Shown: piece after piece, positions 1-64,000 of the stretch
How the letters are laid out: the number at the start of each line of letters is the position of its first letter
Numbering within the stretch: the stretch's first letter is position 1
DNA from: Protonemura montana
Lineage: Eukaryota; Arthropoda; Insecta; Plecoptera; Nemouridae
DNA length: 64,000 bases
NCBI GenBank assembly: GCA_947568835.1
Contig: OX387610.1
Location: 14,923,001 to 14,987,000 of the forward strand
Direction: 5' to 3'
Translations under genes and position numbers: made by a program
Notes under the pieces: generated by a model
The model's database searches: none
Told to the model about the DNA's origin: nothing
The model's input: only the letters and a program-made list of their open reading frames with translations

Positions 1-540
1 CAACACTGCGCTGAGTCAGGTATTGGATGGGTGACTATCATACACATGACCAGTTCTGTTCGGGAGAGAGGTTGGAGTGATGAAAGTTAAGCAACACTGC
101 GCTGGGTCAGGTATTGGATGGGTGACCATCATACACATGACCAGTTCTGTTCGGGAGAGAGGTTGGAGTGATGAAAGTTAAGCAACACTGCGCTGGGTCA
201 GGTATTGGATGGGTGACCATCATACACATGACCAGTTCTGTTCGGGAGAGAGGTTGAAGGGATGAAAGTTAAGCAACACTGCGCTGAGTCAGGTATTGGA
301 TGGGTGACTATCATACACATGACCAGTTCTGTTCGGGAGAGAGGTTGGAGGGATGAAAGTTAAGCAACACTGTAATGGGTCAGGTATTGGATGGGTGACT
401 ATCATACACATGACCAGTTCTGTTCGGGAGAGAAGTTGGAGGGATGAAAGTTACGCAACACTGCGCTGGGTGAGGTATTGGATGGATGACCATCATACAC
501 ATGACCAGTTCTGTTCGGGAGAGAGGTTGGAGGGATAAGA
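1..540 (+). repeat. 91-bp tandem array of 5S rRNA-derived SINE heads
   Basis: About six copies of a 91-bp unit, for example GTTAAGCAAC starting at 86, 177 and 268. Each unit holds a 5S rRNA-like segment with a box A-like GTTAAGCAAC and a box C-like TATTGGATGGGTGACC, followed by non-5S sequence (ATGACCAGTTCTGTTCGGGA). The array is cut by the window start. It runs directly into the SINE body at about 541. Differences between copies are mostly single bases. Confidence 0.85.
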
Positions 541-842
541 GTAAGTACAGCAACTTCACTCGCCTTGCTTATCAACCTCTCGACAGCATGGGTTTGTGGA
601 GGAATCCTGTTGTTCGCGTTGTACCGTCCTTCGGAAGGGACGTTAAGCCGGTGGTCCCCTTGGTCTTCAACAGGAGTAGGCTACGTGCCGGCACCGGGTT
701 TCCCCTCCTCCCTTCTAGGCTAGGTTAGGTTCATCATCATCCTCATCATCATCCACTCATTCACTGACGCCATTAGACCAGTGTCGCATGGCTAGATGTC
801 AAAACAGTGCTATGTTAAACACCACAAATAAATGAATATAAA
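541..842 (+). mobile_element. 5S-derived SINE, body and 3' tail
   Basis: The body begins with GTACAGCAACTTCACTCGCC and continues through a 36-bp module ending TCAACCTCTCGACAGCATGG. The core CCTTCGGAAGGGACGTTAAG and the segment GTGCCGGCACCGGGTTTC follow. The 3' region reads GACGCCATTAGACCAGTG ... GTTAAACACCACAAAT. The same body or tail recurs at about 12061, 15767 (inverted), 19760 (inverted), 22968 (tail only), 23406 (inverted), 31087, 32396, 38092 (tail only) and 55370 (inverted). The short ORFs across it are incidental. Confidence 0.85.
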
Positions 843-1468
843 TTGAATGTGAATATTGTGGTAGAATAGCTATGTGATTGTCGACCACTATGAGTTGCCA
901 GGGGTGGTAGGGTCCCAGTGACTCAGACTCAACGCATATCTCACTATCAGAGGGCGTTGCTGATAAGCCGTTCGATGATTGACAGGATTAATACCAAGCT
1001 GTTCTCTACGAGGAATCCAGAAAAAACTAGATTTCGGCAGTTTAGCTTCTTGTCACATTCGACTGAATTCCGAGTCATATCCTGATTTTTAAATTGATTG
1101 TGGGTTTTTTTATCGAACTGTTGTTTTGATCGTTAATGCGTTTTAATTTTTTTTATTATTATTTTTTTGTTAGTTGTACAGGATAAAACATGTGAAGCCT
1201 TTGTAAAAGATGTTATGAAAATTTTTCGTTATTTCCATACACATAATTGGTTAGTTCGTAAAAAACGCCATAGTCCGGGATTTTATTTCAGAAAATACAA
1301 AATACATTAGTTTTTTAGTTATTGACCCTGATTATTTTATTTAGATGCATTTAGGAAGCTTGAACTAGGTAATTGTTATAATTTTATGTGGTTCTTTTGT
1401 AATCGGAAAATTGTCAGGACTGCTCTTACCCTTGATAAAGTAACAGGTACAAGTTACGAAACGTTGGG

Positions 1469-1522
1469 AAATTCAGTTGTTCTTCACTTAGCATTCAAAA
1501 CCCAGTTGAAATAGTTTTTGTT
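1469..1522. repeat. Half copy of the hairpin element
   Basis: Contains CTTAGCATTCAAAACCCAGT followed by TGAAATAGTTTTTGTTA. This equals the right arm of the hairpin element at 2569-2725. The left arm is absent. Confidence 0.7.
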
Positions 1523-2083
1523 AAATGCAAACGCTTTTTCAAAAAGCAAAGAAAAACTTAATTATTTTCATATGGTTTAATTTGAAATGGGTATGCGTCG
1601 AAAAAAAAAGATGTGGCATTTTTGATTTTTGGTTTTATTAATAAAGAAACTCAATTTTTAAGTTAATGTTCACCTGTACATTTTTCTCGCTTTCCATTTT
1701 TTCATTTAATTTATCGATCAACCGAATTTCTTGGCTAATTAATTCAGGTTTGCTTTTGAAATGTACTTTTGTGACTGGTTACCATGATGTAGACAAATCT
1801 AACGCGTCCAATTTTCATAATTATGAAAATGCACTTAAAAAAATGAATATTATGGCGCCATTGTATGAATTTTAGTGTGCTTTGAAAACGATCGATACCA
1901 GAGTACTACCGGTAATTGATTTGTCACGTTGTTACGCATAAATTACTTTCATTTCCAAAGAAAATTCTTTCAAGCAAACCGACAGACAATAAAACAAAAT
2001 GCACTTTACACGCACGCACATTTCTGGTGCGTATTCCCGCCGCTAGGTTCGCCCGTCTACGCACTACGTCGCCACGCGCTTTC

Positions 2084-2101
2084 TTACGCAACGTTGCGTA
2101 A
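2084..2101. promoter_or_regulatory. 18-bp perfect palindrome of C/EBP- or PAR-bZIP-like type
   Basis: TTACGCAACGTTGCGTAA is an exact palindrome in a locally GC-richer stretch. The half-site TTACGCAA resembles bZIP C/EBP-type sites. No adjacent gene is recognised, so function is unproven. Confidence 0.3.
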
Positions 2102-2284
2102 TCTTTGCTGGCAGGGAAATGCATCTTACGCGTCATCCGAGCATGACCCAAATGATGACCCCATTTGCTGGGCAGAGAAGCCGGAACACAACTAACTTAT
2201 ATAATATAAGCCTTGACCACGATTTAAAGAGTATCGGCATTTCAAGAACTTATTTGTCACTGAAAGGTCCAGTTATTGTTTATT

Positions 2285-2389
2285 TAAAAAGTAATATTAT
2301 AAATAAAGTATAATAATTAATAACATAAATAATAATAAATAATAATAAATAATAAATAAAATAATTTAATAAATATAATAAATTAAGTT
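2285..2389. repeat. AT-only low-complexity tract
   Basis: Irregular repeats of AATAAATAAT-type sequence, essentially pure A/T. Confidence 0.8.
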
Positions 2390-2568
2390 TTTGTTTCTTG
2401 CAATGAAGTGCAATTAATCCAGTTATTGATCTTTAATTTCATTTGATTTTTTGATTTTTTTATTGTTGATTGTCATGTTTGACATACATTCGTCGCAGTC
2501 AACCAAAAGTTTAAAAAAAAAATTTAAAAAAAGTTATAATTCAGAATAAATATATGTTCATCAACTTT

Positions 2569-2725
2569 AAGAAAAACTATTTCAACTGGGTTTTGAATGC
2601 TAAGTAAAGGACAACCTAAATAGGAAAATTTAGCTGTTCTTCACTTAGCATTCAAAACCCAGTTGAAATAGTTTTTGTTAAAACTAGTGCTAAGTTAACA
2701 TCAAGTAGACATGAGTCTAAAAACA
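2569..2725. mobile_element. Short hairpin (snap-back) element, copy 1
   Basis: A left arm of about 43 bp (2571-2613, AAAAACTATTTCAACTGGGT...) is the reverse complement of 2634-2676, with a loop of about 20 bp. A one-sided tail AAACTAGTGCTAAGTTAAC ... GAGTCTAAAAAC follows. ATCAACTT occurs at 2560-2567 and 2726-2733. Homologous copies are at 8069-8227 and 34779-34950; a degenerate copy is at about 24770-24965. Confidence 0.8.
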
Positions 2726-3390
2726 ATCAACTTGTTGTAGATGGTTTTTTGGTAGCTTATTTAATGACAATAGTCAAAGAATTCACTTACAATGTAAAAA
2801 TTATTGATCTAGTTGGAAATTGTTTAGCTTATAATTTTAAACGATTTGTCAGACTTTATCTGAAGTTACTTTAGGTAGCCCAGTGTACATTTTGTAGCCA
2901 AAGTAGTTAATTTTCATTTTCTGCGTATTTTCTCCAAATATTTCACTCATAAGAGAAACCGTTACTTTTTGTAATGTTTGAAATTTGACTTCAGGAATAT
3001 GCTATGTCATAACAATTAACGTCGTAGCACTCGGCTAAACCTGGTGGCTTCTCCATTTTATGATCATATGATTATTCGGCGGCCATTTTGCGCAGCTAGC
3101 GCTGTGGCAGTGCAATGAAGCTCTTATATAATTATATGTTTTATTTGTTAAAGATTAACTAACCCCGGTACACACCGTTAGAGTAGTTAAAATATCGATA
3201 AGGTTTATTTTTGTGGTTCAAATCTGAGTAATAATTATTATTCAAATTTTTATCTTGTGACATACCTGCAATTTTGTTATCTTATCGTGAATGCAGGAAT
3301 GGCAATAGATTCCTTGCTTTGATCGTTGCTATTTATAAACCAAAATAAAGCTATAAACAGAGAAATTGCTAGAAACTGTACGTAGCTTGT
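2726..3390. other. Intergenic, nothing recognised
   Basis: AT-rich. No coding, RNA or repeat structure could be supported. Confidence 0.5.
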
Positions 3391-3857
3391 ATGATATCTT
3401 ATTTAAATTGCAAACGCTTGCAATGCGCGGGGTATTTTATTATTAACAACACTATAACCGTCTCAAAAATTGATGCCCATACGGGGACTCGAACCCCGAT
3501 CTCCACCTGTCGCGGGTGTTGCTCTAACCAATTGAGCTACTTGGACCCCGAACTCCACCTGTCGCGGGTGTTGCTCTAACCAATTGAGCTACTTGGACCC
3601 CGAACTCCACCTGTCGCGGGTGTTGCTCTAACCAATTGAGCTACTTGGACCCCGATCTCCACCTGTCGCGGGTGTTGCTCTAACCAATTGAGCTACTTGG
3701 ACCCCGATCTCCACCTGTCGCGGGTGTTGCTCTAACCAATTGAGCTACTTGGACCCCGATCTCCACCTGTCGTGGGTGTTGTTCTAACCAATTGAGCTAC
3801 TTGGACCCCGATCTCCACCTGTCGTGGGTGTTGTTCTAACCAATTGAGCTACTTGGA
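3391..3857 (-). mobile_element. tRNA-derived SINE with 52-bp tandem head repeats
   Basis: Read on the minus strand, about seven copies of a 52-bp unit contain a tRNA-like 5' half (AGTAGCTCAATTGGTTAGAG, a box A match) and an anticodon-arm-like segment. Only the last unit continues into the T-arm/box B (GGGGTTCGAGTCCCCG) and the SINE tail CATCAATTTTTGAGACGG. The tail then reads through AATAAAATACCCCGCGCATT and ends in GCAAGCGTTTGCAATTTAAA. Because only the 5' half of the tRNA is repeated, these are not tandem tRNA genes. Confidence 0.8.
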
Positions 3858-3892
3858 TACAATTTTTGAAAGGGTAATAGCTTCTAACAGCC

Positions 3893-4022
3893 CAAACGCT
3901 TGCAATTCGCGGGGTATTTTATTATAATGATAGGTGATATTATGGTGAGTGGAGATCGGGGTTCGAGTCTCGGTTTGGGCATCAATTTTTGAGACGGTTA
4001 TAGTGTTCCTAGTAATAAAATA
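3893..4022 (+). mobile_element. Inverted partial tRNA-SINE
   Basis: A tail fragment in minus orientation (AACGCTTGCAATTCGCGGGG) is followed by a plus-oriented head end: GGGGTTCGAGTCTCGG, then GCATCAATTTTTGAGACGG and TTATAGTGTT. With the preceding array this makes a palindromic arrangement. Confidence 0.7.
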
Positions 4023-4639
4023 CTTTCAGCGTCGTGCTGCTTTCTTCCTAATCCAGCATCTAAATCTCCATCTCCTCGGTCAATTCCCTCTTTTCTCTCC
4101 AAATCAAATTCTGACAAAAGAAGAGTGTTTTCAAACGAGCCATTGCCCCCATATTTTGCTACAAAAGTTATGACTGTCTTGCGGGTAATTGTCTTTCTTA
4201 ATTAGTCTGTTAATTTACGTGGAGTAAATACGACAATTAGATCGGCTGGTATATTTCCTTGCCTGTGCTCATTACGAAGTCGGGGAGTTTTGACGCCTTA
4301 CGAATTCTCAGAGTCTGTTCTCACCTGAACACGTCTTATTTCTGACAAATGAAAACACTAATAACTCGAGTTATTGCTGTTTTTCTCACTGGTAATTGCC
4401 AGACTTTAGTTTCTTCGTCCTTCGGTCGGTACGCTCACACCGGTGTGACTTATGATTCATGAAAAAAAATTGTAAGTTTTAAATAAAAGTTTCGCTTTCC
4501 ATTCGTTTCTGAATTGGTTTCACATAGGAAAAAAAAATAACTACACAATTCTGCGATATATTCCTATATATTTCATAATAATCTGATAATAATACAATTT
4601 CTGATTCGCCATATACATTAAATATTTATTTTAAAAATC

Positions 4640-4982
4640 TAAAATATTATTTTTATTATTAACAACACTATAATCGTCTCAAAAGTTGATGCCCAAACGG
4701 GGACTCGAACCCCGAACCCCACCTGTCGCGGGTGTTGCTCTAACCCATTGAGCTACTTGGACCCCGGTCTCCACCTGTCACGGGTGTTGCTCTAACCAAT
4801 TGAGCTACTTGGACCCCGATCTCCACCTGTCACGGGTGTTGCTCTAACCAATTGAGCTACTTGGACACCGATCTCCACCTGTTGCGGGTGTTGCTCCAAC
4901 CAATTGAGCTACTTGGACACTGGCTTTTTGAGACAATTTCAGTGTATTTGATGAGAATGACGGATCTCCAAGGAGTAGAACC
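4640..4982 (-). mobile_element. tRNA-derived SINE, four head repeats
   Basis: Same architecture as 3391-3857. A box B-containing unit lies next to the tail (4675-4720), followed by about four 52-bp 5'-half units. The far end has TGAGACAATTTCAGTGTATT and GGAGTAGAACCAAGAGG, a flank shared with the element near 22610-22670. Confidence 0.75.
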
Positions 4983-7254
4983 AAGAGGCTGTGAATACTC
5001 ACAGTCACTCTGATTCTAGTGACGCTATATCACGTCACAACCTGTCAATCTCAAGTAACTTCAATTTATTCTTATCAAATAATCCTGGTAATACCATTGA
5101 CAATAAACACAAAAACAATAATTCAAACTAAAAATTGTCATGAAAACTCATCGAAAATAAACTTTTCCCCACGTTTCCATGCTACACATCTACATCAACA
5201 ACAAGAAACTTAATTTATAAGCTTTGTGATAAGAAAACTCACAAAATAGTTACTAAATTTCCCATAAATTTAGTGAAACTTAAAATAATAAAAAAAACAC
5301 TCTAAATAACAGGGTACACAAATGTGCATAACAAAGTAATAATGTATACGTGCGGGTTCTCTGTTTAATGCTTATGATTATTTGACTGTCCTATGGTAAG
5401 CCGCTAGTTGTCAATGATGGCTTGTGTATATGCTAACAGAAAGTAAGAGTTAGAGTCTCGCATTGGGACTATACTTTGTTGTAACCTACTAAACGAGAGA
5501 AATCGGGGTTACAACTTTCGCTTTCTACGGCTGCCACGGTAGCCGAGCACAGAACATAACAAGCGCCGGGAAAATGCCACGAGTTCCAACTTTTGACGAT
5601 TACGTTTTGATCATTTAGGATGTTCTGAATTATTTTCTTTTTTCACGCTGATATCACAAACTTGGGACCGGATACGTGAAGCAGAACTGAAGTTTTAAAT
5701 TTTCAATCAATTACAAATGGTTTTCTATAGTTTCTGAGATAGTTACCAATGTGGTAATAACTGTACTACCAGATTTATGAACGAATCCAGACCCAGAGGT
5801 AAAACTAGAAGATGTCTTTTGATTTATTGATTAAAATCTATCATGGATTTTAATTTGTATGCCAACTTAGAAACGATTTTTCCTTCGTCTGTCAAATAAA
5901 ACTTAAAGTCAAAAAGCAATACACTGATTATTACATAATTATTTTAAATATATTTTAAATCAAAATGGAATTCAAACATTGATTTCTTAAGCACTCGGAA
6001 TTTATGACAGATAATTCTAATTGTGAAATTTTGTCTGGTGGTTTCGTGCAGTTTGTGGTTTTAACGAATTAAGAACACACTTGGATGGCATGTAGCCCAA
6101 CAATACAACAGTGTATTGCTGGGTTAAAGATAAGGGATATTATTTTACAATCTAGGAAGGGCGGGGAGAGCACACTTCAAGATTTTCACAGCGATTTTTA
6201 ATTGGTTAAATAATAAAAAAAAAATCGAAACATTTGGTTTCTTGACGTTTTCGTTCGCTGGGTTAGTTCTCGACCTAGCGGATTAGCCTATAATTCCTTG
6301 TTAAACAACAATTTTACCGCAAATTCCTTGAAAATAAATGTGGACATACGACAATTTGAGAAATAAAAGATGTACCTTATATTCAATATTAAACCACTGC
6401 TTCTGTATCATCATCCCCAAGCAATGCTGACATTATTTTCAACCTCAAAAATTAAAAATCACTCATCAATTTCACCAATTTCGTGCCAAAAAAACAACAC
6501 ATATCGCACACCTCAATGAAATCAATCGGATGTTCTAGACAGTTTGTTAAGCCAACAAACAAGTCTAACAATTAGCATAGAAAACAAAAGGAAAAGTGAA
6601 CAAGTAGAGCACTCTTCCTTTCTTGTAATGCGGTCGTGGTATGGATCGAGTCAAGCCGGTGAGAATCTAGGCTAGCACTTACAGCATAATGACTGGCAGG
6701 TCTAGCGCATAATAACTAATACCAATCTACCGACACTTTTCCTTTCAGAATTCAGTCGGCACACGAACTTAACTCAGGAGTTGCTCTTGCGGATGATTAC
6801 CTGATCGGAACTCAGATATCATGACTCGGAACTCGGTGTTTTTTGTTGTTGTTTTCTGCGGCTATTCGGTAAAGAGGTTATGTAGCTCATGGGATGCGTC
6901 AGTGCTTGATGGGAGGGTCCCTAAAATGGGCGAGTGGCACATTTGCAATCGTTCAATCTAATTGGATCGTCCTTTTTCAATCATGCTAGCCTATCTAACA
7001 AAATTTACCTGTTTTTGCAAGATATTTGTATTCAAGACTTATTAGTTGTGTTCATAGCTCCTACTCTTCAAGTCTTCGTTACTAATTTAGCGTGAGAACA
7101 TGGCCGCCATTTTGTGTTCCTTTCGGATCACTTTGACGTTTTCCTGCACCAGTCTAAAAGCACTGTGATTTGGATCCAAGAACAAATGAACTGTGTCTAA
7201 GATGATCAACTCTGCTGTGATAGAACAAAATTATGACTCACACGAACAAAGCTA
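4983..7254. other. Intergenic, nothing recognised
   Basis: AT-rich with scattered CpG. No ORF with domain content and no repeat shared with the rest of the window was seen. Confidence 0.5.
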
Positions 7255-7480
7255 ATAAATGTGAACAGGAAATCCTAGAATTTTGACTCAAAATATCGCG
7301 ATACATGTTTATCAATCGTTGAGGTTAGCATTAATAAAGATTAATTGAGTGTAAACCCGTCTCAAATGCGAGTAATCTGCGAGAAATAACCAAATGAAAC
7401 GACGGTGACGACGGATCCACCATTTTGTTGATAAAACTGTCATTTGGCGGCCATTTTTCGCGACGGCAGTTCACCCACTC
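7255..7480 (-). repeat. Flank of the 60-bp-minisatellite element, array absent
   Basis: On the minus strand this carries the block ATTACTCGCATTTGAGACGG ... CCTCAACGATTGATAAACAT ... ATCGCGATATTTTGAGTC. That block precedes the 60-bp arrays at 14.6, 18.7 and 21.1 kb. No array is present here. TGGCGGCCATTTT nearby also matches the upstream flank of the 21-kb copy. Confidence 0.7.
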
Positions 7481-7689
7481 AACGACTCAAACATTTCAGT
7501 CCAGAAAATGACTCTATTTAATTAAAATCGCATCAGACTCAAAACCTAACCCTATACTTCGCATTGACCCAAATGAACTTCCCTGTGAATCTCTCCACCC
7601 GGCCACCATCTTCATTTCCGTCCATCCACTTCCTTTCACCGACAGAAAGCTGAAGATGTTGTTGAGAGTAAGTGACATGGTAATCTTTC

Positions 7690-7747
7690 TCAAATGACAT
7701 GTGTAAACATATACACGCACTCACACGCACACACATATACACCTACA
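7690..7747. repeat. CA-rich microsatellite
   Basis: Imperfect (CA)n with TA and CG interruptions, such as CACACGCACACACATATACA. Confidence 0.8.
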
Positions 7748-8068
7748 CAGCTCTAGACTTCACTTCCTAGCATTCATATGGAGACAATAACAAAGCTAGG
7801 TAAGTTTCAATCACAGCATAGATTCACACGTGGGAATAATGTCGTGTGCAGAGACCAACGTGAATTCTGTTCAATGTGTGGATGAAATTCGCTAGACTTG
7901 TTGTTTCGTTATTTTGATATTGTCTCGTTGTTTGTTGTTGTCATGTGAATGTATTGCGTTAATAGATGTTTTGAGTCATTACCTACTCGTTATACAGTCT
8001 CTGTGCAGCGAAGTCGAGTTTTGAGATTTTCACTTAAATGTAAGGAAAATTCATGTTTTCTCTCAGAT

Positions 8069-8227
8069 GATTGTTTTTAGACTCATGTCTACTTGATCTA
8101 AACTTAGCACTAGTTTTAACAAAAACTATTTGAAATGGGTTCTGAATGCTAAGTGAAGGACAACTAAATTTCAGAAATTTTAGTTATCCTTTACTTAGAA
8201 TTCAAAACCCATTTCAAATAGTTTTTA
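8069..8227. mobile_element. Hairpin element, copy 2, with 13-bp target duplication
   Basis: Arms AAAAACTATTTGAAATGGGT (8121) and its complement ending at 8226 enclose a short loop. The one-sided tail (GTTTTTAGACTCATGTCTAC) lies on the left, so the element is reversed relative to copy 1. It is flanked by exact 13-bp direct repeats TTTTCTCTCAGAT at 8056-8068 and 8228-8240. Confidence 0.85.
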
Positions 8228-8240
8228 TTTTCTCTCAGAT

Positions 8241-8823
8241 ATTTGAGCCTCAAAATTTGTCGTTGCTCTTTGACTTGGAATTCCCCTTAGAATCCCTATT
8301 ATATAATCCCTGTAATTCGTCAAACATATAGATCGGATATATTAGACAATTGAGCTGAAAACTAGCATTTTATAGTCACAATAAAATAATTTGTTTTAAG
8401 TTTATCAATACCAAACAAAATAATTGACTTTTAAAATGTGTGAAATCGCGTTTTATCTCAATCCCCTACTCATATGCACGATGGATATTCTCTAAAAATT
8501 TTTTTTTCATAAGTGCATCTTGCAGTAATCCATAAGAGATTTAAAATTGTGATCACATTTTTCAATTAGACTTTAAATTGAGCTCCATTGTGCATTGTTC
8601 AACAGTTGATTACACAAAGCACTTAAGAATCATTAATGAAACTGAAATAAAAGCAAAAGATTATTTCAAATATCTTTGTAATACCATTGTTATTACTCAG
8701 ATTTTTAAAAATATTTCAACCAAAGTTGCCACTCAAATGGCTTAGAATTAAACTCATGGAAAGTTTGAAATACAATTTGAAATTTAGTGACAAAAAATCT
8801 GATAAGCATTTGATTGTCAACCT
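8241..8823. other. Intergenic, nothing recognised
   Basis: AT-rich sequence immediately left of the ISL2EU element. No supported feature. Confidence 0.5.
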
Positions 8824-8825
8824 AT

Positions 8826-9072
8826 AGGGCACCGAAGTAGCTGCGCGCGAAGCGGTTTCGGGGGGCGAGACTGGACTGGCTTATGGCGGAATACACAGGG
8901 GTCAACTTTACACAGTTGTATCTACCTTAAAACATGTCTGAGAATCAAACAAAGACCACCACACGATTCATCAATCTTATTTTAGTGTTTTGCGCCAGAG
9001 TTTTTCAACCTAGGAACTAAATGATTAAAAATAAATCGCTTTTCGTCGGGGAACTACACTTTTGACGTTGCC
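8826..9072 (+). repeat. Left terminal inverted repeat of the ISL2EU element
   Basis: Matches the reverse complement of 14063-14308 almost end to end, with scattered mismatches (for example CTGCGCGCG against CAGCGCGCG near the tip) and small indels. Confidence 0.9.
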
Positions 9073-9160
9073 AGATTGTGCGGAGGGAGAAGATGTGTCA
9101 AACTGGCGTACATACGCCAGTCTGACAAGTGTGACACATCTCCTGTAACAACCCAGAATT

Positions 9161-10917
9161 ATGGCTATTTTACTTTCAACTATTTTTGAATTCTTCAAAG
9201 AGGAACCTAACTTAGTTGACAGAGGCAGAAATTCTACCACCAGCAATCACGTAGATAGCTGCGATCTGTGCGTTAAAGGTGTAATGCACACCATAACTGG
9301 TGTAGTGCAATCCAGCATGAAGAAGAAGAGCTACCACGTACAAGTAAGTTAGGTTAAGTTTGAATTTAGTTTACTTTAAGCATTCCAAAGCTTTAATCCT
9401 GTTGCGCTACTTAACTGGGTTTAATATTTGCTTTCCAGATTAAAGTAGAGAATAACAGGGTAGTTACTGCCTTGTGCGAGTGCCCAAGAGGTCAATTGCG
9501 GTGCCACCACATGGCAGCTGTGTTACTGTGCGCCCTTGAGAAGTTCTCTAAAACAGATGTACCATGCACATGGACTAAACCAAGCAAATCTGCCACAACT
9601 TCCACCACTACCACAGAATCTCTCTGGCCGCAAGCTGAGGGTCGCTCAGGATTCAGCCTCGACCGAGAGCCAACTGATGAAGATTTTGACTGGCTACGAG
9701 TGCAGTTCGAAGCACTTGATCCAACATTGGGAGTGGTCTGGTTATTGTCTCCCGAACCAATGCCAGGTTAGGTGTTAACTGTTAATACAATTTAATATCT
9801 ACTGAATTAGATTAGGTAATATACAATTTTATATTATTGGTACTTAGATGTCAATCCCCACACGATGGAGTCCCTGCTGTCAGCGTTTGGCCCCAACAAC
9901 TCCCAAGAAGAATTTATTGAATCCCTGAAGATCAACTGGGTTGATATTGTTAATTTGGCATCTGCCACAATTGGCCAGCGAAGCAATCCGTTGTGGTCTC
10001 TTCATCGGCTGCAACGACTGACATGCAGCAATTTTGGGAAGGTTTTAAGTGCTGTGAGAAGGAACAAGTATGTTTCATGCTGACATATTTATTACGTTTC
10101 TTTCAATGTGGCTATGAGTTTAATACAGGTTAGGAGAAACAGCCAATCACCTGTGTGACTTAAATAATTTACTCAGAGTTATAGATTGTTACATAGAGTT
10201 ACACTACAGCCAAACTATACATTAAACTAAAAAAACTAGTGCTCAAGTATAAATAAAGAAAATCTGTTTCAGTTACTGCCCATCATTGTTTAAAACCTTG
10301 TTAGGAGGTTATAGCCACAATTGTGCTGGAGCAGCCACCAATTGGGGCAACTTTCATGAGGACCAGGCATTGCTGATGTATGCTGGTGGCAGCCAGGTGG
10401 AAGTTACTCCTACTGGGATCTGGCTTTCCGAAGATGGAATGCTTGGTGGGTCACCAGACGGACTCGTTGGTGAGGCTCGCGTTTTTGTATTGGCTAAGCG
10501 GTTCTTGATGGAAAAGCTATCCTAGTGTTATCCCAGTAATAAGTGTTTTGAGCTGTGTCGCAACTTACACCTTTCCTTCAAATTTCAACAGGTGACGATG
10601 GCCTGGTGGAAGCCAAATGCCCCTACAGCCATCGAGATAGCACAATCGAAGAGGCTATAGCCAACGACAAGAAATTTTACTTGGCAAAAACCGATTCTGG
10701 ATATGCACTGAAGAGGGATCATGTGTATTTCGACCAAATTCAGGGGCAACTCTTCGTGACTAAAAGAGCTTGGTGTGATATGGTTGTTTGGACCACCAAG
10801 GAAACGGTTATCACCGAACGCATTTTTGTTTCAGATGAATGGAGGGAAACAAATGTGCCAAAGCTAAGGGAGTTTTTTATATCCTACTTACTGCCAAAGA
10901 TCCTGCCTTCAGCCTAG
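9161..10917 (+). CDS. ISL2EU accessory protein: SWIM zinc finger + YqaJ-like nuclease
   Basis: Five exons: 9161-9343, 9439-9766, 9848-10067, 10273-10469, 10592-10917. All junctions are GT-AG and phases close, giving 417 aa with no internal stop. A SWIM-type CxCx6CxH zinc motif is at C74, C76, C83 and H85. The C-terminal half is a YqaJ/lambda-exonuclease-like PD-(D/E)XK nuclease. Its motifs are HE (E273), SPDG (D306), ExK (E316, K318) and a Q-rich YFDQIQGQ (358-362), so the catalytic set looks complete. The family processes DNA ends in phages; its role in ISL2EU transposition is inferred, not shown. The start is the first ATG of the open exon; an upstream non-coding or coding exon cannot be excluded. 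The stop is 8 bp from the stop of the convergent transposase gene. Confidence 0.85.
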
Positions 10918-10925
10918 TTGATCGT

Positions 10926-13923
10926 TCATGAGCGTAGGTTGTTGATGATAGGTTGTTGGAAAAGGGTAAGTGCAGCGCAGACTTGGAAAATTGTCGATGC
11001 GCTGGAACGATTCCAGTGTGAAATGCAATCGAGGATGCGATAAATTTTGACACGTTGAATTGCCCGTTCAACATGGATTCTGGCGCGTGCAATACGTAAT
11101 GTCTGTTGCACTTCCTCCGGGGTGAACTGAGATCTTCGTAAAAAGGGGGGAATGTTGAGGGTGACGCCCGGTGGCAAAATGTCAAACAGGACAAAACCCT
11201 TGTCCGCCATTACCATGTCGCCAGGAACCATATGGTTCAAGACTTGGCAATGCTTGACAAGGGCTTTATCCGACGTACTTCCTGGGTAGAGAGAACTACA
11301 ATAAGTTACAAATCCATTAGGTGCCACACCAATTAACGCTTTAAAGGTGTTGCGGGACTTGTAGTTACTATATGTAATATTTTGATGAGCCATGTTCTTT
11401 GGCTTCTCTATTAGAACCTCAGTGGCATCCAAAATTATCCGACAAGAATGAAATTTCTTAAATTCTTCGGGCAGACTAGGAATGTTTTTTTGCCGCGAAG
11501 GAACTTTCTTCATCATGTTCTTCACCAGCAACAAATGAAGAGCATCCAGTATGGTTAAAAAGATGTTGGATATTGTTCGTTCCGACTTTCCAAAGCGCAG
11601 GGCCAAGTCTTGAAGCGGAACATTTAACTTTAGTTTCATCGTTGTGATGAGGAGTTGGTCTTCGAGAGAAACGTTCGTCGCTGTCCATTCTGCCCCTTTT
11701 ATTTGAAAACGTCCCAAAAATGCCGCCATTGTTTGGAAATGTTTCGCACTGGGGAATCCTACAATGAAGGAAACAGAAAATGAAGGAAACAGAAAATGAA
11801 GGAAACAGAAAATGAAAGCTTGTTCATATCACTGTATTTATTAGGTATATAAAATGAACACGGAAGACTTTGTCATAATGTATAAAAGTAACTAGACGGT
11901 TGTAGCAGTTGTAGACTAGACACGTGTACACATGACCAGTTCTGTTCGGGAGAGAGGTTGGAGGGATGCAAGTTAAGCAACACTGAGCTGGGTCAGGTAT
12001 TGGATGGGTGATCATCATACACATGACCAGTTCTGTTCGGGAGAGAGGTTGGAGGGATGAAAGTTAGTACAGCAACTTCGCTCGCCTTGCTTATCAACCT
12101 CTCGACAGCATGGATTTGTGGAGGAATCCTGTTGTTTGCGTTGTACCGTCCTTCGGAAGGGACTTTAAGCTAGTGGTCCCCTTGGTGCTTTTCGACAGGC
12201 GTAGGCTACGTGTCGGCACCGGGTTTCCTTTCCTCCTTTCTAGGCTAGGTTAGGTTAGGCTAGATTGATCAACTACTACTTATTCACCGACGCCATTAGA
12301 CCAGTGCCGCATGGCCAGATGTCAAAACAGTCCGTCGTTAAACACCACAAATAGTAATTTTTAATAAATCACTGGTTATTATCAAATCAATAAACTATGT
12401 TTGTATTAATTGCATTATAGCATAATCACTGATTGTAAAATAACTCATGTTAAAATAAAAAAAAATAATAATTGAAATTGATTAAAAATTTTTTTTTCCT
12501 AGGTAGTAGTTCCTACAATTAACTTTGAGCGGAGTATGAGTCCTGTCCTGCAGCGTACCTTTCAGACAAGAGAGTTGATTTAAGTCTTGTATTCTTTAAA
12601 ATGCTTGTCGTTCGTGATGAATGATGAAGGGTTTCAACAACCAGGAATAAAACTGTGTGTTAAAAGCTAAGTAAAAAACGGGTGTAGCTGTATCTTATTG
12701 ATACGGCCGATATTTAAGCGGGACTACGTTCAACTACCGCGTAGCCACGTAGGTCAACTACAGTACTAACCATACTTCACATGCAAGTTTTACATCTCTC
12801 TTTATTTGGGTTGTGTTTTCATAACTAATTTACTTGCTGAAGGACTTTACAGATTGGGATAGAAGTGTCATCTTGCGATATATATATTTTATTTTGCATT
12901 AATCTAATGACGAGTGCTAAAAACGCCGCCTCCTCTCACGCCTCCAATATTTAGTTTATCGAAAATCAAATAAAAGTACTTCTAGAGAATTATCTGAACT
13001 TTTGAATGATAATAAATTGCATTCTGTCCTTTGTTTCCTGTAGGCTTGTAGGGGTTGTTACACATTTGCCATTTTGCTTAATTTAACATTGGTCTTATGG
13101 AGAGCATTAAAAACGCCAACCCCTCTCACGCCTCCAATATTTAGTTTATCGAAAATTAAAAAAAAAAGTACCTTTAGAGAATTGTCTGAACTATTGAATG
13201 ATAATAAGTCACACTCTGTACTTAGCTTCCTGTAGGCTGTAGGGCTTGTTACACATTTGCCATTTTGTAGAGAAAATCCATACATGCCTCCCTATATAAT
13301 GCACTTTAAGACGTTGTCACGTCAAAAATAACTTCAAAGTGATCAATTACACCTGCCTGTGTACATCCGGATTGCTTCATCGTTTTTATCCAAGAGTGAA
13401 AACGATATCTGACCTTGCGAACCTTCTAGGTCCACGACTCGTTTCTCGAGATGAGCATACTTCTTTGAAAGTTCAGAATATTTTTTTTGTAAAATGTCGT
13501 AGCGATCTTCCGACATTTCACGTTTTCTCTTTGCTTTTTCAGGCGATTCTAGTCTGTCAAATGTAGTCAAATTCCATGAGAAGCGGACAGGGCCAGCTGG
13601 CTTTCCATACGGAAAATGCCAGCTGCATATCCGTGTACTAGAGACCAACGTAAATTGTTCTCGTCTAAATGACAAGATGAGAAAATATTAGACACCTCAC
13701 ATATTTTGTTTTCAACAAATTGCAGGTTAGGTTCACCTAGTCAAGTTTCCACCTCCCTCGCGCTATAAACAACGCGCCGAAATTAGCTGCTGAAGAAACA
13801 AACTACTTGCCTGATAAGCTGAATCCATTTCTTCGATAGTTTCTCATCTTGGGGAAATCGGTAAAAACTATAGGACGAGTTCTTGCTTGAATTCGTGCAG
13901 TCGGGCACACAACAGAACCCCAT
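10926..13923 (-). CDS. ISL2EU THAP-domain DDE transposase
   Basis: Three exons on the minus strand: 13811-13923, 13357-13664, 10926-11758. They sum to 1254 nt, encoding 417 aa without internal stops. A THAP zinc finger (C2CH) occupies about residues 1-60 with C5, C9, C51 and H54. A lysine/glutamate-rich coiled coil follows at about 78-120. A helix-turn-helix lies at about 185-215, and the DDE nuclease has candidate catalytic D251 (ILDATE), D326 (MADKGF) and E371 (HVERAI). Frame closure requires GC donors in both introns (CAG|GCAAGT and CAG|GCAGGT). The nearby GT donors would shift the frame and break the THAP-type junction IRRxxF and the TGFPS junction. Intron 2 (11759-13356) hosts a 5S-SINE and another repeat. 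The gene looks potentially functional. Confidence 0.85.
11760..11815. repeat. Short 17-bp tandem repeat next to the transposase exon 3 acceptor
   Basis: About three copies of GAAGGAAACAGAAAATG, read on the plus strand. On the transcribed minus strand they form the pyrimidine-rich CATTTTCTGTTTCCTTC tract of the intron-2 acceptor. Confidence 0.8.
11930..12358 (+). mobile_element. 5S-derived SINE nested in transposase intron 2
   Basis: About 1.5 head units (ACATGACCAGTTCTGTTCGG at 11930 and 12021) run into a complete body and tail ending CCGTCGTTAAACACCACAAA. It is more diverged than the copy at 32.0-32.7 kb. Confidence 0.85.
12905..13312. repeat. About 190-bp tandemly duplicated dispersed repeat
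   Basis: CTCTCACGCCTCCAATATTT occurs twice, about 190 bp apart, each followed by TTTAGTTTATCGAAAAT and TTGTTACACATTTGCCATTT. A single related copy is at 30165-30320 (CATGCCTCCCTATATAATGC in both). It lies within transposase intron 2. Confidence 0.75.
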
Positions 13924-14062
13924 CTTGGATTTACTGTCACTGAGACTTGTGATGGCGGGAGCAGAGTGGATCAGACAATCCAGCAACGTCGCATTTCGCG
14001 GTGCCACATTTACGCTAACACCTCGATGTCAAGCATTAGGCGGCGCTCTAGCGACAAATCGC

Positions 14063-14308
14063 GCAACGTTGCAAGTGTAGTTCCCCGACGAAAAGCGATT
14101 TATTTTAAATCTTTTAGTTCCTGGGTTCAAAAACTCTGGCGCAAAACACTAAAACAAGATTGATGAAGCGTGTGGTGGTCTTTGTTTGATTCTCAGACAT
14201 GTTTTAAGGTAGATACAACTGTGTAAAGTTGACCCCTGTGTATTCCGCCATAAGCCAGTCCAGTCTCGCCCCCCGAAACCGCTTCGCGCGCTGCTACTTC
14301 GGTGCCCT
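14063..14308 (-). repeat. Right terminal inverted repeat of the ISL2EU element
   Basis: Reverse complement of the left repeat. Its inner border carries the 10-bp palindrome GCAACGTTGC at 14063-14072. Similarity to the left repeat fades at about this point. Confidence 0.9.
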
Positions 14309-14310
14309 AT

Positions 14311-15065
14311 TGTTTGGCTATTGGAGATCCAAACACATTGTCAAAAAACCAAAGTCTCGTTGTTGAAAAGAAGTGAATTTTTTTAAAATGACAGTTAAAC
14401 TGCCTTCTAGAAACAAATTGCCACCAAATGAAATTGGAGGATGCTACTAGATGGGGCCACTGTCGTTTCGTGTGTTAAGAAATAATAAATGTAATATTTC
14501 ATATTTCTCGAAAATTACTCGCATTTTGAGACTCAAATTAAGCTTCATTTATTCTAACCTCAACGATTGATATTTACATGGATCGATATTTTGTAGTCTA
14601 GAGGTTTGTTAAAAAGGACAGCAGCAACCGCCATCGGGTGGCATCTACCGTTACCACCTGTTGCCGGCCTCGTTTGCTCAGCAGCAAGCGCCATCGGGTG
14701 GCACCTACCGTTACCACGTGTTGCCAACCTCGTTTGCTCAGCAGCAAGTGCCATCGGGTGGCACCTACCGTTACCACGTGTTGCCGGCCTCGTTTGCTCA
14801 GCAGCAAGCGCCATCGGGTGGCACCTACCGTTACCACGTGTTGCCAACCTCGTTTGCTCAGCAGCAAGCGCCATCGGGTGGCACCTACCGTTACCACGTG
14901 TTGCCAGCCTCGTTGGCTTAGCAGCAAGCGCCATCTGGTGGCACCTACCGTTACCACGTGTTGCCGGCCTCGTTTACTCAGCAGAAAGTTCAACATAAAC
15001 GCTGGCTCTCTGTCTGTATACCTAAAAACTCACTGCTTTTGTCGCACAACTTTCCATGTACCTTT
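14311..15065 (+). mobile_element. 60-bp-minisatellite element, copy 1
   Basis: A left flank at 14440-14600 (GATGCTACTAGATGGGGCCA, AATTACTCGCATTTTGAG, CCTCAACGATTGATA) leads into the array at 14622-14990. A right flank follows (AAAGTTCAACATAAACGCTGG). Flanks and core are shared with copies at 18.5, 20.9 and 25.9 kb (inverted). No terminal repeats or target duplication were identified, so the outer limits are approximate. Confidence 0.65.
14622..14990 (+). repeat. 60-bp tandem array, about 6 copies
   Basis: The unit reads CAGCAGCAAGCGCCATCGGG then TGGCACCTACCGTTACCACG then TGTTGCCGGCCTCGTTTGCT. Because 60 is a multiple of three, several frames stay open on both strands; these are not genes. 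Confidence 0.95.
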
Positions 15066-15766
15066 CCACTGAATATTTCAACACTCACGAGCAAAACAAA
15101 TAAACACAAGTGACAGACACTTTTCACTAATCAAGATTAATCGCATGTTTACAGCTAGTTTAATATTTAATCGCAATAGATTTAAAAACTATCATAACAT
15201 CCATGCTAAGTTTCCGACAATAACGCTATCAAAACTTGACTAAAAAAAAAATCAGAATCGCATTACAAAACAATTAAGATTATTGCATCAGAGTATGATG
15301 CCAGTGCTCAATGAAAATAATCTCCACAAATACGACGCACCAATTCTTTACAAAGTGCTATCATCTTGTTTTCCTATACCAGATATTTTTCCAGCAAACT
15401 AATTGGTTTGAATTCGTGGAATACGCTTTAATGTGCGTTGTGTGTGTTTTTGTGAACTGAGAGAGATCAGGGACCAGCCGAGATGTAATAAATTGTTATC
15501 AGCGCCACGCATTCACCTGTTTATAACGCTGATAACACTTCTGATAACGCAGCTGATAACACGGCTTATCATTTGGAAGATTTCTGATACATGACGGGTA
15601 CATCCGGCCCAATCATATGCGATCCTCGCTTATCTGTGGGGTTCAGAGATGGAAAAACTATTGCCACCTACAAGCAGTAATCTGAACTAACTCATGTTAA
15701 TTGCGATACGGTTTTTCATATATTTTAGACATTTTTCTATAATTTAACATCTAAACATCAAGAAAA
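15066..15766. other. Intergenic, with a GATA-site cluster
   Basis: No gene seen. The notable content is the cluster of TGATAA motifs at 15496-15571, listed separately. Confidence 0.5.
15496..15571. promoter_or_regulatory. Homotypic cluster of five GATA motifs
   Basis: TGATAA or its complement TTATCA at 15496, 15530, 15542, 15554 and 15566, with 12-bp spacing among the last four. GATA factors bind WGATAR. Whether this is regulatory or a chance tandem repeat is unknown. Confidence 0.35.
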
Positions 15767-16390
15767 CGCACTGTTTTGACATCTGGCTTTGCGGTACTGG
15801 TCTAATGGCGTCGGTGAATGAGTGGATGATGATAAACCTAGTCAAGTTTAGAAGGGAGAAGAGGAAACCCGGTGCTGGCACGTACCCTACTCCTGTCGAA
15901 GACCAAGGGGACCACCGGCTTAACGTCCTTCCGAAGGACGGTACAACGCGAACAACAGGATTCCTCCACAAATCCATGCTGTCGAGAGGTTGATAAGCAA
16001 GGCGAGTGAAGTTGTTGTCGAGAGGTTGATGAGCAAGACGAGTGAAGTTGATGTCGAGAGGTTGATAAGCAAGGCGAGTGAAGTTGGTGTCGAGAGGTTG
16101 ATAAGCAAGGCGAGTGAAGTTGCTGTCGAGAGGTTAATAGGCGAGGCGAGTTAAGTTGCTGTCGAGAGGTTGATAAGCTGTCGAGAGGTTGATAAGCAAG
16201 GCGAGTGATGTTGATGTCGAGAGGTTGATAAGCAAGGCGAGTGAAGTTGAGAGGTTGATAGGCAAGGCGAGTGAAGTTGGTGTCGAGAGGTTGATAAGCA
16301 AGGCGAGTGAAGTTGATGTCGAGAGGTTGATAAGCAAGGCGAGTGAAGTTGCTGTCGAGAGGTTGATGAGCAAGGCGAGTAAAGTTCCAG
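15767..16390 (-). mobile_element. 5S-SINE body/tail with 36-bp module expanded
   Basis: Tail and core are inverted (CGCACTGTTTTGACATCTGG, GCGTCGGTGAATGAG, CTTAACGTCCTTCCGAAGGA) from 15767 to about 15975. About 11 imperfect copies of a 36-bp unit, GTCGAGAGGTTGATAAGCAA then GGCGAGTGAAGTTGCT, follow to 16390. That unit occurs once in the ordinary SINE body. No 5S head remains. Confidence 0.85.
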
Positions 16391-18480
16391 AGCTTTTCCA
16401 GAATCCTTTGTACCTCGAAAAGCGAAAAATGGCGATAATTTGCAGTGTTTTATTTTTAAAATGACAGTTGGCCCGAATTTCATCCCAAAATGAACGGTGG
16501 CGCCGCTACCGGTAGAAATATGTTCTCTCAGACATTTAAAATTAACAAATCAGCTTAACTATTTCTTTTAGGAACAAAACTAGCCACACAGTTCATATTT
16601 AACACTAACATTGAAGTGTTTTAACAATGAAATTGACTACCATACAAGACAAAGACGTACAATTAAACTGACACGTCATACACTAACCAAGCCACACGGT
16701 TTTTTTTTTGCATGCCGAACACAGCACTATTATTTATTGGCGAATGCAGCTTTCTCCCGGCGTCTACAAGCTAGTTGGCGCTTGGTCACGACTTGACCCA
16801 CTTCTCTGTCACGAGCAAAGAAACGCCAAAACATCATCTTCAAACCTCCTCACGGCCCCCTGCCACATTTCTTACCGAAGCCGCACCCGCTTTCAAGATC
16901 GTCTTATGTAATGCTCGACTGTTTTGTTGTGATTTCCGTTCAGAATCAGCGAATGCACTTTTGCTTTCGAAGGAAGTCGGTCGGTCTCGAGGCGATCTAG
17001 GTCGCCGTGAGATCTGATGAGTTATGTCTAGAAGATGTTGGATTGAGATCGTGAAGAACTTCTTCTTATATCTGATGGAGTTTGATTGGATTTGTTTTTA
17101 GGAGGTTTTGCGTGGCGGTGATCAAAAGTCGTAGCTTCTTAAATTGTTATTTCGAAACCTTTCAAAGTAACGTGCATTCAAAGACGGAAGCACATTTTAA
17201 AATATGATTATTTAAAAATTACTAAATAGCCACAATTTGGCAAATTACTGTGGGACAAAAAAATTAGAAAAAAAATGGCACAGTATCAATAAAATGAACA
17301 CGACTTCCTGTAGTCAATTAATAGTTATTTTCATTTTTTTCAGCCATTTTTTTTTAAGTTTTTGGATAGACTTTTCAATAACACACAGAGCAAAAAAAAA
17401 ACTATTTTTAACAATTGATAATCGCTATGTAGTCTCGTTGTAAGAGGAGCGTGGCGTGAGATATTTTGTATCTGTTGGGCTTTGTGTCAAAGAAAACAAT
17501 CGTTGTATTTGAGGTTAAATTTGAAAAAAAAATTAATAAAAACCGTTTGAAAATTGTTAAAAAAGAGATTTTTTTGTGGATCTATGCGATTTTCAGGCAT
17601 AGTAGGTACATACGTTAAATAATGGTGAACATGTTTTAAAATTTTTGTGAAATTTCATGTCATTTTCTTGCTTTTCTGTGGCATATCATCCTTTAACGCC
17701 ATAAAAACGATGATTAAAACCACTCCGCTGCGTCAATCCATTGGGAGTGGTCATAGTTGACTCAATGATTCAATTCTCCACAGAAATCTTAACAAAGTTG
17801 ACAACCTCCAAATATTTCAAAGAAACGTTAAATTTTTCTTTAATGGAAAAAGAATTTTACCTTTGGACGGACTACAACCAAAAATACTAGATTTATGTCT
17901 TTATGTACAATTTATTATTAGCTGTTCTTTTTATTTTTGAATTATATTGACAAAGCATAACATGTAACATTGTATAATGCGAATAAAATATTATTATTGT
18001 TATTATTTTTGGAATCCTAAAAACACCCAACAGCTAAAAATAACCGACAGTTTTTCAAATATGGGTGGTAACCCAGTAAACGACTCAAAACACAAACTGC
18101 ATTGAGGTACAATATTTTATGAGTTATCTTCATGATTTTGGTCAACAGGAACTTCAAAACGTCTTGTCGGTCTCAGGCCGAGCCCAGCTTCCTCGAGCGA
18201 GGAACGAGGATAAGGTGATGATAAGGTACGTGATAAGATGGAGGAAACCGAAGATAACATCTGGCCCAAACAAGATTGAGAACCACTAACTAATTGGCCA
18301 CATGCTATGCCAGTATGATAAGACTACTTATGTAAGGTAACCGTTGAACTGGCGAAATATTTCTGGATATGGATTAAAGATTAAACTCTATTAAACTTTA
18401 GAGGTACACTGAAGATTATAATGGATTTACTGGTTTTATTTGAGTCGTAGCATTGAGTTTATAGTTTAGTCAGAATCCCT
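16391..18480. other. Intergenic, nothing recognised
   Basis: A mixed stretch at 16700-17010 has overlapping ORFs of 60-80 aa without domain signal. The rest is AT-rich. No gene supported. Confidence 0.5.
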
Positions 18481-19310
18481 GCGCTAATGTTAAGCTGTCT
18501 TCGTCGAAAATAGCCACCAAATGATTACAATAAAAAATTGAAGATGCTACTAGGTGGAGCCACTGTCGTTTTGAGTGTTAAAAAATTGAATTCTGTTATT
18601 TCTCGCAGATTACTCGCATTTGAGACTGGTTTACACTCAATTAATCTTTATTAATGCTAACCTCAACGATTGATAAACATGTATCGCGATATTTTGAGTT
18701 GTAATTATTAATTTGAGGAGTTTTGTTAAAAAAAATTGTCGCTAGCGCCATCATGTGGCACCTACCGTTACCACGTGTTACCGGCCTCGTTTGCTCAGCA
18801 GCAAGCGCCATCGGGTGGCACCTACTGTTACCACGTGTTGCCGGCCTCGTTTGTTCAGCAGCAAGCGCCATCGGGTGGCACCTACCGTTACCACGTGTTG
18901 CCGGCCTCGTTTGTTCAGCAGCAAGCGCCATCGGGTGGCACCTACCGTTACCACGTGTTGCCGGCCTCGTTTGCTCAGCAGCAAGCGCCATCGGGTGGCA
19001 CCTACCGTTACCACGTGTTGCCGGCCTCGTTTGCTCAGCAGCAAGCGCCATCGGGTGGCACCTACCGTCATAACGTGTTGCCGGCCTCGTTTGCTCAGCA
19101 GCAAGCGCCTTCGGGTGGCACTTACCGTTACCACGTGTTGCCGGCCTCGTTTGCTCAGCAGCAAGCGCCATCGGGTGGCACCTACCGTTACCACGTGTTG
19201 CCGGCCTCGTTTGCTCAGCAGTAAGCGCCATCGGGTGGCACCTACCGTTACCATCGTTTGCTCAGCAGAAAATCTTTGACTTAACGTAAAAACTCTAGGG
19301 TTATAGCTTC
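18481..19310 (+). mobile_element. 60-bp-minisatellite element, copy 2
   Basis: The left flank (GATGCTACTAGGTGGAGCCA, CGCAGATTACTCGCATTTGA, ATCGCGATATTTTGAG) leads to an array of about 8.8 units at 18735-19262. The right flank is CAGCAGAAAATCTTTGAC. Confidence 0.65.
18735..19262 (+). repeat. 60-bp tandem array, about 8.8 copies
   Basis: Same unit as 14622-14990. Copies are highly similar; differences include GCTCAG/GTTCAG and one CATAACGTG variant. Open frames up to 196 codons are repeat artefacts. Confidence 0.95.
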
Positions 19311-19759
19311 TGGAAGAATGAAATGAATATCAAAGAAATTTCTTTTAATCTGCTAATTAATTTAGAACGTTATCACGAATCAGTACGACGATTAAAGAAA
19401 TTAGAAATTGTTTCCACTGAGTTTTTATCGCACGCATTTAATTTGTACTTGTAGCTCAAAGTTTTTTTATATCTGTCAGAGATGTACGACGATGTATCAC
19501 TTTCCTCTGATGATTGACAAGCAATAATTTCTTAACTTTCGACTCACTGACCTTTAGCCCCGTGTGTTTGGCAATTAGCACCTGAAAAAACCTGCATCAC
19601 CTGAAAATCATTAGCACCATTCCGATCTCGAGGCGGAAATACCAACAAGGCGACCTGAGATCGTTGGCCCAGAATAGCAACATGAAATCTAAATTAATCC
19701 AGTGCTGTTGGATTCATTTCTGAAGTAATTTTTTAAAGTTTTTGATTGGACATTTTCAG
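19311..19759. other. Intergenic, nothing recognised
   Basis: AT-rich. No supported feature. Confidence 0.5.
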
Positions 19760-20224
19760 CCATACTCCTGTCGAAGACCAAGGGGATCGCCGGCTTAACG
19801 TCCCTTCCGAAGGACGGTACAACGCGAACAACAGGATTCCTCCACAAATCCATGCTGTCGAGAGGTTGATAAGCAAGGCGAGTGAAGTTGCTGTCGAGAG
19901 GTTGATAAGCAAGGCGAGTGAAGTTGCTGTTGAGAGGTTGATAAGCAAGGCGAGTGAAGTTGCTGTCGAGAGGTTGATAAGCAAGGTGAGTGAAGTTGCT
20001 GTCGAGAGGTTGATAAGCAAGGTGAGTGAAGTTTCTGTCAAGAGGTTGATAAGCAAGGTGAGTGAAGTTGCTGTCGAGAGGTTGATAAGCAAAGCTTATC
20101 TCTCCCGATCTCCACCTGTCACGGGTGTTGCTCTAACCAATTGGGCATCAATTTTTTAGACAGTTATAGTGTTGATAATAATAAAATACCCCGCGCATTG
20201 CAAGCGTTTGCAATTTAAATACAG
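19760..20224 (-). mobile_element. Chimera: 36-bp SINE module array fused to a tRNA-SINE
   Basis: The 5S-SINE core (CTTAACGTCCCTTCCGAAGG) and about 6.6 copies of the 36-bp unit run to 20094. They are joined without a gap to a tRNA-SINE head fragment (GATCTCCACCTGTCACGGGT). A tRNA-SINE tail in plus orientation ends at 20222 (GCAAGCGTTTGCAATTTAAA). Confidence 0.8.
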
Positions 20225-20930
20225 ATTTCATCTAAAACTTAACATCTCACAAAGGCAACTCCATTATTGGTTGACCTTACACAGTTTTTCCTGTCTGTTT
20301 TTATTTTTTACTGTATAAGAAACGTAAAAACAAGTACTTGTACTTTTAAAAAGCCTCTTTACTTCACGGTTCAAGCTGTCCCATTATTAAAGACAACTAT
20401 ATTTTTCCACCGTCTCCACATGCACAGCCCATCGAAGGTTAAACTTCCTGACCCCGCGTAGCTTTAAGATATTTCTTTTTAAAAACGCAGGCCAACCATC
20501 TTTATACGAGCAAGCAACATCAATACCAGTCCTTTTTTTAAGATAAATATGTACCGTTTTATCATTATTAATCGCAGTTCAAGACGTTTTCAAGTTTTAA
20601 CCAACCTGTATTTATAAAGATATATAAAAAGTCACAGGTTTAATGAGCAAACGCATGATTAAAAGATTAAATTTAACCTGTTTTTACAGCCAGGCTCCTT
20701 TGCATTGGCGCTGTCAAAAACACCTTGCATCTTTTATGTAAGCATGAGACCGGCAGGTATCTCCAGTTCCCCAGCTAATGAGGAGCGATCGCTCTTCAAA
20801 TATTTCCGGGCATCGAAATATCTCCACATTTTCCTGTTGATTGTTTTTAAGAAGCTTAAAAACAGCTGACACAGCGCTAATTTAAAACTGACCATCACAA
20901 AATGGCCGCCAAATAACTTCTTTACCGCGA
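20225..20930. other. Intergenic, nothing recognised
   Basis: No ORF with domain content; no shared repeat. Confidence 0.5.
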
Positions 20931-21361
20931 CAAAAGTGTAAGATGCCGCCAGGTGGAGACACTGTCGCTTCGAGTGTTAAGAAACTTAATTTCATTATTT
21001 CTCGCAGATTACTCGCATTTGAGACTGGTTTACACTCAATTAATCTTTATTAATGCTAACCTCAACGATTGATAAACATGTATCGCGATATTTTTAATCT
21101 TTATTATTTAATTGTAGAGGTTTGTTAAAAAGGACAGCAGCAAGCGCCAGCGGGTGGCACCTACCGTTACTACGTGTTGCCGGCCTCGTTTGCTCGGCAG
21201 CAAGCGCCATCGGGTGGCACCTACCGTTACCACGTGTTGCCGGCCTCGTTTGCTCAGCAGCAAGCGCCATCGGGTGGCACCTACCGTTACCACGTGTTGC
21301 CAGCCTCGTTTGCTAATCAGAAAGTTTAATATTAACACTGGCTCTCCGACTTTACCTATAA
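20931..21361 (+). mobile_element. 60-bp-minisatellite element, copy 3 (short array)
   Basis: Left flank GATGCCGCCAGGTGGAGACA, then CGCAGATTACTCGCATTTGA. The array at 21137-21316 has only three units. Right flank AGAAAGTTTAATATTAACAC. Confidence 0.7.
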
Positions 21362-22520
21362 AATCAATGGAGGTATCTTAGTTAATTATTTCGTTTTGAA
21401 AATATCTGGTCAATATCTTAAAAAAAGTGTCCCAACTCTCTCATCGACTGAATCTAATAATTCACAAAACCACTCGTAAATGCGATAGGGGCCCACCAAT
21501 TCAAAACTAGTTTCTAAACTAGGTTAAGTGTTTTCAACTCTAAAAGGGTGTGGTCATCCCATTGGCAAAACTTGCAGCCAACGATTTACAGTTCCAATGA
21601 TTTACGACAGTAACTTCTCGATTGCATATTACCAATTAGAACGAAATTATCAATTAAATTAACTATCTAATAAACATGTGATATAAATATAGGGAATTTA
21701 ATTTTTAATTCATGAAATTCTTTTTTGATTTTTCGTCCAGCTATAGCCACACGTTGAAAAGTTGAACAATATAAAATTGTACTTGTAGTTCAGGTACTTT
21801 GTCTCTGCGCTGTAGACACAAGCAATTACACTTAGCTACAATATTAGCTGTAATGAGTTTAATGAGTGACTTGGCTCAACTTGTCTTGGCAAAGTTCAAG
21901 GGAATCATTAATAAATATAGTTCTGTTATTCTATGCACTTTTTACCAATTTATGTTGCCTTTTTTTTAGTGCCTTTGGCTTAAAAAGGAGAAGCATTTTC
22001 AGTTTCTGGAAATATTTAAAGTGCTTTTTATCCTCGGTTTTTTTTTATGTTTTTCTTCTAATTTTCTAGCAGCCAGGTGATCCAGTTGTGGCCTTAAGGT
22101 ATATCTTAATGAAGTTCATGAAGTTCATGCCGGGATTCGAACCTGCGCTCTTCTGAGACGCTTGCCTATAAGAAGCTAGGATACAAAAACAGGTGAGATT
22201 CAGATTTATTTTCCAGAATTTTATCAATTAGAAGTGAAGAGACTTTGTTTAAACCCAAATCACGAATCAGAATTTGACAAGATGTGTACAATAAAAGATC
22301 AGAATTTAAGCTACTTAACGCTCTGTTTAGCTCTGTTTAACGCTCTGTTTAGCGTTAAGTATAAACCAATTCCAACTTCATAGAAAAATACAATGAAAAA
22401 TATGTAACATTTCCGGTTACTTCTTCTTGCTGGTCCCCGGTGTTTCTTCTCCCAAACAAAGTGTAACTTCAAGTATTTGTTATTTTTAGATGAAATCTGT
22501 ATTTAAATTGCAAACGCTTG
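21362..22520. other. Intergenic with a tRNA-like remnant
   Basis: On the minus strand 22120-22175 contains GCAGGTTCGAATCCCGGCAT, a box B and T-arm, preceded by AAGCGTCTCAGAAGAGC. The fold is incomplete, so it is probably a tRNA-derived remnant. The rest is AT-rich without supported features. Confidence 0.4.
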
Positions 22521-22748
22521 CAATGAGCGTTTTTTTTTTTGTTATTATTATGAACACTATAACCGTCTCAAAAATTGATGTATAAACGGGGACTCGAACC
22601 CCGATCTCCACCTCTTGGTTCTACTCCTTGGAAATCCGTCATTCTCATCAAATACACTGAAATCGTCTCAAAAATTGATGTCCAAACGGGGAGATCGGGG
22701 TTCGAGTCCCCGTTTGGGCATCAATTTTTGAGACGATTTCAGTGTTCA
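22521..22748. mobile_element. tRNA-SINE pair in head-to-head inversion
   Basis: A minus-oriented copy (tail GCAAACGCTTGCAATG, then GGGGACTCGAACCCCGATCT) is followed by a plus-oriented copy (GATCGGGGTTCGAGTCCCCG, GCATCAATTTTTGAGACGA). Both are partial. The intervening GGTTCTACTCCTTGG matches the flank of the SINE at 4.9 kb. Confidence 0.7.
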
Positions 22749-22967
22749 TAATAAGAAAAAATATATATTTGTTATTTACTTAACGCCAACCAATACCAAC
22801 TGAAGACCAACTTCTCTAGAATTTACACCTGAAAAGACAAAACCCCAAATTTCATCGATAGACCTATCAAATAAAAACTGTAATGAGACAATATTTCCTT
22901 CAAAATACGTTTTAAAAACCCAATTTATCGACTGAAGCTCTTACTTCATACCGGTTTAATTTCTAGG

Positions 22968-23090
22968 CTAGATTAGGTTCATCATCATCATCCTCATCAT
23001 CATCCACTCATTCACCGACGCCATTAGACCAGTGCCGCATGGCCAGATGTCAAAACAGTGCTAAGTTAAACACAACAAAAAAGATAAAAT
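22968..23090 (+). mobile_element. Isolated 5S-SINE 3' tail
   Basis: CTAGGCTAGATTAGGTTCAT, a (CAT)n run and GACGCCATTAGACCAGTGCC, ending GTTAAACACAACAAA. No body or head, consistent with 5' truncation. Confidence 0.75.
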
Positions 23091-23405
23091 AAAATAAATA
23101 AAGAAATGTGGCAGTGGGATGCATTTGTCTTTCCGGCCGGCGAACTGCACTGCGCTATGAAGGTCAAGGTCGACCACTAGCTGCACATTCCGTTTCCGGC
23201 TCGTGTCATTTTATTGAACGCTCAAGGTCACTGCTTCTTGCCGCGGAATAGAAGGCGCTGAAGAATAGAAGGCGCTGAAGAATAGAAGGCATTTGTTTCT
23301 TTAGTTTTGTTTGTGAAGATGTTTTTTGTTGAGATTTCTTTTATTTGTTTGCTAATTTGTTAAAGAGTCGGCTTCTAGTGCTTTACGGAATTGATTGATT
23401 ATTGT

Positions 23406-23865
23406 TCTTTAACGACGCACTGTTTTGATAACAGGTCAAACAATAGCCTAGGGTAGTCTAGAAGGGAGGAGGGAATCCGGTGCCGGCACGTAGCCTACTC
23501 CTGTCGAAGACCAAGGGGACCACCGGCTTAACGTCCCTTCCGAAGGACGGTACAACGCGAACAACAGGATTCCTCTACAAATTCATGCTGTCGAGAGGTT
23601 GATAAGCAAGGCGAGTGAAGTTGCTGTCGAGAGGTTGATAAGCAAGGCGAGTGAAGTTGCTGTCAAGAGGTTGATAAGCAAGGCGAGTGAAGTTGGTGTT
23701 GAGAGGTTGATAGGCAAGGCGAGTGAAGTTGCTATCGAGAGGTTGATAAGCAAGGCGAGTGAAGTTGGTGTTGAGAGGTTGATAAGCAAGGCGAGTGAAG
23801 TTGCTGTTGAGAGGTTGATAAGCAAGGCGAGTGAAGTTGCTGTCGAGAGGTTGATAGGCACACTA
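23406..23865 (-). mobile_element. 5S-SINE with 36-bp module array, about 7.5 copies
   Basis: A degenerate tail at 23406-23460 (CGACGCACTGTTTTGA), then the core (GTGCCGGCACGTAGCC, CTTAACGTCCCTTCCGAAGG), then the 36-bp array at 23588-23860. Confidence 0.85.
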
Positions 23866-24600
23866 ATATGTCCAACAGTGGTCATTAGGTATTTTTATTT
23901 TACAATATCATGCATCTCTATTTTCTAGAATTCTTTACTTTTTGGCACCTTTGACTTAATCTGTATGACTATGCCGCACGTTTGTTTCTAACCTATAAAC
24001 TCTCTGACCAAACGGAACCTTTGAATTGCACAACTGTGTATAAAAGCTAGACAAAAGTTGACTTAAATTAATACCATATGTACATTTCACTATAATATGG
24101 CCATAGTAATGCACCAGCTAACAAAAAACGGATTTAATTTCGAACGCAAGATTCAAAATATATCGATTATTCACGTAACGGTCACTTTTTTTCCGTTACA
24201 TATTGCATCAAACGCTTTGAGTTGCCAAAATTTCTCCGGCGACCTTCCAGCTAACGAGTAGCAGGTTCCGTAAGTAAGAGCTTCACATATACACGCACGC
24301 ACACACACGCATATATAATCACATGCGTGACATCAAATTGATGTGCCAATATATGTGCGTTAATGACCATATGAGGCCCACGTTGGGGAGTTTCGGTCAA
24401 TGAGAATGGAATTTGGAAAGTTAGAAAAAAATTCTTTTAAACTCCTTTAAGTATGGGCATTTTTTCACTGACTTTTAAGGCTAGTTTATGACTAAACCCT
24501 TGTAGATTAAATATTTTTTTGAAAAAATTAATTTCAAATATACATTTTTCATTGCCAGTAATGTGAAAAGCATCTTTTTAGTAAGTTTTTTTTATGAAAT
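23866..24600. other. Intergenic with short CA microsatellite
   Basis: ACACGCACGCACACACACGC near 24289-24320. Nothing else recognised. Confidence 0.5.
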
Positions 24601-24602
24601 CT

Positions 24603-24722
24603 GATTTAAATTGCAAACGCTTGCAATGCGAGGGGTATTTTATTAAATTATGAACACTAGAACCGTCTCAAAAATTGATGGTCCCCGTTTGGGCATCAAT
24701 TTTTGAGACGGTTTTAGTGTTC
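24603..24722. mobile_element. tRNA-SINE remnant forming a near-perfect hairpin
   Basis: After the usual tail (GCAAACGCTTGCAATGCGAG), 24653-24720 reads AACACTAGAACCGTCTCAAA ... GATG, a loop of about 12 nt (TCCCCGTTTGGG), then the inverted arm CATCAATTTTTGAGACGG ... TTAGTGTT. The tRNA head is deleted between the inverted arms. Confidence 0.8.
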
Positions 24723-24769
24723 ATATAGTTTTTAGTAAGTATTCTTTACTACTTTCATGGTTTTTTTTA

Positions 24770-24965
24770 CTCATGTCTACTTTATGTAACCTTGGCACTG
24801 TTTTGATCAAAAAAAAATGTGGGTTTGAATAGTAAATAATAAATATATCTTACTAAATTAAATGTATTTCAACATCTGGAACATAAGTTACCGAACTTTG
24901 AGAAATTTTTTTGTTTTTTTTATTAGCATTCAAAAACCCAGATTCAAATGTGCTTTGTTATTGTT
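24770..24965. repeat. Degenerate copy of the hairpin element
   Basis: TCATGTCTAC ... GGCACTGTTTTGATCAAAAA at the left and TTAGCATTCAAAAACCCAG ... TTAAAAACTGG at the right resemble the hairpin element. The arms are eroded and the middle differs. Confidence 0.45.
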
Positions 24966-25258
24966 TTAAAAACTGGTTTTTTAAAAAGACAATCATCGGT
25001 ACTTTTTTCTGAAAACACTTTTACCTAGCGGTACCACATAATGGGAACATAAAACACCAAACTTAAACTTGATTAAAATTAAAATTAAACCAACTAAATA
25101 AGTCAGGAAACATACTAATATTGCGTCCCTAGCAATCGAGCGCGAATCGAATATGCATCCCTTGCATCGACTTGCATTGCACCGGCCAAAATATTGCGTG
25201 CAACTAAGCTGCATTCTGCGTCGAATGCACAACTGCATACGCTAAATAATACATGGTT

Positions 25259-25327
25259 TGGCATGCAACAAACTGGCACAAGTGAAGTGCATTAAAAGAG
25301 TCGTCGGTTCGATTCCTCGTGCGTGCC
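25259..25327 (+). ncRNA. tRNA-like sequence, probably a pseudo-tRNA or SINE head
   Basis: The ends GGCATGC/GCGTGCC pair over seven positions (one G-U). TGGCACAAGTG fits a box A and GGTTCGATTCC a box B. The T-stem has mismatches and no clean anticodon stem is visible, so a functional tRNA is unlikely. Confidence 0.3.
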
Positions 25328-25849
25328 TTTACCGATGCTATTAATAATTCAGAGCATCGTTTTCAAAACGAACAAGTATGGGGAAAAAAATTCGCGTGTT
25401 TTTCGGAAATGATGCTGATGTTTTGTGTGTGAATGCGTACATGATAATTTTTTTTTTTTTTCTTTTAGTTAAGTTTATTTGTAGGGGCATGATCGAAGCC
25501 GGATAGGATGCATATCCCCTGGCAATCTGATACGGTACCTATCTGGTGGACCTGGAAATACACTTTGCAAGGGCAAATTCACAGTATTTTTGTCATTATT
25601 CTGTTGATATTTATAAGTACTCGTTACCTCCCTGATGTATTTGTGGCGACGCATGTGGTAATTAGCGATAAGCGGCGAAAAATACTTCACATTAGGTAAA
25701 ATTGGAACCGAAATAATATTTTAAATTTGCATCTATTTAACTATGTGCCATTTACGTATATGCAAGATTCCATTTAAATTTGTTCCACGACTTTTTATAG
25801 CCTGCAAAACCTAGCGATGAATCTGCAGATTTCCACCAATTTGAATTAT

Positions 25850-26490
25850 AACATTGACTTTAGACTGTTTGCTAAGCAAACAATAGTAATGTGGTAACGG
25901 TAGGTGCCACCCGATGGCGCTTGCTGCTGAGCAAACGAGGCCGGCAACACGTGGTAACGGTAGGTGCCACCCGATGGCGCTTGCTGCTGAGAAAACAAGG
26001 CTGGCAACACGTGGTAACGGTAGGTGCTACCCGATGGCACTTGCTGCCGAGCAAACGAGGCTGGCAACACGTGGTAACGGTAGGTGCCACCCGATGGCGC
26101 TTGCTGCCGAGCAAACGAGGCCGGCATCACGTGGTAACGGTAGGTGCCACCCGATGGCGCTTGCTGCAGAGCAAACGAGACCGGCAACATGTGGTAACGG
26201 TAGGTGCCACCCGATGGCGCTTGCTGCTGAGCAAACAAGACCGGCAACACGTGGTAACGGTAGGTGCCACCCGATGGCGCTTGCTGCTGAGCAAACGAGG
26301 CCGGTAACACGTGGTAACGGTAGGTGCCACCCGATGGCGCATGCTGCTGAGCAAACGAGGCCTGCAACACGTGGTTACGGTAGGTGCCACCCAATGGCGA
26401 TTGCAACCGTAATTTTTAACAAACCTCTACAATTAAAGACTCAAAATATCGCGATACAAGTTTATGAATCGTTGAGGTTATAAGCTTATT
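25850..26490 (-). mobile_element. 60-bp-minisatellite element, copy 4 (inverted)
   Basis: An array of about 8.7 units at 25883-26407 on the minus strand. The flank at 26420-26480 matches the other copies (CAAACCTCTACAATTAAAG, CTCAAAATATCGCGATACA, AATCGTTGAGGTTA, read plus). Confidence 0.7.
25883..26407 (-). repeat. 60-bp tandem array, about 8.7 copies
   Basis: Reverse complement of the unit at 14622-14990. Copies here are more heterogeneous (CTGCCGAG, CTGCAGAG, GCATCACG variants) than in the 18.7-kb array. Confidence 0.95.
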
Positions 26491-28408
26491 CAACATGAAA
26501 ACGTTTTTACAGCCTCGATTTATTAAATAATATTTATCCTAACCTCCAATAATGACGACCTGCAATCACACAACTCTAAAAACTAGTCAATCGTACCAAC
26601 ATTGCATAATATTACGCAATACCACAACACAAAAATGACTAAACGTCGTCAAATTTTCCCTCCATATTCAATAAGCTACTAGAATAACCGATGACTTCAT
26701 TACAAAACCCGTAGGTGAGATGTGGGCCCACTGGACTGGGGTACCAGCATGCGTCAGTTGGGTCCTCTTATACTTCCTAGAAGAAGTAAATGCCATGGTG
26801 CTGAGATGATCCTTGTGTCCTCGTTAGGAATTGCTAGAAGTGCTAGCTGATGCCGTGTGGCTCACGTTAAATGGGGTCACATTGACCACAATCTTGCCAA
26901 GATGGCAAGAATTTTGTATCAGGGTGGAACCAAGATCCTCGATTGCTGCTATTCTTTGGATATTAGTTGAAGTTGTCATTTAAAAAAATTAAAAATTACT
27001 TTCGAATTTCTTGCACAGTAGGGGTCGGATGCACAAAACAGAGTTAAATCAGGATGTAAAGTTGTAATCTCATGAAACTACCTCAGGAAATCTGGAAACA
27101 CCATATGTTATCTTTAAGCCCTGTGGTTAATTTAAGCTCTGAATTGTCCATCTGGCCTCAGAGGTTGGTTATGTGTGAAGTTAAGGTGGGTTATTTGATT
27201 TCGGAATCTATAAAATAAAGTATTTACAATTATTTTTAATTTATTAGACCGTCATAATTTGACTTTATGGATCTGCATATAATTTTTAGACAAGATGTAA
27301 AAAACCTAATTAGGGGAGGAATGGGGGGTCTCAATGGGTGGTACGAGCACGAAGAAGTGCGTAGGCATTCTTGAAAGTAAGGTGTTTAGCGATTTTTTTT
27401 CCAAAATGAACCCTTTTCTAGCATAGGAAGAACCATGCGAGCTCAAAACCCGTTTTAGCTTCTCAAAGAAGTGGAGATTCGGAGAGGTTTAGGAAGCTGA
27501 CGCATTTGCAAAGTAGTTTGACACTTACCTGCTACATTTGCCTGGAGTGAAAGGTAACCCCTGCTCAGAATCACAAAAAAAATCGCCATTTCTCGTATTA
27601 GCACAATTGAATTAAATTCACACAAATTATCTCTAGAAATAGACACCAAACGTAATAAAAGTCAGTTATAAACTAAGGTTATTTTCCTCGGGAGAGACCT
27701 ATCTGGTATCCAGGGACTTCGTAGTACATCAGCATAGATATAATAATCCCCAGCCGAGTAGAGGTCCCAGCTCCAAGGATATTCAGGACTCAACGGCGAC
27801 CTGATCCTGAATTCAGTGCAAATGACAAACCTGTGAACATGTGATCGACACAGACAACGGTTTCATTGCCCCGATGTGGCCAAATTCAACGTAGGGGGTC
27901 GAAAAGTAACCAGCTTGGCAAGAAGAATCCCCTGATGACTTCTTCAACTGTCACACGATTATATAATTAATAGAAACAAAACAAAACTAACACGAACTAA
28001 CAGGGCTAGACATTTTTACGAAGGGTGAACTTATTTTTACAATATATTTTTTTTCGACACACCTTTCGCGTTTCTCACGTCACCGATGGCCAAGTCATTA
28101 ATAAATCATTATTCCTAGCTCGTATAATTAAGTTTATTTTAATCAAAATTGGTGTAATTACACAAGTTGATATATGGTAATTCACATTTAATCTAGTAAT
28201 TATGCAGATGCGAGTTATCTAATGATAATTAATTATCCATATACGGTAGCACACTTCTTCGTTTTGTGCCATGAACTGGGATCGAATTAGAACTGTTTGT
28301 ACTTAGCACTTGTTTAGTAGATAAGACACTTTTTAACGAGATAGCGCGACCCTGCGACGAATACCAGCGTAAAAAACATGGACATACCAAGCATTCCAGA
28401 ATACAGGT
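26491..28408. other. Intergenic, nothing recognised
   Basis: Mixed AT-rich sequence. Short ORFs only, without motifs. Confidence 0.5.
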
Positions 28409-28882
28409 AAGTCTAGCCCGTGAGAGAAGGTACCAGCACAAGGACTGTCCCCTGCATTGCTACAGTCTAGCCCGTGAGAGAAGGTACCAGCACAAGGACT
28501 GTCTCCTGCATTGCTACAGTCTAGCCCGTGAGAGAAGATACCAGCACAAGGACTGTCCCCAGCATTGCTACAGTCTAGCCCGTGAGAGAAGAAACCAGCA
28601 CAAGGACTGTCCCCTGCATTGCTACAGTCTAGCCAGTGAGAGAAGATACCAGCACAAGGACTGTCCCCAGCATTGCTACAGTCTAGCCCGTGAGAGAAGA
28701 AACCAGCACAAGGACTGTCCCCTGCATTGCTACAGTCTAGCCCGTGAGAGAAGATACCAGCACAAGGACTGTCCCCAGCATTGCTACAGTCTAGCCCGTG
28801 AGAGAAGAAACCAGCACAAGGACTGTCCCCTGCATTGCTACAGTCTAGCCCGTTAGAGAAGATACCAGCACAAGGACTGCCC
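28409..28882. repeat. 54-bp tandem array with 108-bp higher-order period
   Basis: About 8.7 copies of a 54-bp unit (GTCTAGCCCGTGAGAGAAG ... ACCAGCACAAGGACTGTCCC ... GCATTGCTAC). From the third unit on, two subtypes alternate: GAAGATACC with CCAGC, and GAAGAAACC with CCTGC. Confidence 0.9.
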
Positions 28883-29339
28883 CTTAAAATATCTTAAAAA
28901 ATAAAATGTATTCGTTCCAAAAAAGGTTTAGAGCAAAAGGAATTGTTAGATATTAGCAGAGATGATTTGTAATGTTTTTGAAAATGACATTTAGCCAACC
29001 CCAAATTGACCGGGAAAGTATGTATGTAATCTAAATCCACAATGTCTGACCAGGTTGTCATTGTTCGGAGCTGACAACTAAAGAAAATAACGCCCTCTAC
29101 GTCTGCTCTCGGTGAACCGGCACGCAAACGCGACACATTTGAAAACTAGAAATAATTTCTCTCCATCCTAACCTGAAACGTGTGTAGTAATCATCGCGGC
29201 AATGAAAGTATCAAAGCAGATCAATCTTCATTCTTTCTTCCTGCTCCTCGGACCCAGTAAACCAATTAGCGCTCGTCTAATTACAAAAACTAGATCAATA
29301 TCAAGTCACCGATTGGACCCAGTTATCTGAACAAATCAT

Positions 29340-29760
29340 CGAGACTGACGTAACGGCCGTTGAAGAAAGAGAGAGTGCATTTGAATGTTTGGCGCATGGG
29401 CAGCTTCAGGCGGCGGCCGCGCTGGGAAACAAGAGCGCCACGTGTGCTGGGTATGTGCGCTGAAAAGTTGGAAGAAAGTAATTAGCAATGTGCAGTTAAT
29501 GGGTCTTTGGGTGACCCATAAAGTCCCTCAAGTGAAGCGCACCAACTCTCGGCATCCACGTGATTCCGAGACCGTTTGGCCACTTTCACTTTTCGATCAC
29601 CGCAGCCTTGAACGAACGCCGGTGAAAGTTTTCGGTATTTTTTTTTTGTATGATATCAAAAATTTAAATTGGTGTTTTTTTTTGTGCTATGTGTATGATA
29701 TTTTCGTGTTATTTTTTGTGCCTAAAGGCGGTTGTTGTTGGATCTGATTGATAGATTACC
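29340..29760 (+). other. GC-richer stretch with a 120-codon ORF of unknown status
   Basis: 29385-29747 is open from ATG; the first 40 codons lie in CpG-containing sequence (GGCGGCGGCCGCGCTGGG). The C-terminal half is hydrophobic, translated from T-rich DNA. No domain recognised. It could be part of a promoter or first exon of a gene outside the recognised set, or chance. Confidence 0.2.
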
Positions 29761-30164
29761 TGAGTTTTTTTTGTGTTCTTTGTGAGTCCTATTTTAGCTT
29801 TGAAATAACGCTACTCATTCAACACGGCAGCTTATCGAACTAATAATCTGTTTATGGACACAATTTAATTGCCCTAATTTAAAGATTTTCTTTAATTTGA
29901 CCACGGATTTCCGTTGTATTTTTCTGAGAATTCTCACCAAATTTTATCTCGGAATTTCTCGACGTCTGTGGTCGGTGGTAGATTGTGACTTTGACATATC
30001 CGACAACTAGGTAATAACGGTTTTTCTCACAAAACTTTAGTATCGACCTCAAAACAGACCAGTTCTGGTCACAAACCAATCAAACCGTGCGATACATCCA
30101 ATAATCTCAAAAATCTCCATAACCTACAACCCATTTTCACTCTACAATTCGATAAAAAAAAATA

Positions 30165-30320
30165 TTTCTAGAGAATTATCTGAACTATTGAATGATAATA
30201 AATCGCATTATGTCCTTTGTTTCCTGTAGGCTGTAGGGCTTGTTACACATTGGCTATTTTGGAGAGCAAATCCGTACATGCCTCCCTATATAATGCGCTT
30301 TAAGACGTAGTCACGTCAAA
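30165..30320. repeat. Dispersed repeat, single copy
   Basis: Matches the unit at 12905-13312: GAATTATCTGAACTATTGAA, TTGTTACACATTGG, CATGCCTCCCTATATAATGC. It ends in an A-run after ACGTCA. Confidence 0.75.
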
Positions 30321-30689
30321 AAAAAAAAAAAAAAATTTAAAACCATTTTAAAATTATAAAACATACACCAACTTCACATTTTCTCATATTCAACCCAATA
30401 AAAATCATGCCCCACGCAACAATCCACCTAATAACACAGATTCGTTTTCATTTCCTAGAGACATTTTCACACGATTCCCACAACAATCTTTTGTCTCGCA
30501 GATCTAACGCGCACATTCAAACATCTTATGTTTTTATTCATTTATATTTCTCTTTCGTTCGTGAGTCCGATCGCAGAAAGATAAACAGTAATTTCACGTG
30601 CCACTTTCGCTCTCGTTTGAACTGAATCTCTTCCGAAGCGCGACGATCCATGCCACGCTGACCACCATAGACAGTTGAATAACACCGAC

Positions 30690-30765
30690 ATAACCACCGG
30701 GATTCGAACACGGGTCATCAAGCTTTCAAAACGTCGCCTTACGAATGTGATTCCTGATACACTTC
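30690..30765 (-). ncRNA. tRNA-like remnant
   Basis: The minus strand has CCGTGTTCGAATCCCGGTGG (T-arm/box B) preceded by AAGGCGACGTTTTGAAAGC. Intact acceptor and D arms are not evident. Confidence 0.25.
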
Positions 30766-30911
30766 CGGTGTCTTCATCTTGTCTTCGTTTCCTTCCGCCT
30801 CGTTTCGTTCTGCGCTAGATTTCAGGATGAGCTTTGTTAGCTAAAAAAAAAAGTGCCTAAACTGCGGTTTCAATGTTCAAAAATAATATTTCAGTTTCAA
30901 TTTTAAACTTA

Positions 30912-31308
30912 CACTGCGCTGGGTTAGGTATTGGATGGGTGATCATCATACACATGACCAGTTCTGTTCGGGAGAGAGGTTAGAGGGATGAAAGTTAAGC
31001 AACACTGCGCTGGGTCAGGTATTGGATGGGTGACCATCATACACATGACCAGTTCTGTTCGGGAGAGAGGTTGGAGGGATGAAAATTAGTACAGCAACTT
31101 CACTCGCCTTGCTTATCAACTTCTCGACAGCATGGATTTGTGGATGCATTCTGAATGTACCGTCCTTCGGAAGGGGCGATAAGTCGGTTTTTCTTGCCTT
31201 CTAGGTTAGGTCCATTATCTTCTCATTTTCAATCATTCAGTCACCGACCCTATCAGCTCAGTGCCACAGAACACGTTATCAACGCAGTGCGTCGTTAAAC
31301 TAAACCAA
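30912..31308 (+). mobile_element. 5S-derived SINE, two partial heads plus body and tail
   Basis: Heads from 30912, then the body from 31087. The middle of the body is diverged (ATGCATTCTGAATGTACCGT) and the tail ends GTGCGTCGTTAAACTAAACC. Confidence 0.85.
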
Positions 31309-31998
31309 TTATATATTGTCGATCAAAACGTATACACAGGCACAACAGAAATATTATTTATAAATAAAGGTTCATGTAATTATTTTTGTTTGTAGAGGTA
31401 TATCTTCTACACGGGACAACCCCAGCGTTTGAATCTCCACGTTTCTACGACTTTAGCATGGAATGCCACAGGTGAAGGAAATGGTACAAAAAGTTTATAC
31501 TCACGAAACCTGGCGTTATAAAAGTGAACCTGTGAAGTGTGTAGACCTTTTTTTCAATTTTAAAATCTCCAATTTACCACTAATTTGAGAATCTATTGGT
31601 GGTTGTAACCTTATCTAAACCGGGAAATAATAATCGCATTTTTAACACTCGTTTTAGGTAATTAAAGTTGTTTTCGAGGAAACCGGTCGTCAATGCCTCT
31701 ATAGCTTTTTCATTGCTGACCACGTGCGTCTATTTACGCATGTTTGCTACGCACTTTCGGGTGCCGAAATTGTCGATTCATAAAATTAATTATCAGCCCA
31801 ACCATTTATCTCATGACTAGAAACTGAATTTAATGATAAGCTATAAAGGTGTGGTTTGATAATACCAATGTTCGTAGCTAATTAGCTATAGGTACTAATC
31901 TAAACAAATGTTAACTCCTGCAGGACATATTTCTTTGAGACTAAACGCTTTGCTACCTCTTATTTGAAGGTTCAATTTTACCGAAAGGTTTGGCATGT
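31309..31998. other. Intergenic, nothing recognised
   Basis: AT-rich. No feature supported. Confidence 0.5.
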
Positions 31999-32672
31999 TG
32001 GAAACACCGGTCCTCGTGAGATCACCGAAGTTAAGCAACACTGCACTGGGTCAGGTATTGGATGGGTGACCATCATACACATGACCAGTTCTGTTTGGGA
32101 GAGAGTTTGGAGGGATGGAAGTTAAGCAACACTGCGCTGAGTCAGGTATTTGATGGGTGACCATCATACACATGACCAGTTCTGTTCGGGAGAGAGGTTG
32201 GAGGGATGAAAGTGAAGCAACACTGCGCTGGGTCAGGTATTGGATGGGTGATCATCATACACATGACCAGTTCTGTTCGGGAGAGAGGTTGGAGGGATGA
32301 AAGTTAAGTAATACTGCGCTGGGTCGGGTATTGGATGGATGACCATCATACACATGACCAGTTCTGTTCGGGAGAGAGATTGGAGGGATGAAAGTTAGTA
32401 CAGCAACTTCACTCGCCATGCTTATCAACCTCTCGACAGCATGGATTTGTGGAGGAATCCTGTTGTTCGCGTTGTACCGTCCTTCGGAAAAGACGTTAAG
32501 CCGGTGGTCCCCTTGGTCTTCGACAGGAGTAGGCTACGTGCCGGCACCGGGTTTCCTCTCCTCCCTTCTAGGCTAGGTAAGGTTCATCATCACCCACTCA
32601 TTCACCGACGCCATTAGACCAGTGCCGCAGAGCACGTTGTCAAAACAGTGCGTCGTTAAATCCCAATAATCA
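31999..32672 (+). mobile_element. 5S-derived SINE, fullest copy (5S head + tandem heads + body + tail)
   Basis: This is the only copy whose first head extends upstream into 5S rRNA-like sequence: CACCGGTCCTCGTGAGATCA then CCGAAGTTAAGCAAC. Four further 91-bp heads follow to about 32395. The body (GTACAGCAACTTCACTCGCC ... CTTCGGAAAAGACGTTAAGC) and tail to 32672 (GTGCGTCGTTAAATCCCAAT) complete it. Confidence 0.9.
32003..32072 (+). promoter_or_regulatory. 5S-type internal pol III promoter
   Basis: A box A-like GTTAAGCAAC (about 32030) and a box C-like TATTGGATGGGTGACC (32056-32071) keep 5S spacing. In 5S genes this region binds TFIIIA. The 5' 45 bases of 5S rRNA are not recognisable, so this is not a 5S gene. 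Confidence 0.65.
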
Positions 32673-33640
32673 ATCATAAACTGAATTCCCTTGCGATTTT
32701 GATCTAACGAGGAATGATGTGGGTTGACGTTGTCACCTATGCAGGTAACTAAACGGAAACATGATCAACATTCATTTATCGAAAGTTAAAACGCATTACC
32801 ATCCGACTGATAATAGGTTTAAATGCCCAGCTCTATTTATAACCTGATTATGTATTATGTGAATTGATGGTATTACCTATTACCTATAGTTCGCGAGTAG
32901 GTAACAGCTGAGAGCGGAGAGCTGGCAAGAATGTGGAGGTAGCTCGCAGCTAGCGTTCGGCCCCATTTCCATGGCTCGGTAGTGGGTCGCCATTACGCCC
33001 CCCATCTCACTTTCGTTTCTCCCAGGTGGAAATAAAACAAGCGACGGTTTGAACTTTCATTTTCCACTCTCACTCTCTGTGGCCGTGCAGGGGTGGGCAA
33101 AACTCAGGTTTGCTTTGCTTTTTTTTGTTAAAATTCTTTCAGAGCTAAGAAAAAATAATATCAAAAATTCTACAATGATGAAAGTTGTGAAATAAAATGC
33201 TAAAATGCTAAAATGTTAATTGGTGATTTTTTTGGGATATATTTTCTTTTTTAATTCATAAATTATTTGATAAGTTCTTCTGAATTTACTTTCCAGGGAT
33301 CTTTAAAGGCGTTTGCACGATGTTAAGAATGTAGATAACTGAACAATTGCAAGGTAAGACGGTTAAACTAATTAAAATACCGTGATTTTGAGTGTCAAAT
33401 TTGTAATTATTTTCAATAATCTTCTAGAAACCAAAATAAATTGGCCAAATTACGTCTGAAATTTGACTGAAATAGCTTGGTCAAAAAGGAAACTATCAAA
33501 ATAAGATGGTACCTGAATAATATTCCTGAAAATATGCCTGAACCCAACTTTTTCCACAAATACAAAGCTCTATTTTTCAACTCAGTTCTTCCAGTAACAA
33601 TAGCCGATCACACACCGAGTACGTCAATGTTTCAAGAAGG
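32673..33640. other. Intergenic, nothing recognised
   Basis: A 95-codon ORF begins at 33477. It has no recognisable domain. Confidence 0.45.
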
Positions 33641-33970
33641 CTGTGCAATCGGCCATTTCACCAAACGATTTAAAACGCAGCTACAACGCTCGGTCGCCGC
33701 TCGTCCTCCAACGCGTCCAACCACTTCGTTCCATCAAACAAACACCAACTTTGGACATCCCTGATCGAACGTATTGAGGTCACGCGCAGAGTTTCACTTT
33801 CCGTGATTTCTTTCGTTTTTCACGCGCGTTTTTTCTCCTCTCCGTCGTTCGTTTGTCTCGGCACCGCCACCTAAAAGAAGCCCTACGCACGTGGATGCGT
33901 GTGCTGTGACGTCACGAGCACCACGTGACTCGGCCAGCTTTGAATCCAGGTCAAGAGCGACAAACCCGCC
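33640..33970. promoter_or_regulatory. CpG-richer promoter-like stretch with CRE and E-box
   Basis: A palindromic CRE TGACGTCA at 33906-33913 and an E-box CACGTGAC at 33922-33929 lie 8 bp apart. A second CACGTG-type site (GCACGTGG) is at about 33888. The stretch is markedly richer in CpG than its surroundings. No adjacent coding exon was identified. Confidence 0.4.
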
Positions 33971-34765
33971 ATACCGGTTTCGCGCGCTTTTTCTTGATTG
34001 GACGAAATTTTATCGTTTAATTTGAATTGTAAATAAACGGCGAGATTTTTTGCTGCTGGTTTTCGGTGATAACGTGTTTGTTAATTGGAGTAAATATAAA
34101 CAAACGCATGAGTAAATCATGATTTTTTTCTACAACATTCGAATACTGAATTCTCTCAAGTAAATTTCATCACTTTTTTTTAGCTAAAAGCAAGTTACCC
34201 AAAAAAATATCGATGCTTATTAAATAATCATTTAGTTTTTTTCGATTCAAAGACCTGAATTAACACCAGGAAACTGGCGGTGGACGACGACAACGTTTAA
34301 ACACTAACATTTTCTACAAACAACTGCCATTGAAAGCGGCAACGAAGAAGAAACACTTTTTTTTTTGGCAGATCCTATAAAAATCTTGCTTCAAGGACGA
34401 ATATTTGCAAGTCTCTTAGATGAAAAGCGAAAAGTTTACTTTGCATCTAAAGTGAAATTATCCGACTTCACTTTACTGGTATGTACCTACACTTCAAGAC
34501 ACCGATAGCCTTTATACCTGCCATATGTACTGGCATTCATTTTCTAATGGACAATATTATCATAGATTCATCTTGCCTAGACCACACCTTCACATTCGTA
34601 CCCTCTGCAGAGGTCAACACTTGATAGCAAAGAATTGTGAAGGTGCATTTGCAGTTTGTTTACAATCTGTATTTACCTTTAGATGCGAGATTAGAGGGTC
34701 ATGGCTTTAAATCGCCTAAGAAGTCACAGAATCGATCAAAAGTGTCGAATTGGAAGTGAAGCAAA
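33971..34765. other. Intergenic, nothing recognised
   Basis: AT-rich. Small ORFs only. Confidence 0.5.
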
Positions 34766-34778
34766 ATAATTAGATGTA

Positions 34779-34950
34779 AGAAAAACTACTTGAAATGGGT
34801 TTTGAATGCTAAGAAAAGGGCAATTTAGGGAAAATTTCCCAGGGAAATTTAGTAGCATAAGTTTACTTAGCATTCAAAACCCATTTCAAATAGTTTTTCT
34901 TAAAACTAGTGCTAAGGATAAATCAAGTAGACGTGAGTCTAAAAACCATC
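34779..34950. mobile_element. Hairpin element, copy 3, with 13-bp target duplication
   Basis: Arms AAAAACTACTTGAAATGGGT at the left and its complement near 34880-34905, with a loop of about 35 bp. The tail is AAAACTAGTGCTAAGG ... GAGTCTAAAAACCATC. Exact 13-bp direct repeats ATAATTAGATGTA flank it at 34766-34778 and 34951-34963. Confidence 0.88.
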
Positions 34951-34963
34951 ATAATTAGATGTA

Positions 34964-36990
34964 TTTATTGTCTATTATGTATTATTTATTGTGTATTTAT
35001 TATTATGTAATTAGCCCATGTAGCTCTCGTTTGTGACAAAAGCTCGGTCTTCTTCATTTTACAGTGATTGATCATTTGCAAAAAACCAAATCTAATCAAA
35101 TTTTATTGCTGTGCCGGTTACGTTTTTTTTTAGTAGTAAAAATTACCTTTTAATTCAAAAGGTAGTTTTTCAACCTCTCAACTTTCAAGCATTGGTGTCA
35201 CATAAAATCAAATAATGAAATACCCATAAAGAGAAGAGAAGATACCAGTGATTTACACAAGCGTGGGTTGAAATTCTATTTGTCAGTGGGAAGAAATTAC
35301 ATAAAAGAACCGACTTCTTCAATGGGAGCCTGGTATTCACGAATAATTTAATTTGCCAGTAATTTCATTCAAAACGCTGGACAGATGGCAAGGTTCGGGA
35401 TTCATTATTTTCTTTTTAATCAACTGGAGCGGTTTTCAGTGGTCCGTTAAGAACTTAACAGCCCGTTAATTTAGTATTTGATTGGCAACAGCAAACCCGA
35501 ATGTTTAGCTGGCACTGAGTTAATTTTCTTTAAAATCAAAATGAAAGTGAAAATCGACATTCGAGCGAATCTGTTTGCATGGATTTACTGTCACGTGTTG
35601 CTGAAGTTAATAATAAAATACAAAAACAAATTATTCTGCGGGAATTTTGTGGGAAAATCGGAAAAACTAACTTTTTGCAGTCGCCTTCGGTTTTCCAAGA
35701 AGTAATAGGGTTGTGGGGAAACCCACGAATCGGCTCGAATCTTAAAAACATAATCTTGGTCTTAAATTAATTTTTTTCTCTTGTGATTTGTATTTTTTTT
35801 TTCAAAAATATTTCGAATTTAAGTGAAAACTTGAAAGAGATCCACAAAAAAAGAATGAGTAACGAGTACGAGTAACGACCTTTGCACTATTAGTAATTAT
35901 TTACTGAATTACTACAGAATTATACAGGAATTCGCCTGTTTTAACAAAAAGGGATCATTTCACCTCGAAATTCAATGATTTTTTTAATAATAAAACTATT
36001 ATTAATAAAGAATTATTTGATTTAAATCCATCCAATGCTAGCCAGGTGTTCTGGTGCGAGGTATTATCAAGTGTCGCCAGATTCTCGCCGACCACTAGCC
36101 GGATGTAACTTAGATAATGAACATTACATCATCTTTATATGTCAGAGACAACATCCTTGACACGGTTTCCTTATCGAGAACACTATCAGTCCATCGCGTC
36201 GGCGCCGGCGTCGGCGTCCATAAAGTGGCCGAGCGAAGTCACCTGAGGAGCGATCCTATTAAATGAGATGAGATGAGATGGCCTTCGTTTGTTTTATTGT
36301 TAGCATTGAAAACAATTGCTAGCTCATCTCGTCTCATTTGACATGAAACAAGTGCTACACATTGCTGGAAAGCTATGGAAGTTCAAGGTTTTTTTCACTA
36401 TGGTAACAATCCCTGACGGGCTAATGTGGTGTATGACTCTGTTTAGTAAAATATCTAAGTAGTCAACAGTTATTATCAAAAAATTTCAAAAATTATCATT
36501 TAAAAATTTTCACCATTTTAACCATTTTTTGTAATATACCTAGATGTTTAACGATACATTATCGACAACGGGTCTGTGGCTTTGGACTTATTATCAGGGA
36601 ACGAAAGGGCAATACAAATAATTGTAATATCCCAACCTAGCCGGGAAGAGAGGATAAAACCAGGTTACAGAGCTATTTTAAAATTGAGGTATGATGATTG
36701 AGGTATTAAGTCGTTGGTTGTCATACTAATATGTCTCATTCTCTGATAAAGATCCACGTTATTGTCATCCATAATTTATGAAAAAATCAGTGGTTTTCCC
36801 TGAAAGTTTTATCCTGATGTTTCGTCGGCCAATCCGATCAAATTGATTGCGATTACGAATACAAATCACCAAAAGCAATTAGTAGGTCATAATGTGACTG
36901 ATAATTGTTTAATCACCGTTCGATATATCGTGAAACAACCCAATGAGGAAAAACTCGAGCATCGAACGATATCGCTCGGGAAAAGTCCCT
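34964..36990. other. Intergenic, nothing recognised
   Basis: Contains a small GC-rich spot, GTCGGCGCCGGCGTCGGCGT, near 36199 and short ORFs without motifs. Confidence 0.5.
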
Positions 36991-37016
36991 GGAAATCTCG
37001 GTGCGATCGACAGGAA

Positions 37017-37124
37017 CAATGCAATCGATGCAATCGATGCAATCGACGCAATCGATGCAATCGATGCAATCGACGCAATCGATGCAATCGATGCAATCGA
37101 CGCAATCGATGCAATCGATGCTTG
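37017..37124. repeat. 9-bp tandem repeat, about 12 copies
   Basis: Units AATCGATGC and AATCGACGC, roughly one CGACGC unit in three, giving a 27-bp higher period. Encoded simple peptides are artefacts. Confidence 0.9.
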
Positions 37125-37205
37125 CTTGTAAAGATGAAAACAAAAATAGGTCACTGGATTTCTTGTCTCAGCTTTTATCGTCCGTTAAGGCGGTTGTAAC
37201 GAGTG

Positions 37206-38092
37206 TTTACTCAGGTCTATTGGAGTGAGAGCTTACTCAGATCTATTGGAGTGGGAGCTTACTCAGGTCTATTGGAGTGGGAGCTTACTCAGGTCTATTG
37301 GAGTGGGAGCTTACTCAGGTCTATTGGAGTGGGAGCTTACTCAGATCTATTGGAGTGGGAGCTTACTCAGGTCTATTGGAGTGGGAGCTTACTCAGGTCT
37401 ATTGGAGTGGGAGCTTACTCAGGTCTATTGGAGTGGGAGCTTACTCAGGTCTATTGGAGTGGGTGCTTACTCAGGTCTATTGGAGTGGGAGCTTACTCAG
37501 GTCTATTGGAGTGGGAGCTTACTCAGGTCTATTGGAGTGGGAGCTTACTCAGGTCTATTGGAGTGGGAGCTTACTCAGGTCTATTGGAGTGGGAGCTTAC
37601 TCAGATCTATTGGAGTGGGAGCTTACTCAGATCTATTGGAGTGGGAGCTAACTCAGGTCTATTGGAGTGGGAGCTTACTCAGGTCTATTGGAGTGGGAGC
37701 TTACTCAGGTCTATTGGAGTGGGAGCTTACTCAGGTCTATTGGAGTGGGAGCTTACTCAGGTCTATTGGAGTGGGAGCTTACTCAGATCTAATGGAGTGG
37801 GAGCTTACTCAGGTCTATTGGAGTGGGAGCTTACTCAGGTCTATTGGAGTGGGAGCTTACTCAGGTCTATTGGAGTGGGAGCTTACTCAGGTCTATTGGA
37901 GTGGGAGCTTACTCAGATCTATTGGAGTGGGAGCTTACTCAGGTCTATTGGAGTGGGAGCTTACTCAGGTCTATTGGAGTGGGAGCTTACTCAGGTCTAT
38001 TGGAGTGGGAGCTTACTCAGATCTATTGGAGTGGGAGCTTACTCAGGTCTATTGGAGTAGGAGCTTACTCAGGTCTATTGGAGTGGAAGCCG
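37206..38092 (+). repeat. 26-bp minisatellite, about 34 copies, joined to a SINE tail
   Basis: The unit GGAGTGGGAGCTTACTCAGG then TCTATT has only occasional changes (CAGATC for CAGGTC, GTGCTT, AGCTAA). At 38085 it passes directly into GAAGCCGGTGGTCCCCTTGG of the 5S-SINE core. The 285- and 342-codon ORFs across it exist because the unit lacks stops in some frames. Confidence 0.95.
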
Positions 38093-38275
38093 GTGGTCCC
38101 CTTGGTGTTCATCGACAAGAGTTAGCATACGTGCCGGCATCGGGTTTTCCCCTCCACCCTTCTAGGCTAGATAAGGTGCATCATCGTCCATTCTTTCACC
38201 GACGCCATAAGACCAGTACCACAGTGCCCGTTGTCAAAACAGTGCGTCGTTAAACACCACAAATCAATCAACAGA
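38092..38275 (+). mobile_element. 5S-SINE core/tail downstream of the 26-bp array
   Basis: CCGGTGGTCCCCTTGGTG, GTGCCGGCATCGGGTTTTCC, CACCGACGCCATAAGACCAG and GTGCGTCGTTAAACACCACA. It starts exactly at the array border. Confidence 0.85.
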
Positions 38276-41111
38276 GATATGCAAAACTAGCATAAGTACG
38301 TTTAAGTGGTTTTAAGAGTTTTATATGTCTAAGACCCCACCATTACGCACATAAGGAAATAGTCCCTCTTGAAGCTTCCTGGTTTGTGGCCTGGAATTTC
38401 CTACCGTCGTCACACATCCCGTCGGTTGGTCGGGCACGTGACAAGCTTCCTGCGGGAAGCTTGCGGTCGCCGAGTCTGCTCCATTCATTCCCGGACACTT
38501 CCCACTGCTACCAAGATTCATTCATAATGCGATTCAGCCAGCGCTGGCTCGAGGCACATTTCATTTACTTCTTTCCTTTTCTAGTTGCTTCATCGAAATT
38601 TTGATTTTAATTGTAGTCCAAGGGCTGATTTCTTAGTGGTCGGTGCTCGGTGGTAGTTTAAACCAATCTCAAATAATTTCAAGGCTTTGCATTTGTTGTA
38701 TTATTTGAATACAGAGCGTATTGTAAACTATTCTATTATTTAAAAGGGCAAAGAAAGATTGCCAAGAAAGAATGTCGGTTTGACAAAGATGTTCGCCAGA
38801 TGTTTTGAGGAAGGAATAATGGAAAAGAAGTAAAAAGGTGCAACTGGTTTGGCAGCTCATCATTTTTGTTCCTGTTCTCAGCTTTTTGACAATTTTTTAT
38901 CGATTTTTTACCTGTTTCATAAGTAAAAATGTATAATAAATACATGTTTTACATGAATTGCGTAATTACGCACAGAGATACTAAGGCTCAGCTGGCTCAG
39001 CTGTGGTTGAAATTGGGATCAAGTCTTTTGTAGTAATGACGTTTGAATATTTTGCATGAAGAAGAATCAAAATTATTACTGAGTCCATTTCCTGTAGCAG
39101 GAGGAAACCAGGATAGGGACCAACAGAAACCAAAAGTAGACCATAATTTTATAATTAAAACCAAGTTTAAAAGAAGAAGGGTTTATTAAAACACCCAGGA
39201 AACACCAAAAATAAAATGTTGACAAATACAATGTTTTTAACACAAAAGAAGAAGAGTTCCAAGAATTTTTTCCACAAAATCGCTTGAACGCCGCATAATT
39301 TCATGTCGTCAAACGACTCGAGGGGCAAAAGCACAAGAAAATAATATCGCATATGAAAATATCCAATATCACTTTCTGAGCACTCGTAAGATATTTGATA
39401 AGTAATTACCTCGCTGCTCATTTGGTCGCATTATTCATGTGTCACTCGCAATACAAGTGCATAATGACGGTACTTACTTGATCATTTTCTTGCCTAGTCT
39501 GGTAAGTAGGCACCTGTTGATTGGGAAATAACACCCTTACAATATTGCTGTCATTTTCATACACTTTTTTTTTTACATTTTGCATTTCAAAGTAAGTAAC
39601 ATCACTGTTGATGTTTATGTCAAAATTAAATTAAAAAGCGATTTTTAATGGTTTTATGGTTTTATTTATTTACAGCTTGGGAGCAGAAACAAGTAAACAT
39701 ACTGTGGGTTTCCGGCGGCAGAAGAGTAATAGGTAATAGTAAAAGGTAATAGTAAAGTAATAGTAATAGATAATATTAATAGTAGTTAATAGTAAGTATA
39801 TACAGTAGAAATGTAAGTATAAAGGTTGTGGGTTGCTTTTAATTATTAGCCTTTAGATCTCTCCTGAGTGCTTCAACATTGTTAGCCAGCAGCTTGCTCC
39901 AAATATAAAAAAAAGTAAAAAAAAAAATGTTTATTGAAAAAATATATATATTTTACAATAAATGAAAGCCTGTCGTATTGCTATTTATTTGTGGAATTAG
40001 AGCTCCAGCTCTGCGATTTCAGATTTGGTACACACAGTTATTCGGTACATTTTTCTTTATTATTTGCACATTTAAGTCACAGTTTCACAGTTACTATGCT
40101 TAAATTTAAATTAATTTCGATTTTCTCCAAGTCGTTTTTCAACCCTATGCCCAATCTCTTTTCCACTCAATTTTTCAATCTCAATTTCACATTGGAATTT
40201 CACATTGGAGTTGGAAATGCTGGACAGCCAACCACCTCGAAATCTGTCAGCGCTTCCTTTCAGCAAATACTTACAGTGTTTTCGACAAAGTTTTAAAGTT
40301 CTCCAACGTGCCAGCTTTGTTAAATATAAGGCTTACGTTATTTCCTGGTAGTTGTACTTTACCTGACACAGAGTTCAGTGTTTGATGGATCAGGTGTTCT
40401 CGATATCTGCAAGCTTCAAATATCGAGGAAAACTAGAATCGTTGAGTGCGAGATGTTTTAACAGAAAATATCTTTTAAGTCATAGGGGAAAATCAGTGAT
40501 TAGTTGGACATATTATTCAGTTTTTTTTTAAGTAGGGACACGGTTCTTACGGAAAATAGAACATAATCAAAAGTAAATAATTTCAGAAGCAAAAGTTGGG
40601 AATTCGTTAAATACATTGTTTGAGAGATGAGATAAATAAATAACATAAATAAATATTGACCTTATATAAAAGCTTTAATTCGTTGACAAGCTGCGAAATA
40701 GTTTGTGTCTGGCTGGCTGGAATGTATCTTTGAGAGATAAGCATATTAAGAACGGGTTGAATCTTTAATAAATATTACTTAAAAACTGATTAAACACACG
40801 CATTGAAACTTAACATAACAAAAAGTAAGTTTTATTTCCATAAAGTTGTGCCATCCCAGCTGTAGTCAAACATTTTTCTTGCCAACCTGTTAAAGATGAA
40901 ATAATCTTTTAAAAACCCGATCAAATCGACGTAAAAATGTCACAATTGGTAATATACGGAAATAATGTGCAAATTAAAATCATTTTTAGCAGAAGAGAGA
41001 AAAATAAATGTATTTAAAAATCGACAGCTATCCAAATATATGGTTGACCATTAAGGTCTAGCTTACTGAACTATATTATAAATACAATTTATTATTAATA
41101 ATATTTATGAT
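38276..41111. other. Intergenic, nothing definite
   Basis: A small perfect hairpin CAAGCTTCC-TGCG-GGAAGCTTG lies at 38442-38463. Irregular AATAGTAA-type runs occur at 39720-39800. A 120-codon ORF at 39934 is low complexity. No gene supported. Confidence 0.5.
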
Positions 41112-41115
41112 TATG

Positions 41116-43696
41116 GGGTCATTCCATGTCAAATAGGACCACCCTTGACCTTGACCGACTCAGAATTTCATGAAATTCGGCACACTTGTTCAGAATGTTG
41201 GTTTGAGTAAAAGTATTTTTTTGTTTGTTTTTTACTCGAAGAGTTCAAAAGTTACAGGGGGTTGAAGTTCGAGTGTTTTCACCCCCCGCGCGCATATCAC
41301 CGTCACATTATATACTTTATCTCGGGTTGTATGACAGCTACAGAGTTCCAGGAGTGCTCATCTGAAAGCTAATTAAATTCTCTACTTGAATATATAATAA
41401 TATGTTCCACTTGGTGGACAGCTAATTTACCTTGATTTTCTACATCTGCATTTTCAAAAAACGCCACTGGAAAAAACCCTCCCCTTTCATTTACCTAAAA
41501 AAAATGTATTAATGTTGCCAACATCTGAATGAATATTTGTGCCAAAATTCAGAGTTGGCCCTTCACAGGTTTTCAAGAAAAAAAATATCTTGTGTAAAAA
41601 AGTTTTTTATCAGGCAGTTCCAGAGCATAGATCCTATACCCACAATGCGTAAAAGCTCAGGCTTTTATCAACATGGTGAGTAATGCTCATTTTACATTTG
41701 ATTGTGTTTGTTCCACTTTTCAATACACGTTTATTCTTGAAAGTACACTTTCATCAAGTGACATGTTGAAACTAGAAATGTGTGCAGAAGTCAAAAACTT
41801 ATAATTTCTTGTCTGAACCTCATACTTGATAACCTGCATTAGTTTCTCTTCACATATTGAAGAGTGTAGTAGTGAATTTATTGTCCACACCCTTAACATT
41901 TTTTGTGTTTGTATAATTAAAAAATGTGTTCAATTGGACATTTCTTGAAAGAAGAGTTTGAAAAACATATGAACATTATTGGCAACTTGGAAAGTGACAA
42001 TCAAATTTTATTAGCATTCCGTTCAATATGTGAAAATATTACATCAGTATCCAGTTACATGAAAATACATTTCTTGTACATTATTGCCTTGGCAACAAGT
42101 CGTGCTGTGATCCTTTCAAAACACACACTGGCACACACAGAGGTAAAAGATTGACATCAATTAATTTAACATACAGAAATAAATATCTGGAGATTGTGGA
42201 ACTTATTCCTGGGAATAAATTATGCTCGACCTGTCGGAAACTACTACCACAAAAGCAAAAAGAATAAAATACCATTTCCATTCAGACACCAACGAAATCT
42301 GCTGAACCTGACCAACCTTTCGTGGAAACAGATTCTGCGTTAAAACTAGTTAACCAGTCTTAAGCTGCATTTGGTGTATCTCCACTCAACAGGAAAAGAC
42401 TAAAAGGTAAATCTAAATTATATTTGAAAAGAAAACGCTGTGATGCAATCAAGAGTTTCAAGAAGCGGCTGAAACTTGTGTCCCCGGTGACGAATATGAC
42501 TCGCATGAAGATTTTTCCAAGAAAGCAGTAACAAAGTTGGGGATTTTAATGTATTTTCATGTAACTGCACACTGATGTAATATTTTCACATTTTGAACGC
42601 CATGCTAATAAAATCTGATTGTCACTTTCCAAGTTGCCAATAATGTTCATATGTTCTTCAAACTCTTCTTTCAAGAACTGTCCAATTGAACACATTGTTT
42701 AATTATACAAACACAAAAAATGTTAAGGGTGTGGACAATAAATTCACTACTACACTCTTCAAAAGTGAATTGTGAATTATTGTAATATTAAAAATGTATG
42801 TTATTATTGTACCTTCTTGTGTATTTATGTAAAATTCTGCTTGCCAACTTGTACCTTGGTTGGGTGCAAGTGATGCAAATGTGATGTGTGGTAGATATAT
42901 TGTAAAAGGGCAAAAGAGCCATAAACAATAAATTGGAAATACAAATATGTGAAGAGAAACTAATGCAGGTTATCAAGTTTGAGGTTCAGACAAGAAATTA
43001 TAAGTTTTTGACTTCTGCACACATTTCTAGTTTCAACATGTCACTTGATGAAAGTGTACTTTCAAGAATAAACGTGTATTGAAAAGTGGAACAAACACAA
43101 TCAAATGTAAAATGAGCATTACTCACCATGTTGATAAAAGCCTGAGCTTTTACGCATTGTGGGTATAGGATCTATGCTCTGGAACTGCCTGATAAAAAAC
43201 TTTTTTACACAAGATATTTTTTTTCTTGAAAACCTGTGAAGGGCCAACTCTGAATTTTGGCACAAATATTCATTCAGATGTTGGCAACATTAATACATTT
43301 TTTTTAGGTAAATGAAAGGGGAGGGTTTTTTCCAGTGGCGTTTTTTGAAAATGCAGATGTAGAAAATCAAGATAAAATATCTATCAACCAAGTGGTACAT
43401 ATTATTATATATTCAAGTAGAGAATTTAATTAGCTTTCAGATGAGCTCTCCTGGAACTCTGTAGCTGTCATACAACCCGAGATAAAGTATATAATGTGAC
43501 GGTGATACGCGCGCGGGGGGTGAAAACACCCGAACTTCAACCCCCTGTAACTTTTGAACTCTTCGAGTAAAAAACAAACAAAAAAATACTTTTACTCAAA
43601 CCAACATTCTGAACAAGTGTGCCGAATTTCATGAAATTCTGAGTCGGTCAAGGTCAAAACTCATTTAAAGTGGTCCTATTTCACATGGAATGACCC
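41116..43696. mobile_element. Large palindromic DNA element with TATG duplications
   Basis: A left arm at 41116-42019 and right arm at 42601-43696 are reverse complements starting GGGTCATTCCATG. The right arm carries an extra segment of about 185 bp (about 42765-42948). The element is flanked by TATG at 41112-41115 and 43697-43700. The unique centre of about 580 bp holds decayed coding sequence. The end sequence is shared with the short element at 53101-53598. Confidence 0.85.
41924..42535 (+). pseudogene. Decayed transposon ORF within the palindromic element
   Basis: From ATG 41924, 77 codons lead to a possible donor (GAG|GTAAAAG). Downstream in another frame is a segment with ELIPGNKLCSTCRKLLP (CxxC). 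Further on come FGVSPLNRKRLKGK and a basic K/R-rich region (LYLKRKRCD). An in-frame TAA at 42361-42363 interrupts it. No DDE core was seen. Its 5' part lies within the left arm. Family unknown; probably an internal fragment of the autonomous partner. Confidence 0.45.
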
Positions 43697-43700
43697 TATG

Positions 43701-44900
43701 ATATTATAATATTTATGATTATGATTAAGGTAATTATGAAGTGTTGTTAAACAAATGGTTGTGCAAGATGCAAATCGTCACACTGTAACAAGTCTACAAC
43801 TCTGTACATTTTCAAAGTATTGTCCTTTTCATGTTTTGAAACGATCAGTGTTTGAAACCCATTCTTTGTCTTTGAAATTTGCTGCCTATGTCACTGGGGG
43901 TCACTGCATTGTGGAAACTCCGGTTGCCACGGTGACAATTTCGAAAACAAATGACGCTGGCTGTCAAAAGATTTCCGTACAAGATTTCTTGAAATCTTTC
44001 TAAGAAAGTAAAACTCATGTGTTACATCTCCACTAAAACTTAAGAAAAACATGTTAAAAAGACTAATAAACACTTATAATTGACGAAAAGTAAGTTTCTT
44101 CTATAGTTTAGTTGTTGGGCATTGTTTGCAAACTGTCAAAATCTTTCGCGATCAGAAATGATGTACAAATTCCAGCTGTTTTTGACTGATTTTTGCAATT
44201 CGTATAAGGGTGTAAATAGATTGTTTAACTTTCCAGCTCCTTTGGATGTGTAAATTACCTCTACTCACTGCCAAAAAGATCAATGCAAGAATCCGTTCAC
44301 CTTGTACCAGGCATTCGGGACGTTGAATTAGTCCTTTGCTTGCACGGACCGCCGTACATCGTTTAGATGCTCAACTCCAACGTAACTGGAAATAACATGA
44401 ACACATTCATTGTCATACCACTATACGGCTAGAATGTTGCTCGTTGCCTCAGTTTTGTGGACGTACAACCCACGGCCAGTCTTTTTTAACTCTTTATCGC
44501 TTTTGAAAATTCATCCACCAAGTCAATCACTTCTGACATTTTCTGAACCAATTGTAGAAGCATATTTTGAAATTTTTGTACTGAGGATAGCTTTTCGTTA
44601 ACCTAAGAACAATATTGCCAATAATTCCTAGACCCAGCTTCCCATCGGTCTCCTTTATCGTATCTTTGCCTCGCCAAAACGCTCGAACCGGAATCGGCAC
44701 CTATAACATCAAATATCACTGTAAAACCTTTAATTATCACATTTTATACAAAACTCTGCTAGAGACGCTACAATAATCAGAACAGACATAATATTCTCCA
44801 CCTTAATTAACCCTATTCCAGTATTAATACGACATTCTTGAAAATGTTAGGTTAAATTTGGTTTTGATTGCATCTCATCAGGTGAACCCAATGATAACAT
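43701..44900. other. Intergenic between two foldback elements
   Basis: ORFs of 60-82 codons without motifs. Nothing recognised. Confidence 0.45.
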
Positions 44901-45060
44901 GTTCGTGGGAAGTTAGCCTCAGCCTTCGCCTTCAAAAGCTCGGAATTGCTCGGAATTGCTTAACAGACTATGTGAACGTACCGCAGTAAAAAAAGTGTGT
45001 ACAAAAGGAACAGCACATAAATATTCCACTCTTAATAACACATGAAAGCAAATAGAAACT

Positions 45061-46035
45061 ACATTGAATTTTTCACAGATAATAAAACACGTGATGCGCT
45101 ATCGATCCGTGATGGTCTAAATTTTTGGCCCAGCCCTGGACAAAAAAAGGCTAACTTTTTCAAAATTTTTGTTATCATTTATTTGCGAGAAAATGAAGGG
45201 GGGGTACTCCCTTGAAATTTTCACAGATGATAGAGTACGTGATGGGCTTTCGATCTGTGATGGTCTTAATTTTTGGCCCAGCCCTGGACAAAAAAAGGCT
45301 AACTTTTTCAAAATTGTTGTTATCATTTATTTGCGAGAAAATGAAGGGGGGGTACTCCCTTGAAATTTTCTCAGATGATAGAGTACGAGATGAGCTTTTG
45401 ATCTGTGAAGGTCTCAATTTTTGGCCCAGCCCTGGACAAAAAAGGCTAACTTTTTCAAAATTGTTGTTATCATTTATTTGCGAGAAAATGAAGGGGGGGT
45501 ACTCCCTTGAAATTTTTACAGATGATAGAGTACGTGATGGGCTTTCAATCTGTGATGGTCTAAATTTTTGGCCCAGCCCTGGACAAAAAAAAAGGCTAAC
45601 TTTTTCAAAATTTTTGTTATCATTTATTTGCGAGAAAATGAAGGGGGGGTACTCCCTTGAAATTTTCACAGATGATAGAGTACGTGATGGGCTTTCGATC
45701 TGTGATGGTCTTAATTTTTGGCCCAGCCCTGGACAAAAAAAGGCTAACTTTTTCAAAATTGTTGTTATCATTTATTTGCGAGAAAATGAAGGGGGGGTAC
45801 TCCCTTAAAAATTTTCACAGATGATAGAGTACGTGATGGGCTTTCGATCTGTGATGGTCTCAATTTTTGGCCCAGCCCTGGACAAAAAAAGGCTAACTTT
45901 TTCAAAATTTTTGTTATCATTTATTTGCGAGAAAATGAAGGGGGGGTACTCCCTTGAAATTTTCACAGATGATAGAGTACGTGATAGGCTTTCGATCCGT
46001 GAAGGTCTTAATTTTTGGCCCAGCCCTGGGCAGAA
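45061..46035 (+). repeat. Left array of 148-bp units
   Basis: About 6.6 units in the orientation GGCCCAGCCCTGGACAAAAA. They end at a variant CCCTGGGCAGAAATGAAATT next to the spacer. Confidence 0.9.
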
Positions 46036-46099
46036 ATGAAATTAAGCCTACAAAACTCATAAGCGCTAGCCTTCAAAAATACGTGATGTACTGAAGGAG

Positions 46100-49000
46100 A
46101 CAGAAATTTTGAAAAAGTTAGCCTTATTTTGTCCAGGGCTGGGCCAAAAATTCAGACCATCACAGATCGAAAGCCCATCACGTACTATATCATCTGTGAA
46201 AATTTCAAGGGAGTACCCCCCCTTCATTTTCTCGCAAATAAATGATAACAAAAATTTTGAAAAAGTTAGCCTTTTTTTGTCCAGGGCTGGGCCAAAAATT
46301 AAGACCATCACAGATCGGAAGCCCATCACGTACTCTATCATCGGTGAAAATTTCAAGGGAGTACCCCCCCTTCATTTTCTCGCAAATAAATGATAACAAA
46401 AATTTAGAAAAAGTTAGCCTTTTTTTGTCCAGGGCTGGGCCAAAAATTTAGACCATCACAGATCGTAAGCCCATCACGTACTCTATCATCTGTAAAAATT
46501 TCAAGGGAGTACCCCCCCTTCATTTTCTCGCAAATAAATGATAACAACAATTTTGAAAAAGTTAGCCTTTTTTGTCCAGGGCTGGGCCAAAAATTGAGAC
46601 CATCACAGATCAAAAGCTCATCTCGTACTCTATCATCTGTGAAAATTTCAAGGGAGTACCCCCCCTTCATTTTCTCGCAAATAAATGATAACAAAAATTT
46701 TGAAAAAGTTAGCCTTTTTTTGTCCAGGGCTGGGCCAAAAATTTAGACCATCACAGATCGAAAGCCCATCACGTACTCTATCATCTGTGAAAATTTCAAG
46801 GGAGTACCCCCCCTTCATTTTCTCGCAAATAAATGATAACAAAAATTTTGTAAAAGTTAGCCTTTTTTTGTCCAGGGCTGGGCCAAAAATTGAGACCATC
46901 ACAGATCGAAAGCCCATCACGTACTCTATCATCTGTGAAAATTTCAAGGGAGTACCCCCCCTTCATTTTCTCGCAAATAAATGATAACAAAAATTTTGAA
47001 AAAGTTAGCCTTTTTTTGTCCAGGGCTGGGCCAAATATTTAGACCATCATAGATCGAAAGCCCATCACGTACTCTATCATCTGTAAAAATTTCAAGGGAG
47101 TACCCCCCCTTCATTTTCGCGCAATTAAATGATAACAAAAATTTTGAAAAAGTTAGCCTGTTTTTGTCCAGGGCTGGGCCAAAAATTTAGACCATCACAG
47201 ATCGAAAGCCCATCACGTACTCTATCATCTGTGAAAATTTCAAGGGAGTACCCCCCCTTCATTTTCTCGCAAATAAATGATAACATCAATTTTGAAAAAG
47301 TTAGCCTTTTTTGTCCAGGGCTGGGCTTAAAATTGAGACCATCACAGATCAAAAGCTTATCTTGTACTCTATCATCTGTGAAAATTTCAAGGGAGTACCC
47401 TTCCTTCATTTTCTCGCAAATAAATGATAACAAAAATTTTGAAAAAGTTAGCCTTTTTTTGTCCAGGGCTGGGCCAAAAATTAAGACCATCACAGATCGA
47501 AAGCCCATCACGTACTCTATCATCTGTGAAAATTTCAAAGGAGTACCCCCCCTTCATTTTCTCGCAAATAAATGATAACAAAAATTTTGAAAAAGTTAGC
47601 CTTTTTTTGTCCAGGGCTGGGCCAAAAATTAAGACCATCACAGATCGAAAGCCCATCACGTACTCTATCATCGGTGAAAATTTCAAGGGAGTACCCCCCC
47701 TTCATTTTCTCGCAAATAAATGATAACAAAAATTTAGAAAAAGTTAGCCTTTTTTTGTCCAGGGCTGGGCCAAAAATTTAGACCATCACAGATCGTAAGC
47801 CCATCACGTACTCTATCATCTGTGAAAATTTCAAGGGAGTACCCCCCCTTCATTTTTTAGCAAATAAATGATAACAACAATTTTGAAAAAGTTAGCTTTT
47901 TTTTGTCCAGGGCTGGGCCAAAAATTTAGACCATCACAGATCAAAAGCCCATCACGTACTCTATCATCTGTAAAAATTTCAAGGGAGTACCCCCCCTTCA
48001 TTTTCGCGCAAGTAAATGAAAACCAAATTATTTTATTGTTAGCCTGTCTCGTTCAGTACATCACGTATTTTTGAAGGCTAGCGCTTATGAGTTGTGTAGG
48101 CTTATTCTCATTTCTGCCCAGGGCTGGGCCAAAAATTTAGACCATCACAGATCGAAAGCCCATCACGTACTCTATCATCTGTGAAAATTTCAAGGGAGTA
48201 CCCCCCCTTCATTTTCTCGCAAATAAATGATAACAAAAAATTTGTAAAATAAGCCTTTTTTTGTCCAGGGCTGGGCCAAAAATTCAGACCATCACAGATC
48301 AAAAGCTCATCTCGTACTCTATCATCTGTGAAAATTTCAAGGGAGTACCCCCCCTTCATTTTCTCGCAAATAAATGATAACAAAAATTTTGAAAAAGTTA
48401 GCCTTTTTTTGTCCAGGGCTGGGCCAAAAATTAAGACCATCACAGATCGAAAGCTCATCACGTACTCTATCATCGGTGAAAATTTCAAGGGAGTACCCCC
48501 CCTTCATTTTCTCGCAAATAAATGATAACAACAATTTTGAAAAAGTTAGCCTTTTTTTTTGTCCAGGGCTGGGCCAAAAATTTAGACCATCACAGATCGA
48601 AAGCCCATCACGTACTCTATCATCTGTAAAAATTTCAAGGGAGTACCCCCCCTTCATTTTCTCGCAAATAAATGATAACAAAAATTTTGAAAAAGTTAGC
48701 CTTTTTTTTTGTCCAGGGCTGGGCCAAAAATTTAGACCATCACAGATCAAAAGCCCATCACGTACTCTATCATCTGTAAAAATTTCAAGGGAGTACCCCC
48801 CCTTCATTTTCTCGCAAATAAATGATAACAACAATTTTGAAAAAGTTAGCCTTTTTTGTCCAGGGCTGGGCCAAAAATTGAGACCATCACAGATCAAAAG
48901 CTCATCTCGTACTCTATCATCTGTGAAAATTTCAAGGGAGTACCCCCCCTTCATTTTCTCGCAAATAAATGATAACAAAAATTTTGAAAAAGTTAGCCTT

Positions 49001-49975
49001 TTTTTGTCCAGGGCTGGGCCAAAAATTGAGACCATCACAGATCGAAAGCCCATCACGTACTCTATCATCTGTGAAAATTTCAAGGGAGTACCCCCCCTTC
49101 ATTTTCTCGCAAATAAATGATAACAAAAATTTTGTAAAAGTTAGCCTTTTTTTGTCCAGGGCTGGGCCAAAAATTGAGACCATCACAGATCGAAAGCCCA
49201 TCACGTACTCTATCATCTGTGAAAATTTCAAGGGAGTACCCCCCCTTCATTTTCTCGCAAATAAATGATAACAAAAATTTTGAAAAAGTTAGCCTTTTTT
49301 TGTCCAGGGCTGGGCCAAAAATTTAGACCATCATAGATCGAAAGCCCATCACGTACTCTATCATCTGTAAAAATTTCAAGGGAGTACCCCCCCTTCATTT
49401 TCGCGCAAATAAATGATAACAAAAATTTTGAAAAAGTTAGCCTGTTTTTGTCCAGGGCTGGGCCAAAAATTTAGACCATCACAGATCGAAAGCCCATCAC
49501 GTACTCTATCATCTGTGAAAATTTCAAGGGAGTACCCCCCCTTCATTTTCTCGCAAATAAATGATAACATCAATTTTGAAAAAGTTAGCCTTTTTTGTCC
49601 AGGGCTGGGCTTAAAATTGAGACCATCACAGATCAAAAGCTTATCTTGTACTCTATCATCTGTGAAAATTTCAAGGGAGTACCCTTCCTTCATTTTCTCG
49701 CAAATAAATGATAACAAAAATTTTGAAAAAGTTAGCCTTTTTTTGTCCAGGGCTGGGCCAAAAATTAAGACCATCACAGATCGAAAGCCCATCACGTACT
49801 CTATCATCTGTGAAAATTTCAAGGGAGTACCCCCCCTTCATTTTCTCGCAAATAAATGATAACAAAAATTTTGAAAAAGTTAGCCTTTTTTTGTCCAGGG
49901 CTGGGCCAAAAATTTAGACCATCACGGATCGATAGCGCATCACGTGTTTTATTATCTGTGAAATATTCAATGTAG
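46100..49975 (-). repeat. Right arrays of 148-bp units
   Basis: About 13 units at 46100-48040 and 12.6 at 48118-49975, all opposite to the left array. The block 46550-47580 recurs almost unchanged at 48834-49864 (offset 2284 bp), including shared rare variants such as AGCTTATCTTGTACTC and TACCCTTCCTTC. Confidence 0.9.
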
Positions 49976-50262
49976 TTTCTATTTGCTTTCATGTGTTATT
50001 AAGAGTGGAATATTTATGTGCTGTTCCTTTTGTACACACTTTTTTTACTGCGGTACGTTCACATAGTCTGTTAAGCAATTCCGAGCAATTCCGAGCTTTT
50101 GAAGGCGAAGGCTGAGGCTAACTTCCCACGAACCTATTCGAAGTCTACTCGGTGGCTGGCTGGAAAGCTCTGAAACTGATAAAAGATCAAGGGAACCACT
50201 TCACTTACCTGTCAGGCTGGTGCTTGTTTTTGTAGAATGTTACAACATTTTTGTAAATATTA

Positions 50263-50668
50263 GCCTTTTTTTGTCCAGGGCTTGGCCAAAAGTTAAGACT
50301 ATCACAATTAGATAGCTTGTCACGTTCTCTATCATTTGTGAAAAATTCGAGGAAGTAACCCCCTTAATGTTTGCGCAAATTAATGAAAAAAATTGTTTGT
50401 AAATGTTAGCTTTTTTGTCCAGGGCTGGACCAAAAATTAAAACTATGGCGGATTAGAGAACTATGTTCTCTATCATCTGTGAAAATTTCAATGATGTTCC
50501 TTTTCGCGTTTATGCGGTATTACCCGTATTACTATTATGGATGGAATATTTTGGTTTTGTTACTTTTGTATATACTATTTTTACTGCGGTTTGTTCACTT
50601 AGTTTGCGAAGCTATTCCGAGCAATTCCGAGCTATTGGAGGCGAAGGCTGGGGCTAACCTCCCACGAA
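50263..50668 (-). mobile_element. Older, diverged right-end fragment of the same foldback family
   Basis: Two decayed 148-bp-like units (GTCCAGGGCTTGGCCAAAAG, CCAGGGCTGGACCAAAAATT) are followed by the terminal segment ACTGCGGTTTGTTCAC, AGCTATTCCGAGCAATTCCG and TAACCTCCCACGAAC. It ends about 128 bp before the Gss start codon. Confidence 0.8.
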
Positions 50669-50796
50669 CACTTCAGCTGTGAATATAGTTGTCATTGGAT
50701 TGTAGAATAGTTTTGTAATAGTTGGCTTTAAGAGGGCTATTTGCTTACGTGAGGGGCAGTTCACATACATTTTACAGTTCACACAACCTATTCGTG
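50669..50796 (+). promoter_or_regulatory. Presumed Gss promoter / 5' UTR
   Basis: The only non-repeat sequence between the foldback remnant and the Gss ATG. No TATA box is evident. An additional upstream 5' UTR exon cannot be excluded. Confidence 0.35.
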
Positions 50797-53700
50797 ATGG
50801 CACACCCCAGTATGAACCCATGCATTCCATTGCCTCTAGAACCTGATGTATTAAAAGAAGTGGTTCAAAAAGCCAAAGATTGGGCACTTATGCACGGTAA
50901 GATTGATATTAGATATTAGCAGAGATATTAGGGTTAGTAGGGAAAGATAGTAAGAAAATTATTGAAAGGGGTAGTGAATGTGGCTTAAACGTTGACTTTG
51001 TTTCAAAACTTACTGAATTTATAGCTCCAGTAGGCTTTTAGCTCTGATTTTAGCTAAATCTATCGAACAAGTTAGCTCTAGTAACTCTCAATTGCTGAGA
51101 GGTTCTTAGTGTTTGTGATACTAAAACTCCCAGTAAAGGTTATTGCTGTGACCACAGTTGGCTGTATGATTGCTCTGATGACATTACGGAGCACCAGCAA
51201 TATTTTGGAGTGCCAGCAGGCGGTGGCTGTGTCAGTAGTAGGTCTTGGAATGCCCAGTTCCAAATTTCCAGTTCCTATGCCCTAGAGTACAACAATTGAT
51301 TGCTTATTGTCACTTGAGCATCTTACGTAAAACATAATATGACGATGTTAGTAAGTTCATTTAGAAAGTTACTGGAATGGTTGGTGAATGGATGGAGTAA
51401 GATTTGTTTACTGGCCATCTACATTCTGCAAGTCTTGAATCTCCATCTTTCTAAGGATGTTTCCGACAATACCAACACATTAAATTCTATTGACCCCTAT
51501 TCTAATTTAAATCGTACAAGTCTTAGTGCTTTTATCAAAGTGTTCAATTTCAGGTGCCTGTATGAGAAACAAAACCAAATTCACATTTGATGCACTTCAA
51601 TTCGCACCATTTATCTTGGTACCCTCGTCATTTCCTCGAAAAGAATTTGAAAAGGCTGTCGAACTTCAACCCATTCTGAATGAGCTCGTACATAAAGTCG
51701 CTTATGACTATGAATTTTTATCAGAGAGTCTAAAATCGTAAGTATGCAATCAAGAGTGTTAGCTATTCTATTCCGCTAGTCTACTAGAAGTGAACACTAC
51801 AATCCATTGCTTGAACCGGGCACAACCAACACTGAATATTTCTTTTCATTTATAGAACTATTGATGTGGACCTTTTCACCGGAGAGTTATTCAAAATCTA
51901 CGAACAGGTTCACAAAGAAGGCTTCACTCAGGTTAGATACCAGATCATCTCTTCATCCCATTCTTGTCTTTATTGTCTAATGCAAACTTACACAATCTAG
52001 GATTTAAATGGAAATTATTTGTAACAATCGCTATTCAATGTTAACCTGTCGCACATTACATCTTCACTGCAAAATGGAGACTTCCTTAAAACCACCCATT
52101 GTAGCCAACTTAAATGTTATGCTAACAACCAACACGTGCAACAATGTCGCATGAGGCAGTAAAGCTTCTTACTTTACGAGTCACCCTGCCTTGCATTTTT
52201 TGTTGTTGATATTTTATAAGGGAGACCGCTGCTGAAATCATGTGTACATGTAACGTGTGTTTAGCCGCTTTCGCTAGGGCTGGTACGCTCGGACATAATG
52301 CTGGAGTCTAATTGCCCGTGTCCGTGCGAGATGGTCAACCAAACGCCGGCTTCATATTGCTGTTGGAAGCAGGTTGAGATCAATACGATAGCGTCTGGGT
52401 TTGGTTGGCTCGGTCCCAGCTCCGGAGCAATTCACAGGTCAATTCCCATGTTCCGTTGTCAATTGTCAGACGAGTTTGCTCGCAATCTTTGCCTGAGAAT
52501 ACGTTTCATTATTTCGTGGAGAATCTTGACTGTCACATTTGATAGCAGTCGTATAGTGAAACAGATTAAATAACAAAAAGATCGATTTATGTTAGCTTAA
52601 CTTTTAAAATACTAGGTCTTTACTTATCCAAATCATGTTCTTTTGTTTTTGTTTAGTTTCTTTTGTTTCTGCTTGTCTCTTAGTACGATGCAACCATTAT
52701 CTGCTTGGTTTTGTTGCATTTTTGCTTGAATGTTGTAATGTATTTGTCCTGTGCTCTTTCATTCTGCATCTCTGCTGTCTTCTTTGCTTGCTGGTGCAGC
52801 TCAAAAGCTCGGTTTTTCTATAAAACAAACCCCCCTTACATTCACCATTGAAATAACAAACTCTAACCTAACAATATCAACTACTCATTCTTTCACATTC
52901 TAAATTTCCTCTGTATTTGGGGGGAGCGAGAAGAAATAAAGTTGGCAACTTTGTGTTGACGATTGAAAACATCACTTCTTCCTGATAACGTGATTGTTTT
53001 TTACTTTAAACCCATGTCCTACTCTAGTCCAGCCAAAGTAGCTTGCAATCGTTTCACCTTTGTAATTACATTACACCAGAATATCAACAGCTTTACACGT
53101 GGGTCATTCAATGTCAAATAGGATCACCCTTGACCTTCAGATTTAAAATTTCATGAAATTTGGCAACTGAATTTTGGCACAAATATTCATTTGTATATTG
53201 TCAACATTAAATAATTTTTTTTAGGTACATTAATGAGGAGGGTTTTTTCCAGTGGCGTTTTTTGAAAATGCAGATGTAGAAAATCAGGATAACATAGCCG
53301 TCAACCAAGTGGTACATATTATTATATATTCAAGTTGAGAATTGAATTAGCTCTCAGATGAGCTCTCCTGGAACTCTGTAGCCGTCATACAAGCCTAGAT
53401 AATGTATATAATGTGACAATGATATGCACGCGGGGGTGAAAACACCCAAACTTCAACCCCCTATAACTTTTGAATCCTTCGAGTAAAAAAAAAAAAAAAA
53501 AATGCTGTTTCTCAAACCAACATTCTGAACAAGTGTGCCAAATTTCATGAAATTCCAGTTCGGTCCCGGTCAAAATTAATTTTCAAATAGAATGACCCTA
53601 GTGTGTTTAATCATATTTCCCTACACGTTACAAACATTGGACTTTGGAGATATAACTAAAACCTCGACAGCGAATGTCTGTCTCCCTCGCAATGTTGACC

Positions 53701-56700
53701 TGTTGACCTGTTGAGGCAGTTGCTACGAGTGGACGTATTTTTGAAACTGGTTTCTGTTCCAGCAGAGTTTGAGTCTTGGCCTATTACGCTCGGACTACCT
53801 GCTACATTGCTTGGCCGGCTCTCGAATAAAGCAGGTGGAAATAAACACGATCGCGTCTAGCTTTGCCGGAATTATCGTTTACCTTAGCAGTTTGCATAGG
53901 TACGGACGTGGCGCGTTGAAACGGGGACATCTTAAATACACACTTAAAAACTCGTCGATTAAAAAATGCATTGACACTGGTTCTGCACTTAAATTGCATC
54001 CTTAAACGGCACATTATTATAATATCACAGTAGATATGCTAACAGTAAATGAATATATAACTTAATAGTTTTTTAAATTATTTTTGTTTTGTTTTGAATG
54101 AGTCAGTAGTGATTTTGTGCGTGCTATACCTCCGAGGAAGTTTTGTCTGTGTTCCTTTTTTATTATTATTCTTATTCGTCCTTTGCATGTCCTTGTTCTT
54201 CGTCTGTTGGATTGGATGCAGTACTTACTAGTCAAGATTTCTATTATTTTTTTCTTCGATTCCCGCACGATTATTATTTTTTTCTTGTATTATCCTGTTA
54301 GTGCATTGAATGTCCATCATATCGTGTAGTGCATGCCAATTTTAACAAACATTATTCATGTTTTATGGTTTGCATTTTTAATTTTCAACAAAAATTCTCA
54401 TAAAATTCCTGACGATCTTAAACATACATGATACGAAAATACTTATTTAATTATTAGGTTACAAGATTCAAGAAGTTAGAATGTAGGTAAATTAAATGAT
54501 ATTTCTTTGAACGAGGTACTTAATTCTGTCTGACTGCTTTCAGGTATGTTTTGCAAGAACTTGGACATGGAGATCTTCTTGCCAACGTGAGTAACTTTCT
54601 ATTGTGTCTTTAATTATGCCAACTGTATTTTTGTCCAGTATCTCCCATTTATTTTGATTGTATTTTCAGATTCCAGAAAACAACGCTCTGAGTGGTTTGT
54701 GTGGGGGAATGATCGAAGCCTGGGGTCTCTACGGAAATCCTAAGTAAGATTGGCTTTTTCAAGTGTTAATCAATTTGTATTTCTCTGCATGTCACACTTT
54801 TCATAAAACATAAGAATTGTGAACTAAAAATTAAATGAATTTAGTAAAACTGGCTAAACACATGCTTAGTCAAGAGCTTAATTTATGAAACCATTTTATT
54901 TATTTATTTTATTTTTTTTTTTTCCACAACTTTGACATGCGTTTCATTCAGTAAAAAATGCTATCGATTTTTGCTAGATTGTATATTATTTAGTTTAGCC
55001 CTCATTTCTTTGGAGCTATTTACTAGTGGTATAACCGCTTAAATAAGAATAAATAAGAAGGTGGCTCATGACTTGGAGACTGTGACTTCTTTTTTTAGGG
55101 CCGTAATACTTTTCATCATCGAAGACGTCACTTACAACATCTGTGACCAAAGATTCCACGAGTTCGAAATCCGAAAACTTCGACCGGACATAAAAGTACT
55201 TCGTCGGACGTTGACTCAGATGGGACAGAAAGCGTCACTGCGAGAAGACAAAGCACTTATTGTGTAAGTCCTTATTACGACATCAAGTCCTTTTAATAAT
55301 TTGCTACGTTCCTCTCAAATTAAAATCAATATCAGAAGTTGATTGATTTGTGGTCATAACGACGCATTGCTTTGTCAGCTGGCCCTGCGGTCTAATGAAA
55401 GCGATATACGAGTACATGGTTATAACTTATACTTTACCAAAGTTAGAAGGGAGGAGGGGAAACCCGGTGCCGGTACGTAGCCTACTCCTGTTGAAGACCA
55501 AGGGGACCACCGGCTTAACGTCCCTTCCGAAGGACGGTACAACGTGAACAACAGGATTCCTCCACAAATCCATGCTGTCGAGAGGTTGATAAGCAAGGCG
55601 AGTGAAGTTGCTGTACTAACTTTCATCCCTCCAACCTCTCTCCCGAAAAGAACTGGTCATGTGTATGATGGTCACCCATCCAATACCTGACCCAGCACAG
55701 TGTTGCTTAACTTTCATCCCTTCAACCTCTCTCCCAAACAGAACTGGTCATGTGAACAACGCGAACAACAGGATTCCTCCACAAATCCATGCTGTCGAGA
55801 GGTTGATAAGCAAGGCGAGTGAAGTTGCTGTACTAACTTTCATCCCTCCAACCTCTCTCCCGAACAGAACTGGTCATGTGTATGATGGTCACCCATCCGA
55901 TACCTGACCCAGCGCAGTGTTGCTTAACTTTCATCCCTCCAACCTCTCTCCCGAACAGAACTGGTCATGTGTATGATGGTCACCCATCCAATACCTGACC
56001 CAGCACAGTGTTGCTTAACTTTCATCCCTTCAACCTCTCTCCCAAACAGAACTGGTCATGTGTATGATGGTCACCCATCCAATACCTGACCCAGCGCAGT
56101 GTTGCTTAACTTTCATCCCTCCAACCTCTCTCCCAAACAGAACTGGTCATGTGTATGATGGTCACCCATCCAATACCTGACCCAGCGTGGTGTTGCTTAA
56201 CGTTCATCCCCCCAACCTCTCTCCCAAACAGAACTGGTCATGTGTATGATGGTCACCCATCCAATACCTGACTCAGCGCAGTGTTGCTTAACTTTCATCC
56301 CTCCAACCTCTCTCCCAAACAGAACTGGTCATGTAGATGATGGTTACCCATCCAATACCTGACCCAGCGCTATGAACATAGGTTTTCTCACTAGAACCTG
56401 CGTTAGGAAATTAGAAATTATATTATCTGCCTGATAATTATTAATTATTCTACTGCCAATGTTATACAAACTTGCCGATCAGCTTGAAGGGTAAAGAGAG
56501 ACCCAGCGTACCTGGCCAGCTAGTCCAGCTAGTACAGCTAGTACAGCTAGTCTAGCTAGTACAGCTAGTACAGCTAGTACAGCCAGTACAGCCAGTACAG
56601 CCAGTACAGCTAGTACAGCTAGTACAGCTAGTACAGCTAGTACAGCTAGTACAGCTAGTACAGCACCGACAACTTGATCTGCTCTTGCAGCGATGGTGAG

Positions 56701-59531
56701 ACCGTTGCTGTGATCTACTTCCGAGCGGGCTACGAACCGGGTCACTACCCTTCACGACTGGAGTGGGACGCGAGGCTAACAATGGAACGCTCTACGGCAA
56801 TAAAGTGCCCTTCGATCCAGTACCACCTGGCGGGCACGAAGAAGGTGCAGCAGGCGCTGGCACGGCCAGGTGCACTCGAGCGCTTCCTGGCGCTTCCTGG
56901 CAAGGTCGACGCTGTCAAGGAGATATTCACGGGGCTCTACTCGCTCGACTTTGTGAGTTCTATTCTCGATTCAGTTTCACCACTTCTTCACCTTAGTAAT
57001 TGGGGTTTAATATTTTGTTATTATCAACACTATAATCGTCTCAAAAATTGATGCCCAAACGGGGACTCGAACCCCGATCTCCACCTGTCGCGGGTGTTTC
57101 CCTAACCAATTAAGCTACTTGGACCCCGATCTCCACCTGTCGCGGGTGTTGCTCTAACCAATTGAGCTACTTGGACCCCGATCTCCACCTGTTGCGGGTG
57201 TTGCTCTAACCAATTGAGCCACTTGGACCCCAATCTCCACCTGTCAAGGATGTTGCTCTAACCAATTGAGCTACTTGGACCCCGATCTCCACCTTTTGCG
57301 GGTGTTGCTCTAACCAATTGAGCTACTTGGACCCCAATCTCCACCTGTTGCGGGTGTTGCTCTAACCAATTGAGCTACTTGGACCCCGATCTCCACCTGT
57401 CGTGGGTGTTGCTCTAGCCAATTGAGCTACTTGGATCCCGATCTCCACCTGTCGTGGGTGTTGCTCTAGCCAATTGAGCTACTTGGACACTGACTTTTTG
57501 AAATGATTTTAGTGTATAATTGCCCCATTATTGGTGAGAAAAGCTTTCTGAACATTTAATCTCGCATCTGATATGGTTTTGAATCTGCTTTAAAATTGTC
57601 TTGTTATATAATGAAAGTTTCAACGAATAAACCAACATCATAAAGTTGTGGTTCACAGAGCAAGGCAACTTTTGATGAGGGAACAGTTTTTAGTTTCACT
57701 AAAAGCAAGGGACGTATCATATTTAAATGATGTGTACATGTCTATTAATAGATATATTTGATATACACAATATCATGTACTCTTCTTTAAACTGTCAATT
57801 GCTTTTGTGGTGAAGAAGGAAAGAGAGCAGGAGCACAACTTGCCAGAGAAGAAAATGTGTCTTTTTAAAATGGGGAATTTTACTTTTTCGGTTTGACAAT
57901 CTTACGAGTCCAAGAGTGTACCTGGTCATCAAAGACAAACATATTCTTATTTTTTTATAATTATTTATTTATTCTCATACTTAGCCTTGGTACATGTTCT
58001 TATGCAAGTTCTTAGAGTAATAGGAAAGTACATTTCTGTTAAATCATGATTGCCGGTTGTATGGTGTACGGTTAGTGTTACATTAAATTAAATTGAGTAA
58101 TACAGTGAAGTTATTCAATGAAATTAGCCAAGTTATTTGAAGTTAGCTACGTTATTTACAGGACTAGTCTTTTGGATTGTTGCGTCTTTAATTTTCCTTT
58201 AACCGGCGTCTAAATTACTTTGCGTTTTTGGGAAAAGGGGACATGACAAAAAAAATTACAAAAAATTTCAAAGAATCTTTTCTAATCCTCTCGTCCTTTG
58301 CTTTCTCGTAGGACCAGTACGGCGAAGATGCCGTCAAGCTGGCGATGAAAAGTCCGGACCGCTTTGTGCTGAAACCGCAGCGTGAAGGCGGTGGCAACAA
58401 CGTGTACGGTGAGAAGGTGAAAGAAGCGCTGGTTGAGATGGGAAACTCCAAGGAACGGACTGCGTGGATTCTCATGGAGAAGATAACTCCGCCCACTCAA
58501 CGTAGCTACATGGTACGTCCGGGGCAGGAAGATACGTTGCCCGAGCTCGTCGATCTTGTGTCAGAACTCGGGATATTTGGGGTCATCATCGGGTGAGTGC
58601 TGCGGATGACTGGAGATTAGTTTTTTTTTTATTTATGTCCTGTATTTGGCTTGAATCGGGGACGGGAATTTTTATGTTTTTCGATTCCGATTCCATGTTA
58701 CACGAAATATAAATTCGGATTCCGGAAAACTCATTAAAAAACTGTTGATTCCAGAAAACGGACAATAAAAATTTTGATTTTGATTTCAATTGTTCTATTT
58801 GGTCTCTATCAAAATACAAATTATACAAATAGCAAACTAAGGGGTGCAGCCCACAGACCACACAGACAAAGTGTTCATTTTGAAAAGAATTTTTCAGTAA
58901 AATCAAAGATTCCAAATCCAATTGACTAAAGGTAAAAATTTAGATTCAGATTCCATTTACCAGAAAATAAAGATTTCTATTCCGCTTCCTGGCTTAAATA
59001 CAAGAAATACAAGTCATGAATCTTGATAGAGGTTGTCAGGTGAGACAAATGAATATAAAAGTGAGATGCCCTGACCTCACCGTTCTTCAGTGAGGTTTTG
59101 TCAGAAGAACAGTGGATGCTGAGATTAGGTCACAATGAGAAGATGTAGGAGATTCTTCTGAACATTGAATTTCATATCATTTTGCAACTTCACAGCGACC
59201 TCATTCCAGACCTCGTAACCTAATAAAATAAATAGCAAAAAAAACATCCATTTTAGATTAAATGTGATTTAAAATGCAAACGCTTGCAACGCGCGGGGTA
59301 TTTTACTATTATGAACACTATAACCGTCTCAAATACTCAAAGTTACTCAACATTTTTGGAGACAGTCATAATAATAAAATCGTTCCGTTTCTTATGTTTT
59401 TCAGTGACGCCAACTCGATAGTGTCGAATCGTCAAGTTGGTCACATGCTCCGCACTAAACTGAGCACCGCCGACGAAGGGGGAGTTGCCGCTGGCTCGGG
59501 AGCTTTGGACAGCCCTTACCTGATCGACTGA
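50797..59531 (+). CDS. Gss: Glutathione synthetase (ATP-dependent, eukaryotic GS family)
   Basis: Cytosolic enzyme joining glycine to gamma-glutamylcysteine, the last step of glutathione synthesis. Exons: 50797-50896, 51554-51737, 51856-51931, exon 4 (52265-52437 or 53766-53899), 54544-54586, 54670-54743, 55099-55263, 56691-56952, 58312-58592, 59405-59531. All junctions are GT-AG and phases close, giving 481 aa with exon 4b or 494 aa with 4a (human enzyme 474). In 4b numbering, hallmarks are LLRSDY (R128, substrate), EIN (E145, N147, Mg), GTKKVQQ (309-310, ATP), the glycine-rich loop [10 protein letters not shown] (K367, E371), GHMLRTK (R456) and EGGVAAG. The start gives a 33-codon first exon with an insect-like AKDWALMHG segment. 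Introns 7-9 contain SINEs. The gene appears functional. Confidence 0.95.
52265..52437 (+). CDS. Gss: Gss exon 4a (alternative, with Cys-rich insert)
   Basis: Begins phase 0 after TTTAG and ends with AG of a split Arg codon before GTCAAT, the same phases as 4b. It encodes 57 full codons from [11 protein letters not shown] to [14 protein letters not shown] and AIH. Compared with 4b it has a 13-residue longer middle part with five cysteines (NCPCPCEM ... YCCWKQ). It keeps the substrate Arg and the EIN metal ligands. Confidence 0.8.
53101..53598. mobile_element. Short non-autonomous relative of the 41-kb palindromic element, in the Gss intron between 4a and 4b
   Basis: The ends GGGTCATTCAATGTCAAATA and its complement (AATAGAATGACCC) match the 41-kb element. 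The interior has only arm-derived sequence (TTTTTCCAGTGGCGTTTTTT, TCTCCTGGAACTCTGTAGC). The coding centre is deleted. Flanking tetramers (ACGT/TAGT) do not match. Confidence 0.8.
53766..53899 (+). CDS. Gss: Gss exon 4b (alternative)
   Basis: Begins phase 0 after CAGCAG and ends with AG of a split Arg codon before GTACGG. It encodes [13 protein letters not shown] ... [15 protein letters not shown] ... SLH. Its length is closer to the vertebrate enzyme than 4a. Including both exon 4 copies, or neither, shifts the frame. Confidence 0.8.
55370..56372 (-). mobile_element. 5S-SINE with about seven inverted heads in Gss intron 7
   Basis: Core (GTGCCGGTACGTAGCC, CTTAACGTCCCTTCCGAAGG) and body to about 55612, then 91-bp heads to 56372. 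A second partial body (AACAACAGGATTCCTCCACA ... GAAGTTGCTGTAC) is inserted at 55755-55830 after the second head, so a head-body junction was itself duplicated. Confidence 0.85.
56515..56664. repeat. 9-bp minisatellite next to the Gss exon 8 acceptor
   Basis: About 16 copies of CTAGTACAG with CCAGTACAG and TCTAG variants. They end about 26 bp before the exon 8 acceptor TTGCAG at 56690. Confidence 0.9.
57003..57505 (-). mobile_element. tRNA-SINE with about eight 52-bp head repeats in Gss intron 8
   Basis: Starts with the tail end ACACTATAATCGTCTCAAAA and one box B-bearing unit (GGGGACTCGAACCCCG). Head-half units (GAGCTACTTGGACCCCGATC) follow to about 57490, then GACTTTTTGAAATGATTTTA. Orientation is opposite to Gss. 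Confidence 0.85.
57506..58311. other. Gss: Remainder of Gss intron 8
   Basis: AT-rich. No repeat shared with the window. It ends in the pyrimidine-rich acceptor CTTTGCTTTCTCGTAG. Confidence 0.6.
58593..59404. other. Gss: Gss intron 9 with a tRNA-SINE tail fragment
   Basis: 59268-59335 carries GCAAACGCTTGCAACGCGCG and GAACACTATAACCGTCTCAA, a headless tRNA-SINE tail. The rest contains repeated GATTCC-type motifs but no defined element. Confidence 0.65.
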
Positions 59532-59768
59532 AATCATTCCCCACGTCCCGGTCTCCACAAGGCTATCCCGAGAAACAGCATCACAAATACGTTGCTGGGC
59601 ATTTATTTTAACAGCAGTTACCAAGGTTCAAAGCACTTGATATGGCCTCACGAACCACAAGGCACAGATTTCTCTGCCGTTTTTATATAGAATATATATT
59701 TTATCTGTACATTTATGGTGATATGAAAACAAAAATATGAGTTTTAATGGCGAGTTACATGTACTTGA

Positions 59769-59774
59769 AATAAA
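59769..59774 (+). other. Gss: Poly(A) signal of Gss
   Basis: AATAAA 238 bp downstream of the stop codon, in a plausible position for the Gss 3' end. Confidence 0.7.
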
Positions 59775-59886
59775 GAGGTGTTACCTTTAACAAGCTTATT
59801 TGTATTTGTATTTTGTAGCAAAAAACAGGGTACATGATTTGGCTTCTTGTTAAAAAAAAAAATCCTTAACATTGAATACACACAAT

Positions 59887-59892
59887 TTTAAT
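59887..59892 (-). other. Candidate poly(A) signal of the coiled-coil gene
   Basis: ATTAAA on the minus strand about 102 bp past the stop. No canonical AATAAA was seen nearby. Confidence 0.35.
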
Positions 59893-59993
59893 TTATAAAA
59901 CCTTAAACCAGTAAACATTCTCAGAAAGTAGAGTAATTCTGAAATTTGGCATCGTCTATCACAAGTTTTCATCAAAGAATTGATCCACTCTTG

Positions 59994-62900
59994 CTACTTG
60001 TTTTTCAACATTTCGCTGAGATCGTTGATACGGGTTTGCTTTGACTTGATCTCCGCTTGCACCTTCTCGATGGCCTTGGCAAGCCGTGCCCGTTCAACCA
60101 AGTCCTCGTCCCCGGCCCAGTGGCAAGCGGCACTCAGATCTGACAGTCGTTGGTGTTCACCTTCTATACGGCCACGCAGTCGGTCGGTCTCCACAAAGTC
60201 ACGCTGAAAAATATATGTGCTTTATCCCTCGCAGTTTTGTCAATAATATTTGTTAGACTCTCCAATACCGAGCTCTTTGCTGTCTTATAGCCGTGGTAAC
60301 ATAAGATAGCAGAATTGAGAAGCTCTGTCAGGCGATCTCAGCATCTCCATGGCTACCAAACGTTGAATCTACCATTGAACCTCCTATGCTAGACTATGAT
60401 ATCCCCGTGGTGACATAAGATAGCAGAATTGAGAAGCTCTGTCAGGCAATCTCAGCATCTCCATGGCTACCAAACGTTGAATCTACCATTGAACCTCCTA
60501 TGCTAGGCCATGATATACCCGTGGTAATATAAGATAGCAGAATTGAGAAGCTCTGTCAGGTGATCTCAGCATCTCCATGGCTACCAAACGTTGAATCTAC
60601 CATTGAACCTCCTATGCTAGGCCATGATATACCCATGGTAACATAAGATAGCAGAATTGAGAAGCTCTGTCAGGTGATCTCAGCATCTCCAATGGCTACC
60701 AAACGTCACATACTTCTACTTCAGTTCACCCAAACATGGTAGACCTTCTGAGCTGGCTCAAAATGTGTACTGGATCCAATCATTAGATGCACTCGGCATT
60801 CAGAAACCTATCAAGACTGTGTATTTGAGCCGTAGATCTTACAGGACGCGTACTGTACGCCAGAAAATCCAGTAATTCTCAGAAAAAAATACATGATTAG
60901 AAGTAAAATGACTTGGTATGTACCTGATACTCTTTGTCGGCCTTCTGAAGCTCGGAAAGCAACGCCTCGAGGTGCTTGGCGTTTTCTGCCAGGTTCGCTC
61001 CTTGCGTCTTGGACTCCTTGGTCGCCTCCGCCGCCTTGTCCTTCGCCTCTTGCTCTCGCTGCAGAAGTCTACGTTTGCATTCGTCCACGACCGGGCTTAC
61101 CTCCAGCCACTCTGCCCGAGCTTGCTGGAATCAACCAATGTACCTATGTACCTATGTGCCTATGTACCTATGCACCTATGTACCTATGTACCTATGTACC
61201 TATGTACCTATGTACCTATGTACCTATGTACCCATGCACCTATGTACCTATGTACCTATGTACCTATGCACCTATGTACCTATGTACCTATGTACCTATG
61301 TACCTATGTGCCTATGTACCTATGTACCTATGTACCAATGTACCTATGTACCAATGTACCTATGTACCTATGTACCAATGTACCTATGTACCTATGTACC
61401 TATGTACCTATGTACCTATGTACCTATGTACCTATGTACCTATGTACCTATGTACCCATGTACCTATGTACCTATGTACCCATGTACCTATGTACCTATG
61501 TACCTATGGTTCTATGAAGTATGTACCTTACCACAGTGCAGCAAATGCACATTTGTAAGAGAAAAAATAAATACAAATAAATACAAATACATTGATAGCA
61601 AAGAAATTACCTCCAAATGTAGATTTCTATCCCATAGCCAGCTGTATCTCTGAAATGTAGGTGTCTATTTATTAGCTATAAAAATTCTGCTACTTTTAAT
61701 TACGGAAATTACCGAGCGCGAGCGGCAGGCCGCGGCAGTGGAAATTCTTTGTGTTGGTATAGCTGTCTTTACTCAAACCTGGTTGTCGTGATGTTACCTG
61801 CTCTGTGTTTGGTATACTAACCGAATACTTTTTCAAGCCGTCTTCGACGGTCGTTTTCAAATCTTTCTTGACTTCTGTCGAGAAATCTCGGAATCGCCTC
61901 TGCTCTTTTTTGACAGCTTTCAGCCGTTCGTCCATGATCAGCTCCATGAACCTGCACAGTTACTTGCCCGCTGTACAAATATAAATACTGACCATTCTTA
62001 CAATCAACTTTTACTTTGGGAACTTTGAAAAAAATAATGCTGAGATCGCCTGACAGAGCTTCTCAATTCTGCTATCTTATGTTAAACCACGGGTATATCA
62101 TGGCCTAGCATAGGAGGTTCAATGGTAGATTCAACGTTTGGCAGCCATGGAGATGTTGAGATCACCTGACAGAGCTTCTCAATTCTGCTATCTTATTTTA
62201 CCACGGGTATATCATGGCCTAGCATAGGAGGTTCAATGGTAGATTCAACGTTTGGTAGCCATGGAGATGCTGAGATCACCTGACAGAGCTTCTCAATTCT
62301 GCTATCTTATGTTACCACGGGTATGTCATGGCATAGCAGAGGAGGTTCAATGGTAGATTCAACGTTTGGTAGCCATGGAGATGCTGAGATCGCCTGACAG
62401 CACTTTTTAAATCTCTTTTTTTATACCAGAAGTATATTTAGAAATTAAATTTCAGCTGATCAGAATCTGACAAATTTTCATCAATCAAACTTAATCACGT
62501 TCACGTCATTTCTGCTCACCTCTCAACAAGACATCTCGGATAAATCTCCAGCAACGCCTTCACGTTCCGTTCCTTGAAATCAGTCCTGCACTGCGTTCTC
62601 CAAGCTTCCATGTCCAGCTCGTCCTCCTCTCCGACTGTTTCCGGGACAACGATAGTCTCCTCGAGCTTGTCAAGTCTCTCCCCCCGGTTTTGTACCTCCT
62701 TCTTCCTTGCAGCCGCTTGCCTGCTGACGATGTCCAGGAAATGGTGACGTCGTTCTTCCTGTCCCATCTGGTCCATCTCGGGGATCTTACGCAATACGCT
62801 CGAGTCTTGCTGAAGCTGGGCAACGAGCTTGCACGCGTGAGCGTTCGCACGTCCGTGCCCATTTATTTCGTCGTTGATGCTTTGGATCATTTCGTCGTAG

Positions 62901-64000
62901 AATCTAATTCGGGATTTTATTGTACATAAACACGATCAATTCCACAGTACGTGATGTAAAATAACTAGATTTTGATAGTTTACATGCAATTTTTTTCAAT
63001 TGTCGCAATGGAACAATAGAAAAGTAATAAATCAACAACTATTAACCGTTGATAGCCAAGAAATTGATTACCTACATCAGCCTACTTGAGACAAACTGTA
63101 AAAATATGTTATCATTTTATGATAAGGCAGTGACAGGTACTGGACTTAAGAAAGAAAACATTGTTGGTATTGAAATCAATTTTTTACCGAATAAGTCTCC
63201 GGCGTTTTGGTTCGCTACATCTTTGGGCCATCACGCTGAGGACCTGTCTTGGATCCTAGAGAAACAAGACATCGGTTAGGATTATTATTTAAATTTGATT
63301 GAAAATTGGTTTTATGGAAGATCAATAGGGCAGTGACCCAGTCCTGCCAAAAAAATATTGAATATCGCCTTTTTTTGTACTCTATATACATTATATTATT
63401 TCACTTACTGAGTATATCATATGTATTTTACAAAACAAAGAAAGTTGAATTGAATTAGTTGAACAGCGCAGTGAATTATGTTTCCTCTACAATTAGCTAT
63501 TTCCTGTCCTTTGCTTGAGTTATTTCTCAAACTACAGATCGCTTTCAAACTTTGCAAGTATCACTTACCCGTTCGGCATCTGCAAGCGTTGGTGGATATT
63601 TGATTTCTGGAAGTTTGGGATAGCAGGGAATTGTCTTATTGTGAAGCTTTCGTGTTGGGCTGGCTTTCATGTTGCCCCCTAGTAAAATAATACGATAAAG
63701 ATTCGATTTTGAAAATGATTTTTTTTTTTACTATGCATACAGAAAAAAGACAACAATGCACTTTTTATTTTCCTGTATTGACAAGAGGTTTTTGTAAGTG
63801 ACCAACAATAGCAACATAATGTCAGTGATATGAGGGTGTAAAAGAATACATTTTGTCATTGTACATAAACTAATTGTTATCTTTAGCTGAGTGTGCTTGG
63901 TAATCAACAACCAAACTACCTACGATGTGAACCAGTATCTGAAAGACTTTACCTTCGCCGAGATTTAACCAGCCGCCGTCCTGGCCAGCGATGGTGACCC
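59994..64000 (-). CDS. Unidentified coiled-coil protein, 3' part of gene
   Basis: Minus-strand exons: 63953-64000 (runs off the window), 63569-63678, 63188-63243, 62520-62903, 61822-61951, 60924-61124, 59994-60203. All junctions are GT-AG and phases close through to TAG. The visible product is about 379 aa. A short Gly-rich segment (AGQDGGWLNLGEGGN) comes first, then a Pro/Lys-rich linker (KLPEIKYPPTLADAER). Long charged helices rich in E, K, R and Q with heptad spacing follow (for example DFSTEVKKDLKTTVEDGLKK, LLQREQEAKDKAAEATKES) and a C-terminal helix ends EMLKNK. No catalytic motif is visible. Cytoskeletal, ciliary or centrosomal scaffolds look like this, but the family is not recognised. 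It converges on Gss with 462 bp between stops. The 56-nt exon 63188-63243 is needed to keep phase. Confidence 0.8.
60285..60712 (+). repeat. 114-bp tandem repeat, about 3.7 copies, in a coiled-coil gene intron
   Basis: ATAAGATAGCAGAATTGAGA at 60301, 60415, 60529 and 60643, exactly 114 bp apart. The unit also has GCATCTCCATGGCTACCAAA and ACCTCCTATGCTAG. Confidence 0.92.
61138..61507. repeat. 8-bp microsatellite (TACCTATG)n
   Basis: About 46 units with TACCAATG, TACCCATG, TGCCTATG and CACCTATG variants. It lies in the intron just upstream (transcript sense) of the exon 60924-61124 acceptor. Long open frames across it are artefacts. Confidence 0.95.
62036..62402 (-). repeat. Inverted copy of the 114-bp tandem repeat
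   Basis: About 3.2 units (TCTCAATTCTGCTATCTTAT, GAGGTTCAATGGTAGATTCA, AGCCATGGAGATGCTGAGAT), reverse-complementary to 60285-60712. It lies in the intron between exons 62520-62903 and 61822-61951. Confidence 0.92.

Follow-up and report, generated by a model that had tools for sequence, protein, structure and literature searches.

In soybean, homoglutathione synthetase is encoded by a separate gene. This enzyme (3kaj) belongs to the same family as the glutathione synthetase (GSS) described here and has a changed substrate choice; the available sections of PMC5919673 trace the terminal amino acid that it selects to two replaced alanines, which lie in another loop, outside the part of the protein (exon 4) that concerns us. 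The glutathione-synthetase-like genes of cyst nematodes are also from this family, and their dipeptide pocket is diversified in the residues holding the cysteine and the gamma-glutamyl group in place, as it is here (PMC5919673, same sections). But the nematodes have many whole-gene copies, which encode secreted proteins, and the tested Clade 3 proteins lack the canonical activity, whereas here a single exon in a single gene is concerned, and most of the pocket residues are kept. In Gpa-GSS22 and Gpa-GSS30, all six positions of the gamma-glutamyl pocket are substituted (PMC5919673, same sections). This is not the case here: Asn216, Gln220, Arg267, and Tyr270 (human numbering, as throughout) are kept.

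The alternative oxidase of the oyster Crassostrea virginica is, like GSS, a stress-linked redox enzyme with a tandem-duplicated exon (exon 10). In the available text of PMC5589949, the second copy is conserved across taxa and the first has novel mutations near key functional sites. This parallels our gene, in which the second copy (4b) resembles the rest of the family and the first (4a) is unusual. However, the oyster exon undergoes alternative 3' splicing, its expression was measured, and the novel form is dominant under air exposure (PMC5589949), while exon 4 of GSS is internal and its two versions are predicted from DNA. Similarly, human ketohexokinase (KHK) and FYN have tandem duplicated exons at or beside the ATP site, as GSS does here, and the catalytic arginine is kept in both KHK isoforms (PMC9741552, in the part available). 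These proteins differ from GSS in their folds and substrates, and their isoforms are known.

The whole stretch of DNA that we analysed (the window; 64,000 nt), from a crustacean- or insect-like animal, contains a complete GSS gene on the plus strand, which we modelled as ten exons with two versions of exon 4. Exon 1 (50797..50896) has the ATG start and ends in phase 1. It is followed by exon 2 (51554..51737), exon 3 (51856..51931, which ends in phase 0), and the alternative exons 4a (52265..52437) and 4b (53766..53899). The remaining exons are exon 5 (54544..54586, which starts in phase 2), exon 6 (54670..54743), exon 7 (55099..55263, common to both isoforms), exon 8 (56691..56952, with Arg267 and Tyr270), exon 9 (58312..58592, with the glycine-rich loop), and exon 10 (59405..59531, with a TGA stop). 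Besides the gene model, exons 2, 4a, 4b, 7, 8, and 9 are supported by profile matches, and 4a and 4b by comparison with each other.

Both isoforms match the solved human glutathione synthetase (2hgs) over nearly its whole length (395 bits with 4b and 384 bits with 4a), and both score above the cut-offs for Pfam PF03917 and PF03199. Human residues 125, 127, 144, 146, 305, 364, 368, 450, and 452 (the catalytic arginine, Mg ligands, and ATP lysines) are kept in both isoforms. (The ligand roles of these nine residues follow PMC2845819 in part.) Judging by the whole-length match, we assign the gene to the glutathione synthetases of the eukaryotic type.

As a background for conservation, we used 44 glutathione synthetases, which are not independent: 43 of the 44 exon-4 segments are distinct, and some are nearly alike. 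Three are eukaryotic and 41 are loci in prokaryote genomes (from 90 stretches), which were used solely for this purpose. All 41 loci match the search pattern for human residues 361-368, so the conservation of Lys364 and Glu368 in the background is by construction; the pattern for residues 141-149 is matched by 3/41. None of the 76 stretches from viral contigs encoded a relative, and with 4a as the query, one stretch scored as a relative and no locus was returned. Neither the prokaryote nor the viral set yielded an animal relative.

The initial annotation had proposed that 4a and 4b are homologous and apparently mutually exclusive, with both running from phase 0 to phase 2. The coordinates, phases, and GT-AG dinucleotides were confirmed on the sequence. 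Exon 4a is 173 nt long and 4b is 134 nt, each 2 mod 3, and as had been claimed, either exon alone restores the frame, giving a coding sequence of 1485 nt (494 amino acids) with 4a or 1446 nt (481 amino acids) with 4b. If both exons are included, there is a stop at codon 180, and if neither is included, at codon 159, so the two are predicted from frame arithmetic to be mutually exclusive in working products. The acceptor of 4a is weak: approximate matrices score it at 0.2 bits, which places it 47th among the 107 AGs in the region. That of 4b is stronger. Weak acceptors are frequent in regulated exons. A stronger acceptor for 4a, with the exon starting at 52278, was rejected because it is out of frame. 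The acceptor of 4b is a tandem CAGCAG, with a second acceptor that would start the exon at 53763, so a 482-amino-acid isoform with one extra Gln is also possible.

The pair has the attributes of tandem-duplicated exons: 4a and 4b are neighbouring internal exons with homology, the same phases, GT-AG boundaries, and no stop. As given in the available portion of PMC5740500, incompatible frames are common in validated mutually exclusive clusters (20/28 human genes compared with Drosophila), and the prediction rule for such exons allows a length difference of up to 60 nt; 4a and 4b differ by 39 nt. The intron between them contains a 510-bp element (53095..53604, plus strand) with inverted repeats and many matches in the same genome. 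Competing intron pairing as the exon selector was rejected, as these long inverted repeats are a dispersed element, and we found no convincing paired intron sequences at the locus that could govern the choice between 4a and 4b. The surroundings of the gene are repeat-rich.

Exons 4a and 4b align with a score of 67, far above the maximum of 11 among 2000 shuffles, so their homology is beyond chance. We also built a profile of the exon-4 segment from the 44 other glutathione synthetases, omitting 4a and 4b, and searched the whole window in six frames. It recovered 4b (E 5.5e-15, 52 bits) and 4a (E 7.1e-8, 29 bits); the next match had E 0.31. The two copies have different codons at 12 of the 22 amino acids that they have in common. 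Synonymous change is saturated (pS 0.785) and pN is 0.389, for a pN/pS of 0.50 (bootstrap 0.34-0.70; below 1 in 2000/2000 bootstraps). This agrees with the earlier claim that the copies differ by substitution and not by decay. Because synonymous sites are saturated and amino-acid change is restrained, the duplication appears to be old, with both copies long under selection. When we simulated a copy that evolved free of constraint to 0.75 substitutions per site, just 3 of 4000 runs remained open with at least 22 of the 44 residues.

We then compared the active-site residues. Exon 4 carries Arg125, Asp127, Glu144, and Asn146, which, like His163, are identical in 4a, in 4b, and in 44/44 background sequences. 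Because the catalytic residues are kept in both copies, the isoforms would share them and differ around them. The suggestion that the isoforms differ at the active site is supported, as a prediction, for these surroundings (position 128, the 150s, and the beta5-beta6 turn); the Arg and the Mg ligands themselves are common to both. At human Tyr128, 4a has an Ile codon (52295..52297, plus strand) where all 44 others have Tyr or Phe. At human Ser151, it has a Gly codon (52397..52399, plus strand), as do just 2 of the 44 others; Ser151 contacts the gamma-glutamyl group in the human and trypanosome enzymes (PMC2845819, available part). The aromatic residue and Ser151 are lost in 4a only, not in 4b. 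Between these positions, the turn in 4a (52304..52366, plus strand) has 21 residues, including five cysteines, compared with 10 residues in human and 8 in 4b. The length of this turn varies from 6 to 24 residues in the family, and it is longer than 4a's in 9/44.

Exon 7 affects both isoforms: Gln211 is replaced by Glu and Glu214 by Thr, and each position is invariant in the 44 compared sequences. The gamma-glutamyl pocket therefore departs from the canonical one at 211 and 214 in both isoforms and also at 151 in 4a. We do not judge family membership by this pocket but by the match along the whole length.

No third copy of exon 4 was found in the window, either by tblastn of the exon or with the exon-4 profile in six frames. 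When each exon was searched against the window by tblastn, the matches other than self-matches and those between 4a and 4b were all weak, the best being 33 residues of exon 9 (14024-13926, minus strand, E 0.009). Profiles of exons 2, 6, 7, 8, and 9 had no other match in the window below E 0.12, and exon 6 itself reached just E 0.26. Across the 258-Mb genome, three partial-protein searches gave 5, 3, and 2 matches, all in the present gene, so there is no sign of a second GSS locus at this sensitivity. A diverged paralogue could be missed because these searches were lossy: the 4b-based query missed 4a, and the 4a-based query missed 4b.

We think it likely that an ancient tandem duplication gave rise to the two copies of exon 4 and that both are spliced in as mutually exclusive alternatives. 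Exon 4 encodes the hairpin of beta5 and beta6 together with the beta6-alpha7 loop, which form the nucleotide floor and the seat of gamma-glutamylcysteine. Transcripts with both or neither copy would be lost via early stop codons. The stronger acceptor and family-like sequence of 4b suggest that it is the general (housekeeping) form, and the weak acceptor of 4a suggests a variant regulated by tissue, stage, or stress. The 4a pocket is predicted to be altered near the gamma-glutamyl group, with a cysteine cluster in the turn. It is also conceivable, but doubtful, that the single gene yields two glutathione synthetases that differ in substrate or redox behaviour. In the enzyme common to both, the pocket acid would have moved from 214 to 211, and 4a, by dropping Ser151 and adding a CPCPC...CC turn beside the ATP floor, would give a form that senses thiols or metals, or that takes another gamma-glutamyl substrate, and that splicing switches on under stress.

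A somewhat unlikely alternative is that 4a is a relict, a formerly working alternative exon whose use was recently lost, with 4b alone now spliced in. The weak acceptor, the substitutions at 128 and 151 (both conserved), and the longer turn are consistent with this. The weak acceptor and these substitutions, together with the lower score of 4a on the family profile (29 vs. 52 bits), count against our main reading. Of simulated neutral copies, 49% at 0.2 and 32% at 0.3 substitutions per site still resembled 4a, so a recent neutral phase of that length, and with it a recent loss, is possible. But 4a has no stop in 57 codons, its frame and splice dinucleotides are intact, it keeps five strictly invariant residues, and its longer turn lies where the family varies in length. 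The weak acceptor would also suit a poison exon, whose inclusion with 4b leads to decay (both together stop early) and tunes the level of GSS. We consider it quite improbable that this is the main role of 4a, which alone yields a full-length frame: a poison exon has no need of a kept frame and catalytic residues, yet 4a has both, with saturated synonymous change. Finally, the repeat-rich surroundings might raise the concern of an assembly error, but the DNA of 4a and 4b is too diverged for one exon assembled twice. Chance similarity is contradicted by a match far beyond shuffles that an independent profile also recovered, so we give almost no credence to either.

Mutually exclusive duplicated exons are already known as a class, to which GSS is predicted to add a new case, and a prior description is possible. 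We take the Drosophila glutathione synthetase gene symbols to be CG32495 or CG6835. The initial annotation knew of no such isoforms for this enzyme, and in keeping with this, our search of the open-access literature found no report of an alternative exon 4 in GSS. The one paper that mentions both glutathione synthetase and a duplicated exon does so for different genes. Neither glutathione nor synthetase appears in the exon-duplication paper PMC3303723, and glutathione is absent from the available parts of PMC9741552 and PMC5740500.

Glutathione synthetase is a housekeeping enzyme, and variation of its dipeptide pocket is described for the whole-gene copies of cyst nematodes (PMC5919673, available sections). 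If our reading is correct, a swap of the active-site floor at the level of splicing would change how or when glutathione is made, without a second gene. It would also be a natural experiment, with two floors on an otherwise identical enzyme, suited to side-by-side kinetics.

The window contains a complete glutathione synthetase (GSS) gene on the plus strand (50797-59531), with ten coding exon positions, consistent phases, and GT-AG boundaries at all introns. The fourth position is filled twice on this strand, by exon 4a (52265-52437, 173 nt) and exon 4b (53766-53899, 134 nt), both running from phase 0 to phase 2. Using 4a alone gives an open frame of 1485 nt (494 amino acids), and using 4b alone gives one of 1446 nt (481 amino acids). 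If both are included, a stop is reached at codon 180, and if both are skipped, at codon 159. The gene model thus confirms what the initial annotation reported about the paired exon: its coordinates and phases, the two total lengths, and the rule that either copy alone restores the frame. (A tandem CAGCAG acceptor at 53763-53766 provides an extra site three bases upstream of 4b, so one added glutamine is possible.)

The surroundings of the gene are rich in repeats. Directly upstream are 148-bp satellite arrays in three blocks (45064-49970), the first of which is inverted. Within the gene, a 9-bp CAGCTAGTA repeat (56517-56664) ends 26 bases upstream of exon 8, and intron 8 holds, at 57052-57488, a tRNA-Ser(CGA)-like gene on the minus strand and, overlapping it, eight tandem copies of a 52-bp repeat. 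Similar tRNA genes are at 3474-3546 and 4690-4762. The window also has a DDE_Tnp_4 transposase open reading frame (10926-11825, minus strand) and a 5S rRNA match (31980-32100, plus strand).

The homology of 4a and 4b, as initially proposed, goes beyond chance by two lines of evidence. The peptide alignment scores 67, and the highest of 2,000 shuffles scores 11. Also, an exon-4 profile built from 44 background sequences (human, potato, soybean, and 41 bacterial loci), with 4a and 4b excluded, found 4b (E = 5.5e-15) and 4a (E = 7.1e-8) in the six frames of the window. It found no third copy there (the next match had E = 0.31). Similar profiles gave no second copy of exons 2, 6, 7, 8, or 9 (no further match below E = 0.12), with the caveat that the exon 6 profile recovers its own exon only at E = 0.26. 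We searched the 258-Mb genome three times with partial protein queries and found no second glutathione synthetase locus, but these searches are lossy: the 4b query missed 4a and the 4a query missed 4b. The genome also includes a 15,885-base contig whose reading frames, under the invertebrate mitochondrial code, look on inspection like nad2, cox1, cox2, atp6, cox3, nad1, cob, and others. Between its cox1 and cox2 is a tRNA match whose anticodon loop reads by eye as Leu(UUR). This gene order is typical of crustaceans and insects and supports an arthropod source.

Exon 4 aligns to about residues 117-164 of the human enzyme (whose numbering we use). In the Trypanosoma brucei enzyme, the beta5 and beta6 strands are described as the floor of the nucleotide pocket, with glutathione above the beta6-alpha7 loop (PMC2845819), and from the residues named there, exon 4 appears to encode this beta5-beta6 hairpin. 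According to the same source, Arg125 and Ser149 contact the cysteine, Ser151 contacts the gamma-glutamyl group, and, by its offsets, Asp127 and Glu144 are the counterparts of Asp130 and Glu146 at the magnesium site of the yeast enzyme. Arg125, Asp127, Glu144, Asn146, and His163 are the same in all 44 background sequences, 4a, and 4b. Both copies therefore carry the substrate-binding arginine and the magnesium-binding Glu and Asn that were initially assigned to this segment. At position 128, all 44 background sequences have Tyr or Phe, 4b has Tyr, and 4a has Ile; position 151 (37 Ser, 5 Ala, and 2 Gly in the background) is Ser in 4b and Gly in 4a. Both copies have Ala at 149, as do 12 of the 44. 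In the potato enzyme, the backbone of two serines is described as holding the cysteine (PMC5919673), so these serines' side chains may be partly dispensable.

The beta5-beta6 turn has 21 residues in 4a, 8 in 4b, and 10 in human. Background turns range from 6 to 24 residues (median 11), and nine of the 44 exceed 4a's. The extra length of 4a thus falls at a site where this family accepts longer segments. The 4a turn has five cysteines; just 3 of the 44 background sequences contain one at all, for a total of 3 cysteines across 583 residues. Overall, 4a retains the catalytic set and stands out in its cysteines and at two positions that are otherwise conserved.

Other changes are common to both isoforms because they are encoded in the shared exon 7 (55099-55263), where human Glu214 is replaced by Thr and human Gln211 by Glu. 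The two human residues are invariant in all 44 background sequences, of which only 3 are eukaryotic. Glu214 is described as a gamma-glutamyl contact (PMC2845819). The gamma-glutamyl pocket (R, E, two Q, N, and Y) is described as conserved across three kingdoms (PMC5919673), and we infer that Gln211 is one of its two glutamines. The acid of this pocket seems to have been displaced by three residues, from 214 to 211. Among the 61 columns with identity in at least 42 of 44 sequences, the 4b isoform deviates at five (155, 211, 214, 227, and 448), and the 4a isoform deviates at these except for 155. (Position 155 is Leu in 42/44 background sequences and Ile in 4b.)

The main rival explanation is that 4a is a recent relict, and we consider this unlikely. 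Simulated unconstrained copies often look intact at low divergence, so a recent loss of 4a could escape notice: at 0.2 substitutions per site, 49% keep an open frame and 22 or more of the 44 residues, and at 0.3, 32% do. At 0.75 substitutions per site, 3 of 4,000 runs ended in this state. Across the 44 aligned codons, 4a and 4b have 22 amino acids in common, 12 of which are encoded differently. Synonymous differences are saturated (pS = 0.785) and the nonsynonymous difference is 0.389. The comparison of synonymous and nonsynonymous change that was initially proposed gave pN/pS = 0.50 (bootstrap 0.34-0.70), and none of 2,000 replicates reached 1. The flanking introns have no clear similarity; when the two halves were compared, the sole match with E under 0.2 fell inside the exons. 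The saturated pS, the pN/pS below 1, and the simulations together indicate that both copies have been under protein-level selection through most of a long history.

How might one copy be chosen? By approximate matrices, 4b scores 8.3 at its acceptor and 7.4 at its donor, and 4a scores 5.1 at its donor and 0.2 at its acceptor (47th among the region's 107 AGs). The copies are 1328 nt apart, a distance too great for steric exclusion. The reading frame itself is the safeguard of mutual exclusivity that is demonstrated here. In a comparison with Drosophila, incompatible frames are described for 20 of 28 (71%) human genes with validated clusters (PMC5740500). We found no convincing case of intron base pairing for splice choice. 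We also rejected an inverted repeat between 4a and 4b as a selector: this 510-bp stretch (53095-53604) belongs to a dispersed element. Scoring 40 of 532 candidates gave at least 64 matches, its own copy included, and the long matches elsewhere in the genome are 87-89% identical across most of the element.

Mutually exclusive tandem-duplicated exons are already a known kind of arrangement, and our searches of open-access papers gave no report of such a pair in glutathione synthetase. In ketohexokinase, the duplicated exons are described as adjoining the ATP site (PMC9741552). The nearest case by design is the alternative oxidase of oyster, where one exon is duplicated and its first copy is described as having novel mutations near functional sites and as becoming dominant on air exposure (PMC5589949). 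As a prediction, the initial interpretation of 4a and 4b as mutually exclusive is supported. The best explanation for the paired exons is probably mutually exclusive splicing, in which 4b would be the general form of the enzyme and 4a a regulated form.
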